Origin: Moesziomyces globuligerus | Lineage: Eukaryota > Basidiomycota > Ustilaginomycetes > Ustilaginales > Ustilaginaceae | Assembly (NCBI GenBank): GCA_030849465.1 | Contig: JARVLF010000010.1 | Span: 1-64,000 of the forward strand | DNA: 64,000 bases | Direction: 5' to 3' | In this document: positions 1-64,000 of the stretch, piece by piece | How the letters are laid out: each line of letters opens with the position of its first letter | Position numbering within the stretch: the first letter of the stretch is position 1 | Position numbers and translations under genes: made by a program | Notes under the pieces: model-generated | What the model was told of the DNA's origin: nothing | Seen by the model: the letters and a program-made list of their open reading frames with translations, nothing else | Databases searched by the model: none

Positions 1-503
1 ATCCGTCGCTGCCCTCAAAGTTCGCCCGCAACACCGCGGGACCGACCGTCTCGCCATCTGCCTGCGCGCGAATATTAAGAAGGCGAACGCAGCGGTCACA
101 GAGGCGTTCAACCGTCGCAGGAGCGACGGCTCGTTCCGCCGGGGGGACCTGGTACTCCTACGATCCAAGCACCTACGCCTCGACCGACCCAGCCGTAAAC
201 TCTCCAACCCGCTGGCGGGCCCGTTCAACGTGGAGGAAGCACGGGTCGGGAGTCGCGGCCTCCTACCGCCTCAAACTTCCGCCGTCGTGGAAAGTTACAA
301 CAGGTGTTCAACGCTCCAAATGTTCAGAACCGTTACCCCGACGGGGCCCGAGTAGTCATCCGACGCCCCCCAAGTCGCAGCTCGGGTGGAAGAAGACTAT
401 GCCGACTACGAGGTAGAGGCAATCACGAACTCGCGACGGCGCGCCGGGCAGCCTCCAATACCTAGTCAAGTGGGTTGGGGGGGCGGGTACACCAGCACAG
501 CTG
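1..503 (+). pseudogene. Ty3/gypsy chromovirus integrase C-terminus and chromodomain, broken
   Basis: Read in three frames, this stretch gives the end of a chromovirus polyprotein. Frame 2 has a run ending RRGDLVLLRSKHLRLDRPSR, the usual integrase C-terminal (GPY/F) module, continuing to a GPF. From about 255 the signal moves to another frame (SYRLKLPPSWKV). A chromodomain-like block follows at about 374-500 (VEEDYADYEVEAI, then LQYLVKWVG in a shifted frame). At least two frameshifts and an in-frame stop make it non-functional. The protease, reverse transcriptase and RNase H would lie left of the window. The family is known for chromodomains that direct integration. The assignment rests on motif recognition. 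Confidence 0.75.
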
Positions 504-3024
504 GACGCAAGCCAGTGACGTGGACATAGCAGCGGAACTGGTCGCGGATTTTCACCGGACGGGCACCCGTCAAAGCCGCGACCCGAACCGCGGCTAAATA
601 AGCCTGCGCCCGCGACCGCCCGTGCCACGGCGACCAGACCCCGAACGAGGTGGGCCGGCCCCCCGCCACCGCGGTCGCCCCTAAACCTAAGACGGTCGCA
701 CGCACACAAAGAGCGGACGGGGCTCAAACATATTCATTTCGGAAAACACGTCGGCTTACTCCGTCGGGGCGGTGGGGATGCGCGTCGCTCCACGCGCGCA
801 GGTTGGGCCAGAGTCGTAGCCAGGTTACGGGAGGAAGGCCAACACCGAACCCAGGGAGCGTCCGGTAAGGCTGCGCCGCCGTGGACGCGTCGCGCGCTCG
901 GTCTAGACCGACGCGACGTCGCGCAGGGTCTCCTCCCAGTCCGTCGCGGCCTCCGACAGCGCAACGAACATCACCTGGGCCCGCTCAACTGTGTGGTTTG
1001 AGCGACGGCCAGGTCCGTCGCGGGCTCAGACGGCTGGCCGCGAGTCTGGGCGCGCGTGCGACGGCGCTTTCTTGCGCCGCCTCGGGCGGTCGGTTCGGCT
1101 CGGGGAGCGGGCGCGGCGGCGGGCACGCACGCGCTCGCGCGTCCGCCTCGCTGGCGGCCTCGACGTCCCGACGGAGCCCCTCCTCAGCCAAGAGGATAGC
1201 TCCCCGACCGTTTTGGCCGACAGCTTGATGTTGGGGTTGGGGCGCCGGCGTGCGCCCGTCCCCGTTTCGCCCGCCAGGGGTTTCGGCGAGCTGCGAAGCG
1301 TAGACCCGCGATGAGCAGAGGGCGAGTCGCCACAGTCATTTTGGGCACTGAGGCCCGGCTGGCAAAAAGGGAACACAAGGCAATGGAGTTACGCGCCACG
1401 CCACGAGAGCCGACCGACAACGACCAAAGTCACTTACCCGTACATGTCGTAGTCGCACGGTACGCCGTGCCCGACGGTTGCAGCGCCGGCACTCAGCGCG
1501 GATTGCCGGGCAAGCGGGGGACGCACTCCTCGCCCGCCTTGACGCAGGCGAAACAATCGCCCCACGTCCCCTCCCACAGCCACGGCAGCTCCTCGCCCAC
1601 GACGTCTGGGCGCGATCATGCTCCTCCGGAGGAGCAGCCTCCGCCCAAAGGGTGCCGGCCGGCGCCCACGGCGCGAGGCCAAGCCGCGGGGACGCAGCGG
1701 GAAACGGCGGGCGCACTGCGGCTGGGGGATGGGGACCTCGGGATGCTGGGCGGCGGGCGGGTGCGGCGGCTAGGAGGGGTGCTGGCCGGACGGGCCACCG
1801 GCGTCATCGCGTCGTCGCCATCGGCCTCGTCGTCTTCGTCGTCTATCAAAAAAAAACCGGCCTCATCGGAGGTCAAGTTAAAGACCAGACCGAACCAGAC
1901 AGGTCCCGACCGACTCACCAACCACGGTGACGGGCCACCGGAGAAGCGCGCGCGCCAGCCGAAGCGGGCTACGAAACGACGTCTAGAGCAGGCCGACGCT
2001 GAGGAGGGGGCGCCCCGCGTGCAGGCTAGACGGACGCGCGGCTGCACGTCCTCGGGCAGCGCGCTGCGTCCCGCTGGTACGGCGCGACGCCTGTCGCGGC
2101 CGCGGCGCGGCTCGGCGGGGCGCGAGGGGCCAGTCGTAGGGGCGCGACGGGGCACTGTGGGCACCCAGTCGGCAAAGCGGGCAGTGTCGGCCCACCCAAT
2201 CTACAGACTAAGGAGGAAAGGCAAAGCGACGGGGTTCAGCGGAACGTCCCGGCAGACACTACGACAGCACGGACTTACCCGAGATGTGGCAGTTAAGCGA
2301 TGTTGTTGCCGCACGGGGAAGGGGAAAGGGGAGGGCGAGGACCGCCGGGCGCGTCACCGACCGTCGTACCTGTCCGCCGCCATCCACCACCAATTAGCAC
2401 CTCGACCGTCAGCTCCGAACCAACGCCGACGGAGCACCACGAGGCAAATATACTCACCGTCGCCCATCGCGAAATCGCCGTCGCGGTTCGTCGTCGTCGC
2501 GCTAGAGAGCGCGCCGGGCGGGCCGGGGCGGACGGGTAAAGGCCCGACGAGATAAGGGTATCGAGGGGAGGGGGGAGGCGACATGGTGAAAGTTGGGGAG
2601 ACGGGAGAGACGGTGTGGACTGTACTCGCGGTCGTCTTATATCCTTTCCACGAAGGGGGGTGAGACGGGGTGGGTGTGCACAAATGCTGGTAGCGCAGGA
2701 CCCCGTCGTGTGCCAGCGCCGGCTGGCACAAAGCTCTCATTGGTGCGCTTGCGGTTTCTCGGCTCGGCGAACAAGGTTGAGATGATGGGAGAGCGGGTGC
2801 CGCAATTAAAGGGTGCGCGCAGCTCCGCCGACATGAAAGCCGGCGGCTCGCGGAGATTAGCTCGGTGTCACGCGGCGATCTACGGCGTGACACGCGTCTG
2901 CCGCCGCAAGGCGCGAACCGTCCGAGATGCGTCGACCGTCCCCCGGCCGCAAACATATTGTTGGCCGCGACGCCAGACCAGCAAGCGCTGCCGGGCCGTA
3001 GTCGCTCTCGCGGACAAGCGACTC
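504..3024 (+). other. GC-rich 3' interior of chromovirus copy 1, no coding assignment
   Basis: About 2.5 kb separates the broken chromodomain from the 3' LTR, which is long for such an element. Open frames exist here but have arginine-rich, low-complexity translations in several overlapping phases, as expected for GC-rich non-coding DNA. The part from about 1,665 onward is clearly homologous, though diverged, to 3,804-5,039. Shared landmarks are a poly-A-like run (about 1,848 and 3,932), the string CACGGTGACGGG (about 1,923 and 4,003) and GCTCCGCCGACATGAA (about 2,822 and 4,844). This shows it belongs to the repeat family. Confidence 0.55.
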
Positions 3025-3041
3025 GGGCGGGCGGGGGGGTG
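3025..3041 (+). other. Polypurine tract of chromovirus copy 1
   Basis: A G-rich tract (GGGCGGGCGGGGGGG) ends a few bases before a TGTCA terminus. This is the position expected for the plus-strand primer of an LTR retrotransposon. The second copy has the same arrangement at 5,040-5,056. Confidence 0.6.
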
Positions 3042-3045
3042 TTAA

Positions 3046-3368
3046 TGTCACGGGACCCCCAACTCCGCCCGGCCCGCGAGTACACGGTCGGCCCCTCCCG
3101 GCCGATGAGCGTGTTAACGCTACTGGCGGCTGGAGGATCAGGCGACAAACGACAGACTTCTTCTCGCGCTTCGCCCGACGGGGGTTGTCTACGGACCCCG
3201 TCGCATGTATTACTTCTGTCGCTCTAGAGCATTAGCAGTGCCGTGCCCCGACCTCCGCGACGCACCGTCGCGCAGCTTACTGACTCCGTCACTCTCAGAT
3301 CTCATCCCCGGGCGACCCCGACCGACCGTAGCCGGCCCTGCGGTACCCTGACCCTACGGTTCTAATCA
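3046..3368 (+). repeat. 3' LTR of chromovirus copy 1
   Basis: The segment begins TGTCACGGGACC and ends GGTTCTAATCA, about 323 bp. The copy at 5,060-5,370 is homologous along its length: both have a CTTCTTCTC block, CCGTCGCATGTATTACTTCT, and a shared end CGGTACCC.GACCCTACGGTTCTAA. The TG..CA ends and the upstream polypurine tract support an LTR. The 5' LTR is outside the window, so target-site duplication cannot be checked. Confidence 0.7.
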
Positions 3369-3683
3369 CTACCTAACCCTATACAATAACCCTAGGAGCT
3401 GGATTCCCTCCATGACCCCTTGAGCCTACCTTCCTGAAACTATGCATACTGCCTTCTTTCAGCATTATAAGCATCTTTCATTTAGACACTCGGCAAGATC
3501 CAAGCACTTTTTGAAGAACCCCGTTTTGCCACCAGGCCAAATTTCTTCGGCTCATATCTCCGCAAACCTACTGTTAAACTTGAGTGGGGTTCAGCATGGA
3601 ATATGCTCAATCGGGACCTAAAGTACCTATAAAACATCATAAAAAGAGGTGGTCAAATCCCAACCCCAAGGGGCGCTACCTTG
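3369..3683. other. AT-richer orphan segment between LTR and telomere array
   Basis: About 315 bp with clearly lower GC than its neighbours. Its left part contains degenerate telomere-like words (CTAACCCTA, ATAACCCTA) directly after the LTR. No protein, tRNA or repeat family was recognised. It joins directly to the TAACCC array. Confidence 0.5.
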
Positions 3684-3803
3684 TAACCCTAACCCTAACC
3701 CTAACCCTAACCCTAACCCTAACCCTAACCCTAACCCTAACCCTAACCCTAACCCTAACCCTAACCCTAACCCTAACCCTAACCCTAACCCTAACCCTAA
3801 CCC
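3684..3803. repeat. Interstitial telomere array, 20 x TAACCC
   Basis: Twenty perfect TAACCC units (120 bp) in the orientation expected for a left chromosome end. The right flank reads CCACGGCGAGG, so on the other strand the chromosomal side ends GTGGGG and then continues TTAGGG. This is a typical telomere-seeding junction. The array cuts chromovirus copy 2 in its interior. Confidence 0.95.
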
Positions 3804-5039
3804 CACGGCGAGGCCAGTTGCGACCGACGCAGCGGGAACGGCGGGCAGAGCGGCGACGGGCGGAGCGCTGGCCGACGGCACCGGCACCATCGCGACGTCA
3901 CCATCAGCCCCGTCGTCATCATCGTCTATCAAAAAAAAAAAAGGACACAGCGAGGTCAGTAAAGGCCCGACCAAACAAAACGATCCCGACCGACTTACCA
4001 ATCACGGTGACGGGCACCGGAGAAGGGCGCGCGCCAGCCGACGCGGACAAACGAGCGCCGGCCGATGCAGGGGACCGAGCGCCAGCCGACGCAGACGAAG
4101 AAGCGCCCCGCGACGCAGGCAGACGGACGCGCGGCTGCACATCCTCGGGCAGCGGCGCGTCCCGCTGGTAGGGTGCGGCGCGCGCGGCCGCGGCGCGTCG
4201 CGGGCGCGAGGGGCCCGACGAGGGCGCGACGGGCGTGGGCGCCCAGTCGGCCAAGCGAGCAGGGTCGGCCCAGTCTAGGAGAAAAGGCAAGACGGGGGGT
4301 TAGCGACATTCCGGCAGACACCACGACAGCACGACTTACCCGAGATGTGGCAGTTGACGCCGCCGGGGAAGGAGAATGGAGCGGGCGAGGCCGCCGGGCG
4401 CGTTGCCGCCGTTGTACCTGTTGCCACCACCACCACAAAAGCCCGACCGTCAGTCGCGCAGCCCAACCAACGCCGACGGAACACCACGGCGCAAGAACAC
4501 TCACCGTCGGCCATCGCGACATCGCCGTCGCGACCGTCGTCGTCGTGCTGGAAGCGCGCCGGGCAGGCGGGAGGGTAGAGGCCCGACGCAAAAGGGTAAC
4601 GAGGGGAGGGGGGAGGCGACATAGTGAAGGTTGGGAAGACGAGAGCCGGGGTGGACGTACTCGCGGTTGTATATATCCCCTTCCGAGGGGGGGGGGGGCG
4701 ACGGGTGGGTGTGCACAAAGCGTGCGCACAACGTGCGCGCCGCGCGCGTTCGCACAAAGCGCTCATTGGTGCGCTTGCGGTATCTTGCTCGCAAACAAGG
4801 TTGAGATGATGGGAGCGCGGTGCGCAATAATGGGTGCGCGCAGCTCCGCCGACATGAAGCCGGCGGCTCGTGGAGATTAGCGCGGTGACACGCGGCGATC
4901 AACGGCGTGACACGCGCCTGCCGCCGCAAGGCGCAACCGTCCGACCCGTGACCGACCGACCCCCGGCCGCCACCAACTGTGGTTGCGACGCCCGACAGCA
5001 AACGCTGCCGGGCCGCCGTCGCTCGCGGACAAGCGACTT
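3804..5039 (+). mobile_element. Chromovirus copy 2, interior, 5'-truncated at telomere array
   Basis: This is homologous to about 1,665-3,024 of copy 1 and lies in the same orientation. The left end abuts the TAACCC array, so the 5' LTR, gag and pol are gone. Near 4,028-4,123 there is a 24-bp tandem repeat that reads as RAPADA-type octapeptides in one frame. No intact coding frame was recognised. Confidence 0.6.
4028..4123 (+). repeat. 24-bp tandem repeat in chromovirus copy 2
   Basis: About four imperfect units of the type GAGCGCCAGCCGACGCAGAC plus a short spacer, which translate as repeated RAPADADK-like octapeptides. Copy 1 has only about one such unit at the equivalent place (near 1,950-1,995), so the repeat expanded or contracted between copies. 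Confidence 0.5.
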
Positions 5040-5056
5040 GGGCGGGGGGGGGGGGG
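5040..5056 (+). other. Polypurine tract of chromovirus copy 2
   Basis: GGGC followed by 13 G residues, then TAA and the LTR start TGTCAGG. Position and composition match copy 1. Confidence 0.6.
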
Positions 5057-5059
5057 TAA

Positions 5060-5370
5060 TGTCAGGACCCCCAGCTCCGTCCGACCCGCAGTACGCGGTC
5101 GCGCCCTCCCGGCCAAGAGCGCAAACGCTCCCGGCGGCGCGACCAGGCGCGACCGACAGACTTCTTCTCACGCTCGCCCGACGGGGGTGGTCTACAGACC
5201 CCGTCGCATGTATTACTTCTGTCGCTCTATAGCAATAGCAGTGCCGTGCCCCGACCACCGCGATGCACTGTCGCGCAGCCTACCGACTCCGTCACTCTCA
5301 GCCTCTCCTCCCCGGCCGACCCCGACCGACCGTAGCCGCCCTGCGGTACCCAGACCCTACGGTTCTAACA
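5060..5370 (+). repeat. 3' LTR of chromovirus copy 2, inserted in the zinc-finger gene
   Basis: Begins TGTCAGGACCCC and ends GGTTCTAACA, 311 bp. It is the counterpart of 3,046-3,368. The base after it (5,371) begins CCGCACTGGCATGC, which in intact copies B and C (about 10,792 and 13,826) is the middle of the zinc-finger coding region. The LTR end therefore marks an insertion into that gene. Confidence 0.75.
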
Positions 5371-5510
5371 CCGCACTGGCATGCAACCAGCCCAACAGCA
5401 GCAGCAGCCTCCTGACTGACGTGTGCACCGCTGTGCGCCTTGCGCAAATGATTGGTGATGTTTGTTGCCGCATAGGAGAGACCGCAAACAGGGCAGGTTG
5501 TCCGTGACAT
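5371..5510 (-). pseudogene. Zinc-finger subtelomeric gene copy A, 5' fragment interrupted by LTR
   Basis: Only the first 46 or so codons remain: ATG at 5,510, the C2H2 finger CPVCGLSYAATNITNHLRKAH and the start of the second finger. The next base is the end of a chromovirus LTR. The protein read across the LTR is not a continuation of the family. The fragment matches copies B and C apart from its early end. Transcription would run toward the telomere. Confidence 0.85.
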
Positions 5511-5859
5511 ATTGGCTGGCGGAGGGGAGTGGGTGATGTGATGGGCATTGACGGGTGCACATCTCTGCTACTTGCCCTTGACAGTCTCCCTTTTGTAGCT
5601 GACCGTCTCTCTGACTGTAGCGGACTGTCTCTCTGACTGTAGTGGACCGTCTCCATTTTTGAAGCAGACCGTCTTTATTTCTGAAGTGGACCGTCTTGAT
5701 TTTTGAAGCAGACCGTCTTGATTTTTGAAGCGGACTGTCTTCCTGTGAAATTCAATGCGTCAGATTTTTGAATTGGACCGTCTTTCATGAGGGCAGACCA
5801 GGGACCGCTGGATGCCGAGCGCGTCCAAAAGTTGGAAACCCACTGTCAAAAGGATCTGG
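5511..5859 (-). repeat. Leader/promoter repeats of zinc-finger module A and boundary GGATCTGG
   Basis: Upstream of the copy A start there are about seven imperfect units of 20-23 bp, typified by GACCGTCTTGATTTTTGAAG, with variants ending CTGACTGTAGTG. They are followed by a unique block (about 5,745-5,850) and the boundary octamer GGATCTGG at 5,852-5,859. Equivalent leaders lie upstream of copies B, C and D. Their constant position before the start codon suggests promoter, leader or protein-binding repeats. Function is inferred. Confidence 0.7.
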
Positions 5860-5918
5860 AACCCTAACCCTAACCCTAACCCTAACCCTAACCCTAACCC
5901 TAACCCTAACCCTAACCC
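5860..5918. repeat. Interstitial telomere tract, about 9.5 units
   Basis: AACCCT repeats directly follow the module boundary GGATCTGG and end CTAACCC-AAGGCG. Read on the other strand, the inner chromosomal DNA ends CTTGGG and continues as TTAGGG, again the form of a telomere-seeding junction. Confidence 0.93.
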
Positions 5919-6730
5919 AAGGCGAGTTTAAAAACCGCCTGGTAACCCCCTTTGCTAGGCGAGTTTAAAAACGCACCTGGACAGGCTCTTTGCTTGGCAA
6001 GTTTAAAAACCACCTGGACAGGCACTAACCTACCTGGACATGGCCAGCAGACCTTAGTCCAATTGACCAAACAGCCATTGTGCTGCCAGGCAGGTTTAAA
6101 AACCCACCTGGACAGGATCTTTGCTTGGCAAGTTTAAACCCGCCTGGACAGGCTCTTTGCTCGGCAAGTTTAAAAACCCACCTGGACAGGCGCTAACCTA
6201 CCTGGACATGGCCAGCAGACCTTAGTCCAATTGACCAAACAGCCATTGTGCTGCCAGGCAGGTTTAAAAAACCCACCTGGACAGGCTCTTTGCTAGGCGA
6301 GTTTAAAAACCGCCTGGTAACCCTCTTTGCTCGGCGAGTTTAAAAACGCACCTGGACAGGCTCTTTGCTTGGCAAGTTTAAAACCCACCTGGACAGGCGT
6401 TAACCTACCTGGACATGGCCAGCAGACCTTAGTCCAATTGACCAAACAGCCATTGTGCTGCCAGGCAGGTTTAAAAACCCACCTGGACAGGATCTTTGCT
6501 TGGCAAGTTTAAACCCGCCTGGACAGGCTCTTTGCTCGGCAAGTTTAAAAACCCACCTGGACAGGCGCTAACCTACCTGGACATGGCCAGCAGACCTTAG
6601 TCCAATTGACCAAACAGCCATTGTGCTGCCAGGCAGGTTTAAAAACCCACCTGGACAGGCTCTTTGCTAGGCGAGTTTAAAAACCGCCTGGTAACCCTCT
6701 TTGCTCGGCGAGTTTAAAAACGCACCTGGG
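5919..6730. repeat. Subtelomeric higher-order tandem repeat, about 374-bp period
   Basis: The basic motif is GGCRAGTTTAAAAACCCACC followed by TGGACAGGCTCTTTGCT, about 37 bp. Motifs are arranged in blocks with a longer insert (GGACATGGCCAGCAGACC...CCATTGTGCTGCCAGGCAG). The whole pattern repeats at 374-375 bp: equivalent points lie at about 5,952, 6,327 and 6,701, giving two full periods plus ends. The TTTAAA cores make it locally AT-rich. The short open frames inside are repeat artefacts. It lies directly inside a telomere tract and downstream of the dioxygenase gene. Confidence 0.85.
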
Positions 6731-6801
6731 TTTGCACCTGGGTTTGACAATTGGACCACGGTCTGCTGGCCAACCTGGTTCACCAAACTGGTTTGCTGCT
6801 G

Positions 6802-7782
6802 TTACTGGCTTGCTAGTAGTGCGTCTAGTCTGTCACCAGCAATGATACTCAGTGGCTTCTCGTTGAAGATGCTCTGCCGGAAGAATCCACTGAATGCCCA
6901 CCGTGCATCCCCATTGCCACCAGCTTGGAGGGAGCGGTGGAAGCATGTGTGTGAGTTGAGCACAAGAATGGTGTGCGGCTCCACCCTGATGCTGACTCCA
7001 AACTGGGGAAGCGCAAGCAATGCCGGCTCTCCAAAGTTGAAGAGAAGCGACGGTATGCAGTCAAGATCATCACGGTGAACCCCACCGTCAGAGGGGAAGC
7101 CCGTGAAGAAGGCAACTGTGGTCCACCACGGATGCAGAAGCTCCGTGCTCTTTCCAAAATAGCTCTCTAGCCACCTGCGGTGCGGCGCTCGAGCAGCAAG
7201 GCTACTTGCAAAGTCCGTGTTGATCTTGTCTTTGAGTGTCGTCAGCACCAGCTCGGCATGCTGCCTGGTCCACCACAGCAATGCAAAGGCTTCATCACGG
7301 TACTTGGGGTTGGTGGTCTCAGATGTGAAGCCCAGGCTGACTTCCCCCCGGCTGTGCCAGATCCCCAGATGATGCTCGACCAGGTTCCGCTTGTTTTTGT
7401 GTATGGCACTCCGTGTTGCCTTTCCTGTCTGCGTGGTCTTCTTGGCCAAATAAGCGTCAAGGAGGATCCTGCCGGCCTTGGAGCTAGCTTTTGCCTTCCG
7501 ATGCACTTCCCAGGATGTTGGAGCTAGCCGTTGTACTATCACCTTGTGGTTGCTGCCGTCCATGAGTGTGAGATTGGGAACAGCACATCCGGGCCGCGGC
7601 TCTCCGATGACTTGAAGCTGGGTACCCTCGGTCCAGTGCTCCTTCTGCCAGCCAGGTATGGGATCCACGGTGATTGCAAGTTCCTCCTGCTTGCTTTGCT
7701 GGTATAGTTGCCGTTGAGCTGCTTCACGGACCTTCCTTGCCGTCTTCTTGCGGGCAATTGCTTCAGGTGTTTTTGCTGGCAT
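6802..7782 (-). CDS. TET/JBP-like 2-oxoglutarate/Fe(II) dioxygenase
   Basis: 326 codons from ATG at 7,782, the first methionine below the 89-bp repeats; an in-frame upstream extension would be repeat-encoded. The N-terminus is basic (PEAIARKKTARKVREAAQR). The C-terminal half has a double-stranded beta-helix pattern: GGVHRDDLD with the HxD pair at H236 and D238, a strand containing LLFNFGEPALL, a second metal histidine probably H282 (CFHRS), and RWAFSGFFR with a candidate 2-oxoglutarate arginine (R294 or R302). Fungal TET/JBP families share the HxDxxD..NFG layout; several are carried by mobile elements, and some relatives oxidise 5-methylpyrimidines in DNA. Substrate here is inferred only. It lies 330 bp downstream of zinc-finger copy B on the same strand. 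A non-nucleic-acid 2OG oxygenase is the alternative. Confidence 0.72.
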   Translation of the reverse strand: MPAKTPEAIARKKTARKVREAAQRQLYQQSKQEELAITVDPIPGWQKEHWTEGTQLQVIGEPRPGCAVPNLTLMDGSNHKVIVQRLAPTSWEVHRKAKASSKAGRILLDAYLAKKTTQTGKATRSAIHKNKRNLVEHHLGIWHSRGEVSLGFTSETTNPKYRDEAFALLWWTRQHAELVLTTLKDKINTDFASSLAARAPHRRWLESYFGKSTELLHPWWTTVAFFTGFPSDGGVHRDDLDCIPSLLFNFGEPALLALPQFGVSIRVEPHTILVLNSHTCFHRSLQAGGNGDARWAFSGFFRQSIFNEKPLSIIAGDRLDALLASQ

Positions 7783-7802
7783 GTTGACGGATGGAGATGA
7801 GA

Positions 7803-8043
7803 CGGGGGTCCCGTCTCCAAACTCAACTTTCCTGAGCCAAAGTGAAAATTTTGATGCGGTACCCCCTCCACCTGGAAAGAGCGCGCCCATCTGGGGGTAC
7901 CGCCTCCAAACTCAACTTTCCCAAGCCAAAGTGAAAATTTTGACGCGGTACCCCCTCCACCTGGAAAGAGCGTGCCCATTGGGGGTACCGCCTCAAAATT
8001 CCAACTTCCCCTGCCAAAATGAAAATTTGGACACGGTACCCCC
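7803..8043 (-). repeat. 89-bp tandem repeats with inverted GGGGGTACCGC arms
   Basis: About 2.7 units with a period near 89 bp, with equivalent ACTCAACTTT blocks at 7,821 and 7,910. The spacers are bounded by opposed arms GGGGGTACCGC and GCGGTACCCCC, about 65 nt apart, so each unit could form a hairpin or bind a dimeric protein. On the minus strand each full unit also contains TCTTTCCAG-G, a 3' splice-site-like word, just upstream of the dioxygenase start. It lies between zinc-finger copy B and the dioxygenase and may be the promoter, leader or intron of the latter. Confidence 0.75.
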
Positions 8044-8112
8044 AGCTCTCATCCAGCTCACCCGGACCACTGTTCAGCTTGCACAAACACACGTGAACAA
8101 AATGATATTCTC

Positions 8113-10929
8113 CTACTGCCTAGAGTGTGTCAGCACCTCGTATCCATCACCCATAAGCTTGACAAGGCCCACATATGGCCCAACGCCGCCAACCGGAATG
8201 ACCTGGCAGGACCACGCTCTGCGCAGAAGCATGAGGTGGGCAATGTGAGTGTTGAACGCACCTGCCACACCGTGCAGCAGCAAGACCTCCTCCTCCGTGC
8301 TGAGCTCTGCATCACGCACAGCCAGCTTGTTGATGCAGGCATGGACAGCAACCCTGCTCCGTGCACCAATGTGATGCTCCACTGCCAGAGTGTTGTCCCG
8401 CAGCCAGTCTGTTGCTGCCTCCTGGATCTCAATGGGACCTGGCCCACCGTGTTGATCTTCCAACGCAAAGGAGAGGCACTCCAGCATGGACTCGCGCATG
8501 CTGGCAAACTCATGCGTGCGGACAAGACCGCTGAGGTCCCTCCGCTGGCTGAGCTTGCGGACAGCTTGGTCTGCAGGTATGCTTGCAAACAGCAGCCGTG
8601 CTGGATCCACAATGAGTGTGCTGAGGTCAACGCCCAGCTGCCGGTTGAATGCCAGCGTGGCAATGTGCATGCGGAATTTCTGCGCGCCAAGGGTGGCTCG
8701 GCACTCAGTGCAGCGGATGCGGAACTGATGGGCACCTCCACAGAGGATGTACGTGCCCACGCGCCGGCAACCCTGGCACCGCAGGTGGATTTGAATGTGC
8801 CCAAACAAATTCTTGGTCCGCTTGGGCGTGCTGAACCGCTCCAGCTCTTGCGCCAGATCCACCGCAGCTTGGTTGGACACCCACCATGCGGTGGGACTGT
8901 CCAGCGCTGTGGGCCGTCTGCCTGGATGCCAACCCATTGCATTGTACAGGTCCACCACGGCTTGCCGCTGCAGCCGTGTGGACTGCTTGCTGCTGTTGCC
9001 CCGGAAGAGCTGCTTCTGCTCTGCAACAGCAAGCAGCACGTCAAGATCCCTGAACATGTCTTCTTTCTTGATGGTGTGCGTCAGCAGCTGCTGCACTCCT
9101 GCTTGTGCGGTGAACAGGTAGCGTGGATCAAGGAAGCGGCTTGCCTTTGCCACTTGCTGCGCCTCCTGCATGGTGGCCGCTTGCACGGTGAGCTCCAGCC
9201 GGATGCCGCTGCCCACCTCTGGTGCTGTGCCAGAGACGCGCTCTTTCCACCTCTGCAGTGTGGCAATGCGGTCTTTCACCGTCTTCATGATCATCGGCTG
9301 ACCTCCCTGCCCGGCACCTGCTGCTCCGGCTTTGAGCAGGTGCGTGAGTTTGGAATATGCCTTGAAATGGGAAATTCCATCTGCACGGTGAGTCCACTGC
9401 AGCTCCACACTGCCAAAACCACGGCCAACACGCAGAGCGCTGGGATACTGCTTGTAGCCGCCCTTCTTTGTTTTGGGTGCAAGCAGCGTGACGTGGCCTG
9501 TGTCCACCGTGCAGCCAATGTCAAACACATTGAACGCCTGCATTGGATGCTCTGCTAGCGCAGCTGGATCCAGGAAGCGGTGGATGGGCACCTTGAAGCC
9601 GTACGCACCCATGCGTACACTCTGGCAGCCTATGTCCTGCAGTGCCTCCACCAGGATGCTGATCTCCACCCGCAGCTCTCCAAAGGTGAGCGTCTTGGCG
9701 TGTTCAGAGGGGACAAGGATGGCGTGTTGTGGTGGTCCCTGCAGCCGTGCTACAAGGGGGAGCTTGAACTGCGGTTCAAAGCGGAAGACCACCTTGAGCT
9801 CGGCAAAATAGACCCAATTGTCAAAGACGTGCATGTCCTTGAAATCAGGTGCATGGCTGATCAAGGACGCGTAGCAGCCAGCTGGAAAAATCTGAAGCAT
9901 GCTGGCAGGAGAAATTGTCACCGCAAAGGAGTCCACATCCGTGTGGACAGGCACGTCCCAGTTGGAAATTGGTGCCATGGCTGGGATAGGCGGGAGTTCT
10001 GGAAGCTGCTCCCCTGTGTCCAGCACCAGCTGGGGTGCAGACGGTGCTTCTGCCTCCTCCTCAGCGGTGTCAAGAGCAGGCAGCAGTACCACAATACCGT
10101 CTGCTGGCATGTCTTGAACATCTTGCAGCTCTGGCGTATGCTGGGGACGTGCTTGTGTTGGTGCCGCAGGTCCTTCTTGGGGAAGGTACGGTAGCGTCTC
10201 TCTGTCTTCTTCTCCATCCGACTCCTGGTCAGAGTCCGTGTTGGTGTCAGGTCCATGTGGAGATAGGCTGGGCACAAGACCAGGAGACACGTCAATTTCC
10301 AGGGAAATGTCCATCTCCAGTCCGTCTCTGTCTCCGTCTCTGTCTTGCCCAGACTCTGGTTCTGGATCCACGTCTGGCTCCTGCTCAGAATCAGAGCCGT
10401 GTGTCTCTGCTGGAAAATCCAAGATTGGGCTCAGAGGCAGGCTGGGCACCAGACCAGAAGACGCGTCAATTTCCTGGAAATTCTCCTCCTCCACATCTGC
10501 CTCTGTGCCTGTTGCCTCCGGGGCCAGTGGTGAGCTGTGGGACGGTGATGCTGTGTGCACGGGTGCTGGGCTTGCACTTGGAGGCGGCAGCGGGGCCAGA
10601 GCCTGCGCCAGCGCTGATGCAGCTGCCACAATGACGGCTGCTGCCTGCTCTGCCGGTGCTGATTCTGACTGTGCTGGAGCAAAATCTTCTGCTGCTGCAG
10701 CTACTGCTGCTGTTGGCTGGGACCGTACACCCTGGCACTTACGGATACCCTGGTGCTTGCGCAGTGCCGCAGCATTCACCACTACCTGGCCGCACTGGCA
10801 TGCAACCAGCCCAACAGCAGCAGCAGCCTCCTGACTGACGTGTGCACCGCTGTGCGCCTTGCGCAAATGATTGGTGATGTTTGTTGCCGCATAGGAGAGA
10901 CCGCAAACAGGGCAGGTTGTCCGTGACAT
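8113..10929 (-). CDS. Zinc-finger subtelomeric protein, copy B (longest copy)
   Basis: 938 codons from ATG at 10,929. Residues 6-26 form a C2H2 finger (C6, C9, H21, H26). Residues 44-65 form a second Cys/His cluster (C44, C46, H59, C65). Residues about 75-330 are Ala/Pro/acidic and disordered. The rest is globular with no family I can name. A CxxC..CxxC ribbon lies near residues 715-745. The two N-terminal fingers resemble those at the front of OrsD-type domains, which are known in fungal telomere-linked helicase genes, but I see no helicase Walker or DExH motifs. It may be a stand-alone protein, or the front part of a longer spliced gene. A rich upstream repeat leader and three truncated sister copies (A, C, D) surround it. 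Role unknown; DNA binding at chromosome ends is inference. Confidence 0.75.
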   Translation of the reverse strand: MSRTTCPVCGLSYAATNITNHLRKAHSGAHVSQEAAAAVGLVACQCGQVVVNAAALRKHQGIRKCQGVRSQPTAAVAAAAEDFAPAQSESAPAEQAAAVIVAAASALAQALAPLPPPSASPAPVHTASPSHSSPLAPEATGTEADVEEENFQEIDASSGLVPSLPLSPILDFPAETHGSDSEQEPDVDPEPESGQDRDGDRDGLEMDISLEIDVSPGLVPSLSPHGPDTNTDSDQESDGEEDRETLPYLPQEGPAAPTQARPQHTPELQDVQDMPADGIVVLLPALDTAEEEAEAPSAPQLVLDTGEQLPELPPIPAMAPISNWDVPVHTDVDSFAVTISPASMLQIFPAGCYASLISHAPDFKDMHVFDNWVYFAELKVVFRFEPQFKLPLVARLQGPPQHAILVPSEHAKTLTFGELRVEISILVEALQDIGCQSVRMGAYGFKVPIHRFLDPAALAEHPMQAFNVFDIGCTVDTGHVTLLAPKTKKGGYKQYPSALRVGRGFGSVELQWTHRADGISHFKAYSKLTHLLKAGAAGAGQGGQPMIMKTVKDRIATLQRWKERVSGTAPEVGSGIRLELTVQAATMQEAQQVAKASRFLDPRYLFTAQAGVQQLLTHTIKKEDMFRDLDVLLAVAEQKQLFRGNSSKQSTRLQRQAVVDLYNAMGWHPGRRPTALDSPTAWWVSNQAAVDLAQELERFSTPKRTKNLFGHIQIHLRCQGCRRVGTYILCGGAHQFRIRCTECRATLGAQKFRMHIATLAFNRQLGVDLSTLIVDPARLLFASIPADQAVRKLSQRRDLSGLVRTHEFASMRESMLECLSFALEDQHGGPGPIEIQEAATDWLRDNTLAVEHHIGARSRVAVHACINKLAVRDAELSTEEEVLLLHGVAGAFNTHIAHLMLLRRAWSCQVIPVGGVGPYVGLVKLMGDGYEVLTHSRQ

Positions 10930-11328
10930 ATTGGCTGGCGGAGGGGAGTGGGTGATGTGATGGGCATTGACGGGTGCACATCTCTGCTACTTGCCCTTGA
11001 CGGTCTCCCTTTTGTAGCTGACCATCTCACCAACTGTAGTGGACCGTCTCTCTGACTGTAGTAGACCGTCTCCATTTTTTAAGCCGACTGTCTCTCTGAC
11101 TGTAGTGGACCGTCTCCATTTTTGAAGCAGACCGTCTTTATTTCTGAAGTGGACCGTCTTGATTTTTGAAGCAGACTGTTTTGATTTTTGAAGCGGACTG
11201 TCTTCCTGTGAAATTCAATGCGTCAGATTTTTGAATTGGACCGTCTTCCATGAGGGCAGACCAGGGAGCGCTGGATGCCAAGCGCGTCCAAAAGTTGGAA
11301 ACCCACCGTCAAAAGGATCTGGAACCCT
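10930..11328 (-). repeat. Leader repeats of module B and boundary GGATCTGGAACCCT
   Basis: Same organisation as 5,511-5,859. GACCGTCT-type repeats occupy about 10,998-11,205, then the constant block containing GCGTCCAAAAGTTGG, then GGATCTGG (11,315-11,322) and one AACCCT unit (11,323-11,328). The next base belongs to the interior of zinc-finger copy C, so the boundary is fused directly to a truncated gene. Confidence 0.8.
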
Positions 11329-13963
11329 CCGTGCTGAGCTCTGCATCACGCACAGCCAGCTTGTTGATGCAGGCATGGACGGCAACCCTGCTCCGTGCAC
11401 CAATGTGATGCTCCACTGCCAGAGTGTTGTCCCGCAGCCAGTCTGTTGCTGCCTCCTGGATCTCAATGGGACCTGGCCCACCGTGTTGATCTTCCAACGC
11501 AAAGGAGAGGCACTCCAGCATGGACTCGCGCATGCTGGCAAACTCATGCGTGCGGACAAGACCGCTGAGGTCCCTCCGCTGGCTGAGCTTGCGGACAGCT
11601 TGGTCTGCAGGTATGCTTGCAAACAGCAGCCGTGCTGGATCCACAATGAGCGTGCTGAGGTCAACGCCCAGCTGCCGGTTGAATGCCAGCGTGGCAATGT
11701 GCATGCGGAATTTCTGCGCCCCAAGGGTGGCTCGGCACTCAGTGCAGCGGATGCGGAACTGATGGGCACCTCCACAGAGGATGTACGTGCCCACGCGCCG
11801 GCAACCCTGGCACCGCAGGTGGATTTGAATGTGCCCAAACAAATTCTTGGTCCGCTTGGGCGTGCTGAACCGCTCCAGCTCTTGCGCCAGATCCACCGCA
11901 GCTTGGTTGGACACCCACCATGCGGTGGGACTGTCCAGCGCTGTGGGCCGTCTGCCTGGATGCCAACCCATTGCATTGTACAGGTCCACCACGGCTTGCC
12001 GCTGCAGCCGTGTGGACTGCTTGCTGCTGTTGCCCCGGAAGAGCTGCTTCTGCTCTGCAACAGCAAGCAGCACGTCAAGATCCCTGAACATGTCTTCTTT
12101 CTTGATGGTGTGCGTCAGCAGCTGCTGCACTCCTGCTTGTGCGGTGAACAGGTAGCGTGGATCAAGGAAGCGGCTTGCCTTTGCCACTTGCTGCGCCTCC
12201 TGCATGGTGGCCGCTTGCACGGTGAGCTCCAGCCGGATGCCGCTGCCCACCTCTGGTGCTGTGCCAGAGACGCGCTCTTTCCACCTCTGCAGTGTGGCAA
12301 TGCGGTCTTTCACCGTCTTCATGATCATCGGCTGACCTCCCTGCCCGGCACCTGCTGCTCCGGCTTTGAGCAGGTGCGTGAGTTTGGAATATGCCTTGAA
12401 ATGGGAAATTCCATCTGCACGGTGAGTCCACTGCAGCTCCACACTGCCAAAACCACGGCCAACACGCAGAGCGCTGGGATACTGCTTGTAGCCGCCCTTC
12501 TTTGTTTTGGGTGCAAGCAGCGTGACGTGGCCTGTGTCCACCGTGCAGCCAATGTCAAACACATTGAACGCCTGCATTGGATGCTCTGCTAGCGCAGCTG
12601 GATCCAGGAAGCGGTGGATGGGCACCTTGAAGCCGTACGCACCCATGCGTACACTCTGGCAGCCTATGTCCTGCAGTGCCTCCACCAGGATGCTGATCTC
12701 CACCCGCAGCTCTCCAAAGGTGAGCGTCTTGGCGTGTTCAGAGGGGACAAGGATGGCGTGTTGTGGTGGTCCCTGCAGCCGTGCTACAAGGGGGAGCTTG
12801 AACTGCGGTTCAAAGCGGAAGACCACCTTGAGCTCGGCAAAATAGACCCAATTGTCAAAGACGTGCATGTCCTTGAAATCAGGTGCATGGCTGATCAAGG
12901 ACGCGTAGCAGCCAGCTGGAAAAATCTGAAGCATGCTGGCAGGAGAAATTGTCACCGCAAAGGAGTCCACATCCGTGTGGACAGGCACGTCCCAGTTGGA
13001 AATTGGTGCCATGGCTGGGATAGGCGGGAGTTCTGGAAGCTGCTCCCCTGTGTCCAGCACCAGCTGGGGTGCAGACGGTGCTTCTGCCTCCTCCTCAGCG
13101 GTGTCAAGAGCAGGCAGCAGTACCACAATACCGTCTGCTGGCATGTCTTGAACATCTTGCAGCTCTGGCGTATGCTGGGGACGTGCTTGTGTTGGTGCCG
13201 CAGGTCCTTCTTGGGGAAGGTACGGTAGCGTCTCTCTGTCTTCTTCTCCATCCGACTCCTGGTCAGAGTCCGTGTTGGTGTCAGGTCCATGTGGAGATAG
13301 GCTGGGCACGAGACCAGGAGACGCGTCAATTTCCAGGGAAATGTCCATCTCCAGTCCGTCTCCGTCTCCGTCTCTGTCTTGCCCAGACTCTGGCTCTGGA
13401 TCCACGTCTGGCTCCCGCTCAAAATCAGAGCTGTGTGTCTCTGCTGGAAAATCCAAGATTGGGCTCGGAGGCAGGCTGGGCACCAGACCAGAAGACGCGT
13501 CAATTTCCTGGAAATTCTCCTCCTCCACATCCGCCTCCGTGCCTGTTGCCTCTGGGGCCAGTGGTGAGCAAGGAGACGGTGATGCTGTGTGCACGGGTGC
13601 TGGGCTTGCACTTAGAGGCGGCAGCGGGGCCAGAGCCTGCGCCAGCGCTGACGCAGCTGCCACAATGACGGCTGCTGCCTGCTCTGCTGGTGCTGATTCT
13701 GACTGTGCTGGAGCAAAATCTTCTGCTGCTGCAGCTGCTGCTGCTGTGGGCTGGGACCGTACACCCTGGCACTTACGGATGCCCTGGTGCTTGCGCAGTG
13801 CCGCAGCATTCACCACTACCTGGCCGCACTGGCATGCAACCAGCCCAACAGCAGCAGCAGCCTCCTGACTGACGTGTGCACCACTGTGCGCCTTGCGCAA
13901 ATGATTGGTGATGTTTGTTGCCGCATAGGAGAGACCGCAAACAGGGCAGGTTGTCCGTGACAT
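11309..13963 (-). pseudogene. Zinc-finger subtelomeric gene copy C, 3'-truncated at module boundary
   Basis: 884 codons from ATG at 13,963. It matches copy B up to residue 879 (..RDAELSTE), then five codons of boundary sequence (GSRSF) and a stop. The loss removes the last 59 residues of copy B. Nucleotide identity with B is very high. All ten amino-acid differences I found lie in residues 76-214, the disordered linker. The open frame could still be translated, so it may not be inert. The breakpoint on the coding strand is GAGCTCAGCACGGAGG followed by GTT, a G-rich end suited to telomere seeding. Confidence 0.8.
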
Positions 13964-14340
13964 ATTGGCTGGCGGAGGGGAGTGGGTGATGTGATGGGCA
14001 TTGACGGGTGCACATCTCTGCTACTTGCCCTTGACGGTCTCCCTTTTGTAGCTGACCATCTCTCTGACTGTAGCTGACCGTCTCTCTGACTGTAGCAGAC
14101 TGTCTCTCTGACTGTAGTGGACCGTCTCCATTTTTGAAGCAGACCGTCTTTATTTCTGAAGTGGACCGTCTTGATTTTTGAAGCAGACCGTCTTGATTTT
14201 TGAAGCGGACTGTCTTCCTGTGAAATTCAACACATCAGATTTTTGAATTGGACCGTCTTCCATGAGGGCAGACCAGGGACCGCTGGATGCCAAGCGCGTC
14301 CAAAAGTTGGAAACCCACCGTCAAAAGGATCTGGAACCCT
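13964..14340 (-). repeat. Leader repeats of module C and boundary GGATCTGGAACCCT
   Basis: GACCGTCT-type repeats occupy about 14,034-14,215. The constant block follows, then GGATCTGG at 14,327-14,334 and AACCCT at 14,335-14,340. AGCCCTGG follows, in which the telomere-like unit runs into the truncated end of zinc-finger copy D. Confidence 0.8.
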
Positions 14341-14524
14341 AGCCCTGGTGCTTGCGCAGCGCCGCAGCATTCAGCACCACCTGGCCGCACGCGCATGCCA
14401 CCAGCCCAACAGCAGCAGCTGCCTCCTGGCTGACGTGTGCACCCTTGTGCGCCTTGCACAGATGGTTGGTGATGTTGGTTGCCGCATAGGAGAGATTGCA
14501 GACCGGGCAGGTTGTCCGTGACAT
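14341..14524 (-). pseudogene. Zinc-finger subtelomeric gene copy D, diverged 5' fragment
   Basis: About 60 codons from ATG at 14,524, covering both N-terminal zinc clusters, cut at ..ALRKHQG. It differs from A, B and C at several positions in this short stretch (CNLSY for CGLSY, HLCKAHKG for HLRKAHSG, CACG for CQCG), so it is an older lineage than the near-identical B and C. The coding-strand end CACCAGGG meets CTAGGGTT, i.e. a telomere-like unit. Confidence 0.8.
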
Positions 14525-14850
14525 GTTGACGGGCTGGGGCTGGTGATGGGCAATGACAGGTGTGCGCCGCTCTTGCTGTCTACCAGGCCCCCTTTTGTAG
14601 CTGACCGTCTCTCTGACTGAAGTAGACCGCCTTGATTTTGAAGCGGACCGTCTCCCTGGGACGCTCAGCGCGCCAAGATTCTGAAGTAGACCGTCTTGAT
14701 TTTTCAAGCGGACCGCCTTGGATTTTTGAACTGGACCGTCTTCCTGGGAAATTCAGCGCGCCAGAATTTTGAACTGGACCGTCTCTCCTCAGGGTGGTGG
14801 GGGGAGCGCGCGCGTCAAAAGTTGGTGAACCTACCAAAGAACAGATCTGG
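14525..14850 (-). repeat. Leader repeats of module D and boundary AGATCTGG
   Basis: A diverged version of the module leader with GACCGTCT-type repeats at about 14,597-14,790. It ends AGATCTGG at 14,843-14,850, the octamer differing from the others by one base. This is the innermost module. Confidence 0.75.
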
Positions 14851-14868
14851 AACCCTAACCCTAACCCT
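14851..14868. repeat. Innermost telomere-like tract, three units
   Basis: AACCCTAACCCTAACCCT follows module D and joins unique chromosomal DNA (TATCCGAAATTC). On the other strand the chromosome side reads GGATAAGGG then TTAGGG. It probably marks an ancient chromosome end, and everything to the left was added later. Confidence 0.85.
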
Positions 14869-15123
14869 TATCCGAAATTCACGAGCACCACGGATCTACA
14901 AGTACGACTGTACACGCGTTACGTGTGAATCCGCATAACACAGACGACGTCAAGCACGCTTCTCTCACACTTGTTTGGCAAAGGAGTGTTGGTGCATTAC
15001 TGGAACGGGTATTCTCCACAAGCTCGGGGATGCCCCTGAAAGAGGCGGGATTTGCGGACGCTGTCCCCTTCGCCCTACCGCACGAGGCGCGGCCAAGGGG
15101 ACCTTGAGCGTCGATCCGACTCC
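14869..15123. other. Junction between subtelomere and core chromosome, no gene seen
   Basis: About 255 bp of unique sequence with no recognised feature. It contains the 3' flank of the CSC1-type gene. Confidence 0.6.
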
Positions 15124-17775
15124 TCAAGTGAGAGGCTCGCCAGGAGGCTCGTAAGCGTTGGTTTCCACCTGGCCCTTCTCGGTGACCGAGGTGTGCTCGT
15201 AGGTGGCGTCGAGGCCAGCCTTGCGGGCAGCGGCGACACCAGCACGGCCGAGGCCGAACTTGTCGTTGGGCAGCCAGATAGGCTTCTGCTCGCCTGTGAG
15301 CGACGGGTGGTAGAAGGCCGAGTCGTGCTCATCGGAGGCAGCCTCCTGCTTCTTCTCACCGTGAGGCGAGCCATTCTCGTAGCCGGCGCCGTGAGTGCCG
15401 GGCGTGGTCTCCACCATGGAAGTGCCCTGGCCGTTGAGAGCCCTCTTCTCGTTCAAGGCCGTCTCGGCCGAGGTGCGGCCGTTGCCACCAGCAGCCGAGT
15501 GCGACTCACCAGCGGCGCCGACCGTGAGCGAGAGGGGCAGCGCGGTTTCGAGCTCCTTGAACGAGTCGTTGAGGAAGTAGTGGAATCCGACGACGATAAC
15601 GATCAAGATGACCATGAAGGCACCCTCGGGGATCGCCGACTGCGTCTTGTTGCCCGCGGCGTCGATCGACTGCGCGAGGAAGAAGATGGCAGTGAGCATG
15701 ACCATCTCGACGTATAAACCGGCAAAGATGTGGCGGATGGCCTTGCCAAAGAAGAGGCCCGAGGTCTCGCTGGGCGGCTTCGTGTCGTAGACGAAGAGGA
15801 AGAGGTACTTGTAGCCTAAGAAGAAGAGGAGGAAGGTGAAGGCGACGAAGCCGTTGAGGATGGGCGCAATGACGACGTAACCGGTACCGATCACGGTGAT
15901 GAGCGTCATGGCCGGGAAAAGCGTTCCCCAGGCGACTCCGCCCGTGTCGTGGTCAATGTGCCACACCTTGCGCGGCGTCGAGGCGAGCAGGAATTTCTTG
16001 ACATAGTAGACGGCGAGGCCGGGCAGCTGAGCAAAGAGCGCGGCCGCGCCCGAGAGACCCTGCAACGCGACGAAGCTGAGGAAGAAGAGCGAGCCCTTGG
16101 GGATGGCCTCGGCGAGCAGGCCAGGGAAGGTGGCGGGCTGTTGAGCGACTTCGGTGACGTAGCGCGCGATCTGACTCGCATTGCCGGAGATCAAGGTGAG
16201 GAAAAGGAAGTTCTGAACGATCTGGAAGGCAGCGAAGCGGCCCTGAAGGTCGAGCTCGATGCCGCTGCGAGTGGGAACACCGCTGAGGCGGGCGAGGAGG
16301 CGCAGGAAGATGGGAAGCAGCATGTTGAGCACGGCGAGCAGCACGGTGGGCAAGATACCCTGGATGATGCCGACGACAACGTTACCTCTGCTGTTGAGCC
16401 AGCCGAGGAAAGGAACATCGTTTGCGAGACCTTTGATGTTGGAGATGAGGCCGACAAATGCCACGGGAACGGCCCAGAAAATGATGAGGGCAATGGTGAT
16501 GACCCAGCCAACGGCAGTGCGGATCTTGCGCTCGTAAGGGTTCATGTTCATGTTGGCCCAGACGACGTCATCGGGGTGCGCCTCGACGTAGCGGTTGGTC
16601 ATGCGGTAAGGCTCGTGGTGAGCCTGCGACTTGGCGGCCATGTGTGCGGCGATCTGGGTGTTGAAGAGGATGAAGGCGCTGCTCTGGGGAGGATAGTTCT
16701 TGTAGTCGACGGCGATCTCGGAGCGCTTCTTCTCGATCTCCTTGTTGAGGCGAGCGATCTCCTCGCGACACCAGTGGACAGTGTCGACCTTCTCGCCCAT
16801 GCAGGGGAGCTTGCCGAGGCGGTGAGTGGGGCGCTTCTTCTTGGGCACGTACTGGTCGGCGACCTCGGCGTTGATCTCGACGTCGGAGTCGGGGAGCGAG
16901 CCGCTGGCATCCTGGGCCTTGCCCTTCTTGACGAGCTTGTAAGCGGTCTTGATGAGGCTGGTCTCGGCGGCCTCGAGCTTGTTGCACCACTTTTCGCGCT
17001 CGTCAAAGAGGTCGGGGAGCTCCTTGAGGTTGCGGTTGAGCCAGATCTTGGCGACGCCTCCGGGCAGCTGCGAGTACATGGCGCGGAGCTTCTTCTCGCT
17101 GAGGAGCTCGTTGGGGATGCCCGTGATGAGCACCGTCCTGGCCTGAGCGGTGGAGGCGTGCTGAGGCGAGACGAGAAACTGCTGGCGCAGCTTGATGAAC
17201 TTGGCCATGCGGGAGCGGATGTTGTAGAGGAGCCAGAAGGTGAAGACGTACTGGACGAGCAGGGGAGCGACGAGGCGCTTCTGCTGCTGGCTGGACGAGC
17301 CGACGCGACTGAGGATGAAGCGGTTGAATCCATCACCAGTGCCAGTGGTATTGGCGCCGTAGGTGGGCATGAGGACGATCCAGGAGATGACAAAGGTGGG
17401 AACAAAGACCCAGAGCATCATCTCGAGATACTCGACAAACATGTAGGCGTCGAGGCCATTCTTTTCGAGGATGGTGGTGGTCGGGGTCTTGAGCCAGACG
17501 GGGAGCCAACCGAAAAGCGACTGGGGCAGAGGGTCGATCTGCTCCTCGGGGACGACGAGGTAGGTGCGGGGCGCATAGACGCGCTTGAAGCGGGGACGGG
17601 CGAGCAGGAAGACGCAGAAGAGGATGGCAAAGATGACGGCGTTGAGGACGATGGACGAGATGACGGTGGAGGTGGAGGCGTTGTTGTTGGTGGCGCTTTG
17701 GGCAGCAGCGCGGCCGACGAGCAAGGCGGCCACCACCAGCGGCGCCGGGCCTGAGATCAGGCTGAACGACGGCAT
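15124..17775 (-). CDS. CSC1/OSCA (DUF221/RSN1) family mechanosensitive or osmosensitive cation channel
   Basis: 883 codons from ATG at 17,775. An in-frame ATG 14 codons earlier is less likely because this start gives a clean leader (LISGPAPLVVAALLVGRAAA). The family layout is present: an N-terminal membrane segment at about residues 38-58 followed by RPRFKRVYAPRTYL; two further segments around 120-200; a long cytosolic loop with the RNA-recognition-like VLITGIPNELLSEKKLRAMY; then a C-terminal seven-helix RSN1_7TM block that begins at PYERKIRTAVGWVITIALII. The acidic/Gly C-tail carries WLPNDKFGLGRAG. Relatives (yeast Csc1, plant OSCA) are hyperosmolarity- or tension-gated calcium-permeable channels or scramblases. 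A TATA-like CTATATAG lies at 17,909-17,916. It is the first unique gene next to the subtelomere. Confidence 0.92.
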   Translation of the reverse strand: MPSFSLISGPAPLVVAALLVGRAAAQSATNNNASTSTVISSIVLNAVIFAILFCVFLLARPRFKRVYAPRTYLVVPEEQIDPLPQSLFGWLPVWLKTPTTTILEKNGLDAYMFVEYLEMMLWVFVPTFVISWIVLMPTYGANTTGTGDGFNRFILSRVGSSSQQQKRLVAPLLVQYVFTFWLLYNIRSRMAKFIKLRQQFLVSPQHASTAQARTVLITGIPNELLSEKKLRAMYSQLPGGVAKIWLNRNLKELPDLFDEREKWCNKLEAAETSLIKTAYKLVKKGKAQDASGSLPDSDVEINAEVADQYVPKKKRPTHRLGKLPCMGEKVDTVHWCREEIARLNKEIEKKRSEIAVDYKNYPPQSSAFILFNTQIAAHMAAKSQAHHEPYRMTNRYVEAHPDDVVWANMNMNPYERKIRTAVGWVITIALIIFWAVPVAFVGLISNIKGLANDVPFLGWLNSRGNVVVGIIQGILPTVLLAVLNMLLPIFLRLLARLSGVPTRSGIELDLQGRFAAFQIVQNFLFLTLISGNASQIARYVTEVAQQPATFPGLLAEAIPKGSLFFLSFVALQGLSGAAALFAQLPGLAVYYVKKFLLASTPRKVWHIDHDTGGVAWGTLFPAMTLITVIGTGYVVIAPILNGFVAFTFLLFFLGYKYLFLFVYDTKPPSETSGLFFGKAIRHIFAGLYVEMVMLTAIFFLAQSIDAAGNKTQSAIPEGAFMVILIVIVVGFHYFLNDSFKELETALPLSLTVGAAGESHSAAGGNGRTSAETALNEKRALNGQGTSMVETTPGTHGAGYENGSPHGEKKQEAASDEHDSAFYHPSLTGEQKPIWLPNDKFGLGRAGVAAARKAGLDATYEHTSVTEKGQVETNAYEPPGEPLT

Positions 17776-19824
17776 GATGGTTCGCGAGGACGACGTAGAG
17801 GCGGTCGGTCGACGCACACGGAAGGAGACGACGGATTGCAGGGATCCAGAGATCGATGTGTAGCGTCAAAAGGGAAGCATGCGTGGGCGCAAACGAAGCG
17901 AGGCGAGTCTATATAGGCTGGGGAATACCTAGGCTTGGCGAGATAGGCGGACCGATGAAGCCAGACGGACCAAAGGACGGGACGGTGTGCAGAGGCGGAG
18001 AAAAAAATAAAGAAGGGAACGGTGGAAAACCGACGCAAGGCGGCTGGCCGGTCAAGCACGATGGTTGACGTTCGAGGAGCGGCGGGCATCTGGCTGAGGG
18101 CGTGCAGCCGAGGCGCTGTGGGCGAGCGACGAGGATGCGATTATGATGTCGGCGGCACGCTCACGCATCCTTGATGCAGCTATGCATGCATGCGTGCGCG
18201 CGTGCTCAGCCAAAGTGCCCCAAGTCGGAGTGCATGTTGTTTGGCGTACGCAGGCTCGGCATGTGTGGTTCTGGTGGAATTTTGGGCTCGTGCGCCTTGG
18301 TCGAGGTGTCTCACTGCACTTTCGCCTGAAAACGCGTTGCAACCCGCTCGGTGGGCTGCGTTTGCCGATGTCGGCGCCCGAGAGCGCATCCCATCTGCTA
18401 CGCGTCATCGCTCTCATCGCTCTCTGGCGCTGCTGAATTAGCGTGGCCATTCCCGCATGTCAACGCGGCGAGTCTTGGCAGTCCAGCTCCCAGCGGGGCT
18501 GATGCAGCCGCGTCGGATGGCTTCGAGAACCGTTGATGTGCACCTGGGCAACCCGACTGTTTGTGCGCTCAGCAAAAGTCCGATGGAGCACAGCCCAGCG
18601 CATCGGCACGGGTGCTGGCCAAACCGCAGCCGCCCTGTCAACGGCCGCTGCACCTTGCTTCTGAGAGCGCCGAGCGAGGCACGCGTGCATGCATGCATGC
18701 CCGGACGAGCTTGTGGACTGCAGCTTGACGCTCCGCCCCCGCCCATCGTCAGTGTCTAGGCCCTGTTCATTCACCCACCCACTCGCTCTCCTTGCTTTCA
18801 CATCGGACTGAAGTCCGTCATTCGCCGGCACTGAAACTCTGAGGCCTCGCACTGCCTCGGATTCTCTTGGACTGGCCGAGCGTTCGGGCGGCACCTTGCT
18901 TCTTTGCCAGCACAAATCGAAAGGAAAATAAGCTGCTTGCGACGCGTGCATGTCGGCACGCCCATGTCACTGCACGACTGCAGTGTGCGAAGTCGATCAT
19001 TGCATCTCGCTGAGACAGGCCTCACGGCAAATTCAGCAGCTAGGGTCGGGTGCCTTGGACGGCGCGTGCTCCAGCTCCGCCCACGCCCGCTGCCCACCCC
19101 TTTGACAGGTGAAGCGCGCGTTCCGCGCTGGTTTCAGCGAGCCTGGAGCAAAGCTTCTGTCGTGGCATCCGCAGAGCCGATCGACAGCCTCGCAGCACGG
19201 TCATCTCGCAGCTGGTCCAGACCCGTCATGATCGTTCCACCAAATCCGAGGCTGAGAACAAACACAGCCTTCCACAAAGTACGCCTTGTTAGTTCGACGT
19301 CCAGCAATGCGATGTCAATGCAGTCTGCGTTGATCTGACGGCTCTCATACGCTCTCAATGTGAAGCAGATCAGGCACACATCTTTCCTTTGGCTCCTTGG
19401 GAGCTCTTCCGAAACGACAACCAGGCAAACCCTCGACGTGGAGGTCGGTCACTTTGACTCTGTGTGTGGTTCTGCTGCCTGTGGGTCCTCCGTTGAGACA
19501 ATCCACTCCCGCTGGATGTCGATACCGTACTAGCCTCGTTGCGATCAGTGACGTAAAAATCGCTCTCAGCGGTCTCCAGCCCAAATGTTGGCTTCGGCCG
19601 TCGCGCACGTTCTCAGGGTCCACCGGCCAACATTTTAATCGGGATACGTATCGGATAATCACCGATTTAGCCCACGATGCCCCCCCCCCCCCCCGGCCAT
19701 CCCTGACACCACCACACACCTTCTTCTGACATCGTGTAGAGACAAGGTATGAGCATTCCGTCTGAGTACACAAGTAAAACACAACAGAGACGATTCCTTT
19801 CTTTCATGAGCGCTGCGGCTTCGT
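17776..19824. other. Intergenic, about 2 kb, no gene recognised
   Basis: It carries the promoter of the CSC1-type gene, including the TATA-like box at 17,909-17,916. There are CATGCATGC-rich stretches (about 18,180-18,200 and 18,685-18,700) and a 15-base C run at 19,680-19,694. Short open frames in several phases show no conserved domain. Confidence 0.6.
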
Positions 19825-21318
19825 TCAAAGAGGAGCGGGAAGGCTGAGGTTGACGTGCACAGCCTTGACGTTGGTGTAGTTGGCGAGGGCGTACTCGCCC
19901 AGCTCTCGGCCAATACCCGAAGCCTTGTAGCCACCGAACGGAACTTGCGGTACCAGGCTGTTATAACAATTGATCCAGGTCGTTCCGGCCTTGAGCTTGT
20001 GGGCGGTCTCGATTGCGCGGCTGATGTCACGGCTGAAGACGGCGGCGGCGAGACCGTAGATCGAGTCGTTGGCGATGCGGATGAGGTCCTTCTCGTCCTT
20101 GAACTTGGTCACCACCACGACGGGGCCGAAGATCTCCTCCTTGGCGATCTTGGCGTCGTGAGGCACGTCGGTGAAGATGGTGGGCTCGATAAAGTAGCCC
20201 TCGTTGCCCTTGCGCACACCGCCGAGGTGGAGGTTACCGTCCTTCTTGCCGGACTCGATGTACTCCATGATGCGGTCGTACTGAAGCTGCGAGACCTGAG
20301 GGCCCTGGAAGGTGTTGGCGGAAAAGGGGTCGCCGACCTGGAGCGCCTTGCAGTGTGCCGTCATCTTCTCCATGAACTCGTCGTACACAGCCTCCTCGAC
20401 GTAGACGCGCGAGCCGGCACAGCAGCACTGGCCGTGATTGAACATGATGCCGAAGGCGGACCACTTGACTGCCTGGTCCAGGTCAGCATCCTTGAAGATG
20501 ATGTTGGGCGACTTGCCACCGAGCTCGAGCGTGACCTTCTTGAGGTTGGTGGAGGCGGCGGCCTTCATGATGTTGCGGCCAACGAGCGTGGAACCGGTGA
20601 AGGCGACCTTGTCGATGTCCATGTGCTGCGAAATGGCGGCACCAGCGACGGGGCCGAAGCCCGAGATGACGTTGACGACACCGGGAGGGAAGCCGGCCTC
20701 GACGATGAGCTCGCACATTTTGATGGCCGAGAGGGGCGTCTGCTCGGCAGTCTTGAGAACGATGGTGTTACCGGTGGCAAGTGCAGGGCCGATCTTCCAG
20801 GAAAACATGAGGAGGGGGAAGTTCCAGGGGATGATCTGACCGCAGACGCCGATGGGCTCGTGACGGGTGTAGTTGAGACGCTTGTTGTCGACCTCGATGA
20901 CCTTGCCGTGGTTCTTGTCAGCCCAGCCACCGTAGTAGCGCAGGTTGGCGGCGACGGCGGCGACGTCGAAGCCCTTTGCGATGGAGAAGGCCTTACCATT
21001 GTCGAGCGACTCGATGGCAGCCAGCTCGTCAATGTGCTCCTCGACGAGGTCGGCGAGCTTCATGAGGAGCTTGCCACGAGCGTCACCGGGCGTGTTCTCA
21101 CCCCAGACGGTCTCGAAGGCCTCGCGGGCAGCCTTGACGGCGACATCGACATCCTTGGCGGAAGCCTCGGCGACCTGGCCGATCTCCTTGCCGGTGGAAG
21201 GGTTGACGGTGGCGAAGGTCTTGCCGTCGAGAGCAGGGACAAACTTGTTGTTGATGAACAAGTCGGCCTGGACGGTGGACTTGATGCCGTTAGGCAGGTC
21301 AAGGTTGAGGGTAGGCAT
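19825..21318 (-). CDS. NAD(P)+-dependent aldehyde dehydrogenase
   Basis: 497 codons from ATG at 21,318; the frame stays open further upstream but this ATG matches the family start (TVQADLFINNKFVPAL). Length is normal for class 1/2 ALDH. Seen: the cofactor-binding PWNFPLLMFSWKIGPALATG at 164-183, FTGSTLVGR at 240-248, the general base in LELGGKSPN (E265), and the nucleophile in FNHGQCCCAGSR (C299, the middle Cys). A C-terminal PFGGYKASGIGRELGEYAL block is also present. It oxidises aldehydes such as acetaldehyde or indole-3-acetaldehyde to acids; the physiological substrate is not shown by the sequence. No organelle presequence is evident, so it is probably cytosolic. A TATA-like TATATA lies at 21,423-21,428, about 105 bp upstream. 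Confidence 0.93.
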   Translation of the reverse strand: MPTLNLDLPNGIKSTVQADLFINNKFVPALDGKTFATVNPSTGKEIGQVAEASAKDVDVAVKAAREAFETVWGENTPGDARGKLLMKLADLVEEHIDELAAIESLDNGKAFSIAKGFDVAAVAANLRYYGGWADKNHGKVIEVDNKRLNYTRHEPIGVCGQIIPWNFPLLMFSWKIGPALATGNTIVLKTAEQTPLSAIKMCELIVEAGFPPGVVNVISGFGPVAGAAISQHMDIDKVAFTGSTLVGRNIMKAAASTNLKKVTLELGGKSPNIIFKDADLDQAVKWSAFGIMFNHGQCCCAGSRVYVEEAVYDEFMEKMTAHCKALQVGDPFSANTFQGPQVSQLQYDRIMEYIESGKKDGNLHLGGVRKGNEGYFIEPTIFTDVPHDAKIAKEEIFGPVVVVTKFKDEKDLIRIANDSIYGLAAAVFSRDISRAIETAHKLKAGTTWINCYNSLVPQVPFGGYKASGIGRELGEYALANYTNVKAVHVNLSLPAPL

Positions 21319-23647
21319 GACGATGGTACGAAAGCGGGAGAGAGAGGGAGGGATGTACAGTGGACCGAACGGATACAGTTGGTTCGGGGATCTGTACGAC
21401 ACGATGGGCTGAGAAGCATGTGTATATATGGTTGCTGCGGTCTGCGCGCACCTTCTCGGCGCGGGGCAAAGTGGTTCGGGCGATGCAGCAGTAGAAACAA
21501 AGGGTACTCAGTGGGTGGGAGAAGGTGGCGGTCGGCAGCACGGGGCTTGGCGAGGCGGCCGGGCCGTGCGCAGAATGACTGCCGCAGGGTGCGGGAGGAG
21601 CAGCTCCGGACGAGAGCGTACAGTAGGGCTGCAGCACCCTAAGTTAGATGGAGGGAAGCGAGTGTCGGTCTAGAGCCGCAAAGGTGCGACTGGCGCGCAT
21701 GGCCGTTGGCCGACCCGCCACATGAGAACGGGCCAACAGGCAGCGGCCTCTCGCAAGATTCCCCCGTGTCGCCACTGGGCCTTGCGTCACACTTCTCGAC
21801 GAGCCTCGAGTCGGAGGGTCAGCCGATCTATCACACCAGAGCAGTCTTTGGGATGTGCGCCCTTGCCGTGTGACCGGAAAGAGGCATCCATTCCGTGTGA
21901 ACCACGCCGAGCCTGGACCAGCAAACGGCCTTTTCGACCTTGACGGTCGTGCGCTCGACAAGACTGCGCTATGTCCGAGCCCAAAAGGCATTGCAAGAGC
22001 GGCAGTCCCAAGGTGTAAGTTACAGTACGCGCATACGATATCTCTCCCACACAACGGCAGCTCGGTGCTTATCCACCGCAGCGACTGCCTTGCTCGGCGC
22101 TGGAATCCACCGAACAGAAATTGGGGCGCGTGTCTGCCGCAGGATCGACTTTCGAGCTCACAGCGCGGCGCATCATACAATTGGCTGCGCCGCCGACCCA
22201 CCGAGCGTGCCAGCAACAGCCGCTCGTGGCATGGACGCAATTGCATCCACCTCAGCCTGCCAGTCTCGTGGGTTGAGCGGGCACACTTCCGTCTCGCAAT
22301 CTCAATGCTCGAACCTGGGCTGCTGTGGCAACGATGCCTAGAATGCCTCACGCAGACCGCCTGCGCAGTTAGCGCCAGTGTGTCACCAGACGCTGGCTTC
22401 TTCCACAGGCGACTTCACAGTACCCTAGGATGGAGAGCAAAATAACCGAGCTCGACTGGTGTGGTCCGCGCGCGGTTTGGGTCACCGTGGGGTCACGCGG
22501 TCTTCCAGACCGCTCTTCTCCACACACGCACGCACACCGACACTCGAGGAAGCGGCCTTCATCTTAGCGCCGCTCCTGGACTTTACCCGTCGGCAAGATG
22601 CACGCCACTCACTGCCTTCCATTTCATGTTGGCTTCGCCCTTCGGCAACGAGAAGACCCGCCTTGGCCTCTCTGGACCTGCACGGGACGGGCCCTGGAAT
22701 GCGCTTGTAGACTGTGGGCCGGCTACCCACCTTGTTAGACTCGACAGAAACGACGCAACAACGCGCTTGCATCGACGCCGAACGGATGCGGTTGCGCGTA
22801 AAAACGCTCTTCTGCGTCGGATCGCCTTGCGGCACCAACCCGCAACCTCCTGCGCTTGGCCAGTTCGGCCAAATTCCTTGCCTGCCGCCGAGAGGAGCAC
22901 TTTGCGCTCCTCCCACTTAGCCCGACTCCCCTCTCTGCGAGATCGGCCGATGCTTCCACGCAGTGGCTAAGATCGGGCCTTCCACTCCTCCTTGGCATCC
23001 CGGGACCTAGGAAGCAGAGGCATCCGCTCCCTCTCGGTCTGCCTGCTCCTTTGTGCGTCGCGCAGCTTCCGAAAACGCTCCCAACTCATCGTGTTGGAAA
23101 GCCAAGTCTTGCTGCGTCTCAGCCTCGCCGACTCGGGCCCATACCCGTGGTCATCGAGCAAAGCTGGCTCAATACATTCATTGTGTCGGTCCGTCCGGTA
23201 TCGATTTCGGTCAGGAAGCAAATCCGCCGGCAAGATCACTGATGCTACCGCCTTCTCGCGTTGCCGACGTCCATGCGGCCGCAGTGCTGCGTCTTCATCT
23301 CATGTTTTTGAAAGTCAGAGAGTCAAGAGACGGAGGTTTATTCGGAATGGTCGGCGATTTAGGCGGCCGCCCACGCCGATGTCGGATCTGCGGGGCGACG
23401 CTCCGCAGCCTCTCTTGAATTCAATTTAGGCTCTTCCGCCTCCACGCCGAGAAAGTGCGACCAACTTCATGGCCGACACATGCAAGCGGGCATGTCGCTT
23501 CGGTCAGAACCCTGTCTGAAGTCGTTGGCCCCAGCGCCGCTCATCGGCAGCTCTCATCTTGAGATGTAGCGTTGCTAACCTAACCTCCCTAGACGCCATC
23601 ATCCCTTCTACCTGGCATCAGAGAAGCGCACCTCGATTCAGCTCACT
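21319..23647. other. Intergenic, about 2.3 kb, divergent promoters
   Basis: Between the minus-strand aldehyde dehydrogenase and the plus-strand cyclase. No conserved frame or RNA gene was recognised. A CCTAACCTCCC stretch lies just before the cyclase start. Confidence 0.55.
21423..21428 (-). promoter_or_regulatory. TATA-like box of the aldehyde dehydrogenase gene
   Basis: TATATA (CATATATACA in context) about 105 bp upstream of the chosen ATG. This matches the spacing of the similar box before the CSC1-type gene. Confidence 0.45.
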
Positions 23648-24845
23648 ATGACAGTGACTTCATCGCCGAATCTGAACCATGCCTTTGGAGGCTCTGTGCC
23701 TGCCGATGCAGTTCCCGATTTTGACGACATTCCAGCAGTTCCTGGGATGCCACACGGCTGTGCTTGGAAAGTATGGGGCGAAGGAGACCAGCTCGGTACG
23801 CTCAATCTACTCACACCCGAGGTCGTCGCACGGGCGGCGCAGGAAAACATCCGCACCGGCGACCGAGTCCAGATTGACTGGGGCCTCGACAGCGTCGACG
23901 TCCCCGCCAACAAACGCAAACATTTCCACCATGAGCTTCTCGACCTCAAAAAGACACTCGGCGTCTATGCCACCGACGACGAGCTCCATCTCAACACCCA
24001 GACCTCGTCGCAGTGGGACGGCTTCAATCACTTTGCCCACCAAGCCACTGCCACCTATTACAACGGCGTCAAGCACGATGATCTCCACTCTGGCGTCATC
24101 GACAAGACCGGCCAGAACAGCATGCACACATGGTGCCTGAATGGCGGCATCGCCGGACGAGGAGTGCTCGTAGACTGGGTGCACTGGTGGGAGTCCACCA
24201 AAGAGGAGCCCGTCCCTCCCGCCAATTCCTCTTACCCGATCCCCCTCTCGCAGATCAAGGCGGTGCTCGAGTGGCAGAAGACTCAAGTTCGTCCCGGCGA
24301 CATCCTGCTGCTCCGAACAGGCGTGGTGAGGTGGTTCGAACAGGCCTCGGACGACGAGAAGATCAAAGGCATGATCGAAAACGACAACTTCCCCGGCATC
24401 GATGCCAACGAGGACGTCAAACGCTGGCTGTGGAACTGTCATTTCGCCGCTGTTGCGAGCGACAATCCCTCGTTCGAGTTCGGACCTCACGGCGGTAAGT
24501 TGGCATCCCATCAAATTTCTCGGTCTCCCTTTGCCCTCGTCGCGCAGTTGACTGATAAGAAGCCGGGTTGGACTACCTTCAGACATGTGGCTCCACGAGT
24601 GGTTGTTGCCAATGTGGGGCTGTCCGATTGGCGAGCTTTTCGACCTCGAACGGCTCTCGACTGCCTGTCAGAAGCACCAGCGCTGGTCCTTCTTCCTCAC
24701 CTCTGCTCCATTGCGAGGTAAGTCCGCTCCCCATCACTGCGCTGAACGCGCATCGCACAATCAGCCTCTAACCAAATCCCGTCTTAACCTCGCAACAGTC
24801 AAGGGTGGCATTGCCTCCTCTCCAAACTGCATCTGCATCTTCTGA
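23648..24845 (+). CDS. Putative cyclase / kynurenine-formamidase-like hydrolase, two introns
   Basis: Three exons: 23,648-24,494, 24,583-24,717 and 24,799-24,845, 342 codons. Introns start GTAAGT and end TTCAG and CAACAG, and both keep phase. Exon 1 gives PHGCAWKVWGEGDQLGTLNLLTP, the fungal family start, and QWDGFNHFAH, the likely metal-binding region. Exon 2 restores WLHEWLLPMWGCPIGELFDL and RWSFFLTSAPL. Exon 3 gives VKGGIASSPNCICIF, the typical C-terminus. The family (PF04199) hydrolyses cyclic or formyl amides with divalent metal; fungal members often have unknown substrates. An unspliced reading would wrongly end the protein at 24,721. It converges with the phosphofructokinase gene, 197 bp away. 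Confidence 0.9.
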
Positions 24846-25042
24846 TTCGACTCTGCAGCGTCACCAAGCCTGGCGCGCCTGGCGCGCCACAGCTGCCATC
24901 CCAATCTCTTTCACAACTCGCTCGAGCCATTCGCCTTTGTACTTTACGCGACCTGGAAAGATTCGCCGGATCACTGGCCAAATCACGGACGGCGGAGGGT
25001 CTGATTTGTTCAACGAGATCGAGGGCCGCTGTCTACATAACA

Positions 25043-27643
25043 TTACAACTCTGCAAGGGCAGTGCGGCCGCCGAGCAGCTCCACAAGCGCCTTGAGCTCG
25101 TGCCACCAAGCGGTCTTTCCGCGCCTGTTCTTCATATCCGCATTCCTGGCCATCTCGGTTGCCGAAGTGAAGCAGATGGTGGATCCTTGGATGGTGATCA
25201 TCACGGCCGTCTGGTCGGAATACGACTTTTCCGAGGCGCCCGCGCCGATCTTGGATGAGGTGGACGAGACCGAAGAGCTGCGTTGCTTGAGAGCCTCGGA
25301 CTCGAGGAACTCGCAGCACTTGAGCGCCAGACGCGTCGCACGCACTCGATCCAGTGGCGAAGGTACACCGCCCTGGAGCGTGTGGCCGAGACTGGCGGAG
25401 CGGGCGTCAAAGAGGCTGTCGCCTTCTTCCTTGAGAATCTTGGTGATGACCTCGGTGGTGAAGACGTCGGACGACTTTTCGTTTCGAATGACAAGCCTGC
25501 CCTCCGACTTGCCCTTGACGTCGAGCAGGAATCGCTTCTTGAGGAAAGCGACGTCCTTTCCGAGCTGCTGCAGGCCGATGCCGACCTCGGGCGTGTAGAC
25601 GAGCACGGCACCGGCGGCGAGTGCGCCCATGACGGCGATGTAGCCGCACTTGCCACCCTGCGTCTCGACAACAAAGACTCGGTTGCGCGACGCGGAGGCC
25701 GACTGCTTGACTGCGTCGCAAGCATCGACCAGGGCGTTGAGCGAAGTGTCGGAACCCAGCGAAAACTCGTTCATCGGGACGTTGTTCGAGATTGTAGCGG
25801 GCAGGCCCACGATGGGAATGCGGAAGGCCGGGTAGCGGTCGCGGTTGTCGTTGAGGATCTTGACCGAGCTGAACGCCTCGAAGCCACCGACGATGAGCAG
25901 GCCCTCGATCTTGTGCTCTTGCAGCTTGGCGGCCACAGCGCCAATGTCGATGTCCGGCAGATGACGATTGACGCCAAGCTCGGATCCACCTCTTGTCGCC
26001 CAGTTGTCGACGCGCAACCAGTTGAGTACCGAAACGTTGTCCTCGAGCAGACCGGGGAAGCCGTTGTAGATGACCACCGCATCGTGGCCTTTGGCGAGGC
26101 AGTAGCGGACTGCGGTGCGAGTGGCAGCATTCATGCCGCCTGCCGGGGCGCCGACGTGGATGATACCCATGCGCAGACGCTTCTTCTCGGGCAAGGCCTC
26201 GTCGTCAGTGATCTGGCTGATGTACTTGAAGGCGCGCAGACCTTCGGCGAATTCGGGATCGCGGAGCGCAAGGGCGCCATCGAAGTCCTTGGACTCGATG
26301 AGCTTTGCGACCTTCTGTGTCTGCTCGACGGCGAACATGAGCGGGATTCGGGTGATCTTGTTTTCGCTGATGCCGATGACGTACGAGGGAGTCTCGGGGG
26401 TGGCTTCGAGCACCGCGTCGACGGCTTCGATACCCTGGAGCGTGGCCAGGATACGGTCGTTGGCATCGGGCTTGCCGCCGCGCTGGGTGTGTCCGAGCGT
26501 GGTGACACGGGTGTCGAGGCCGAGATCGTCGGAGAGGACGTTTTTGATCATGTCGGGGGTGATGTCGTTGAGTTCGCGGTCGATGGCGCCTTCGGCAACA
26601 ATGACGATGGACTTTCGCTTTCCGAGGTCGCGGTGCTTCTGTAGCACGGCGCACATCTCGGAGTGCCATTCCTGGCCCTGGGGAGGACGCTCGGGGATGA
26701 AGACGTAGTCGGCGCCCGTGGCGATACCCGCCATGAGAGCAAGCCATCCACAGTGACGGCCCATGACCTCGACGACAAAGGCGCGGGAGTGGGAGGCGGC
26801 GGTGGAGGAGATGGAGTCGACTGCCTCGCAGATGCGCTGGAGAGCGGTGGAGGCGCCGATGGTGATGTCGGTGGTGGCCATGTCGTTGTCGATGGAGCCT
26901 ACGAGACCAACGATGTTGAGGTGAGCAAATTTGGTGGCCTGCTCCTCGGTGATTCTGCCTTTGGCCTGGAGCGAGGCGACGAGGTCCGGCCACTCTGCGC
27001 GGAGCTTGTCGGCGCCGGTGAGACTTCCGTCGCCTCCGCAAACGGCGAGGGCGTCGATGCCGTTGCTGATGAGATTGTAGGCGGCCTGCTCTCTGCCTTC
27101 TGGGGTTCGGAAGGTCTTGGATCGTGCGGTGCCGATGAGCGTACCTCCCTGGTCCATCCAACCTCGAACGTCGTCCCAGCCGACGCGAATGATGTAGCGT
27201 CCGCGGATGCCCAGCTCCTGAGCCTCTCCGACACCTTCCCTGAGGAGCTCGCCTTCTCCGTAGGTAGGAACGAAGCCAGTCTGGTCTGGTTGCGCATCGG
27301 GAGCGGTGGCCTTGCCCTTGGTGTCGAGGGTGTCGAAGAAGGTGGAGGACTGCCTGCTCATGGCAGGAGTGGCGGCGGGGGTGTGCTCGGGCGTCGAGTT
27401 GCCTAGAACAAGGCCTTCCCAACCTTCCCGGATGACGAAAGCCTCGCAGCCGCGGAAGATGGCCATTTTGACGACGGAGCGGACGGCAGCATTCATTCCT
27501 GCCGAGTCACCGCCCGAGGTCATGACGGCGAGCCTTCGAGGGTGGGCGCCATTGTTGGTAGGAGCAAACTTGGCGTGCACAGGTTTGCCCGACTGCGCCG
27601 CAAACGTGTTTTCGGCACGCACTGCCGGAGCGAAAGGAGGCAT
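25043..27643 (-). CDS. ATP-dependent 6-phosphofructokinase
   Basis: 866 codons from ATG at 27,643, with the tandem-duplicated architecture of eukaryotic PFK. The catalytic N-half has RRLAVMTSGGDSAGMNAAVR (about 36-55), IGTARSKTFR, CGGDGSLTGAD, the Asp-containing loop GSIDNDMATTDITIG, and VEVMGRHCGWLAL. The C-half has MGIIHVGAPAGGMNAATR, GGFEAFSSV and VVETQGGKCGYIA, typical of the regulatory half. It phosphorylates fructose 6-phosphate, the committed glycolytic step, in the cytosol. A low-complexity insert (TPEHTPAATPAMSRQ) at about 82-96 precedes the substrate region. No intron was seen. It is slightly shorter than yeast PFK subunits, which have an extra N-terminal domain. Confidence 0.95.
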   Translation of the reverse strand: MPPFAPAVRAENTFAAQSGKPVHAKFAPTNNGAHPRRLAVMTSGGDSAGMNAAVRSVVKMAIFRGCEAFVIREGWEGLVLGNSTPEHTPAATPAMSRQSSTFFDTLDTKGKATAPDAQPDQTGFVPTYGEGELLREGVGEAQELGIRGRYIIRVGWDDVRGWMDQGGTLIGTARSKTFRTPEGREQAAYNLISNGIDALAVCGGDGSLTGADKLRAEWPDLVASLQAKGRITEEQATKFAHLNIVGLVGSIDNDMATTDITIGASTALQRICEAVDSISSTAASHSRAFVVEVMGRHCGWLALMAGIATGADYVFIPERPPQGQEWHSEMCAVLQKHRDLGKRKSIVIVAEGAIDRELNDITPDMIKNVLSDDLGLDTRVTTLGHTQRGGKPDANDRILATLQGIEAVDAVLEATPETPSYVIGISENKITRIPLMFAVEQTQKVAKLIESKDFDGALALRDPEFAEGLRAFKYISQITDDEALPEKKRLRMGIIHVGAPAGGMNAATRTAVRYCLAKGHDAVVIYNGFPGLLEDNVSVLNWLRVDNWATRGGSELGVNRHLPDIDIGAVAAKLQEHKIEGLLIVGGFEAFSSVKILNDNRDRYPAFRIPIVGLPATISNNVPMNEFSLGSDTSLNALVDACDAVKQSASASRNRVFVVETQGGKCGYIAVMGALAAGAVLVYTPEVGIGLQQLGKDVAFLKKRFLLDVKGKSEGRLVIRNEKSSDVFTTEVITKILKEEGDSLFDARSASLGHTLQGGVPSPLDRVRATRLALKCCEFLESEALKQRSSSVSSTSSKIGAGASEKSYSDQTAVMITIQGSTICFTSATEMARNADMKNRRGKTAWWHELKALVELLGGRTALAEL

Positions 27644-30623
27644 GGTGTTTGGGCGGAGCCTCGCGCGAGTTTTTCAGTATGGGTGGAGGTAGGCGATGTT
27701 CGAAGCTGGCGAGCGCTGCGCAGCGGTTCGGTCTGAGTTGAGGTGTACAGCAGCCTAGCCTCGCGATGCTTTGGAAGGTCCGGCAGTGAGCAGGCCGTGG
27801 AGGCTTGTCGGGTGTGCTCGTGCGGGGAGCGGGGGATGATGGTCTTGGGATGACGATGAGGGGCGAGGCGGGCGAGTGGAACAAGTGCGGCTCGGCTACG
27901 GCCACTTTTTTTTGGAGCGCCTATCGATCTGGGAATAGCCAATTGTTGCAGTATCTGCAAGCACGCCGCACCGTGCGCACGCCGATCTGATCTTTGCATC
28001 AGAGCCCCAGCCCACCGCGAGGGAAAGTTAGGCTGCGAAAATTGACTCTTTGCTCGCATTTGGACTTCTACCTTTTCGACGGCATCGCGCTGAGCAAGCA
28101 GAGCAGCTGGCTCGGTCGAATTTCGGATGATCCGTTTTGCTTCTCGCGATGCAAGACCATCATCGTCATGTGCTCACTTCGGTCCTTTGGCTCTTGTTGC
28201 TGTTGCGGAAAGTGCATCGTGATACTGTACTCGCTTCTGGCTGATTCGGCTGCAGAGCATAGATTTGGCTGAGACGCCTAGTCTCCGCAAAGATGGCTTC
28301 CGACCAGAGCAGCGAGCCCGTCGATGGCAGGTCATCGGGTATCGGGATGCGGGAGGCGGCGCGTAGATGGAATCGGTGATCGTCGCTGGGATCTCCAGCG
28401 ACGATTCCCGGGCCAGGGCGGGAGACAAACGTGGGTGGCTGCGCCGCAGCTAGACGGCTCCGTGCGGAAGAATGGGTGGTCCGCCCCGCTCGGTGGTGAT
28501 GGTGACTGTGATATTGAAATGTGCACCAGCTGGCTACGCTAGACGCTGGGACCGGGTTAGTGGTAGCAGGGGCTCACCCATCGCGGTATGTTTGCTGTGC
28601 GAGATTCGAGATCCGCTTGCAAAGGGTCCAACGCGGATCAAAATGCCGAGCCATGCGGTCCCAACACCTCAGGCTGCATCGCAGCAGGCTCCAGCAGAAC
28701 GCAGTTTAACGCATCATATTGGACAAGCTGAAGCCATGCATCCTTGTTCATCGGAACGTACGTACTGGTCCCGTCTCCATCATGCGACAAGCCTTCACGA
28801 ACGCCGTGAGCCAAATTGCCTGCTCCACCTTGGCGAGCTTGGGTATTTGTGGACTCGACAGGTGAGGTAGATTTAGCGGAGGTTACAGTATCGGCGGTAC
28901 ACACACGCGTCAACGCAACCAAACAGGCGCGAGGCCAGTGAGGCTCGCAGGCGAGAACAAAGAAGTTGGCCGACGGCGGCTGGAGCGGCGAAACGTAAGG
29001 CCGAGTGTCGCAACGCGCATCCACGCAGTGGCGAGCCGCGCCGATGGGCACAGGCATTTAGGCATTCAGGCATCCATTATTAAGCGCCAGTTGGGGGCTT
29101 GGCAACGTGTGGGTCGTGAGGCTCGCCATTACGACGGGGCGCCGAAATGCGACGCAGCAGTGGGCGTCGCGCCTGCACGCACGCGAGCGCACGCGAGCCC
29201 GCTCGAGTGCGCGCTCCTTGGCAAGCATCTCTCGTTGAGCGATGATCCCGCTGTAAGTCGGCGCCGCCCCTTCTCGCTGGAATTCGAATGCGTCCGCAGC
29301 AGAGGCAGAGGGGGGCCTTGGCTCCCTCATTGCTTCGCAAACGTGCTGCGAAGAGGCGGGTGGTAGAGGGTAGAGGGTGGGTTGAATGGGCGGGGCGCCT
29401 GGTGGGAGAGATGCGCCGCAGAGGTCGCTACCGGGCATGACCGCTCGACCCCTTGCTTGGTGCGCTTGCCGGCTCATCTGGTTGGCAGAGAGAGCAACCA
29501 CCACTCTGCGCCATCTGCCGACACGACCTGGTCGGATTTTATTTAGGTATTTTTCGGATTTCGAGAGGCCACGGCGCCTCTCTCCTTGGGCCCCTCTCTT
29601 CCCCCCCCCCCCCCCCCAGCCGCCGCCGCCGCCGCCGCCCCGGCACGCCCAGCTGTCGAGCCACGGTAAAGTGAGCTGAGGCCAGCCCTCCAGCGCGCGC
29701 CCGCACCAGCAAGCAGCCATACCCGCACTGCGCGCTCACGCACTGCTCACGCACTCGCCTGCACACTGTGACTGTGACTGGCGTGTGGTAGCGGGCTCGA
29801 GTGGCACCTTTGCTGCTCCGCTCCAACCTTAGCTCGCCGCTGTCTCTGGCAACCGCGATTTCGGCCTGCCACCTGGACAGCTCATCCATGCAATCTCATC
29901 CGCACCACCAACACCCACCGCCCACCATCACCACGGCCGCTCACGTCCGTCTCCTCGCCATCACCCCACCTACCGTCCATCTCATCCCCCGGGCCATCAC
30001 ACCGCCGAACCGCGTGATCGACACCCGTTGCAGCGCGCCTTTGCTCACCTCCAAAGCGTTCTCCCCGTCTCGCGCTCGGACCGTTCGCCCGCCTCTCTCG
30101 CCGCAGCTCGACGTGAAGCTGCCTGGTTCTGGCACAGTGCCCTCTGCCGCTCCAACCTTGTCTGTCGGCTCCTTCCGACCCTCTCTGCTGCCGCGCACAC
30201 ACGCGCAAACGCTCCTCTCGTTTCGGTCTCGCGCCGTGCGCTTCTCTCCACTTTGACAGCACATTCGCATCGAGATCCGACCGGGCGTCCAGCTCCATCG
30301 CCACATCCGATCGCACTCCAAGTGCTTCCCGCGCCTCGACTTCTCCGTCTCGGTGCTTGTTCTTCCCCATCTGCTTCGGGTCGCCTCCGTCCGTCGCAGA
30401 GTCGCAGCCTCCGCTTCATTCTTCCGATTGCACGTTCGACTTGCTCTGGCACGAGTCGGCGCGCTCCTTTCGGCTTCCGCACATCCCTCTGATCCCTCGC
30501 ACGTCCGCCCTGCATCCTACAACCGGGCCCGACGCGTCTTCACGCTGTCTGCCACTGCCCATCCGTCCTAGTCAGTTGCCGCGCTCGACAATGCTGCCTT
30601 TGCGTTGCATCTCGAGATAAGCT
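27644..30623. other. Long intergenic region (about 3 kb) and probable crk1 5' leader
   Basis: It separates the divergent phosphofructokinase and kinase genes. There is a 17-base C run at 29,601-29,617 followed by CCGCCG repeats. The last 900 bp before the kinase are pyrimidine-rich (TCTC and CCGCTC), like a long 5' UTR. No conserved protein or RNA gene was recognised. Confidence 0.5.
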
Positions 30624-32812
30624 ATGGCACAGGTCGCTTCGAGCTCGAAGCTGCCACCTGCCCTCCCCGCCAACGATCAGCTCCATCGTCACATCGATCT
30701 TCGCTCCGACATGGCGGGCTCCTCCGGCGGGTCGTATCCCGCTGCTCCCGCTCACGGCTCATCCGCCCTCAAATCCGACGCTCCCCTCCCCTCCGCATCG
30801 TCCTCGCTCCGCCCGCCAGACATGCCTACCACCGCAGCATCCCTCATGCGCGAAGGCCCCCGCGACTTTGCCGTCATCAAGGACGTCGGCGACGGCTCCT
30901 TCGGCACCGTATGCCTCGCCGACTGGAAGAGCCCGCTTCCCAGCGGCACCATGCTCTCGCCCATGCAGCATCCCACCACCCGTCCCGAATACATCGGCAA
31001 GCGTCTCGTCGCCATCAAAAAGATGAAGAAGCCCTTCCCAAATTGGCAAGAGTGCATGAAGCTCAAGGAGCTCAAGTCCCTCCTCACCATCCCTCCGCAT
31101 CCCAACATCATTCCGCTCTACGATGCCTTCCTCATGCCAACATCAAAGGAGCTCCACTTTGTTTTCGAATGCATGGAGGGCAATCTCTACCAGCTCACAA
31201 AGTCCCGCAAGGGCCGACCGCTCGCCGCCGGCCTCGTCGCCTCCATCTACGAGCAAATCGCCCTTGGCCTGGATCACATCCACCAGCATGGCTACTTCCA
31301 CCGCGACATGAAGCCCGAAAACCTCCTCATCACTACCACCGGCCTAGCAGACTATCCCAATCTGCAGCCAGGTGCGCCGCCGGAGAAGGATGTACTCGTC
31401 ATCGTCAAGCTCGCCGACTTTGGTCTCGCGCGCGAAACATTGAGCAAGCCGCCATACACCGAGTACGTCTCCACTCGTTGGTACCGCGCTCCCGAGGTTC
31501 TCCTGCGTTCCCGCGACTACAGCAACCCTGTCGACATGTGGGCACTCGGCACCATCCTCGCCGAGCTCGTCAATCTCAAGCCTCTCTTTCCCGGCCACAG
31601 CGAGGTTGACCAGGTGCTTCAGATTTGCGAAGTTCTCGGCGATCCCAGCCACAGCTATGGCCACGACTCCCGCAGCAGACGCAACGGAGGTGGTCCTTGG
31701 GATCGTGGCATCCGCATGGCCAGGTCCGTCGGCTTTCAATTTCCCATCTGCAAGCCCGTTAAGTTCTCGCGCCTTTTCTCCGATCGCGTGCCCCGCAGCC
31801 TCGTCGATTGCATCGAGGACCTTCTACGCTACGACCCAAAGGCAAGGCTCACCAGCAAGGACTGCCTCGATCACGAGTACATGAAGATGGACGCTCCCCG
31901 GCTCCGACCACCTCAGGCCAAGCCTGTCGTCAGCGCCACCGCTCCACTCCGCCCACAGCAGAACTTTGCCGCCAGTGCCGGCGCATCGCGGCCGGTGCCA
32001 CCGTCTCATTCCACCCCCTTGTCGCCGCAAGCGTCAAAACCGCCTTTCGGAGCCGCAGACCTCAATCTCAAACCCATGGCCATGCTCCGCCAACCCAACG
32101 GTGCTGCTGTCGTCATGATCAACGGCAGCGGCCCTGCCGGCGCCGACTCAGCAGCTGCAAACGCAATCGCTTCTCCAGCTTCGCCAATGCAAGAAGATGC
32201 AGCCGACGTGCAATGGGCGCCGCCAATGCCTTCCTTGCAGAGGGATGCATCGCTTTCCGGATACCCAGCCTTCCCCGACTCAGCATCCCTCTATGCACAG
32301 AGCAGCTCGGCCCATCACGATGGTCCTTCCTCGGGCGCCCCATCCTCAGATGCCACGATTGTCCTCGGAAATGCTTCCGTCGTCCCTTCCGACAGCCAGG
32401 CGACCGACGCCACACTCAAGCATGCCGATTACCGCCAGGGGCAGACCCTGCAAGCACATCAGTACGACCAATACCAGCGTCAGTACAGGCATGACCTCGC
32501 CAACCTGCAACGAGACGGCTACGAAGACCCGCAGGCTACTCGTCCTGGTGGCTTCGTCCCCTACAATTCCGGATACATCCAAGCGGGCGTCGACAGGGGC
32601 TTGCCCGGAGCTATGTCGTCGGGAGACCTCTCGCAGCGGAACGATTCGAACGCCAGCAACGAGACCATAGGCTCGCGTGAAAAGGACAAGCGCAGGAGCA
32701 AGGGCTGGGGCCTCAACATCTCATCCGTCTTCGGCGGCAGCGGCAGTGGAAGCACTGCCGTGGGCTCGAGCGGAGGTACTGGTGGCGCAACACATCACCA
32801 CGCCTCCGGGAA

Positions 32813-32844
<32 letters not shown>

Positions 32845-34238
32845 GCATGCCGTCCAACGGCGTGATGCCTCATCCGCAGCAGGATCTCAGATCACCCATC
32901 GAGCCGACTCCAGCCCAAAAGATTGCAGCCGAGCATTCCGGTACGGCATCACAACCGAACGGCGCGCCAGCAAAGCAGATGGACCCGAAGAAGGCCAAAA
33001 AGGAAGCCGAGAAGGCCGCTCGCGAAGCGGAAAAGGCCAGACGTGAAGCGCAACAGAAGGCCGCTCGCGACCGAGCGCGTGCCGTCATGCAAAAGCGCAA
33101 TCAGCTGCTGGCCTCCTCCAACAGTAAGGATCCGGTGGAATGGCTCGCCGGCACGATCCAGGCCGACGAGCCTTATCGATCGAGCCCGAGCGAGAAGGCA
33201 CGTGGCAAACAGCCTGCAGCGCCGGGCTCACAGCTCTCGCCTGCCATGCCCAGCTTTGCGTCCGGAGAGTTCCCTCGTTCACCTCTTCAGCCGCCCATCC
33301 ACGGTCTGAGCCCGGATTACGGCCTGACGGCCAATCCTGCGGTGACAGGCAATATGGCTTGGCGTGGCGTTGGGGCTACGCGGTACAGCCGTTCCAACAA
33401 AGCACGGAGACGCGAGCACGACGACGATCACTCCATGTCGAGCTTCGAGGATGCAGTGGATCCGCGCAGGGTTTCGATGCAGTCATACCAGACTGGTGAC
33501 AGCGATCCGGGTCCAGGCACAGGGGCGCATATGCCGTCGGGACATCACATCCAGCGCGCCAGCTCATCTTCGTCGTTGGCGTCGGCTCCGTCTTTGATCG
33601 ATCAGCGCCGCTTTGCCCCTTCGCTCGAGTCGCATCGAAGCTCGCAAGAGACTCGCTCGATCAGCTCTCTGGATCATCAGCTGATCACCAACATGGAAAA
33701 CATGACTGCAGCCGAAGCCAGGACGCGCACGCCTGGCAACGTCTCGCCCGGCCCGGCGCATATGGTGGGTGCCCGTCAGTCTCTCAGCCGTCAGAGCCGC
33801 ACAAACAGTCGTGCCTCGTCGGCGTCGGCGCACAGGCAAGGCTCTGCTTCACCGTTGCACCATGCTAGCGGGATTCCACGCTTCCATCCCTACTCGCATG
33901 GCAGCGCGGTAGCGGCGTCGGCGGGCTTCCACCCGAACTATCAGCTTCCACCACTGCATCAAAGTCTGCATCAGGCGATACCTCATCGCGGCGATACTGG
34001 CGGCGATGGATCCGCTCCTCAGGTTTTCCAGTCAAATCCAGGTCACCCTCAGCAACTGCCGCATCAGCATCACATCAATCCTATCTTCCATGTGCCCGGT
34101 GGGAACGGCGGACACGGAACCACGCTCCCGCCATTCTCGTCGATCGCAGCATCAATCGATGCATCGGCTACCGACGATAAGGCAGCCCAGATGCTGTACA
34201 CGCAGGCACGCGCCTCTGGACCACTTCCTCAGAGTTGA
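30624..34238 (+). CDS. crk1: Crk1-like Ime2/MAK-family protein kinase
   Basis: 1,204 codons. The kinase domain spans about residues 82-427: glycine loop GDGSFGTV (89-96), catalytic lysine in VAIKKM (K132), FHRDMKPEN (D228), LADFGLAR (D265), and an activation-loop TEY (279-281) before VSTRWYRAPE. The TxY motif with RCK/MAK-like sequence identifies the Ime2/MAK group. In Ustilago maydis, Crk1 of this group links MAPK and cAMP signals to mating-gene expression and morphology. An unusual 20-residue insert (PSGTMLSPMQHPTTRPEY) lies before the lysine strand. The 775-residue C-tail is Ser/Pro/Gln-rich, with a polyalanine run near 732-741 (GCT repeat at 32,815-32,844), a charged coiled-coil segment at about 787-830 (KKAKKEAEKAAREAEKARRE) and further disordered sequence. 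The gene symbol is by resemblance. Confidence 0.88.
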
Positions 34239-34586
34239 GCACGTCTCTCGCTGGCAACGTCCCATCGTTGGTCAGCAACGTTGCAAGCAACCTGCTCTGT
34301 CACAAATTCCTCTTTCAAACGACCTTCGCAGCATGTGCGCATGTCCATGTGCGGTGTCCATGCTTCTATCTGCACGCTCCTTTGTTGTTGTCATTATATC
34401 TTTCGTGCATAATCTCGTCGTGCATACCTTGATGTCTGCCAATACCATCCTTTGTAATCTTGCCTTGCTATGCGTGCGATGCTCTTCCTGCCTGTGCTCG
34501 GGCAGTCAGATTGCCTAACGATAGGACGCAGGATCAGCAAAATCGAAAGATGGGAAGAGGGAAAAAATGCAAAAAGAAAGGTTTCA
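34239..34586. other. Kinase 3' flank and tRNA terminator region
   Basis: No gene. On the minus strand, T-rich runs just downstream of the tRNA (plus-strand AAAAAATGCAAAAAGAAAGG, about 34,563-34,582) are a fitting RNA polymerase III terminator. Confidence 0.5.
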
Positions 34587-34686
34587 CTCCGAATCCGGGA
34601 ATTGAACCCGGGTCTGCGCCGATTTCTGCGCGGAGAACCGTCAATTGAATGACAAGGCGCCGTCATAGCCACTAAACTAATTCGGA
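34587..34686 (-). tRNA. tRNA-Asp(GUC) with intron
   Basis: Acceptor stem TCCGAAT pairs with ATTCGGA, with discriminator G. The D arm is GTT..GAC, the T arm CCGGG-TTCAATT-CCCGG, and the anticodon stem GCGCC/GGCGC. The loop reads TTGTCA with anticodon GTC, then a 28-nt intron (TTCAATTGAC...GAAAT) at the canonical 37/38 position, whose TGAC can pair with the anticodon GTCA. The mature length is 72 nt before CCA. A poly-T terminator lies just downstream. Confidence 0.9.
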
Positions 34687-34841
34687 CGCTTTCATGTTAA
34701 CAGTGATCGTCATTGCATACATATAGCCTTGAAGTCGCCGGCACCATCAATTCGCTACTCTCTTCCAATCCGAGACGTTGTTTGGACTTTGGCGTGTCCA
34801 GCTCGAGATCAAGTGCCATGCATGTGTTTGATGGACGAGAG

Positions 34842-36130
34842 CTACAAATCCACATAGATGATCCTATTTGCGACTTGAATGCCGATGCGCGAGGTCCAGA
34901 GGGGGGTAGACCTGCGCAGCGTGGACCCCCACTCGGATTCGACGCGCTCGACCAGCGCGCGGAAGCGGGGCGCGAGCGTGTCGGCTGAGTCTTCGGCTGA
35001 GGTTGATACACGCAGGCACGTGGTGCTCGCATGGAAGCGCGCCTCTTCGTAATACGTCTTGGCTCGGAAGGCGAGGTGCAGCTCGGTGCTCAACGCTGTG
35101 GAGAGGTTGCGGAGCTGCAAGTTTGCGAAGGTGAAATCAAACGAGGTCAGATATAAGCATCCCTCCTATCGACGGGTCCCGAAGCCAGAGACGAGATGAC
35201 GACACGCACCTGTTCGCGTCCGGGCCCAATCTCGAGTACGGCGAAGTATCTGGAAGCATCGTCGTTGGCAAGGCATGCGATCCGCGAGAAAGAGAAAGAG
35301 AAGCTGGAGAGTGTACGAGAGAATCTCCCGACGGTCAGCTGCAAATGGCGGGTGCAGAGATAACATGGTCGCATCTTCAACCTTGGCTCCAAGCAGGGCA
35401 GTGCGTCTTCCGACTCACCTGGTCATCTCTGAGGGAAGACGCCGAATATATGCCTCGGCCGTCTTGACGAACTCGTCCCTCTCGTGCGACCTGACCGTGA
35501 ACGGCCGGGTCAAAGAAACGTGAAGATGCTCAGCGACCGAGAGATTTAACCCTAGTAATGCCTCGCCGTTGATCGTGCTCGGCGAGCCGTCTTTCTCGGC
35601 CATCATGCGGCCCGGGTCGAGCTCCTTCGCGATGAAATCGTGGCTAGCGTGGACCAATGTACGCAAAGCAGGTGTCATCGGAACTGAACGCGGTCAAAGA
35701 TCGTAAGTGTGCGTACTAAAGCACGGTTCACATCAGCATGACTACGTACCTTGCAGGAAGCAATAGCAAAGCCATTCACCGCGGGCATAAGGAGGTTTCG
35801 AGCTATCTTGCTCTCGGCTGCCCCGAGCTGCGTGGTCTTGCTGCTCCAAGCTGTCATAATCCAAGGGTGGCAGCTTTCTGAGCGTACAAAGGTTGAGCGG
35901 AGATTGACAACACTCAGTCGCGCTTTCGTATGTGAGCTCGGGCAGTTTTGGATATCATCTTACCTTTTGGACGGAACCGCCGTCGCTCCTCGTGGAGGAC
36001 CCTTCGCCGCCTCGGTTTGGTTGCCGGAGCTAGAGCGCCCCAGAGAAGGCTCAGCCTCGTTCACCGGAGAGCCATCATCGTCGGAATCAGAGTCGGAGTA
36101 GCAGACCAGGCGCTCGAGGTGCGCGCTCAT
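34842..36130 (-). CDS. usb1: Usb1-like U6 snRNA 3'-5' phosphodiesterase, five exons
   Basis: Exons in order: 35,964-36,130; 35,750-35,877; 35,419-35,683; 35,210-35,324; 34,842-35,114. The product is about 315 residues. The start MSAHLERLVCYSDSDSDDD has the acidic-serine N-terminus typical of Usb1. Both 2H-phosphodiesterase motifs are present: H153-V-S155 in LHVSLTRPF and H253-A-S255 in RFHASTTCL. The intermediate strand FSFSFSRIACLANDDASRYFAVLEIGPG is also characteristic. Usb1 trims and seals the oligo-U tail of U6 snRNA in the nucleus. All introns start GTRNGW. The acceptor of the third intron is uncertain: the consensus TTGCAG site gives a stop, so a GGGAG site at 35,325 (94-nt intron) is used here. 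A 37-nt intron ending at 35,382 is the alternative. Confidence 0.83.
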
Positions 36131-36824
36131 GCTCTGCCAGAGGAGGATGTAGCTGCATGAGTGAACCTTGCGAGCGTGAAGTGTCAATCAGGGTCCACAT
36201 CCTGCCATTCGGTGCTGTCTGTTTGTGCGCTGCATACCGTCCGAGTCCCGAGGCACATTTCGAGTTGGGCTCACATCGGGAAGCACGAGCGTTTGGGCGT
36301 GACCGATCGATCGATCTTCGGCGGAGCTCTCATCGAGGTTATGTTTTGCAGTTCGAGAGGAAAACTTCCCACGCTCCTCAAGACGTAGCAGAGATTTTTC
36401 ACCATTTTCACCCTGTTGTCAAACTGTATACAGGGCGCGTCACTACAAATTTGTATTTCTCCACGAAGAGAATAGACACGAATTTGAGCTGGCCTCAGGA
36501 GCTGGCTTGTTGTACCCGTCGAGGCGCGTCCAGAGGCCGGGAGAGAGTCTGAAGCGCCGTCTCCTGGCCTCAGGCGGGGCAGACTGGCGGATGGCTGTGA
36601 TGAGGAAGCGCTGTGCTCAAGGCGCGAGTTTAGCACAGCGCGAAGCTCTGGGTTGCCAGAGCGTAGGATCGAGGAGGAGACGGCCTCGAGATGGGCGACC
36701 CTGCCGTCTGAGAAGGTGCGAGGCGGCAGTTGGGTTGAGCCCGCGTGTGTGGTTGAGGGACGGGAGCTAGTCTGGCTCGTCACCACCCTCTGCTTCTCTT
36801 TGCTACCACCAAGAATTCGTCAAG
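36131..36824. other. Divergent promoter region between usb1-like and eS24 genes
   Basis: 694 bp with no gene recognised. A pyrimidine-rich stretch (CCTCTGCTTCTCTTTGCTACC) lies directly before the eS24 start, as is common in ribosomal-protein leaders. Confidence 0.5.
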
Positions 36825-38018
36825 ATGGTGAGTACCGCACTACCTGTTGCGCATCAGCACCATCGAATCATCGCCGGACAACGCTGCTGCTACTTCGTCG
36901 ACACCATGGACACAATCACACGCACATGTCATCAGCTACGCCTACATTGCATCGACCGCACATCTTGACAGACCCGTCCGCACACGATGCATCACCAGCA
37001 CAAAGTCACCTCGCATCATCGACAACGTCGCGGCACTTTCTCGACATCCAACTGTTACGCATCAGCAGATCACCACTGGTAACGCGAACAAGTGTTTGGC
37101 TTGGACGAGCAGGAGGAGGAAGGGAGCACATGATGCTCCTACTTAGAGCCACCTGTCGATCTCGCAGTCTCCGTGTAGCTCTTTCTCGCAGACAAAGAGC
37201 TCTGCCTCGGCCATCGATTGGGCAGGATGCCTCGGGGGTCACATGGCAGCGAACAGCGGCTCACACCAGCGAAGGAGGACTGAGGTGGATTGTTCGCAAC
37301 ACTCTCAAGGGAGATGATGCCGCATTGGCTCCGACCGCGATGGCTGTCCGACGTAGGAGAGGGATCAATACCACGAAGATGCACCACAGCACACCAGCAT
37401 GCAGCATCATTCCAGCCTTGTTCCATCACGTTTCATCTCAATCCCTCGATGACACATGGTTCACGCGTGCACTCACAGCACGCCCTCGACCGTACTCTGC
37501 AGCAGCGTTGGCCCTCGCCATGATTCGAATCGGCTTGTGCTGCAATCCGACGACGCGCACGTCAGCAACACCCAGCTAACCCTGTCCACTCCATCTTGAT
37601 TGATTCGCCCTTCCAGGACTCCACTTCTCCCGTCACCCTCCGAACCCGCAAGTTCATCACGAACCGTCTGCTCCAGAGGAAGCAGATGGTTCTGGACGTC
37701 ATCCACCCTGCTCGTCCCAACGTCTCCAAGGCTGAGCTCTCGGAGAAGCTCTCCGAGATGTACAAGACCCCCAAGGAGCAGTGCATCGTCTTCGGCATGC
37801 GCACCGCCTTCGGTGGTGGACGCTCCACCGGCTTTGCCCTCATCTACGACTCGCGCGACTCGATGAAGTTCGAGCCCAAGCACCGCCTCGTCCGCGTCGG
37901 CCTCGCCGAGAAGACCGAGAAGGCCTCGCGCAAGCTCCGCAAGGAGCGCAAGAACCGTGCCAAGAAGGTCCGTGGTACCAAGAAGACCAAGGCCGGCGAG
38001 GCTTCCAAGAAGAAGTAA
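36825..38018 (+). CDS. rps24: 40S ribosomal protein eS24
   Basis: Two coding exons: 36,825-36,827 (only ATG) and 37,617-38,018, 134 residues. The start reads CAAG-ATG-GTGAGT. The 789-nt intron has a GCTAAC branch-site-like element at about 37,575 and ends TTCCAG. Exon 2 gives [40 protein letters not shown] and [31 protein letters not shown], which is eS24 over its whole length. It is a small-subunit component. The long first intron is unusual among these compact genes and might carry regulation or a snoRNA; I found no clear C/D or H/ACA boxes by eye. Confidence 0.95.
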
Positions 38019-38727
38019 ACGTGTTGGTTCGCCACGCTCCTCCTCCTTCCTGTTCCAGCACATTTGCAACTCGTCGTTGCGCCTCCCGACTCGGACCTGC
38101 AGCAGCCTCTCGTCGTCATGGATGGAGATCGTGCCTTCGCTCGTGTATCGCATTGTCGACGAGCTTTCGCCCCTTCTTTCGAAGTCGGCAACCCCACAGC
38201 GCTCGCGTTGGTGTAAGCTCGACCTCCTCTCATTCCCGGCATCCAAAATTTCCTGCATCGGCATCCCTTCGAGTCTCGATTGCCCTTCGAGTTGTTTCCA
38301 CTTCATCCACCACTGCAATTGTACCATCAACACGATTTCTCTCCCCTCATTCCCTCGACCCTGCGCAGACGTTCATGCCGCATGCCTGTTCAGTTGTCTT
38401 TTACACCCAAAAAGATCACCCCCCCGAAATATCGAAAGAAGGCGGTGTCATTCCATCGACATGTATGCTGTTTCCAAGCCATACGAGTGTGTCTAGCGGC
38501 GACGCTGAGAGAGCCGGCTGAAGGGAGACGGTTCTGGCCTCCGAAATGTTCGAATCGCCCTGCAAACCCAGTCTAGGATATGGCACATGTCATGGGCCGA
38601 ACACACAGCACTCGAGGATCGCTTTGCGACGAACGATAGGTGTGCAAGAGGCATTGCGGTGAATGTGGGAGAGTGATGGTACTAGTACATGCTGAAAGAG
38701 GGAGAACGAGAGATAGGATTGAGGCGC
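38019..38727. other. Intergenic between convergent eS24 and mitochondrial uL29 genes
   Basis: About 700 bp, pyrimidine-rich after the eS24 stop. No gene was recognised; open frames in this stretch are short and lack conserved domains. Confidence 0.5.
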
Positions 38728-39539
38728 TCATGCGCGCAGGATCGGCGTGGAAGATGGCTGTGTGCTTTCCTCGAGGACGCCGTCCTCGAAGAGGCTGCCG
38801 CCCTGAGCGGGCTCAGGCGCCGGGACGGCCTCACGCACTTGCTTCTGGGCATCGATGAGGGCGAGACGACGCTCGTTGAGAACAAACTTGATACGCGCCA
38901 TTGATTTGCGCACCTAGCAGAGAAGAGTTGCCGAAATGACGCAGGTCGTTGTTCAGCATCGGATCGTAGGTGAGCGACTCGCAAAGCTGTGGTTTGACTC
39001 ACCCTGTGGTTCTTTCGACCGAGGTTCTGGGACCACATCCTGGCGGCCTGACGGGCGCCTACACGCTGCAGTTCCTCCCAGGCGGTAGCGAGACGGTTTC
39101 GCTCCATGAGAAGCACGTACCAGAGCGTGTGAAGATCCTTGGAGCTCTTGAGACGCAATTCGCTGGCGAGCCATGATCTGCTGTTTGCCTCTCTGCCCAG
39201 ATCGGATTGGTGGACGGCGTGGGGAAGTCGGACAAAGTACTTTGTGGGCGTGATGGCATCCTTGATATCTTGAACCTTGACGGCGGGTCCGCCGAGCTCT
39301 TTGTCGGCGATCTCGTGTTCGTGCGTGCGGAAGAACTGAAGGAGCGGGTGTGCTGGGTACTGTTTGATCTGCTCGAGCTGCGACTTGGGGGTTGGCGGCA
39401 ATGCTGGTTGCGACTGGGAGGCAGGCTTGGTGGGAAGTGGCACGGGAGCCTGGCTGGCGCGGGAGGATGAGGAGAAAGAGCGAGCGGCAGGGGCCCGCAG
39501 CGACTGCGAGAGCCTAGAGAAGATGGACTTTGTCGCCAT
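38728..39539 (-). CDS. Mitochondrial ribosomal protein uL29m (MRPL4/MRP-L47 family)
   Basis: Two exons: 39,003-39,539 and 38,728-38,913, in phase 0 with GTGAGT and TGCTAG sites, 240 residues. The N-terminus (KSIFSRLSQSLRAPAARSFSSSSRAS) is a mitochondrial presequence rich in Arg and Ser. The core SRSWLASELRLKSSKDLHTLWYVLLMERN is the MRP-L47 signature. The second exon continues VRKSMARIKFVLNERRLAL. It is a large-subunit protein near the polypeptide exit tunnel. Without splicing the frame would read through into a false 285-residue protein. Confidence 0.92.
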
Positions 39540-41661
39540 GGCTATGCAAAGCGAGAGCGGCGAAACAGGTGTGCTGCTTCGATGGTCTAGACGATGGGAG
39601 TGATGTTCAGAGCGCGCGAAGTTGGTCAGACTAGAGGTAGACCTTCCAAATTTTAGCTGGTCGGGGCCGAGTGGCTTTCGTCAAATAATTCTTCTCTATG
39701 TGAGATCGAATGAAGTGTCTCCCGATCAATGCATCGTGCCGATAAATGAGCTTCTCACGCGGCGCTTCGGAACGGAAGCTTTGCGTCGATTGGACATCGA
39801 CGCGCTCGAAGCGAGATGGCGGTGGGGGCTCGCCAACACACTGCTCCTGAAATGGTGCGAAACCGGAGAAGGACAGCCACCAGCTGACGCTAGTTGCACA
39901 CGCTGAGCCAACAAGGACTCGGTCTGCACTGACGACGCCAGTGCGCCACGGAATTGTGCGGAGCGACGGCGAATCGGCGTGCTCGGCTATCGGAGCGACA
40001 GCAAGATTTGTGTGGCTTTTTGGGTGGTCGCGTAAAGCTGCCCCTGGCTGCAGAGGGTGCAGAAAGTGATGGCAACGGTGCGAGTTGCATGGGAAGGCTG
40101 AGGACGCCAGCTGCAACCTAAGAAGCCGCCACGGCGTGCCAACGAGCGTGGCATTTGGCCGGCCATGCCACTCGCCACTCGATGTGTTTGCGTCCATGTC
40201 CGCCGGGTGGCGCTGCAACAACGCCTGCCAGTGTGACAACGGTGGCGAGGCATCGATGCACGCCGTCGAGCTTCTATGCGTGTTCTCAGCCACGCTTCTG
40301 ACGGGCTGTACATGTGCATGGCTCGAGGGGATTGAAGCCTTTCATCAACGGTGAGCGGGCAGAGGTGCATGTCAACGTGGTGCTTCCTTTGTCGTCTGGT
40401 TTGGTTGAAATTTTCTCGTCATGGGAAGCAAGCGGCCAGGGCCTCTTTGTTCGGCACGCATGGAATGGGTCGAGCTCGCATGGCTTGCAGACGAGACGCC
40501 GGTGCAGCGCTATAAGCGAGGCAAGGGCAACACAAACCCTAACGCTCGATTGTTCTCACCAACATTTGATGGGACGCACGACAGAGGGGCACGGGCTGCG
40601 GAGCCAGACTTCTGGGCGCTGGTGGGCTGGCTGGCTGGCTGGCTGGCTGGCTGGGTTGCAAGGCGTCTTCTTCATCTCGACCCTGGCGGACGCCGGTCGG
40701 CCGGACCGAGCGGCAGCCAGCATAGATTCAGTCGAGCGACTCCCACTGCATCTGGCCCTCATCCTTTCTGTATACTACCTTAGGGCGCATCCATCTGCCT
40801 CGTTTGTCTAGCTCAACGTAGCGGACACCAAGTGATGTTCTTGCCTCGGAGGGGCTCATTCTTGGATTTCGGAAAGCTGCCGACTGGTCAAGCCACGCGG
40901 ACGAGGCCGACAAGGAGCTGAGCTGCAATTTAGAGATCTGCCACGACCGGAATTTCCGAACTCCGCGTTGGCGCCCGTGTTCGCCAGAAGCACACACGCT
41001 GCAGTGCACGCACACGCAGCTTCGCTTGGCTCACCCAAAGCACAAGAGCAGCGCAGCCACGCAGCCACGCATCCCCCGGAGCTAGCCGCTCGCCGCTGCT
41101 GCAGTGCACGGCGCACACAGCGCCACGCTTTCCTGCGAGTCAGCCAACTGCGACACGGTCCAAGCGCCCCGCCTCGAGCTCCAACTCGCTTCATAGGCAC
41201 GCGGACCCCCGTCATTTGCGCCGATTTGGCTCACGTTCTCCAGATGGCGGTGGGCGTGGCGTGGCAGCTTCATCCGTATCCAGGTGGGCGCAACACTCGT
41301 CGCGTGCTTCCAGCTCCCGAACCGGCCAGCGCCACCCGAAGCTGGCTAGGACTGCCTCGTGCGCTGCGCTCTACCCCCTCTTGGCCGTCCCCTGCGCGCG
41401 CCGAAGGCGATAAAGAAAGGTGCCGAGCACGGGTTGCAGCGGCTGTCGAGTACTTCTTGCCTTTTTTCCCCCAGCTCCGCTCCTATAATAACGAGCAACC
41501 TCGTCTCTTCCCTCTGCGCACTTGCTCTCACGCACCCGCATACACCAGCCGGCAGACGCAAAGCCATCCGTTCGCTTGACTTCGGAGCCGCTCCGACCGG
41601 CGCCAGCGCACGCATCCACCGTCTGTCTCGGATCACCCGACGACCCGTCCTGACGCCCAAG
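39540..41661. other. Intergenic, about 2.1 kb, divergent promoters
   Basis: Between mitochondrial uL29 (-) and the G-alpha gene (+). It contains a GGCT tetranucleotide run at about 40,624-40,654. The last 600 bp are rich in CACGC and CTC motifs and probably include the G-alpha leader. No gene recognised. Confidence 0.5.
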
Positions 41662-42732
41662 ATGGGTGCATGCATGTCTGCCGAGCAGTCCACCGATAGC
41701 CCCGAGTTCAAGAAGTCCAGAGCGCTCGATCGCCAGATCAAGGAGGATGAAAAGCACATGTCCAGGGAGGTCAAGCTCCTCCTCTTGGGCGCCGGAGAGA
41801 GCGGCAAGTCCACCATCCTCAAGTCGATGCGCATCATCCACCACATCCCCTTCACCGACGAGGAGCGCGAAAACTTCCGTCGCCTCGTCTTCCTCAACCT
41901 CGTCCAGGGCATGAAAACCATCCTCGACGTCATGGAGGAGTGGGCCGTCGACCTCCAGAACAACGCCAATGTCGAGCATCTCGAGCTCTTTGTCACCTTC
42001 CCCGACATCTCGGAAGACGAGCCCTTCCCGCACAACTACCTCGTCGCGCTCCACGACCTTTGGAACGACCAGGGCGTACAGTCCGTCTACAAGCGAGGCA
42101 ACGAGGCCGCCATCCCGGACAACATGTCCTACTACTACGCCGACCTCGACCGCCTCTTCCGCGCAGACTACTCGCCCTCGGAAGCCGACATCCTCCGTTG
42201 CCGCAACAAGACCACCGGCATCATCGAGACCACCTTCCCGCTCCAGGACCGCGTCTACCGCATCTTTGACGTCGGCGGTCAGCGCTCCGAGCGCAAAAAG
42301 TGGATCCACTGCTTCGAAAACGTCACCGCCGTCCTCTTCTGCGTCGCGCTCTCGGGCTACGACAGCTGCCTCGTCGAGGACAAGGATTCGAACCAGATGC
42401 AGGAGGCGCTCATGCTCTTCGACTCCATCTGCAACTCAAAGTGGTTTGCACGCACCTCGATGATCCTCTTCCTCAACAAGGTCGACGTCTTCCGCCAAAA
42501 GATCGCCCAATCCAGCATCAAGCATTACTTCCCCGACTACGACGGCGACGACCACGACTTCAACGCCGCGCGCTCCTACTTTAAGAATCGCTTCTGCCGC
42601 TTGAATCGTTCTCCCACCAAGGAGATCTACCCCTCCTTCACCAACGCCACCGACGTCTCGCTCCTCAAGATCGTCATGGCCTCGGTCACCGACATCGTCC
42701 TCACCAATAATCTCCGCGACATCGTCCTCTGA
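41662..42732 (+). CDS. Heterotrimeric G-protein alpha subunit (Gpa2/Gpa3 type)
   Basis: 356 codons from ATG at 41,662; MGACMS provides a myristoylation glycine (G2) and a palmitoylation cysteine (C4), which decides this start over in-frame upstream codons. GTPase boxes: P-loop GAGESGKS (43-50), arginine finger in RCRNKTTG (R181), DVGGQRSE with catalytic Q207, NKVD (272-275), and TNATD (327-331) where most alpha subunits have TCATD. The C-terminus LRDIVL lacks the pertussis-toxin cysteine. EVKLLLLGAGESGKSTILKS is nearer fungal group II/III than the Gi-like group I. Its length equals that of U. maydis Gpa2 and Gpa3; which of the two it is cannot be settled here. It signals from pheromone or nutrient receptors at the plasma membrane. 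Confidence 0.93.
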   Translation: MGACMSAEQSTDSPEFKKSRALDRQIKEDEKHMSREVKLLLLGAGESGKSTILKSMRIIHHIPFTDEERENFRRLVFLNLVQGMKTILDVMEEWAVDLQNNANVEHLELFVTFPDISEDEPFPHNYLVALHDLWNDQGVQSVYKRGNEAAIPDNMSYYYADLDRLFRADYSPSEADILRCRNKTTGIIETTFPLQDRVYRIFDVGGQRSERKKWIHCFENVTAVLFCVALSGYDSCLVEDKDSNQMQEALMLFDSICNSKWFARTSMILFLNKVDVFRQKIAQSSIKHYFPDYDGDDHDFNAARSYFKNRFCRLNRSPTKEIYPSFTNATDVSLLKIVMASVTDIVLTNNLRDIVL

Positions 42733-43075
42733 GGCCCGCTAGATCGTCGTCTCTTCTCCTCTGCAATGTTCGCTTCTAATCTGCAACTGCATCTCCATCC
42801 CATCTTCGCCCACACCACCTCCCTCGCATCCTTACATACCCAACGCACGGCACGGTCTCCCCTGACACACAAACCCCCTCTTTTCGCGCCTTCTTGGACT
42901 TCTCGAGACGTAGCGTCATCCGCCCACACGCTCTCTCCCTCCTCCGCGGCTCGGCTCATGTATTTTTACACCCTACAGTTCCCCAGACACCTCCCCCCAG
43001 CAAAGGGCACGGTCGCTTCTGACACTGAAAGCATTTCATATTTTTTCTCGGTCTGCTGTGCGGAGCGAGGCCGGG
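42733..43075. other. Intergenic between convergent G-alpha and amidase genes
   Basis: 343 bp of C/T-rich 3' flank with no gene. Confidence 0.5.
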
Positions 43076-44890
43076 TCAATTGGCGGCGGGCTGGACGATG
43101 GCCTTGATCTGGCTCTTTGCCTCGGCGGCCGAGTAGGGGCGGCGCGACCAGCGCACGTGCGTCGCCTGCTCGTACGCATGCGCCACCTGGAGCAGCAGCG
43201 GTTCGGTCCACTTGCGGCTGGTGAACGAGAGGCCCGTTGGTGCTTCCGGATACGGGTAGTAGGGGAAGTCGGTGCCAGGCTCGGTGGTGTTGGCGTAGAA
43301 GCCCATGGGCACGCTGATCACGGGGTACTGCGCGCGGTCCGAGATCGGATACAGCGGCCAGTCACCGCCCGAGGGCGAGACGATGGCCTGCACTCCGTAC
43401 TCGTTTAGAGCGCCGTCGACGCCCATCTCGCGCGAGAGGCGGAAGCCGTACTCGCGGTATTCATCCACCGTCGCGTTGGGTCGCGTCATGAGCGCCTGCG
43501 TCAGGAATCCCTGGTCAGTCTGGTTGCCACCGAGCTCGAGTTCCTGGTTGGCGATGCCAAAGTAGACAATGCCGCCCAGGTCGTATACCGCCGAGGGCAC
43601 TTGCTTGAGGCCGGCGATGTAGGCCTCGAGACCGTAGCGCATCTCGGTCTGCCACAACACGGACTGCGTGTTGTCCGTCGCATTGTAGCACGCCGTCTGA
43701 CCGGGGTCGGTCTGGTCACCGATGCACTCGAGCGTCACCTCGACCATCTCCGCGCCCAGCTCACGCAGCACCTGGATCGAGCGCTTGTACGCCGCCGCCA
43801 CCGAGTCGTCGTAGTTCTGGATCGTCTGGTTCGCGAAGAACGCCTCGCCCGAGTATCCCAGACGCATGCCTGCCAACGGCTGGTCGATCTTTGTGTGGAA
43901 GTGCGCCGCAGCCGCATAGTCGATGCCTTTGGCCACCTCGGGCGGCTGGGTCCACGTGGCGTTGTCGCCGGGATCGCTGCCGTGGTAGGCCATGGCGGTG
44001 AGCAGGTGGGCGACGTCCTTGACGGTGCGAGCAAAGGGGCCCGCCGAGTCCTGTGTCGACGAGATGGGGATCACGCCGTTACGGCTGATGAGGCCGATAG
44101 TGGGCTTGATGCCGACAATGTTGTTGTAGCTTGCAGGGCAGATGATCGAGCCGGACGTCTGCGAGCCCACCGCAGCGGTGGCGAGACCCGCCGCCACAGC
44201 CACAGCCGAGCCCGACGAAGACGAACAGGGGTTACCGGCGGGCCAGTAGGCCGAAGTGCCGAAGCCGCCTCGCGGGCTGAAGCCCTGCGTCTGGTTGACG
44301 AGGCCACGGGCCTGGGCCCAGACGGACATGTTGGCCTTTCCGAGGATGATGGCTCCTGCCTTGCGCAGAGTGTGCACGGAGGGCGAGTCGCGCGGGACGA
44401 TCGAGTTGAGCAGCGTGTAGCTGCCCGCGGTCGTGTTCATTCCCAGCTCGGCGTCCGTCGCCACGTTGTCCTTGATCACGATCGGCACGCCGTGCAGAGG
44501 ACCGCGGCTCTTGCCTTGGGCCCTCTCGTCGTCGAGCTTCTTGGCCTCGCGCAGGGCCACGGGGCTGGTCTCGATGATGGCGCGCAGACCGGGACCGTTG
44601 ATGTTGACCTCGTTGATGCGGCCCAGATAGGCCTCGACGAGCTCGAGACTTGTGTAGTCGCCTCGAGCCAGGCCGCCTTGCAGATCGTCGATCCCCGCAT
44701 TGAGCAGGTCTGGATATCCCGGGTTGCGCTGGACGATGCGAGCAGCAGCGGCTGAGTCGGCGAAGATGTCGTCGGTCGGAGAGAGAGTGAGGATGACCTC
44801 GTCACTGCTCGACGTGCTGGCACCTTGCAGGTACGCGAGCAGCGTGGCAATCAGCACCACCATCAGGCTTGAGGATGCGAGTTTCGCCAT
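43076..44890 (-). CDS. Secreted or membrane-anchored amidase-signature enzyme
   Basis: 604 codons from ATG at 44,890. An in-frame ATG 20 codons upstream exists, but this start gives a clean signal peptide (LMVVLIATLLAYLQGAST). The amidase Ser-cisSer-Lys triad is visible: K140 in HGVPIVIKDNVAT, the cis-serine within NPCSSSSGSAVAVAAG (about 225), and nucleophile S248 in VGSQTSGSIICPAS. The GLISRNGVIPISSTQDSAGPFARTVKD block follows. Several NxT/S sites fit a secreted glycoprotein. Enzymes of this family hydrolyse amides; fungal secreted members are annotated as glutamyl-tRNA amidotransferase A-like, but the missing organellar context and the signal peptide argue against that role. Substrate unknown. 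Confidence 0.9.
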   Translation of the reverse strand: MAKLASSSLMVVLIATLLAYLQGASTSSSDEVILTLSPTDDIFADSAAAARIVQRNPGYPDLLNAGIDDLQGGLARGDYTSLELVEAYLGRINEVNINGPGLRAIIETSPVALREAKKLDDERAQGKSRGPLHGVPIVIKDNVATDAELGMNTTAGSYTLLNSIVPRDSPSVHTLRKAGAIILGKANMSVWAQARGLVNQTQGFSPRGGFGTSAYWPAGNPCSSSSGSAVAVAAGLATAAVGSQTSGSIICPASYNNIVGIKPTIGLISRNGVIPISSTQDSAGPFARTVKDVAHLLTAMAYHGSDPGDNATWTQPPEVAKGIDYAAAAHFHTKIDQPLAGMRLGYSGEAFFANQTIQNYDDSVAAAYKRSIQVLRELGAEMVEVTLECIGDQTDPGQTACYNATDNTQSVLWQTEMRYGLEAYIAGLKQVPSAVYDLGGIVYFGIANQELELGGNQTDQGFLTQALMTRPNATVDEYREYGFRLSREMGVDGALNEYGVQAIVSPSGGDWPLYPISDRAQYPVISVPMGFYANTTEPGTDFPYYPYPEAPTGLSFTSRKWTEPLLLQVAHAYEQATHVRWSRRPYSAAEAKSQIKAIVQPAAN

Positions 44891-45910
44891 GGTCGAAAAC
44901 TTGTCCAGACTTGGGTTCCTTGATGGAGGCGGTTTGGAGCGCTCTGACATCGTCGCCCCTGCGGGTTTAAGTATCCGTAGCTCGGGGGAAGTCGGTGAGC
45001 ACGGCCTTGGTGGCCAGGCGCCAAGAACCCTAGAGGGTGAGTGCTGATAAGAGTTAGTCTCCCCACCTCGCTAGCGAGATTCTTCTTCAGCGACCCCGCT
45101 TCTCAAGCTGGGCACGCGGCTATGCATCCGATTTGGCCAGCCGCGGATTCTGGACTGCTGGATCTCGCGTGTGCGGGTAGATCTCGTCGCGAGCAACTCG
45201 GCAGCAGGAAAGACGATGCAACTCTCGCTCCGACCGTGCGCGCGTGGCAAGCTTTCGCGTAAGGCCTATGGCCACAGAGGCTCAAGCTTATCATGGTGAC
45301 CACCCCGGCGGTGAGGACAACGGAACGGCCTCGTCCGAGTTGGCGAGGTCGCGTGCCGCTCTTCGTATGCTCGTCTGCTCGTCTATATTGTCTGGATTGC
45401 CGGTCCGACCTTTGCAGCCCACTGTACTGAAGCACTTGGACATGCTTTGCACAAACAAACCGGCGAGCAGGAATTCCCATGAAAATCGAGTCCGCAAAAA
45501 GCCAAAAGAATTGCCACTGATCTTTATGCCCCGATCTAGAATCGGGCACACGCACCCAGATCCTGACTGACCCGGCCCTGCCGCCCTCGTCATCTGGTGT
45601 GCTTTGGGACCGTTGAGCTCAGTCTTTGGGACCGTTGAGCTCAGTCAACACAATCAGACTTAAGCTTGTAGACATCACAGACAGCACGCAGTACGATAGA
45701 CGAGATTCGCGCGCCCTAGACGGTACGCTGCATGATCATTTTTGGGTTGATGATGTGAGTGCGTGTGGTGATGTGCTCGTGCGTGTTGCACTAGGCACGC
45801 ATATGCAAAGAAGAGGGGGAGACTTGTGTACAAGGCGTCAACGCCGAAGCGAAGCCGCAAAGCAGAAGGGTAAAGGACCGAAACCAACGAAACGCGTGAC
45901 ACGAAACCGC
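44891..45910. other. Intergenic, about 1 kb, no gene recognised
   Basis: Between the amidase start and the eL43 3' end. It contains a tandem duplication of a 22-bp unit (TTTGGGACCGTTGAGCTCAG and two bases) at about 45,604-45,647. Confidence 0.5.
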
Positions 45911-47144
45911 TTAGGCCTCGGTGAGCTCACGGAGACGGCGGATGGTGCTGTTGTGACGAGAGTAGATGCGATGTGAATGCGGTCAGTAAGATTGCCTCTC
46001 GCTGCTAGAATCACGCGGTCAAAATGGCACCAGGCTGCGTGTCTGAGGCCAAGTTCCTAGGACGCTCCTAGGCTGTGTGTCGGGTTGACCTTCTGAGGCT
46101 GTCCTGAGGCACGTCCAGCCGGATTGCGACGTGTGATGGCCGAACAGTGCCACAAGTCCGAGACTCCCACTGCGATCCCGTAGCGCTCCGTTGGATTGCC
46201 TTCGATGTCGCCTCCCTTTTGCATTTGCTCTGAGTGCCATTTGCCGTTGATCTTTTGGTGGGTGCGTGATACTTACGATCGGACGGTGGCAGCAGCCGAG
46301 GTGCTGAGGGTCCAGGCACCGCCGGCCATGACCTTCTTGCAGGCGCGGCACTCCCAGATGCCGACGGCCTTGCGCTTGACCGAGTCCTTGCCACAGAAGG
46401 TGCAGGTGTACTTGGAGTGCTGCGAGATCTCGATCTTCTTGATCTGGCGACGGAGCGAGGCACCGTAACGGGTACCGTACTTGCCGGTGATTCCAACCTT
46501 GACAGTGCGCTTCGACTGTGGTGGTGGTCAACATGGGTCGAGGCGGTGTGTCTACGGGTTAGTGGGTGTCATTCTACGCAGGTGATCGGGACTGGACCGG
46601 CCTGAACGAGACAGTGATGGCAGGATGTTGCGGCCCGGCGTGATAGGTAGAGGTGATGGAGGATGTTGGAGCCGGTCTTGGCTATCGCGCGGCAGTGGCA
46701 GTCACAATTTCTGATGTTCGTCGGCACAAAGATGGATGTCGGCAGCAGTCTCGTGCAAGAGACCGGATGTTTGTAGATAGTACGTATGTCTGTTTGGTCG
46801 ATGAATTCGTGCTGAGCGAGGAAGACGATGGAGTGCTGGCAATGTTCATGGCTGGTAGCATGACTTTTGACATGCAACTCTTCGGCAAGATTCCACTGTG
46901 GTGATAGGACAATCCAGCTGGATTGACTGGCGGACAAGACAAAGACATGGTGTGGATGTGATTGCGACGTGCTGGTACTGAATGCTGGGCATTGCGTAAG
47001 GGATCGGAATGCTTCGTCGAGCGAGTATTGCTGCGTGGATTGTCGTGCCTGACTGCTCTGCTGGATTGGTGTGCGATGCGTATGTCGGGTGTGCCATCAC
47101 TGTCGTGTCTCGGCGGTGTAGTCGTTGTTGCATCCACTTACCAT
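45911..47144 (-). CDS. rpl43: 60S ribosomal protein eL43 (L37a)
   Basis: Three coding exons: 47,142-47,144 (only ATG), 46,277-46,515 and 45,911-45,947, 92 residues, the standard length. The splice sites GTAAGT/CACAG and GTAAGT/CAACAG keep phase. Exon 2 gives [20 protein letters not shown] and the four-cysteine zinc site [22 protein letters not shown]; exon 3 gives [12 protein letters not shown]. It is a large-subunit protein. Introns are 626 and 329 nt. The AAG-ATG-GTAAGT start is the same design as in the eS24 gene. A false 171-residue frame overlaps exon 2 in another phase. Confidence 0.95.
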
Positions 47145-48315
47145 CTTGACTATGTGTATGTGTGAGGTTGGTGTTGAGGAAGGTGTGACGGCGTCGGCGG
47201 GGCTCAACACACTCTGGCGCTTGGCGGTTCACCTGCACACACACGCACACGCGCACACTCACTGGCCCGCAGTCTCTAGATTGGGTGCAAGTCTTCCGCG
47301 CCTGCGAGCCTCTCGCTCCGCGCTGGCCTGTGAGCAGCTCAAGGCCGACAACAGCCTTGGGACGAGCCTCGCTGCTCGGCGTGGTCGCAGCCATCCGCGA
47401 GCTTGGCTGGCCAACGGCTCTCTGCCGGTAGTCCACGCTGCTGGCTCAGGATACTGGCGCTGCTGCCGCGTTGAACTGGAATCCGAATGTGAAGCTCTCA
47501 TCTGGCTGGTGTGTCGAAAATTTCGAGAAGCCTGCAGGCCGCTTTGGGCGCCGACGCTGACGCGAAGATCGTGGGAATTTTTGATTTAATGCCCGGCTCC
47601 GAAGATCGCTGCCACTTCAGTCGGCGCGGTCGACGAGAGCCTTGATCGGGATCACACAGATCCAGTCCCGATAGTGACAAGCTGGAAGCGCTCGCGCGCT
47701 CATTCAGCTGCAAGATCAGCAAGACGAATGCACAACGAGACTCTCCACACTCAGACCGGCGCTCTGAACCATATCTTAAGAAGCTCAGGCGCTCATGGCG
47801 CAGACAGGCTGCGTGGATCATGTGAGCGCACGGCGAACGATGTGCGAGCATTGGCTACAAGAGTGATATGGTTCGCCGCTAAGGGTCTGTTGCGAACAAC
47901 ATCCCAAGTACCTCAGCAGGGCCAGACGGGGATGCTTGCAGACAGCAACAGGGTCTAACACTTGAGAACATTTGCGAGGGAAAGTGTGTTGCCGGAGGAG
48001 GTGCAGTTGTGGAGCGTGCCGAGCATGTGAGAGACGCGTCTTGGCGGCCCAGGCGGACGGACGGACGGGATGTGTTGCCGAACTGGGCCGAACGCGGAGG
48101 CGCCGCACTCAACCTGCGCCCGAGCCAACCAACACTTGCACTCCTCACCACATCACCATCAGCCATCCTCGCAGCTGTCGATGCTTCACCGTATCGCATG
48201 AACAGCATCCGTCTCGCCTAGAACTGGCTCGGTTGCCATCCACCCAACCAACAACCCGCACGCGCAGACCTACGCGTCCACTCGACAACGCACGCACGTC
48301 CTCCATTGTTCGTGC
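47145..48315. other. Divergent intergenic region, about 1.2 kb
   Basis: Between eL43 (-) and ALG6 (+). It contains a CACACACGCACACGCGCACAC stretch near 47,233-47,256. No gene recognised. Confidence 0.5.
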
Positions 48316-51300
48316 ATGCGCCTCATTTTGCGAGCACCCGACATGTCACAAGCCTTCTCCTCGTGGCAGGAGAGGCCCGAAAAGCTCCTTCCATCCCAAT
48401 CCAGCCGCAGAGACCTAGGCGTATCCGACGACGGCCCCGCCGATCATTCGACGGCTCAATGGATCAAGGACCAGAGCCGCCTCAATGGCTCCCCACCTCC
48501 CTCCAACGAGCTCGATCAATTTGGCATTCCCATCCATCCGTCCCACTCTAGCTCTTCGCGTCTCGCTGCACGCTCTCCCCCCCGGTCAGACGCCCTGCCC
48601 GCTTCTCCATCTGTCCCAGCCATCTCCCCAGCGGCGATCACATCCTCCTCCTCTTCTCGCCGCCTCCCTGTCAAGTCTGCCGCCTCTCCTTCTCCATCCT
48701 GGCAGCCTCTCGCAGCTGAGCCTTCATCTTCGACATCACGCTTCGCTCAGCCCGTCGACGATGCGGACGAGGACGAATCCGTAGGACTGCTCCTGGGCCA
48801 GTCCAAACGCAGACGTGCTCGCAAGGACTCCTATTCCTCCTTCGGCAGCAGCGTGCTCCCCGCCCTCCTCTATGCAACGAATGCTCGTCACTACCCGCGC
48901 TCGAACGATCACGACACCCTCGGCCATCCACGTCACCAATTTCCCGCCAAGCCCTCCCGCTCTCGCTATCCTCCCAGCAACCATTCGGGTGCAGCGCCCG
49001 CTTCTCGCCACCTCGCGCGCCCCCATCCGAGGCCTATGCTCTGCCGCCCACCCAGTCGGACCATCAACGTCAACGTCAGCATTCCAACGCCGTGGCTTCT
49101 CGGCCCTCCGGCTTCGACCTCGACGACTGGCTGCGGACTGCACAGGCACCACCAGCTCTCCGGACCTCTCCCAGTCTCGGAGCCCTCGCCTCCTTTGACC
49201 GCGCCGACTACTCCGGCCGCACCGTTGCCGCTAGCGAAGCTGGAAACAGACGCCGCCGTCAGCAGGCCGGTTCGACGTCCGGCCTCAGCGCAGGTGTCCT
49301 CAGTGCTGGGCCCGAATCACCTCGCAGTCGGCGCAAGGCGAGCGCATCCGCATCTCGTCGCGAACACAGCGCCTACTCCTCTCTCTCCCCGGACCATCCA
49401 GCTTTCATGGCCTCCCAGGAGCTCACAAAGGAGGCGGAAAGCCGCACCATCGACACCATCGAAGAATGGCGGGCCAAGTCTGCTCCCAAGACTCACGAGC
49501 CGGCTCTCGACGAGCCCCTCCCCTCGCCCAAAGATGCCAGCACCAACCTCGATCTTGCCGACCCTGCCGTACGTCGTCGACGGAAAAGCTCAGTCAAGGG
49601 CTCCTCCCGCCCTGTCTCCATGGACGGCCCGCCGCCGCCTCTTCCCTCCATCCCGCCAATCTTTCCCACCGAGTCCGTCACGTCCAAGAGCGGCAGGCGC
49701 CGCCGCCGAAAGGGAACCGAGACGTCGCTCGCCGGCCTGCTGTCGCCCGACCGAGCGTCGATCCCGCAACGCTCTTCCGCGCCTCTTCCGACCCCGCTGC
49801 CCGCTTTGCGGGACCTCTACGCTCTCTCCGGCCTCGGCTCCCAGGCCGAGACACCCGTTCGTCGTCTGATCCGCTGGCTAGCAAAGGAGCAGCTCAAACA
49901 TGTCATTCTGCCCCTGGCCCTGCTCACCGCCTTCCTCGTACGATGGATAGTCGCCCGAGGCGACTGGAGCGGCCGCGGCGTCGAGCCCATGCACGGCGAC
50001 TTTGAGGCACAGCGCCACTGGATCGAGCTCACGCTTCACCTACCCACCACCAAGTGGTACTTTTACGACCTGCAGTACTGGGGACTGGACTATCCGCCGC
50101 TCACTGCGTGGGTCAGCCTCGCCTGCGGATATGCCAGCCGCTTGTTCCCCGCCACGAAAGCTGGCTTCGCGTTCGAGACATCGCGCGGCAGCGAAGACGA
50201 GGCTACGGTCACCTTTATGCGCTCCACCGTTGTCGTCGGTGATCTGCTCTTCTATCTGCCAGCTGTCGTGCTTTTTGTCTCGCGCAAGCTCGAGGGCCGT
50301 GGAAAGCGCACCCAGGCCATCGCGCTTTTCTCGATCCTCCTCCAGCCAGCGCTCATCCTCATCGACCACGGCCACTTCCAGTACAACAGCATCATGCTCG
50401 GCCTCAGCGCAGCATGCTTTGCTCTGCTCTACACCACCCTGCCGAATCCGGACGGGTCCGCTGCCGCGTCGCCCAGGCAGAGCGCGCGCAGCCGCAGCCA
50501 AGCGGTGGTGGATCTCTCGCGTCGGCTGAGCTACGAGTACGTCGTGGCCGCAGTGTTCTTCTGCCTCAGCCTCTCGTTCAAGCAGATGGCGCTTTACTAT
50601 GCGCCCGCCGTCTTCGCCGTCATGCTCGGCCGGTGCATCGGGCTGGCGCGAGTGGATCCCGAGCGCGGCCTGACGCTCTTCATTGGCCTCGGTCTGGCGG
50701 TCGTCGTCACGTTGAGCATCGTCTTGTTGCCGTGGCTCACGAGTCTCGAGCAGATGGCGCAGCTCGTGCATCGCATCTTTCCGCTTGCGCGCGGCCTCTT
50801 CGAAGACAAGGTGGCCAACGTGTGGTGCTTCCTCTCGGTGCTGCCGCTGCCCGCGCGCTTCAAGCTGAAGAACGTCATGACCGCCCCCGCACTCGCCAGG
50901 CTCAGCCTGGCGGTGACGCTCGTCATGATCCTGCCCGGATGCTGTCTGCTCTTCTGGGCCGCCAGCCAGACGGCCAAGATGGAGATGATGGTCGCGAACG
51001 AGACGGCGCAGAAGACGAACGAGGGCAGTTCGGCACGAGGCGCGGGGACCACCGCCGATGCTGGCACAAGCATCGCCGGAAGCGTCAAGGCTGCTACAGC
51101 TGTGTCGCGCCGATCGACTGAGATCCGCAAGCGCCGCTCTCCCTCGGTGGTGGGCTCGACGGCCGGGGCGCCAGCGCGTTCCGAGATCGAATCTCTGCTG
51201 GCTGGATCCGTGTCGAGGTCGATCAGCGGACGTGTGAGTCAGGCAGGCACACGTACCGACGTCTTGGACCGCCTGTCCGTCCGCGGAGATGCAGAGCGCA

Positions 51301-51959
51301 AAGTGTCGGAGCGACCGGTGGCGTCGACGCTTCCGTCGCCTGCGGCGCAGATGCTGCTGTACGGGCTGGTGAGCGTGTCGTGTGCCTTCTTCCTCTTTGG
51401 CTTCCAGACGCACGAAAAGTCGATCCTCCTTCCCCTCCTCCCCATGACGCTCATGCTCGGCGCCAAGGGCGACACGTGGGGCGGCAACATCACCAGCGCG
51501 CGCGATTGGGAGTGGGCGGTATGGTTCAACAACATGGCGACCTTTTCGCTCTTCCCGCTCCTGCACAAGGACGGCCAGTCACTCCAGTACGTCGTGCTCA
51601 CGCTCGGCTGGAACTGGCTGATTGGTAATCTCGCTCTGCCCTGGCAGCCGCTCTCGGCGGTGAGGGCCGCGGTGGACGCGCGCGCGAGCTTCTTCCGCCG
51701 CCTCAGCACGCTCACCTACCTGGCCGCGATCGGTCTGCACGCTGCTCAGGTGCTTTTGCCCTCGGTCGTGCCCGGGTTGCATCACCGCGTGCTCGCCAGA
51801 TACCCAGACATCTACCCCGTGCTCAACGTGCTGCTCACCACGCCCTGCTTCGCCATCGTCTTTGTCTGGGCCTTCATCCGACAGGCCCAGATCGCCTTCG
51901 CTAACGGCCTGTCCTTGTCCTTCGGCCAGCCGGCTGCTAGGAAGAAGACCACGTCCTGA
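48316..51959 (+). CDS. alg6: ALG6-type dolichyl-P-Glc:Man9GlcNAc2-PP-dolichol alpha-1,3-glucosyltransferase, with long N-terminal extension
   Basis: The C-terminal two thirds is a multispan ER enzyme with the ALG6 signature: MHGDFEAQRHWIELTLHLPT, YWGLDYPPLTAW and LILIDHGHFQYNSIMLGLS, followed by about ten hydrophobic segments. It adds the first glucose to the lipid-linked N-glycan precursor. The frame from 48,978 to 51,959 carries this. Upstream, a Ser/Pro-rich frame from ATG 48,316 is in a different phase. An intron at 48,853-48,977 (ending CCTCCCAG) would join them in phase and give about 1,172 residues, roughly twice the usual ALG6 length, but the 5' site (GTGCTC) is poor. A start inside the later frame or a sequencing frameshift is possible. 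A disordered insert of about 120 residues (50,985-51,345) interrupts two membrane segments. Confidence 0.82.
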
Positions 51960-52069
51960 TCCGCCAGACTCACACAAACACATCGGCCTGTACTTTATCA
52001 CCACCCTCGCACAGACATTATATCGGTTGAGCCGATCGTCATTTCTCTCGCGCTTGTCTTCTTTCTTTT

Positions 52070-55000
52070 TCAGGTCGACGCACGCAGCGGCGCTTCGAGC
52101 GAGTTCTTGGGCGCGGCCTGGCTGCGAAGGTGGTTGGCGAAGTATCCGCTGTAGTCGAGACGGAGCAGGAGCTGTTCGAGATGTTTTTTGGCCGAGGAGG
52201 AGGACGAGGTCCAGTCGAGCTTATCGCGTGGAAGTGCGAGCTGTGCCACGGACATGGAGAGCGAGCCGATCCCCGTCTCGTCGAGCGTAGCTGCGAGCGT
52301 GGTCGCATTCGCCGCACCTTGGTACGAACCACTGGACGATGACGAGAGGAGGCGGAAGAATCGCTCGAGCTCTGTTGCCAATTCCGTGGCCGCTGCATCG
52401 ACGACGCCCTGTCGTTCGCGCACGACGGCGGTGGGATCCGCCGAGCCCGTCTGAGCGGTGACGGACGTGCTTTCGCCGAGCAGCGGAGGAAGGACATCGC
52501 CGCCCCAGCGCTCGATGGCGCCGACGAAGCGGTTGCAGATCTCGAGCACCGAGCGCACGAGGCTCGAGGCGACGGGCGACGAGAGCAGCAGGCCGTCCTG
52601 GACAAACGCGAGGAACGCCGTGTGCGAGGCGCGTAGCAGACCGAAATCTAAAACACCCGCTTCATCCTGCCCAACCCCGTCCAGGTCCGCATGTACGGTC
52701 TCGGCGCCGTCGACCACGGACTCGGGCCGCGTCGACGACGATACAAACCGCCGGCCCGCGCGCCCGCCCGCGGGAGCAGGAGCGTACGCTGTCGAGGCAG
52801 GCCCCGAGACCGGGAATGCCAGCCGGCGCGTCCTCGCTGCGCCACCGCTGGCCGAACCTACCACCGTCGGTGGGCGCGAGAGTCCCATCACCGACCCACT
52901 CCCCACCCTCGGTCTCCCTGCTGCGCCATACGCCTCGCTAGGCGCGACCGAGGCCACAGGAGACGACGCCGCGTGCTGTTCGGAGTCCTTTCGCAGTCGC
53001 GTTCCTGACCGCGACATGCCCAGCGCCGTGCCCGCCTCGGTCGCTGCAGCTGGGGCGACGCTGGCGCTGAGCTGTTCGATCATGCTTGCGTACTGGGTAT
53101 CGATGATGTCGGTCTGAAAGTGACCGAGGAGCGTGTCGAGGAACCACTTCATACTGCGCACGACGCCCCAGGTGCATCGGAGAAGACGTGCGCGTTGCTT
53201 CTCCTCTTGCGCATCCACGCCACCCTCGCCGGTGCCCGTGAACTTCCTACGGCCACGCTGGTTCTTGCTGAGCGCGATCCAGCACTCGAGCACGCGCGCA
53301 TGGATCTTCTTGATCGCGATCAGGTACGAAAAGATGCGCGAGTACGCTGCCAGGTCCGCAGGAGACAGGAACAGGTCGAGAGGAAATGCGGCCGTGTAGT
53401 GCAGCTGAGCAGGCACACCGATGAGGTAGTCGTCGAACCTGGCCGCGCCCGTCTGACCCGCTCCTCCCGGCGGTGCGCTTGCTTGGCCGCTCGGATTTTG
53501 GCTCGCAGCTGTGGAGCCAGCGAGGCCGCGAACCTTTGCCGCGCGGGGACCGGCCAGGCTGGGGCGGAATCCGCCCTTGGGCAGTACGAAGCGAAGTCGC
53601 TCGAGGGCCGGGTCGTCCTCGGCCCACGTGCCGACCGTAGCCCTTCGGAGCGCGAGTTCGAGATCACTGGAGCGGATGACACTGGCGGCGGCGGAGCGGG
53701 CGCGGTAGAGCTTGTTCTTTCGCATGGTCTCGACCTCGCTGAGCAGCGAGAGGATGTAGGGACCGTTGCGGTGGAGCAGGTAGTCACCGAGGCAGCGGAG
53801 AGAAGAGAGGACGAGCGAGGTGGTGAGGATGTTGCGGAAGATCCACTCGGACACGTCGTTGCGCAGCGACTGGATGGCACGATCCAGGTCGGAAGGTCGA
53901 CTGGGCCGCACGCTGACCCTAGCAAGATTCGCTTCGTGCAGCTCGATGATCGAGTCCGGCGGACCTGCTGGACGGACAGTGCGGCCGGAGCGCGCATCGC
54001 TGGAGTTGGTAGCAGCGCTAGCAGAGCGGATGGTGTAGAGTGCGCGGCCGACGTAGAGGATCGAGTCTGCGGTGGAGTCGGAGATGACGGTGGGCAGGGC
54101 GTCGGGCCGGAAGGCCCAGGTGTTTGAGGCGGTGGCGGCCCAGTCGGCGAGACCGTCGCTTGGCGCGATGGCAGAATGGTCGGTCTGAGCATCGGCCTCG
54201 GTGGCATGGATCCAATGCACGAGCTGATCGCGCGAGATCAAGATGCGCTTGGAAGCATTGGGATCGGCGATGCCTCCGGGACGATGGATCTCTCCGCGAC
54301 ACACCCATGCGACGAGGTGGTGCATCCAGCTGTCCTCGACGGCGTTTCGCAGACGCGCCATGTGAGCTGCGACTCGCTCGACACCCGTGGAAGCTTTCAG
54401 ACTGAGTAGGTCGATGAGCAAGCCTCCTGTCCAGGCGGCCGGGAAAGGAGCGGCACCGTCCGACTCGGTCTGCTGCGGCAGCGCCGGCTCGACTTCGAGG
54501 GCGAAGGCAGCATCTCTGCCTTTAGTTGGGCCGCGCAAGAGGAGGGTGACGAGCTCATCGAGCGCGGTCAGGGGAGCATCCCACGGCTCGAATCGGGCAC
54601 GAAGGTTGGCGAGACTGACAAAACCATTGCGGGCGACGAGGTCGAGGTGTTTGTCAAGTACGAGACGCTCGGTCGCAAGCACGAGCGCATGGTAGTCGTT
54701 CAGGATGGACAGCAATGTCGAGCAGAGGGGAACGAGATGAAGCGTCGGCTGTTCCTCGAGCTCTGAACGTGCGTCTTTGCCGTTTGCGGTGTTGCGACTT
54801 GCGAGTGCGTTGGCGCGGAGGGCGGCACGGACTGCACGCCTGCGAGCCGCTTCGATCTGTGCCTCGGCGAAGGACTTGATGCGCACGTAGCGTGTCGAGT
54901 AGCTGGCGAGGTGGTTGAGGATGTCGATCTCAGCAGGGTGGAGGAAGTCGAGATCGTCGCGGACCTTGAGCGGGCCAACGGACGCGCCGTACGAGCTGCC

Positions 55001-55075
55001 GGTGGGAGGCGCGGATGAGGAAGCAAAGAGGCTGGACGGATGACCGGCCAGCATGGCCAGGAGCTCGGCGATCAT
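52070..55075 (-). CDS. Gamma-tubulin complex component, GCP4-like
   Basis: 1,001 codons from ATG at 55,075, where MIAELLAMLAGHPSSLF is the typical GCP4 opening; four upstream codons start only with TTG. The N-terminal block LHPAEIDILNHLASYSTRYVRI and the later WIFRNILTTSLVLSSLRCLGDYLLHRNGPYILSLL correspond to the two Spc97/Spc98 (GRIP) regions. The section FPLDLFLSPADLAAYSRIFSYLIAIKKIHARVLECW is the strongest C-terminal match. It helps build gamma-tubulin ring complexes at spindle pole bodies and other nucleation sites. It is longer than animal GCP4 because of disordered inserts (for example about 508-545 and 700-810, Ser/Ala/Pro/Arg-rich). No intron is needed. Confidence 0.87.
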   Translation of the reverse strand: MIAELLAMLAGHPSSLFASSSAPPTGSSYGASVGPLKVRDDLDFLHPAEIDILNHLASYSTRYVRIKSFAEAQIEAARRRAVRAALRANALASRNTANGKDARSELEEQPTLHLVPLCSTLLSILNDYHALVLATERLVLDKHLDLVARNGFVSLANLRARFEPWDAPLTALDELVTLLLRGPTKGRDAAFALEVEPALPQQTESDGAAPFPAAWTGGLLIDLLSLKASTGVERVAAHMARLRNAVEDSWMHHLVAWVCRGEIHRPGGIADPNASKRILISRDQLVHWIHATEADAQTDHSAIAPSDGLADWAATASNTWAFRPDALPTVISDSTADSILYVGRALYTIRSASAATNSSDARSGRTVRPAGPPDSIIELHEANLARVSVRPSRPSDLDRAIQSLRNDVSEWIFRNILTTSLVLSSLRCLGDYLLHRNGPYILSLLSEVETMRKNKLYRARSAAASVIRSSDLELALRRATVGTWAEDDPALERLRFVLPKGGFRPSLAGPRAAKVRGLAGSTAASQNPSGQASAPPGGAGQTGAARFDDYLIGVPAQLHYTAAFPLDLFLSPADLAAYSRIFSYLIAIKKIHARVLECWIALSKNQRGRRKFTGTGEGGVDAQEEKQRARLLRCTWGVVRSMKWFLDTLLGHFQTDIIDTQYASMIEQLSASVAPAAATEAGTALGMSRSGTRLRKDSEQHAASSPVASVAPSEAYGAAGRPRVGSGSVMGLSRPPTVVGSASGGAARTRRLAFPVSGPASTAYAPAPAGGRAGRRFVSSSTRPESVVDGAETVHADLDGVGQDEAGVLDFGLLRASHTAFLAFVQDGLLLSSPVASSLVRSVLEICNRFVGAIERWGGDVLPPLLGESTSVTAQTGSADPTAVVRERQGVVDAAATELATELERFFRLLSSSSSGSYQGAANATTLAATLDETGIGSLSMSVAQLALPRDKLDWTSSSSSAKKHLEQLLLRLDYSGYFANHLRSQAAPKNSLEAPLRAST

Positions 55076-55514
55076 GGTGAGCGCCAAAGAAGCAGCAGCA
55101 GCAGCATGTAGGAAGCGCTGGTTTGTCGTATGTTGGAGCTACGACCGCAAGTGCTGCAGCCGAGTAGAGGTGGATGAAGGGGATGAGGCAAGGAACGGGG
55201 GTCGAGTCCTGTACACGAAGTGTTGGTCTCTGTTCAAGGCAGCTCGAGAGCACATCTTGACTTACCGCGACGCGTCCGGTCGTCGAGTGATTTTCAGCGT
55301 TCAAACGTGTTACGCCGGTGTGCATTCACACTCTTCAGAATTTTGACGCAAGTGGAGGGAATGCACCGCATGCAGCCGTGCATGAGACGCACAAAAAAGC
55401 CGAGCCAAAGTGCTGTGCGGGGGTCCAAATGACGTGGGATGCTTCCACCCCAGTCAGCATCAAACGTCGAACGTCCAACATCCTTCCTGCTTCCATACCA
55501 TCACCGCCGCCACC
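55076..55514. other. Divergent promoter region of the GCP4-like and hydrolase genes
   Basis: About 440 bp between opposite starts. A CAGCAGCAGCAG run lies just upstream of the GCP4-like start, and a near-ideal translation start context GCCGCCACCATG precedes the hydrolase. Confidence 0.5.
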
Positions 55515-56813
55515 ATGTCGTCTCTGTACAGCAAGATTCGTTCCGTCTCGTTCGACGTGCTCTGGAGGACGGCGCTCGTGCGTCTGCCACGCGCCGTACC
55601 GCTCTCAGCACTCAAGTGGACCTCACCCGAAGGACCGCATCCGTTCATATTTCAGATGCCCTCCCGGTCCAGCGACTACACGATCCCCCTCTACATTTTC
55701 ATCCCCACCCAACTCTACGACGAGTGTCCATCATCAGGTGCGCCCGTGCTGGTCGACTTCCACGGCGGCGGCTTCTACCTGGGCTCGTGCCTCGAGCAGG
55801 CGCCCTTCTGCTCCAGCATGGCGAGGCAGCTCAACTCGGTCATCATCAGCGTCGACTACCGCATGAGCCCATTTCATCGCTTTCCTGCCGCCATCGAGGA
55901 CGGAGAGGACGTGCTTAGTGCGATCTTCGATCCCGACTTCGCCGGCTACGAGCCGCTGCGCAACGCGATCGCAACCAGGATACAGACAGAGAAGGCCAGG
56001 CTCGCCAAAAGCGGCGCAAAGGCGCTCGAGGAGCAGCACAGACGGGAGTTGCAGAAGGGCAAGATCGAACAGATCGACGCGCCATCGTCATCCGGCTCGG
56101 CTTCCTCCACAGCAGCTACTGTTCCTCCGTTCACCTTCGATGCAAGCAAGATGGCCGTGTCTGGCTTCAGCTCCGGCGGCAATCTGGCACTCAATCTGGC
56201 GCTCCACATCAAGCCACCCGAGCTCGACATTGAGTGGCCGAGCAAGTTCGCACAAGATCACCCCGCGCCAATCCCCTTGCTGCTCTTCTACCCTTCGTTC
56301 GATCTGCGACAGCTGCCGTCGGAGCGATCCAGACCACAACACATGGCGCTCCCGTCTTCCTTCTGGACGCAGGTCGCCGACGCTCTCGCCCCGACGTATG
56401 CGGATCGCGACAAGACCGACCATCCCCGCGTTTCGCCGGGACTTGCCTCGCTCGAATCGCTGCACCCTGCAGCGAGAGTCTTCCTGGTCCTCTGCGAGTT
56501 GGATACGCTCGCAGAGCAGTCGAAAGAGTGGGTGGCAAAGGTGCAGAACCACGAACGCACCGAACACCTCGTAGTCGAAGACGTCGCAAACATGAAGCAC
56601 GGCTGGACGCAAATGCCTGATGGCTGGCTTTCCCCAGAAGAAAAAAGCGCCAAAGAGGCCGTCTTTGCCAAAGCAACGGCCTTCGTTCAGTGGGCTTGGA
56701 GCGGAGCCCAGGATTCGCAAAAACCCGACTCGGAAGTCATCGTCCCGCAGCAGGATACATCAGAGCCAGCCACAGCCCCAGTCTCGACGGCATCATTGGG
56801 TCAAACGAGCTAG
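55515..56813 (+). CDS. Alpha/beta hydrolase, HSL/arylacetamide-deacetylase-like (alpha/beta hydrolase-3)
   Basis: 432 codons from ATG at 55,515. The oxyanion motif HGGGFYLGS follows PVLVDF, the nucleophile elbow is VSGFSSGGNLAL, and the acid and histidine lie in LVLCELDTLAEQS and ANMKHGWTQMP. The order and spacing are those of the hormone-sensitive-lipase-like esterases. A charged insert (EKARLAKSGAKALEEQHRREL) at about 157-177, followed by a Ser-rich loop, splits the domain before the nucleophile. No signal peptide was seen, so it is probably intracellular. It hydrolyses small carboxylic esters; the substrate is unknown. The gene ends close to the convergent small PPxY gene. Confidence 0.88.
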   Translation: MSSLYSKIRSVSFDVLWRTALVRLPRAVPLSALKWTSPEGPHPFIFQMPSRSSDYTIPLYIFIPTQLYDECPSSGAPVLVDFHGGGFYLGSCLEQAPFCSSMARQLNSVIISVDYRMSPFHRFPAAIEDGEDVLSAIFDPDFAGYEPLRNAIATRIQTEKARLAKSGAKALEEQHRRELQKGKIEQIDAPSSSGSASSTAATVPPFTFDASKMAVSGFSSGGNLALNLALHIKPPELDIEWPSKFAQDHPAPIPLLLFYPSFDLRQLPSERSRPQHMALPSSFWTQVADALAPTYADRDKTDHPRVSPGLASLESLHPAARVFLVLCELDTLAEQSKEWVAKVQNHERTEHLVVEDVANMKHGWTQMPDGWLSPEEKSAKEAVFAKATAFVQWAWSGAQDSQKPDSEVIVPQQDTSEPATAPVSTASLGQTS

Positions 56814-56842
56814 ATTCAAAAGGGCAGTGATAAGCGGTATAT

Positions 56843-57339
56843 CTAGATAAAGAGATTCTCCTTCATGGTGCGGATCCATTCGTCAGGTGTGCAAGCCGGT
56901 GGAGGTCCCTGCTTGGGGTCGTGGATGTTGATCCCCACCTTGGCCCACGCGCGTGCCAGCTCGGTCTCGCGGTAGCTCGGCAGCTCCTGCTCGGCGTTTG
57001 CCTTCTTCTGGCTACGGTGGAACAGGCGGCGGAAGAAGCCTCCTTTGCCAGCACGTGCTTCGGTCTCGCAGGTGGCGGCACACTCCTCATACGCAGGTGG
57101 ACGCGGTGATGTCTCGATAGAAGTCTGTAGATCGTCCAAGAATGCGTCAGCATCATCCTGAACACAACGCTTGTCGCTGTCGGAGACTTACTCACCACGC
57201 GGCTGGCCACGTGAGTTGAGGCGTGGAGGGGATCGATGCGCTCCTCCTGCTCAAGGAAGTGCACCTGATACTCGACACATCGGTGCATGCTGATGTCGGT
57301 GGAGGTGCGGGCACAGTCGAGCTGGTCGGCAAAGCACAT
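56843..57339 (-). CDS. Small hypothetical protein with PPxY-type motifs, two exons
   Basis: Exons 57,196-57,339 and 56,843-57,157 join in phase 0 (GTGAGT..TTCAG) to give 152 residues. The start MCFADQLDCARTSTDIS has no signal peptide. Seen: a Cys-containing N-terminus, an acidic DDADAFLDDLQTS, SPRPPAYEE (PPAY), a basic patch GFFRRLFHRSQKK, ELPSYRETE (PSY), and a C-terminal TPDEWIRTMKENLFI. PPxY motifs usually bind WW domains of Rsp5/Nedd4 ubiquitin ligases or adaptors. No family recognised. A TATAAA (minus strand) lies at 57,469-57,474, about 130 bp before the ATG, which supports a real gene. Function unknown. Confidence 0.68.
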
Positions 57340-58121
57340 TGTGAAGAAGTGGATAGGATAGCTAGAGGCTGTCTGTAGACGAGGCTGTGGAGAGGCTGTA
57401 GAGAGTGAGGGATGGAAGGCTGTTGATGTCGACGAGAGAGGGCGTTCGATCTGGGGGTCAGCTCGGCATTTATACGTTTGTCTCACGCACGAACACGGGA
57501 GGCAACGTCCTGGTACAGCAAGGTGGTTCAAGCGTTGACGAAGGGAGCGACACATTGCCTGGCGGCTCAGCACTCTCCGGACCGATGCTGAGCTTTGCTC
57601 TGACGAGTAATTTGACAGATGTCACTTCGCCAATCCTCCGCTGCTCGGCTGATGAGGATGAGACACCTGGCACATGCACGAGTGTGGGGCCGTGTCCCTG
57701 CAGCCGAATTTTGTTTCCTGCAAGAAAGTGAATTTGGGCGTGTGTCGAAATGCTCATCCGAGCCAAACCCAACGCGGCCCCACCACACGTTCCGCGCGAA
57801 CTGCCACGGAGCTCAGTCAAAGCAGCGTGTACACACCGGGGCCGTTTCGATAGCATGCCCGCTTGCGAATACATGTTTGACAGCGACAAGCTGCCCGCGC
57901 TCTTGTGGAGAATTTCGCGGCGACGTTGGTGACGATTCTGTAGTTTCCCTCTTTGCACTGCAGTATGCCCAAAGCGACATCGCGAACGACTCAAGGAAAT
58001 GACTGAATGGTTGCATTGCGTGCAAGCTAAGTCATGAGCAGGAAGTAGGCCGGCTCCGAAGTTGACGGACAAAGACAAAGAGTCCATGCGATGGTGCACG
58101 GCCACACGTCGGCGCTCGCAT
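57340..58121. other. Intergenic between the PPxY and GH45 genes
   Basis: About 780 bp with the PPxY promoter and the endoglucanase 3' flank. No further gene recognised. Confidence 0.5.
57469..57474 (-). promoter_or_regulatory. TATA-like box of the small PPxY gene
   Basis: TATAAA on the minus strand, about 130 bp upstream of ATG 57,339, comparable in spacing to the boxes of the CSC1-type and ALDH genes. Confidence 0.4.
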
Positions 58122-59171
58122 TCAGCGGTTCTCGCCATCGTGGTGTGCCTTACCCGCGTGGTGCCCCTGACCAGGGTGGTGTCCCTTGCTCGAGTGATGA
58201 CTGTGGCTCGAGTAATGGCTGTAGCTCAACTGGTGACTGTGGCTCGAATGGTGATTGTGGGTCGAGTGGTGACGGTGGCTCGAGTGGTGGGGGTTCGGGT
58301 GTAAGTGGCCGGCGGGCAGATGGCGGCGGCCGATGGCAGGGCGAGAGTGACCGATGCCACAGACGGCTGCATTGGGGGTATAGCGGTCTGGGGCAGCTTC
58401 AGCGTCTCCGCCATGATGGACACCGGAGAAAGCGGGGAAGCGACCCTCGTCCTTCCTCTGGCATCCCGTGCGGTCGATGTGGGCCTTGGAACACTTGACC
58501 CTGCGTGGCTGACCGGCCATATTGACAGAGTCACCCCACTGGTTCATGCGCCACAAACAGCCGTGCTGCAAGTCCCTAGGCAGATTGCTACAGCCCTCCG
58601 CATTCCTATCCAGACCGCCATACTGGTTGCCCCACTTGGAGACGTCGGTCTTCCACTGAGCCGGGCAGCCCTGAGTCATTGCGCCGATGCCCATGCCTGG
58701 AACGAGGATGTCGAGACCTCCACCACCCACATCGGCGCCTGTGTTTATCACCTGGTAGAAGAGCGTCTTGACCTTGCCCGGTTTGGCGCCTGCAAAATCG
58801 ACCACGTAGCAGGCGCAAGCATTCTCGGCCTCGGATTGGGTGGACATCGCAGCAAAGCCGTAACCCAGCTCTGGATTAGCGTGGTCTGACCAAGGCTGCT
58901 GGCACGAGCACTGGAACTCGTTGCCGCCGCCACAGCCAGAAGAATTGGGCGCGTCCCTTCGTGGTCCGGTCGCGATCGTCCGTCCGTCCTCGAGACAGAC
59001 CGCCACCGGATTGTAAATCGGCGACCCCTTCGCACCCCATGCTGCGCTAGGCTTGCAGCAATCCCAGTACATTGTAGCAGCGTTGGCGCTAACGGGAGGA
59101 GTCGAGAGCATCAAGCTAGCAGCGAGGGCGAAGCCGACGAGGACGGAGGATTTTTGCGAGGAAAGCACCAT
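58122..59171 (-). CDS. egl1: Secreted GH45 endoglucanase with His-rich tail (Egl1-like)
   Basis: 349 codons. Signal peptide SSVLVGFALAASLMLSTPPVSA, cleaved near residue 30. The GH45 start MYWDCCKPSAAW contains the catalytic base D37; GGGLDILVPGMGIGAMTQGC holds the acid D154. Many cysteines (CSCQQPWSD, ACACYVVDF, GCSNLP) fit the family disulfides. The enzyme cleaves beta-1,4-glucan in plant walls. The last 70 residues are a His/Ser repeat tail (HHSSHRHHSTHNHH, SHSHHSSKGHH) with no cellulose-binding module; metal or surface binding is possible. U. maydis egl1, expressed in filaments, is a GH45 enzyme, and I assign the symbol by resemblance. Upstream there are 1.7 kb of shared promoter with the Nup192 gene. 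Confidence 0.9.
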   Translation of the reverse strand: MVLSSQKSSVLVGFALAASLMLSTPPVSANAATMYWDCCKPSAAWGAKGSPIYNPVAVCLEDGRTIATGPRRDAPNSSGCGGGNEFQCSCQQPWSDHANPELGYGFAAMSTQSEAENACACYVVDFAGAKPGKVKTLFYQVINTGADVGGGGLDILVPGMGIGAMTQGCPAQWKTDVSKWGNQYGGLDRNAEGCSNLPRDLQHGCLWRMNQWGDSVNMAGQPRRVKCSKAHIDRTGCQRKDEGRFPAFSGVHHGGDAEAAPDRYTPNAAVCGIGHSRPAIGRRHLPAGHLHPNPHHSSHRHHSTHNHHSSHSHQLSYSHYSSHSHHSSKGHHPGQGHHAGKAHHDGENR

Positions 59172-60863
59172 TTTTGCGCCTGAATTTCTTCGAATGACAG
59201 TTCAAGAGACTCGGACGTGGAGTAGAAAGGGGAGAGAATGAGCCTAAGGACGTATCGGTGTGCCGTCAGAGGGAAGAATTAGCGAGCGAAACGGACGAAG
59301 ACGAGGGGAGAAGGGAAAGGTGTTGGCAAGTGAAAAGGAAAAGAAAAAAAAAAAAAAGAGGCCGGTAATCGCTTCCTATCAAAGGAAGTCGAGGCGGCGA
59401 AGGAGAAGAGAAATTGAAAAGGTCGATCGACTTGCGCAGCAAGCGTTTCGGCCACAGTGGAAGTGATGGAGGCGAGGAGAGAGGACGAGAAGTGGATGAT
59501 AAGCGTCGAGGGGGAATCGGCAGTGGGGAGTGCCTCGTATTTATGCGTGAGAGCATAGGCGATGCCTTGCTTCATGCTCTTCGTAAGCCGGCAGTACAGA
59601 GTCGCATACTGCAGCTCGCAAGAGGCTCTATCGGTCCGCTCTTCCGTGGACTGTGTATCTCCCACAAACACGGGAATGCATGCCGACGGGAACAAGAAAG
59701 GAGGAGATGCATGGGGAGGGTGTGAATCACCAACTGAGGCCAGCTTCGGTCGCCCGAGCTCATAACGATTGTGGTGGGCAGCATACGCCAACAGGTGGGG
59801 GATTGACGATGAAACGGCCGCAGCGAAGCCATATGAGACGCGGCTCTCGAGTGCTCGGTGCCTCTGTTCACAAGATGCTTCCGGCATAGCATGCGCGAGT
59901 CTTGATAGCACTCAGACTGGCTCGGACACACACGCGCGATGCGGTCGAAGAGATGTAAGGGTAATCTACATTGACTGAGCCGTGACGAAGCTCGATACTC
60001 TCGCTTGCGCGGGCGTGCTGTTGCAGCGCCTCGTACATCCTTGCGAGATGAGCTCGCCGGCATGTGGCTGTCTGCTCGCCTCAACAGGAGGTGGCTTTCT
60101 GATACCTGCAGCACGTATGGTGATCAAACGGGGTGACCCTTCTCGCTCCGAACGTCGGATGCTGTACAAAAGGATCGTGATACAGTGCAGGGGCGCATGA
60201 AGCAAAAGCAAGCGCGAGGGCAACCATGGTGCATATGAAATGACGCCGACCTGGAGCTCGTTCGCAACTGGACAGCTCGGATGAGAAAAGAAAAGGAAAA
60301 TCACCAAAAGGAGAGGAAATTCGAACTGGATCGGGTTTAAATTCCGTCTGTCCATCGGGTCGAGGGTATGTTCGATCGATCACCACGGTGTGCTGCTCTT
60401 TTGGGTTGTTGGCCGTGCTTTGCGCTTCGGTGTTGTGCAGTTGAGCTGCTGCAACTTTTTCGCGACGCGGAATGGCTCAGACAGCGCTGGGATCAACGGC
60501 CAAACGCCTCGTCCAACTCGATCTTCTCAATCGCATCCAACAACCTCCTCATCCTGCACACTTGGCGGTCGCTCTCCTCGTCGACCTCTACCGCATCCTG
60601 CATCGTGCCGCAGACATCACACATATCCTCCGACACAGAGATAGACACGTGGAGCTGGCTAAACACCGAATCCGTCCGTGCATCCGTCATCACCGCACCG
60701 CCTGGGATGCACCACTGATCCTGCTGTTCTGTGCCCCCCGCCGACCACTCGACGGACCGCCAGCTGGACGCATCTGCGTCTCTGTCCTACATCGTCACCC
60801 GTCGTAACATTGCATCCATCCGCGGACAGCTTCGTCGCTGCTTCCACCAACAGACGCGCCACA
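59172..60863. other. Divergent intergenic region between egl1-like and Nup192 genes
   Basis: About 1.7 kb. It contains a 15-base A run near 59,344-59,358 and a CATAAATA element (minus strand) at about 59,538-59,545. No gene recognised. A large regulatory region would suit a stage-specific endoglucanase. Confidence 0.5.
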
Positions 60864-63800
60864 ATGCCCGCGCTTCCCTCCGCCTCCACCTTGCAGGCCG
60901 CAGGTGGCATCGCCGTCTTCGAGCCTGCGCGCTTCGAGCGCCTCCATCGCATCATCAACGAGGCCGCATCCAACCCTGTCCGCCTCTCCCGCTCCAATGA
61001 CTGGTTCGTCACCATCGACAGGAATCGCTCCGACCTCGCAGACCTCGGCAGGGTCCGTCCCCCCTCCGATGTGGAGCGCAAAGAGATCGAGTCCGGTATG
61101 TATCTCGATTCAGTCGCCCTCATCATCTTGCCCGCCTGTCAACCACGAAACTGACCGCTCTCGCTTATCTGACTCCACACCTCCAGGCAAGATCACCATC
61201 AGCGGCAGCACACAGAACCTCAACCCCGACTTTGCCCAACAATCGCTCTTGCTAGCACGCGAACTCGGCGTCTCGGAACACTTTGCTGCGTCTCTGCTCC
61301 AGCAGGGCATCGCCAGCCGCGCCAAGTGGGGTCGTCCCGCCGTCGAGGTGGCCTGCATCCTCTACCACCGCGAACGTCTCGCCCTCCTCGCCTGCCTCAA
61401 GGAGCTCCTTCGCAATGCGCTCACCATGCCGTTCGAAGAAGACGTCGAGGCGCAGCGCATGGGTCTCAAGATGGAGCAGCTCGTCGAGTCGCTCGTTTCC
61501 ATCGAGACCTCGGTCACCTCGCCAGCCTCATCCACACGCAAAGTGACGCTTGCAGAAAGGATCCTCGTCGAGATCGACAGTGCCAAGGCCTCCGCAGCAC
61601 GCGTCAAGGCATCGCTAGAGTCGCCTCAGGCCAACCAGGGCATCCAGACGCAGACCTCCAACTTCCTCGGCCTCGGCACCGCACAGTCAGCCAACAACTC
61701 CGCACTCGCCTCCACCTCTAACAACGGCAGACTCAGCGACGAGATCCAACTCGACCGCCGTGCATGGCTTCGTGAGGAGCGACGCGAGCTCGGCCACCTC
61801 CTCTACCTTCTCTCCATCTCCTCTCTCCTCACGCCTTCCAATCTCTCGGCCGTCATCCGCTGGCTCGCCGCCGTCTCTGCCGAGACGTACGATGAGATGA
61901 CCATCTACGTCCTCACAGCGCTCCTCGGCGCGCTCGACGCCAACCCCGAAGCACGCGCTGCCATGGCCGAGCGTGCGAGTCGGGGCACGCTTCGCAACAC
62001 CGTCGAAGACCTCCTTGACGACGAGTCTTTCATCACCTCCACCCACGCCGAAATCACGCGCAAGAAGTGGGCGCTTGGCGAGCTCAACAGCGCCGTGGCC
62101 CTACAGTGGTCGCTCTTCCTCGTCGAGGCATTCTCCCGCAATCCAACCTATCGCAGCCAGCTCTCTATTTCCGAAGAGCAGATCCAAGATCTTGTTCTAC
62201 AGTCCATCACAGGCTCTTCCCTCTCCAAGGACACCAAGCAGCCTTCCAGCACCAGCACGGGCTCCGACGGACCTTCCGGCGGCGCCTTCATCTTTTTGGT
62301 CGTCCGCATCCTCGCTTTCCGACAAAAGACCATCGATGCTCTCTTCGGCGAGGAGGAGGGCGCCATTGCTGCCGAGGCCGATGCTGCCGCCGCCGGCGAT
62401 CTGCTGGAGAACAACGCTTGGGACGACGAAGTGGACGTTGAATTCCGCGAATACGTCGTTCAGCAGATCCACAACCTCGCCGTGGGCACCACTTCCGTCA
62501 TGCTGCCCATGCTCCGCCGTATCCAGCGATCCGAGGAGGATGCTGCGTTTGCCCTTTCTCGAGGATTGGGTGCTCGCCCAGGGGGTCCGGCGCCGCCAGA
62601 GCGCAGGTACGACATCGAGGCACTCTTTGACCTCGTCGCGCTCCTTTGCCGCGGTCGCTCCGAAGCAGGCTTGCCGTTCTGGGTCGGCCCCGACAATCGC
62701 ACCACGCGCTTCCTCGCGTGGGCCATCGATGTGCGCGAGCCAGGCCACCAGCGCGCCCTGCTCAACATGCTCTCCGCCATGTCCTCGGGACCTCAGAGCG
62801 CCAGCCAAGCGCATGCCTTGCTCGATCAGGAGAGTAGCTCCGGCGGTGCCGCGGGCGAGGGTCGCCTCGTGTCCTGGAGTCGTTTGTTCGAGTGGATCAC
62901 CTACTACATCGACACCTTCCACCAGGCCGTGACTTCGTCCTCGTTCCACTCCTCCAGCTACCAGACGCTGGCCATGCCCAAGAACGAGGAGACGCTTCTC
63001 ATCGGCTTTATCCGCCTCTTCCGCAATGTCGTCTTCTTTTCGCAGCCCGCGCGTGATGCGCTGCTGCAGAACTCGGCCTTCAACGCCCTCGACAAGCTCT
63101 TCTCGCTCCTCACGTGCCCGGTCCCCGTCGAGCTCAAGGCGAGCATCCTCGATGCGCTCTCGGCCTTCCTCCATCACACATCTAGCAGTCCGGCAGCACG
63201 GGCGCGATTCTCAGCTGTCGCGACCCAGCTCTGGGACCGCTTTGACGAGTGCGGTCTGTTGCCCACGGACGACGCAGCGGCCAAGTCGCGTCTTGGAGGC
63301 GATCAACCCAACCCGACGATCTTCGGGCCCGCCTTTAAGCCACTTTCATCCAAGGGGGTCCTCTACGAGCTCGACAACTTCGAAGTGCCCCTGCGCACCT
63401 TCCCCGGATCTACGAGCTTCGTCAACTTCCTCAAAGCTCTCGTGCAGCTTCCTTCCTCTGCGCTGGCCGCAGGCTCCTCCGCGCTGGCCGATACCTCCTC
63501 CGGTCCTGCTGGCGGCGCCAACCCCTTCAGCACGATCGTCTCGCACCCGCAGCAGACCCAGGCGCAGGTCCCGTCTTCGTATCAGCAGCAACAGCAGCAG
63601 CAGCAGCAGCAGTCGCAACAGCAGCAGCAAGCCAGTCAGCGCCGTCACCTGCGCTCGGTCGAGCGCTACGTCGACTTTGTCATTGACCAAGTCTTCCTGA
63701 AAGCACGCACGCGCGACTACGTCGAGCCGGCAGAGCAGTGGCGTGTCGTCGCGTCGTGCCTCGACTTCGTGGAGCGCTCGCTGCGATCGTACGACCTCGA

Positions 63801-64000
63801 CGCGCTCCTCCGCACCAGCGAGGGCGCCGACGCGGTGTCCGACCCGGCTCTGCTCACTCAGCTCGCCTCGCATCCCGGTTTCTTCCTAATGCGCCGCATC
63901 CTCACTGGCTCCAAGATGGTCGGAGAGATGCTCGGCATCCTGGTTCCCGGCTCTGGCCTCGCAGCCTTCGAGGCCATCAACCAGAACCGTGCGAGCACCT
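60864..64000 (+). CDS. Nucleoporin Nup192/Nup205, N-terminal part (runs off the window)
   Basis: Exon 1 is 60,864-61,095 and exon 2 begins at 61,187 (GTATGT..CTCCAG, phase 1). The frame stays open to the window end, giving about 1,015 residues of a protein normally 1,600-2,000 long. Seen: DWFVTIDRNRSDLADLGRVR, then ESGKITISGSTQNLNPDFAQQSLLLARELGVSEHFAASLL, which is the NUP192/205 N-terminal signature. Alpha-solenoid helices follow. A polyglutamine run lies at about 63,582-63,632. It is an inner-ring scaffold of the nuclear pore. The middle and C-terminal parts are beyond 64,000. Confidence 0.88.

Follow-up and report, generated by a model that had tools for sequence, protein, structure and literature searches.

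TET/JBP genes are already known from fungal mobile DNA. Kojima (2025; PMC12730594, cited here from excerpts, as are the other papers) described them in 11 lineages of DNA transposons from Pucciniomycotina, Agaricomycotina and Pezizomycotina; the TET-bearing elements comprise KDZ, hAT7, PHISTA, IS3EU, EnSpm, ESTA, Plavaka and Helitron, and the genes are thought to work against methylation. According to the same excerpts, action of such an enzyme on the 5mC of its own element has not been settled by experiment. In the text of that paper the string 'Ustilag' is absent and 'telomer' occurs twice, at least once in the reference list. Repeats of another kind, Y' and TLH/UTASa, are multicopy, subtelomeric, telomere-bordered and stacked, are truncated at their outer ends and encode helicases, and excerpts of two papers on smut telomeres describe RecQ helicase repeats (PMC4466345, PMC10532341). 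The retrotransposon MoTeR forms stacked copies with short telomere tracts between them and leaves relics that are truncated at one end and carry a vestigial telomere at the other; its arrays have been explained partly by repair induced by telomere attrition (PMC8381367, excerpt).

Here we describe a telomere element in the window, i.e., the whole analysed stretch of 64,000 nucleotides of DNA, from a Ustilaginaceae-type fungus. Like the TET-bearing DNA transposons, it is fungal mobile DNA with a predicted TET/JBP-type gene, but those carry transposase or Helitron proteins, whereas we found neither such a domain nor terminal inverted repeats here; its host is a smut relative, and its copies lie at chromosome ends. 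With Y' and TLH/UTASa it shares the multicopy subtelomeric state, the telomere borders, the stacking and the outer truncation, but in place of a helicase its genes specify a C2H2-like protein and a TET-type dioxygenase. In geometry it resembles MoTeR and perhaps the telomeric retrotransposon FoTeR, yet no reverse transcriptase match was found in either conserved ORF or in five ORFs of the plus strand, of which four lie opposite the C2H2-like ORF and one opposite the dioxygenase. Known telomere-linked repeats carry helicases or reverse transcriptases, whereas this element carries a gene for a candidate DNA-methylation eraser and shows CpG decay of its own; it would thus link the study of transposon anti-silencing with that of chromosome-end dynamics. 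Among the titles and abstract openings listed from the open-licence literature, there was no telomere element with a TET/JBP gene.

Architecture and distribution of the telomere element

The preliminary description had placed the gene in a subtelomeric repeat module, and the gene is indeed multicopy and lies inside a 5.4-kb subtelomeric element (Table 1). Toward the telomere, the element consists of a GGGTT vestige, CCAGATCC, 22-bp repeats, the C2H2-like ORF, 89-bp repeats, the dioxygenase, 37-bp repeats and telomere repeats. At the inner boundary of the complete copy (11322), GGGTT is followed directly by CCAGATCC, and at the outer boundary (5919/5918) CTCGCCTT is followed directly by (GGGTTA)n. 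The window holds four stacked copies, the most diverged of which is the innermost; this fits copies having been added successively at the chromosome end. A position between telomere tracts, as described earlier, applies on the telomere side, where two tracts are present, but not on the other side, where only vestiges were found (GGGTT at 11322, TAGGGTT at 14334 and about three repeats at 14850). Similarly, the gene order downstream of a supposed zinc-finger gene is correct, whereas the finger itself is only a sub-threshold C2H2 match.

Table 1 Coordinates of the element, its stacked copies and the adjoining telomere tracts in the window
Feature	Positions	Strand	Remarks
Second telomere tract	3684..3803		20 repeats; lies outside the element, within subtelomeric sequence
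Outermost truncated copy	5371..5859	-	Keeps the 22-bp repeats and, from the start of the C2H2-like ORF, 140 bp that are 100% identical
Telomere tract adjoining the complete copy on its outer side	5860..5918		
Complete telomere element, 5404 bp	5919..11322	-	Module mapping and boundaries
Distal stretch	5919..6801		37-bp repeats arranged as 375-bp units
TET-type dioxygenase ORF, 326 aa	6802..7782	-	H236, D238, D241, H282, R294, R302
Inter-ORF stretch	7783..8112		About 2.7 copies of the 89-bp repeat (7804-8043)
938-aa ORF	8113..10929	-	N-terminal C2H2-like finger, conserved in Ustilaginaceae
22-bp repeats	11000..11206		Upstream of the C2H2-like ORF
Truncated copy	11323..14334	-	C2H2-like ORF cut after query residue 881, 99% identical
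Innermost, shortest and most diverged copy	14335..14850	-	Start of the C2H2-like ORF, 90% identical

The fungus's own genome was searched with both ORFs; the match counts are lower bounds, and the contig ends are not necessarily all chromosome ends. The 938-aa ORF gave at least 49 matches, at 25 of 48 contig ends; each of the 49 listed is found no more than 16 kb from a contig end and is oriented outward. For the dioxygenase there were at least 36 matches. Fifteen contig ends hold 17 close ones (94-100% identity); the others listed are four diverged interior relatives and 15 short matches that stem from a repeat-derived extension of the query. Source-named homologues of the 938-aa ORF were found in Ustilago trichophora (73%), Ustilago sp. 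UG-2017a and Kalmanozyma brasiliensis, so the fungus most probably belongs to Ustilaginaceae. A homologue of the dioxygenase, P0008, and one of the 938-aa ORF, P0016, come from the same source and are both listed with a longest contig of 4724 bases, which suggests that the C2H2-like/dioxygenase pair may be linked elsewhere as well.

We mapped 32 inner boundaries, a subset of the copies that includes some duplicates within arrays. GGGTT immediately precedes CCAGATCC or a near variant in 29 of them, and the sequence in telomere phase is 1-65 bp long, with less than 15 bp in 22/32. What lies inward of this boundary varies. On C14, C17 left and C1 right, for example, it is sequence unrelated to the element. 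Elsewhere it is part of another copy, broken off within the C2H2-like ORF (C10, C12, C16), within the dioxygenase (C19 right) or within the 22-bp repeats (C16, C19 left), and on C2 and C10 it is an outer end that is complete and retains the telomere tract. At the outer ends on C5, C12, C8 and C16 the dioxygenase or the distal repeats are broken at varying points, and telomere repeats follow directly or after a few bases. These junctions and the genomic distribution show that this is a telomere-bordered multicopy element.

The 938-aa ORF contains no convincing transposase, helicase or replication domain, and transposase and Helitron Pfam families were absent from 12 of its relatives and from the five plus-strand ORFs of the element. 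One dioxygenase homologue matched DDE_Tnp_1 with an E of 0.06, which we took as chance. There was no RecQ or DEAD helicase match in the dioxygenase or the 938-aa ORF, no inverted repeat pair of 14 nt or more connects the two ends of the element, and Rfam gave no match in positions 1-15000. A retrotransposon reading, prompted by the MoTeR-like geometry, was dropped, as no reverse transcriptase was matched in the two conserved ORFs or the five plus-strand ORFs. Transposases and helicases went unmatched in these ORFs too, and the ends do not form inverted repeats, so that the simplest route would be copying through break-induced replication by the host.

Some further features of the chromosome ends were observed. 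At the right end of C15 (2416089-2426612) seven truncated copies form a tandem array with a spacing of 1556 bp, and at the left end of C16 (5161-10770) three truncated copies are spaced by 1995 bp, as if a truncated unit had multiplied there. On C17 left, the sequence inward of the element (L026) reads like the end of an ORF and by eye resembles an OTU-type domain of another mobile element. Positions 1-3683 and 3804-5370 of the window are of a second, GC-rich subtelomeric sequence type with related repeats in L003, L006, L015 and L040; at several ends a repeat of about 190 bp of this type begins right after telomere-type sequence.

Family, active site and constraint of the dioxygenase

The dioxygenase ORF is intact on the minus strand, with ATG at 7782, a stop at 6802 and 326 codons. 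The frame can be extended N-terminally to 7890, but this extension is probably not used, because it lies within the 89-bp repeats and the start methionine of the 326-aa protein is the first residue in 8 of 10 database homologues. These ten homologues share 40-61% identity with it, the source-named one being UTRI_02572 of Ustilago trichophora. Seven of the 17 close matches in the own genome are full-length and the remainder are cut. The 326-codon frame is open in all seven; the copy on C17 has a stop codon in the extension, outside this frame, and a truncated copy on C5 has one internal stop. The four interior relatives (C19:661230, C16:626561, C13:635955 and C9:362787; L017, L019, L029, L030) lie 78-627 kb from contig ends, are 27-41% identical over the matched parts and are possibly host genes or old relics. 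In L019 the aligned row ends at the column of R294, where the DNA has a stop codon.

To place the protein, we aligned 15 sequences (the window protein, the ten database homologues and the four interior relatives) and compared the resulting profile with 177,635 distinct PDB sequences. The matches at E ≤ 10 were confined to Naegleria TET (NgTET; 5cg8, E 7.1e-7; 4lt5, E 8.2e-7) and the algal TET homologue CMD1 (7cy4, E 0.84), and other 2OG enzymes were absent; an earlier 13-row profile had given 1.1e-4 and 1.2e-4 for Naegleria TET and 0.22 for CMD1. The matches span only the core, about 55-75 positions, and the N-terminal half of the protein has no known match. As a single query against the PDB, the window protein found nothing, and its homologue P0003 only an unrelated match with an E of 1. 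Pfam and NCBIfam gave no reliable match for the dioxygenase. PF12851 (Tet_JBP) matched neither the window protein nor anything in the own genome; one of eight members matched it at E 0.068, and TauD did better with one of eight at E 0.015, both below the cut-off, so that no member reaches the Tet_JBP cut-off. For PF20515 (2OG-FeII_Oxy_6) there was no match in the window protein (E ≤ 1) or in the own genome, in a genome search that was silent for 14/14 controls too. The assignment to TET/JBP-like enzymes made earlier thus stands on the family profile, which put the protein with TET enzymes and in no other 2OG family, and we consider membership in the TET/JBP superfamily very likely. Since ten homologues exist, the frame is open in 7/7 full-length copies and NgTET is matched at E 7e-7, the ORF is more than a chance reading frame.

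The residues on which the preliminary description had relied (the HxDxxD motif, a second histidine and arginines) are conserved: H236, D238, D241 and H282, together with N249, are invariant in 15/15 rows, and R294 and R302 are nearly so (≥90% of rows). In the profile search H236, D238 and H282 align with the metal-binding HxD and His of NgTET, which by index arithmetic we take to be H229, D231 and H279, and they form the predicted metal site. R198 is invariant as well; TET enzymes have a second 2OG arginine, R224 in NgTET and R1261 in TET2. NgTET and CMD1 share with the dioxygenase the HxDxxD...H core and the arginine after the second histidine, R294 aligning with CMD1 R410, the equivalent of the 2OG-binding NgTET R289. 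CMD1 additionally shares the arginine eight residues further on: R302 aligns with CMD1 R418, where TET2 and NgTET have His, position 300 (mostly Phe) aligns with CMD1 F416, and the whole RW..S.F.R run resembles CMD1 R410-R418. In contrast, N249 occupies the position of CMD1 W358, a residue said to exclude 2OG (PMC7854593). D241, three residues after the Asp of HxD, aligns with the residues that make the contact to N4 of 5mC in NgTET (D234), CMD1 (D350) and TET2 (N1387), and in the CMD1 structure an Asp at this base-reading site accommodates cytosine and excludes thymine (PMC7854593). Because D241 suits cytosine and not thymine, 5mC is the likeliest substrate. The excerpted description of fungal TET types (PMC12730594) gives HxE for type PE, whereas the dioxygenase has HxD in 15/15 rows, and Asp337 with Gly/Ser331 for type AG (CcTET-like), whereas the dioxygenase has L247 and D241 by ungapped counting from HxD, the CcTET positions being taken from their description.

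Constraint on the two ORFs was estimated from their genomic copies. The C2H2-like ORF is clearly constrained, with 54 replacement and 58 silent changes in eight copies (p 5e-6), and 39 and 45 in five copies (0/20,000 simulations as low). Seven copies of the dioxygenase differ by eight replacement and eight silent changes, with about 11.5 replacements expected; from the copies alone, constraint is marginal (p 0.059, or 0.047 with CpG-aware classes). Omega is about 0.4 for both ORFs (about 0.38-0.40 for the dioxygenase), and the stronger argument for constraint on the dioxygenase is its conservation across relatives.

No relatives of the dioxygenase were found in phage records or IMG/VR. An unnamed phage family of PHROGs, phrog_24024 (433 positions), matches 5 of 15 members of the dioxygenase family with a best E of 1.9e-4, and in a rescan of eight members P0004 and P0008 matched it weakly over the core (E 0.03 and 0.07). 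This phage family may represent a TET-like enzyme.

CpG depletion of the element and methyltransferase genes

The observed/expected ratio of CpG was 0.54 in the element, versus 1.05 and 1.07 for the window core, of which two parts were measured. In 1-kb windows, it was 0.398-0.613 in the element (n = 9), whereas core windows (n = 96) never fell below 0.857 and had a median of 1.08; TpG + CpA was raised (1.49 in the element vs 1.12). The interior relatives of the dioxygenase were not depleted (0.90-1.37), so low CpG does not characterise the gene family as such. Both ORFs of the element had fewer CpGs than their synonymous-codon shuffles (43 against 60.6 and 133 against 184.9), with two host genes near expectation. 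Transitions among copies fell at CpG in 10 of 11 cases for seven dioxygenase copies (CpG bases 89/981 sites; Fisher 2e-10) and in 41 of 67 for five copies of the C2H2-like ORF (298/2817 sites; Fisher 2e-24), p-values that are optimistic because the copies share history, and that are favoured somewhat by scoring a site as CpG if it was CpG in any copy. That low CpG stems from nothing more than codon usage or a foreign origin was rejected, given the counts below the shuffles, the undepleted interior relatives and the changes focused on CpG. The element probably is, or once was, CpG-methylated, a reading weakened by the neighbouring subtelomeric stretches 1-3683 and 3804-5370, which are not CpG-depleted (1.19 and 1.25).

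Matches to PF00145 (cytosine-5 methyltransferase) were found at two loci, C9:51181-52580 and C19:59839-63981 (L033-L035). The C9 match falls in a 703-aa ORF, with a further piece downstream. On C19 the frame that contains the match has 2443 codons, and a frame of equal length was listed for SNF2 matches at a distance of 3 kb; DNMT5 has been described as a methyltransferase-SNF2 fusion (PMC13297926, excerpt), and the C19 gene appears to be DNMT5-like.

Proposed role of the enzyme and alternatives

Our best explanation, to which we lean without strong preference, is a Y'-like telomere element in a Ustilaginaceae-type fungus whose TET-type Fe(II) dioxygenase erases 5mC on its own DNA. Host methyltransferases would methylate CpG in the element and so silence it, and the dioxygenase would oxidise this 5mC to 5hmC or further, so that some copies stay expressed. 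An eroded end with a few telomere repeats would pair with the vestige at an inner boundary and copy everything outward by break-induced replication with host enzymes, and the dioxygenase may be guided by the C2H2-like protein, through binding of the latter to DNA of the element or the telomere. For the central step, an enzyme that works against silencing by acting on 5mC in its own element, we put the chances a little better than even. This eraser reading is weakened by the CMD1-like R302 and the unmatched N-terminal half, by the sub-threshold Pfam scores, the marginal selection on the dioxygenase and the undepleted subtelomeric stretches nearby, and also because CpG decay of the element continued despite the enzyme.

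That continuing decay would fit a passenger gene, the element spreading purely by host telomere recombination as Y' and TLH do and the TET-like gene being irrelevant to its upkeep. The boundaries and truncations are such as telomere-attrition repair gives without any element enzyme (PMC8381367, excerpt), and only 7/17 close matches to the dioxygenase are full-length. Against a passenger stand the 326-codon frame, which is open in every full-length copy, an omega of about 0.38-0.40 and the retention of all active-site residues among relatives, and we regard this explanation as rather unlikely. The enzyme could also perform another chemistry or serve the host, by forming a glyceryl-type base with ascorbate as CMD1 does, by acting on 6mA, which is also a substrate of CcTET (PMC12730594, excerpt), or by setting a host mark at chromosome ends. 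R302 and the CMD1-like run around it, where TET2 and NgTET have His, speak for CMD1-type chemistry, but N249 is invariant where CMD1 has the tryptophan said to exclude 2OG, the Gly331/Asp337 pair of CcTET is replaced by D241/L247 (ungapped counting from HxD), and the mutation scars indicate 5mC at CpG; such an activity seems improbable.

The preliminary description had further suggested an element- or telomere-associated DNA modification, with reference to JBP; in a JBP-like form the enzyme would hydroxylate thymine or modify the telomere repeats at chromosome ends. The gene does adjoin telomere tracts and is distantly akin to the TET/JBP superfamily. The JBP-like form is nevertheless very improbable: D241 suits cytosine and not thymine, diverged relatives lie as far as 78-627 kb from contig ends, and the decay is CpG-specific and lies on the element, whereas TTAGGG contains no CpG.

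If the own-5mC reading is true, DNMT5-type marks on the CpGs of the element would be converted to oxidised cytosine by the element's own TET-type enzyme. A more far-reaching form of it is tentative, and we hold it to be possible rather than probable: the element would represent a telomere element of a new class, able to persist at chromosome ends through its own C2H2-guided 5mC eraser, the opened ends staying expressed and recombination-prone while telomere-primed copying adds copies. The enzyme, its base pocket resembling that of CMD1, would then add a fourth type to the fungal TETs. The own-5mC question is testable in a single genome, which has 25 element-bearing contig ends, some with the enzyme gene kept and some with it lost, and the two methyltransferase loci. 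Ustilago maydis has been reported to be without DNA methyltransferases (PMC7862722, excerpt), so the idea of an arms race could be tested across species too; the fungus studied here, a relative of this species, has two loci with methyltransferase matches.
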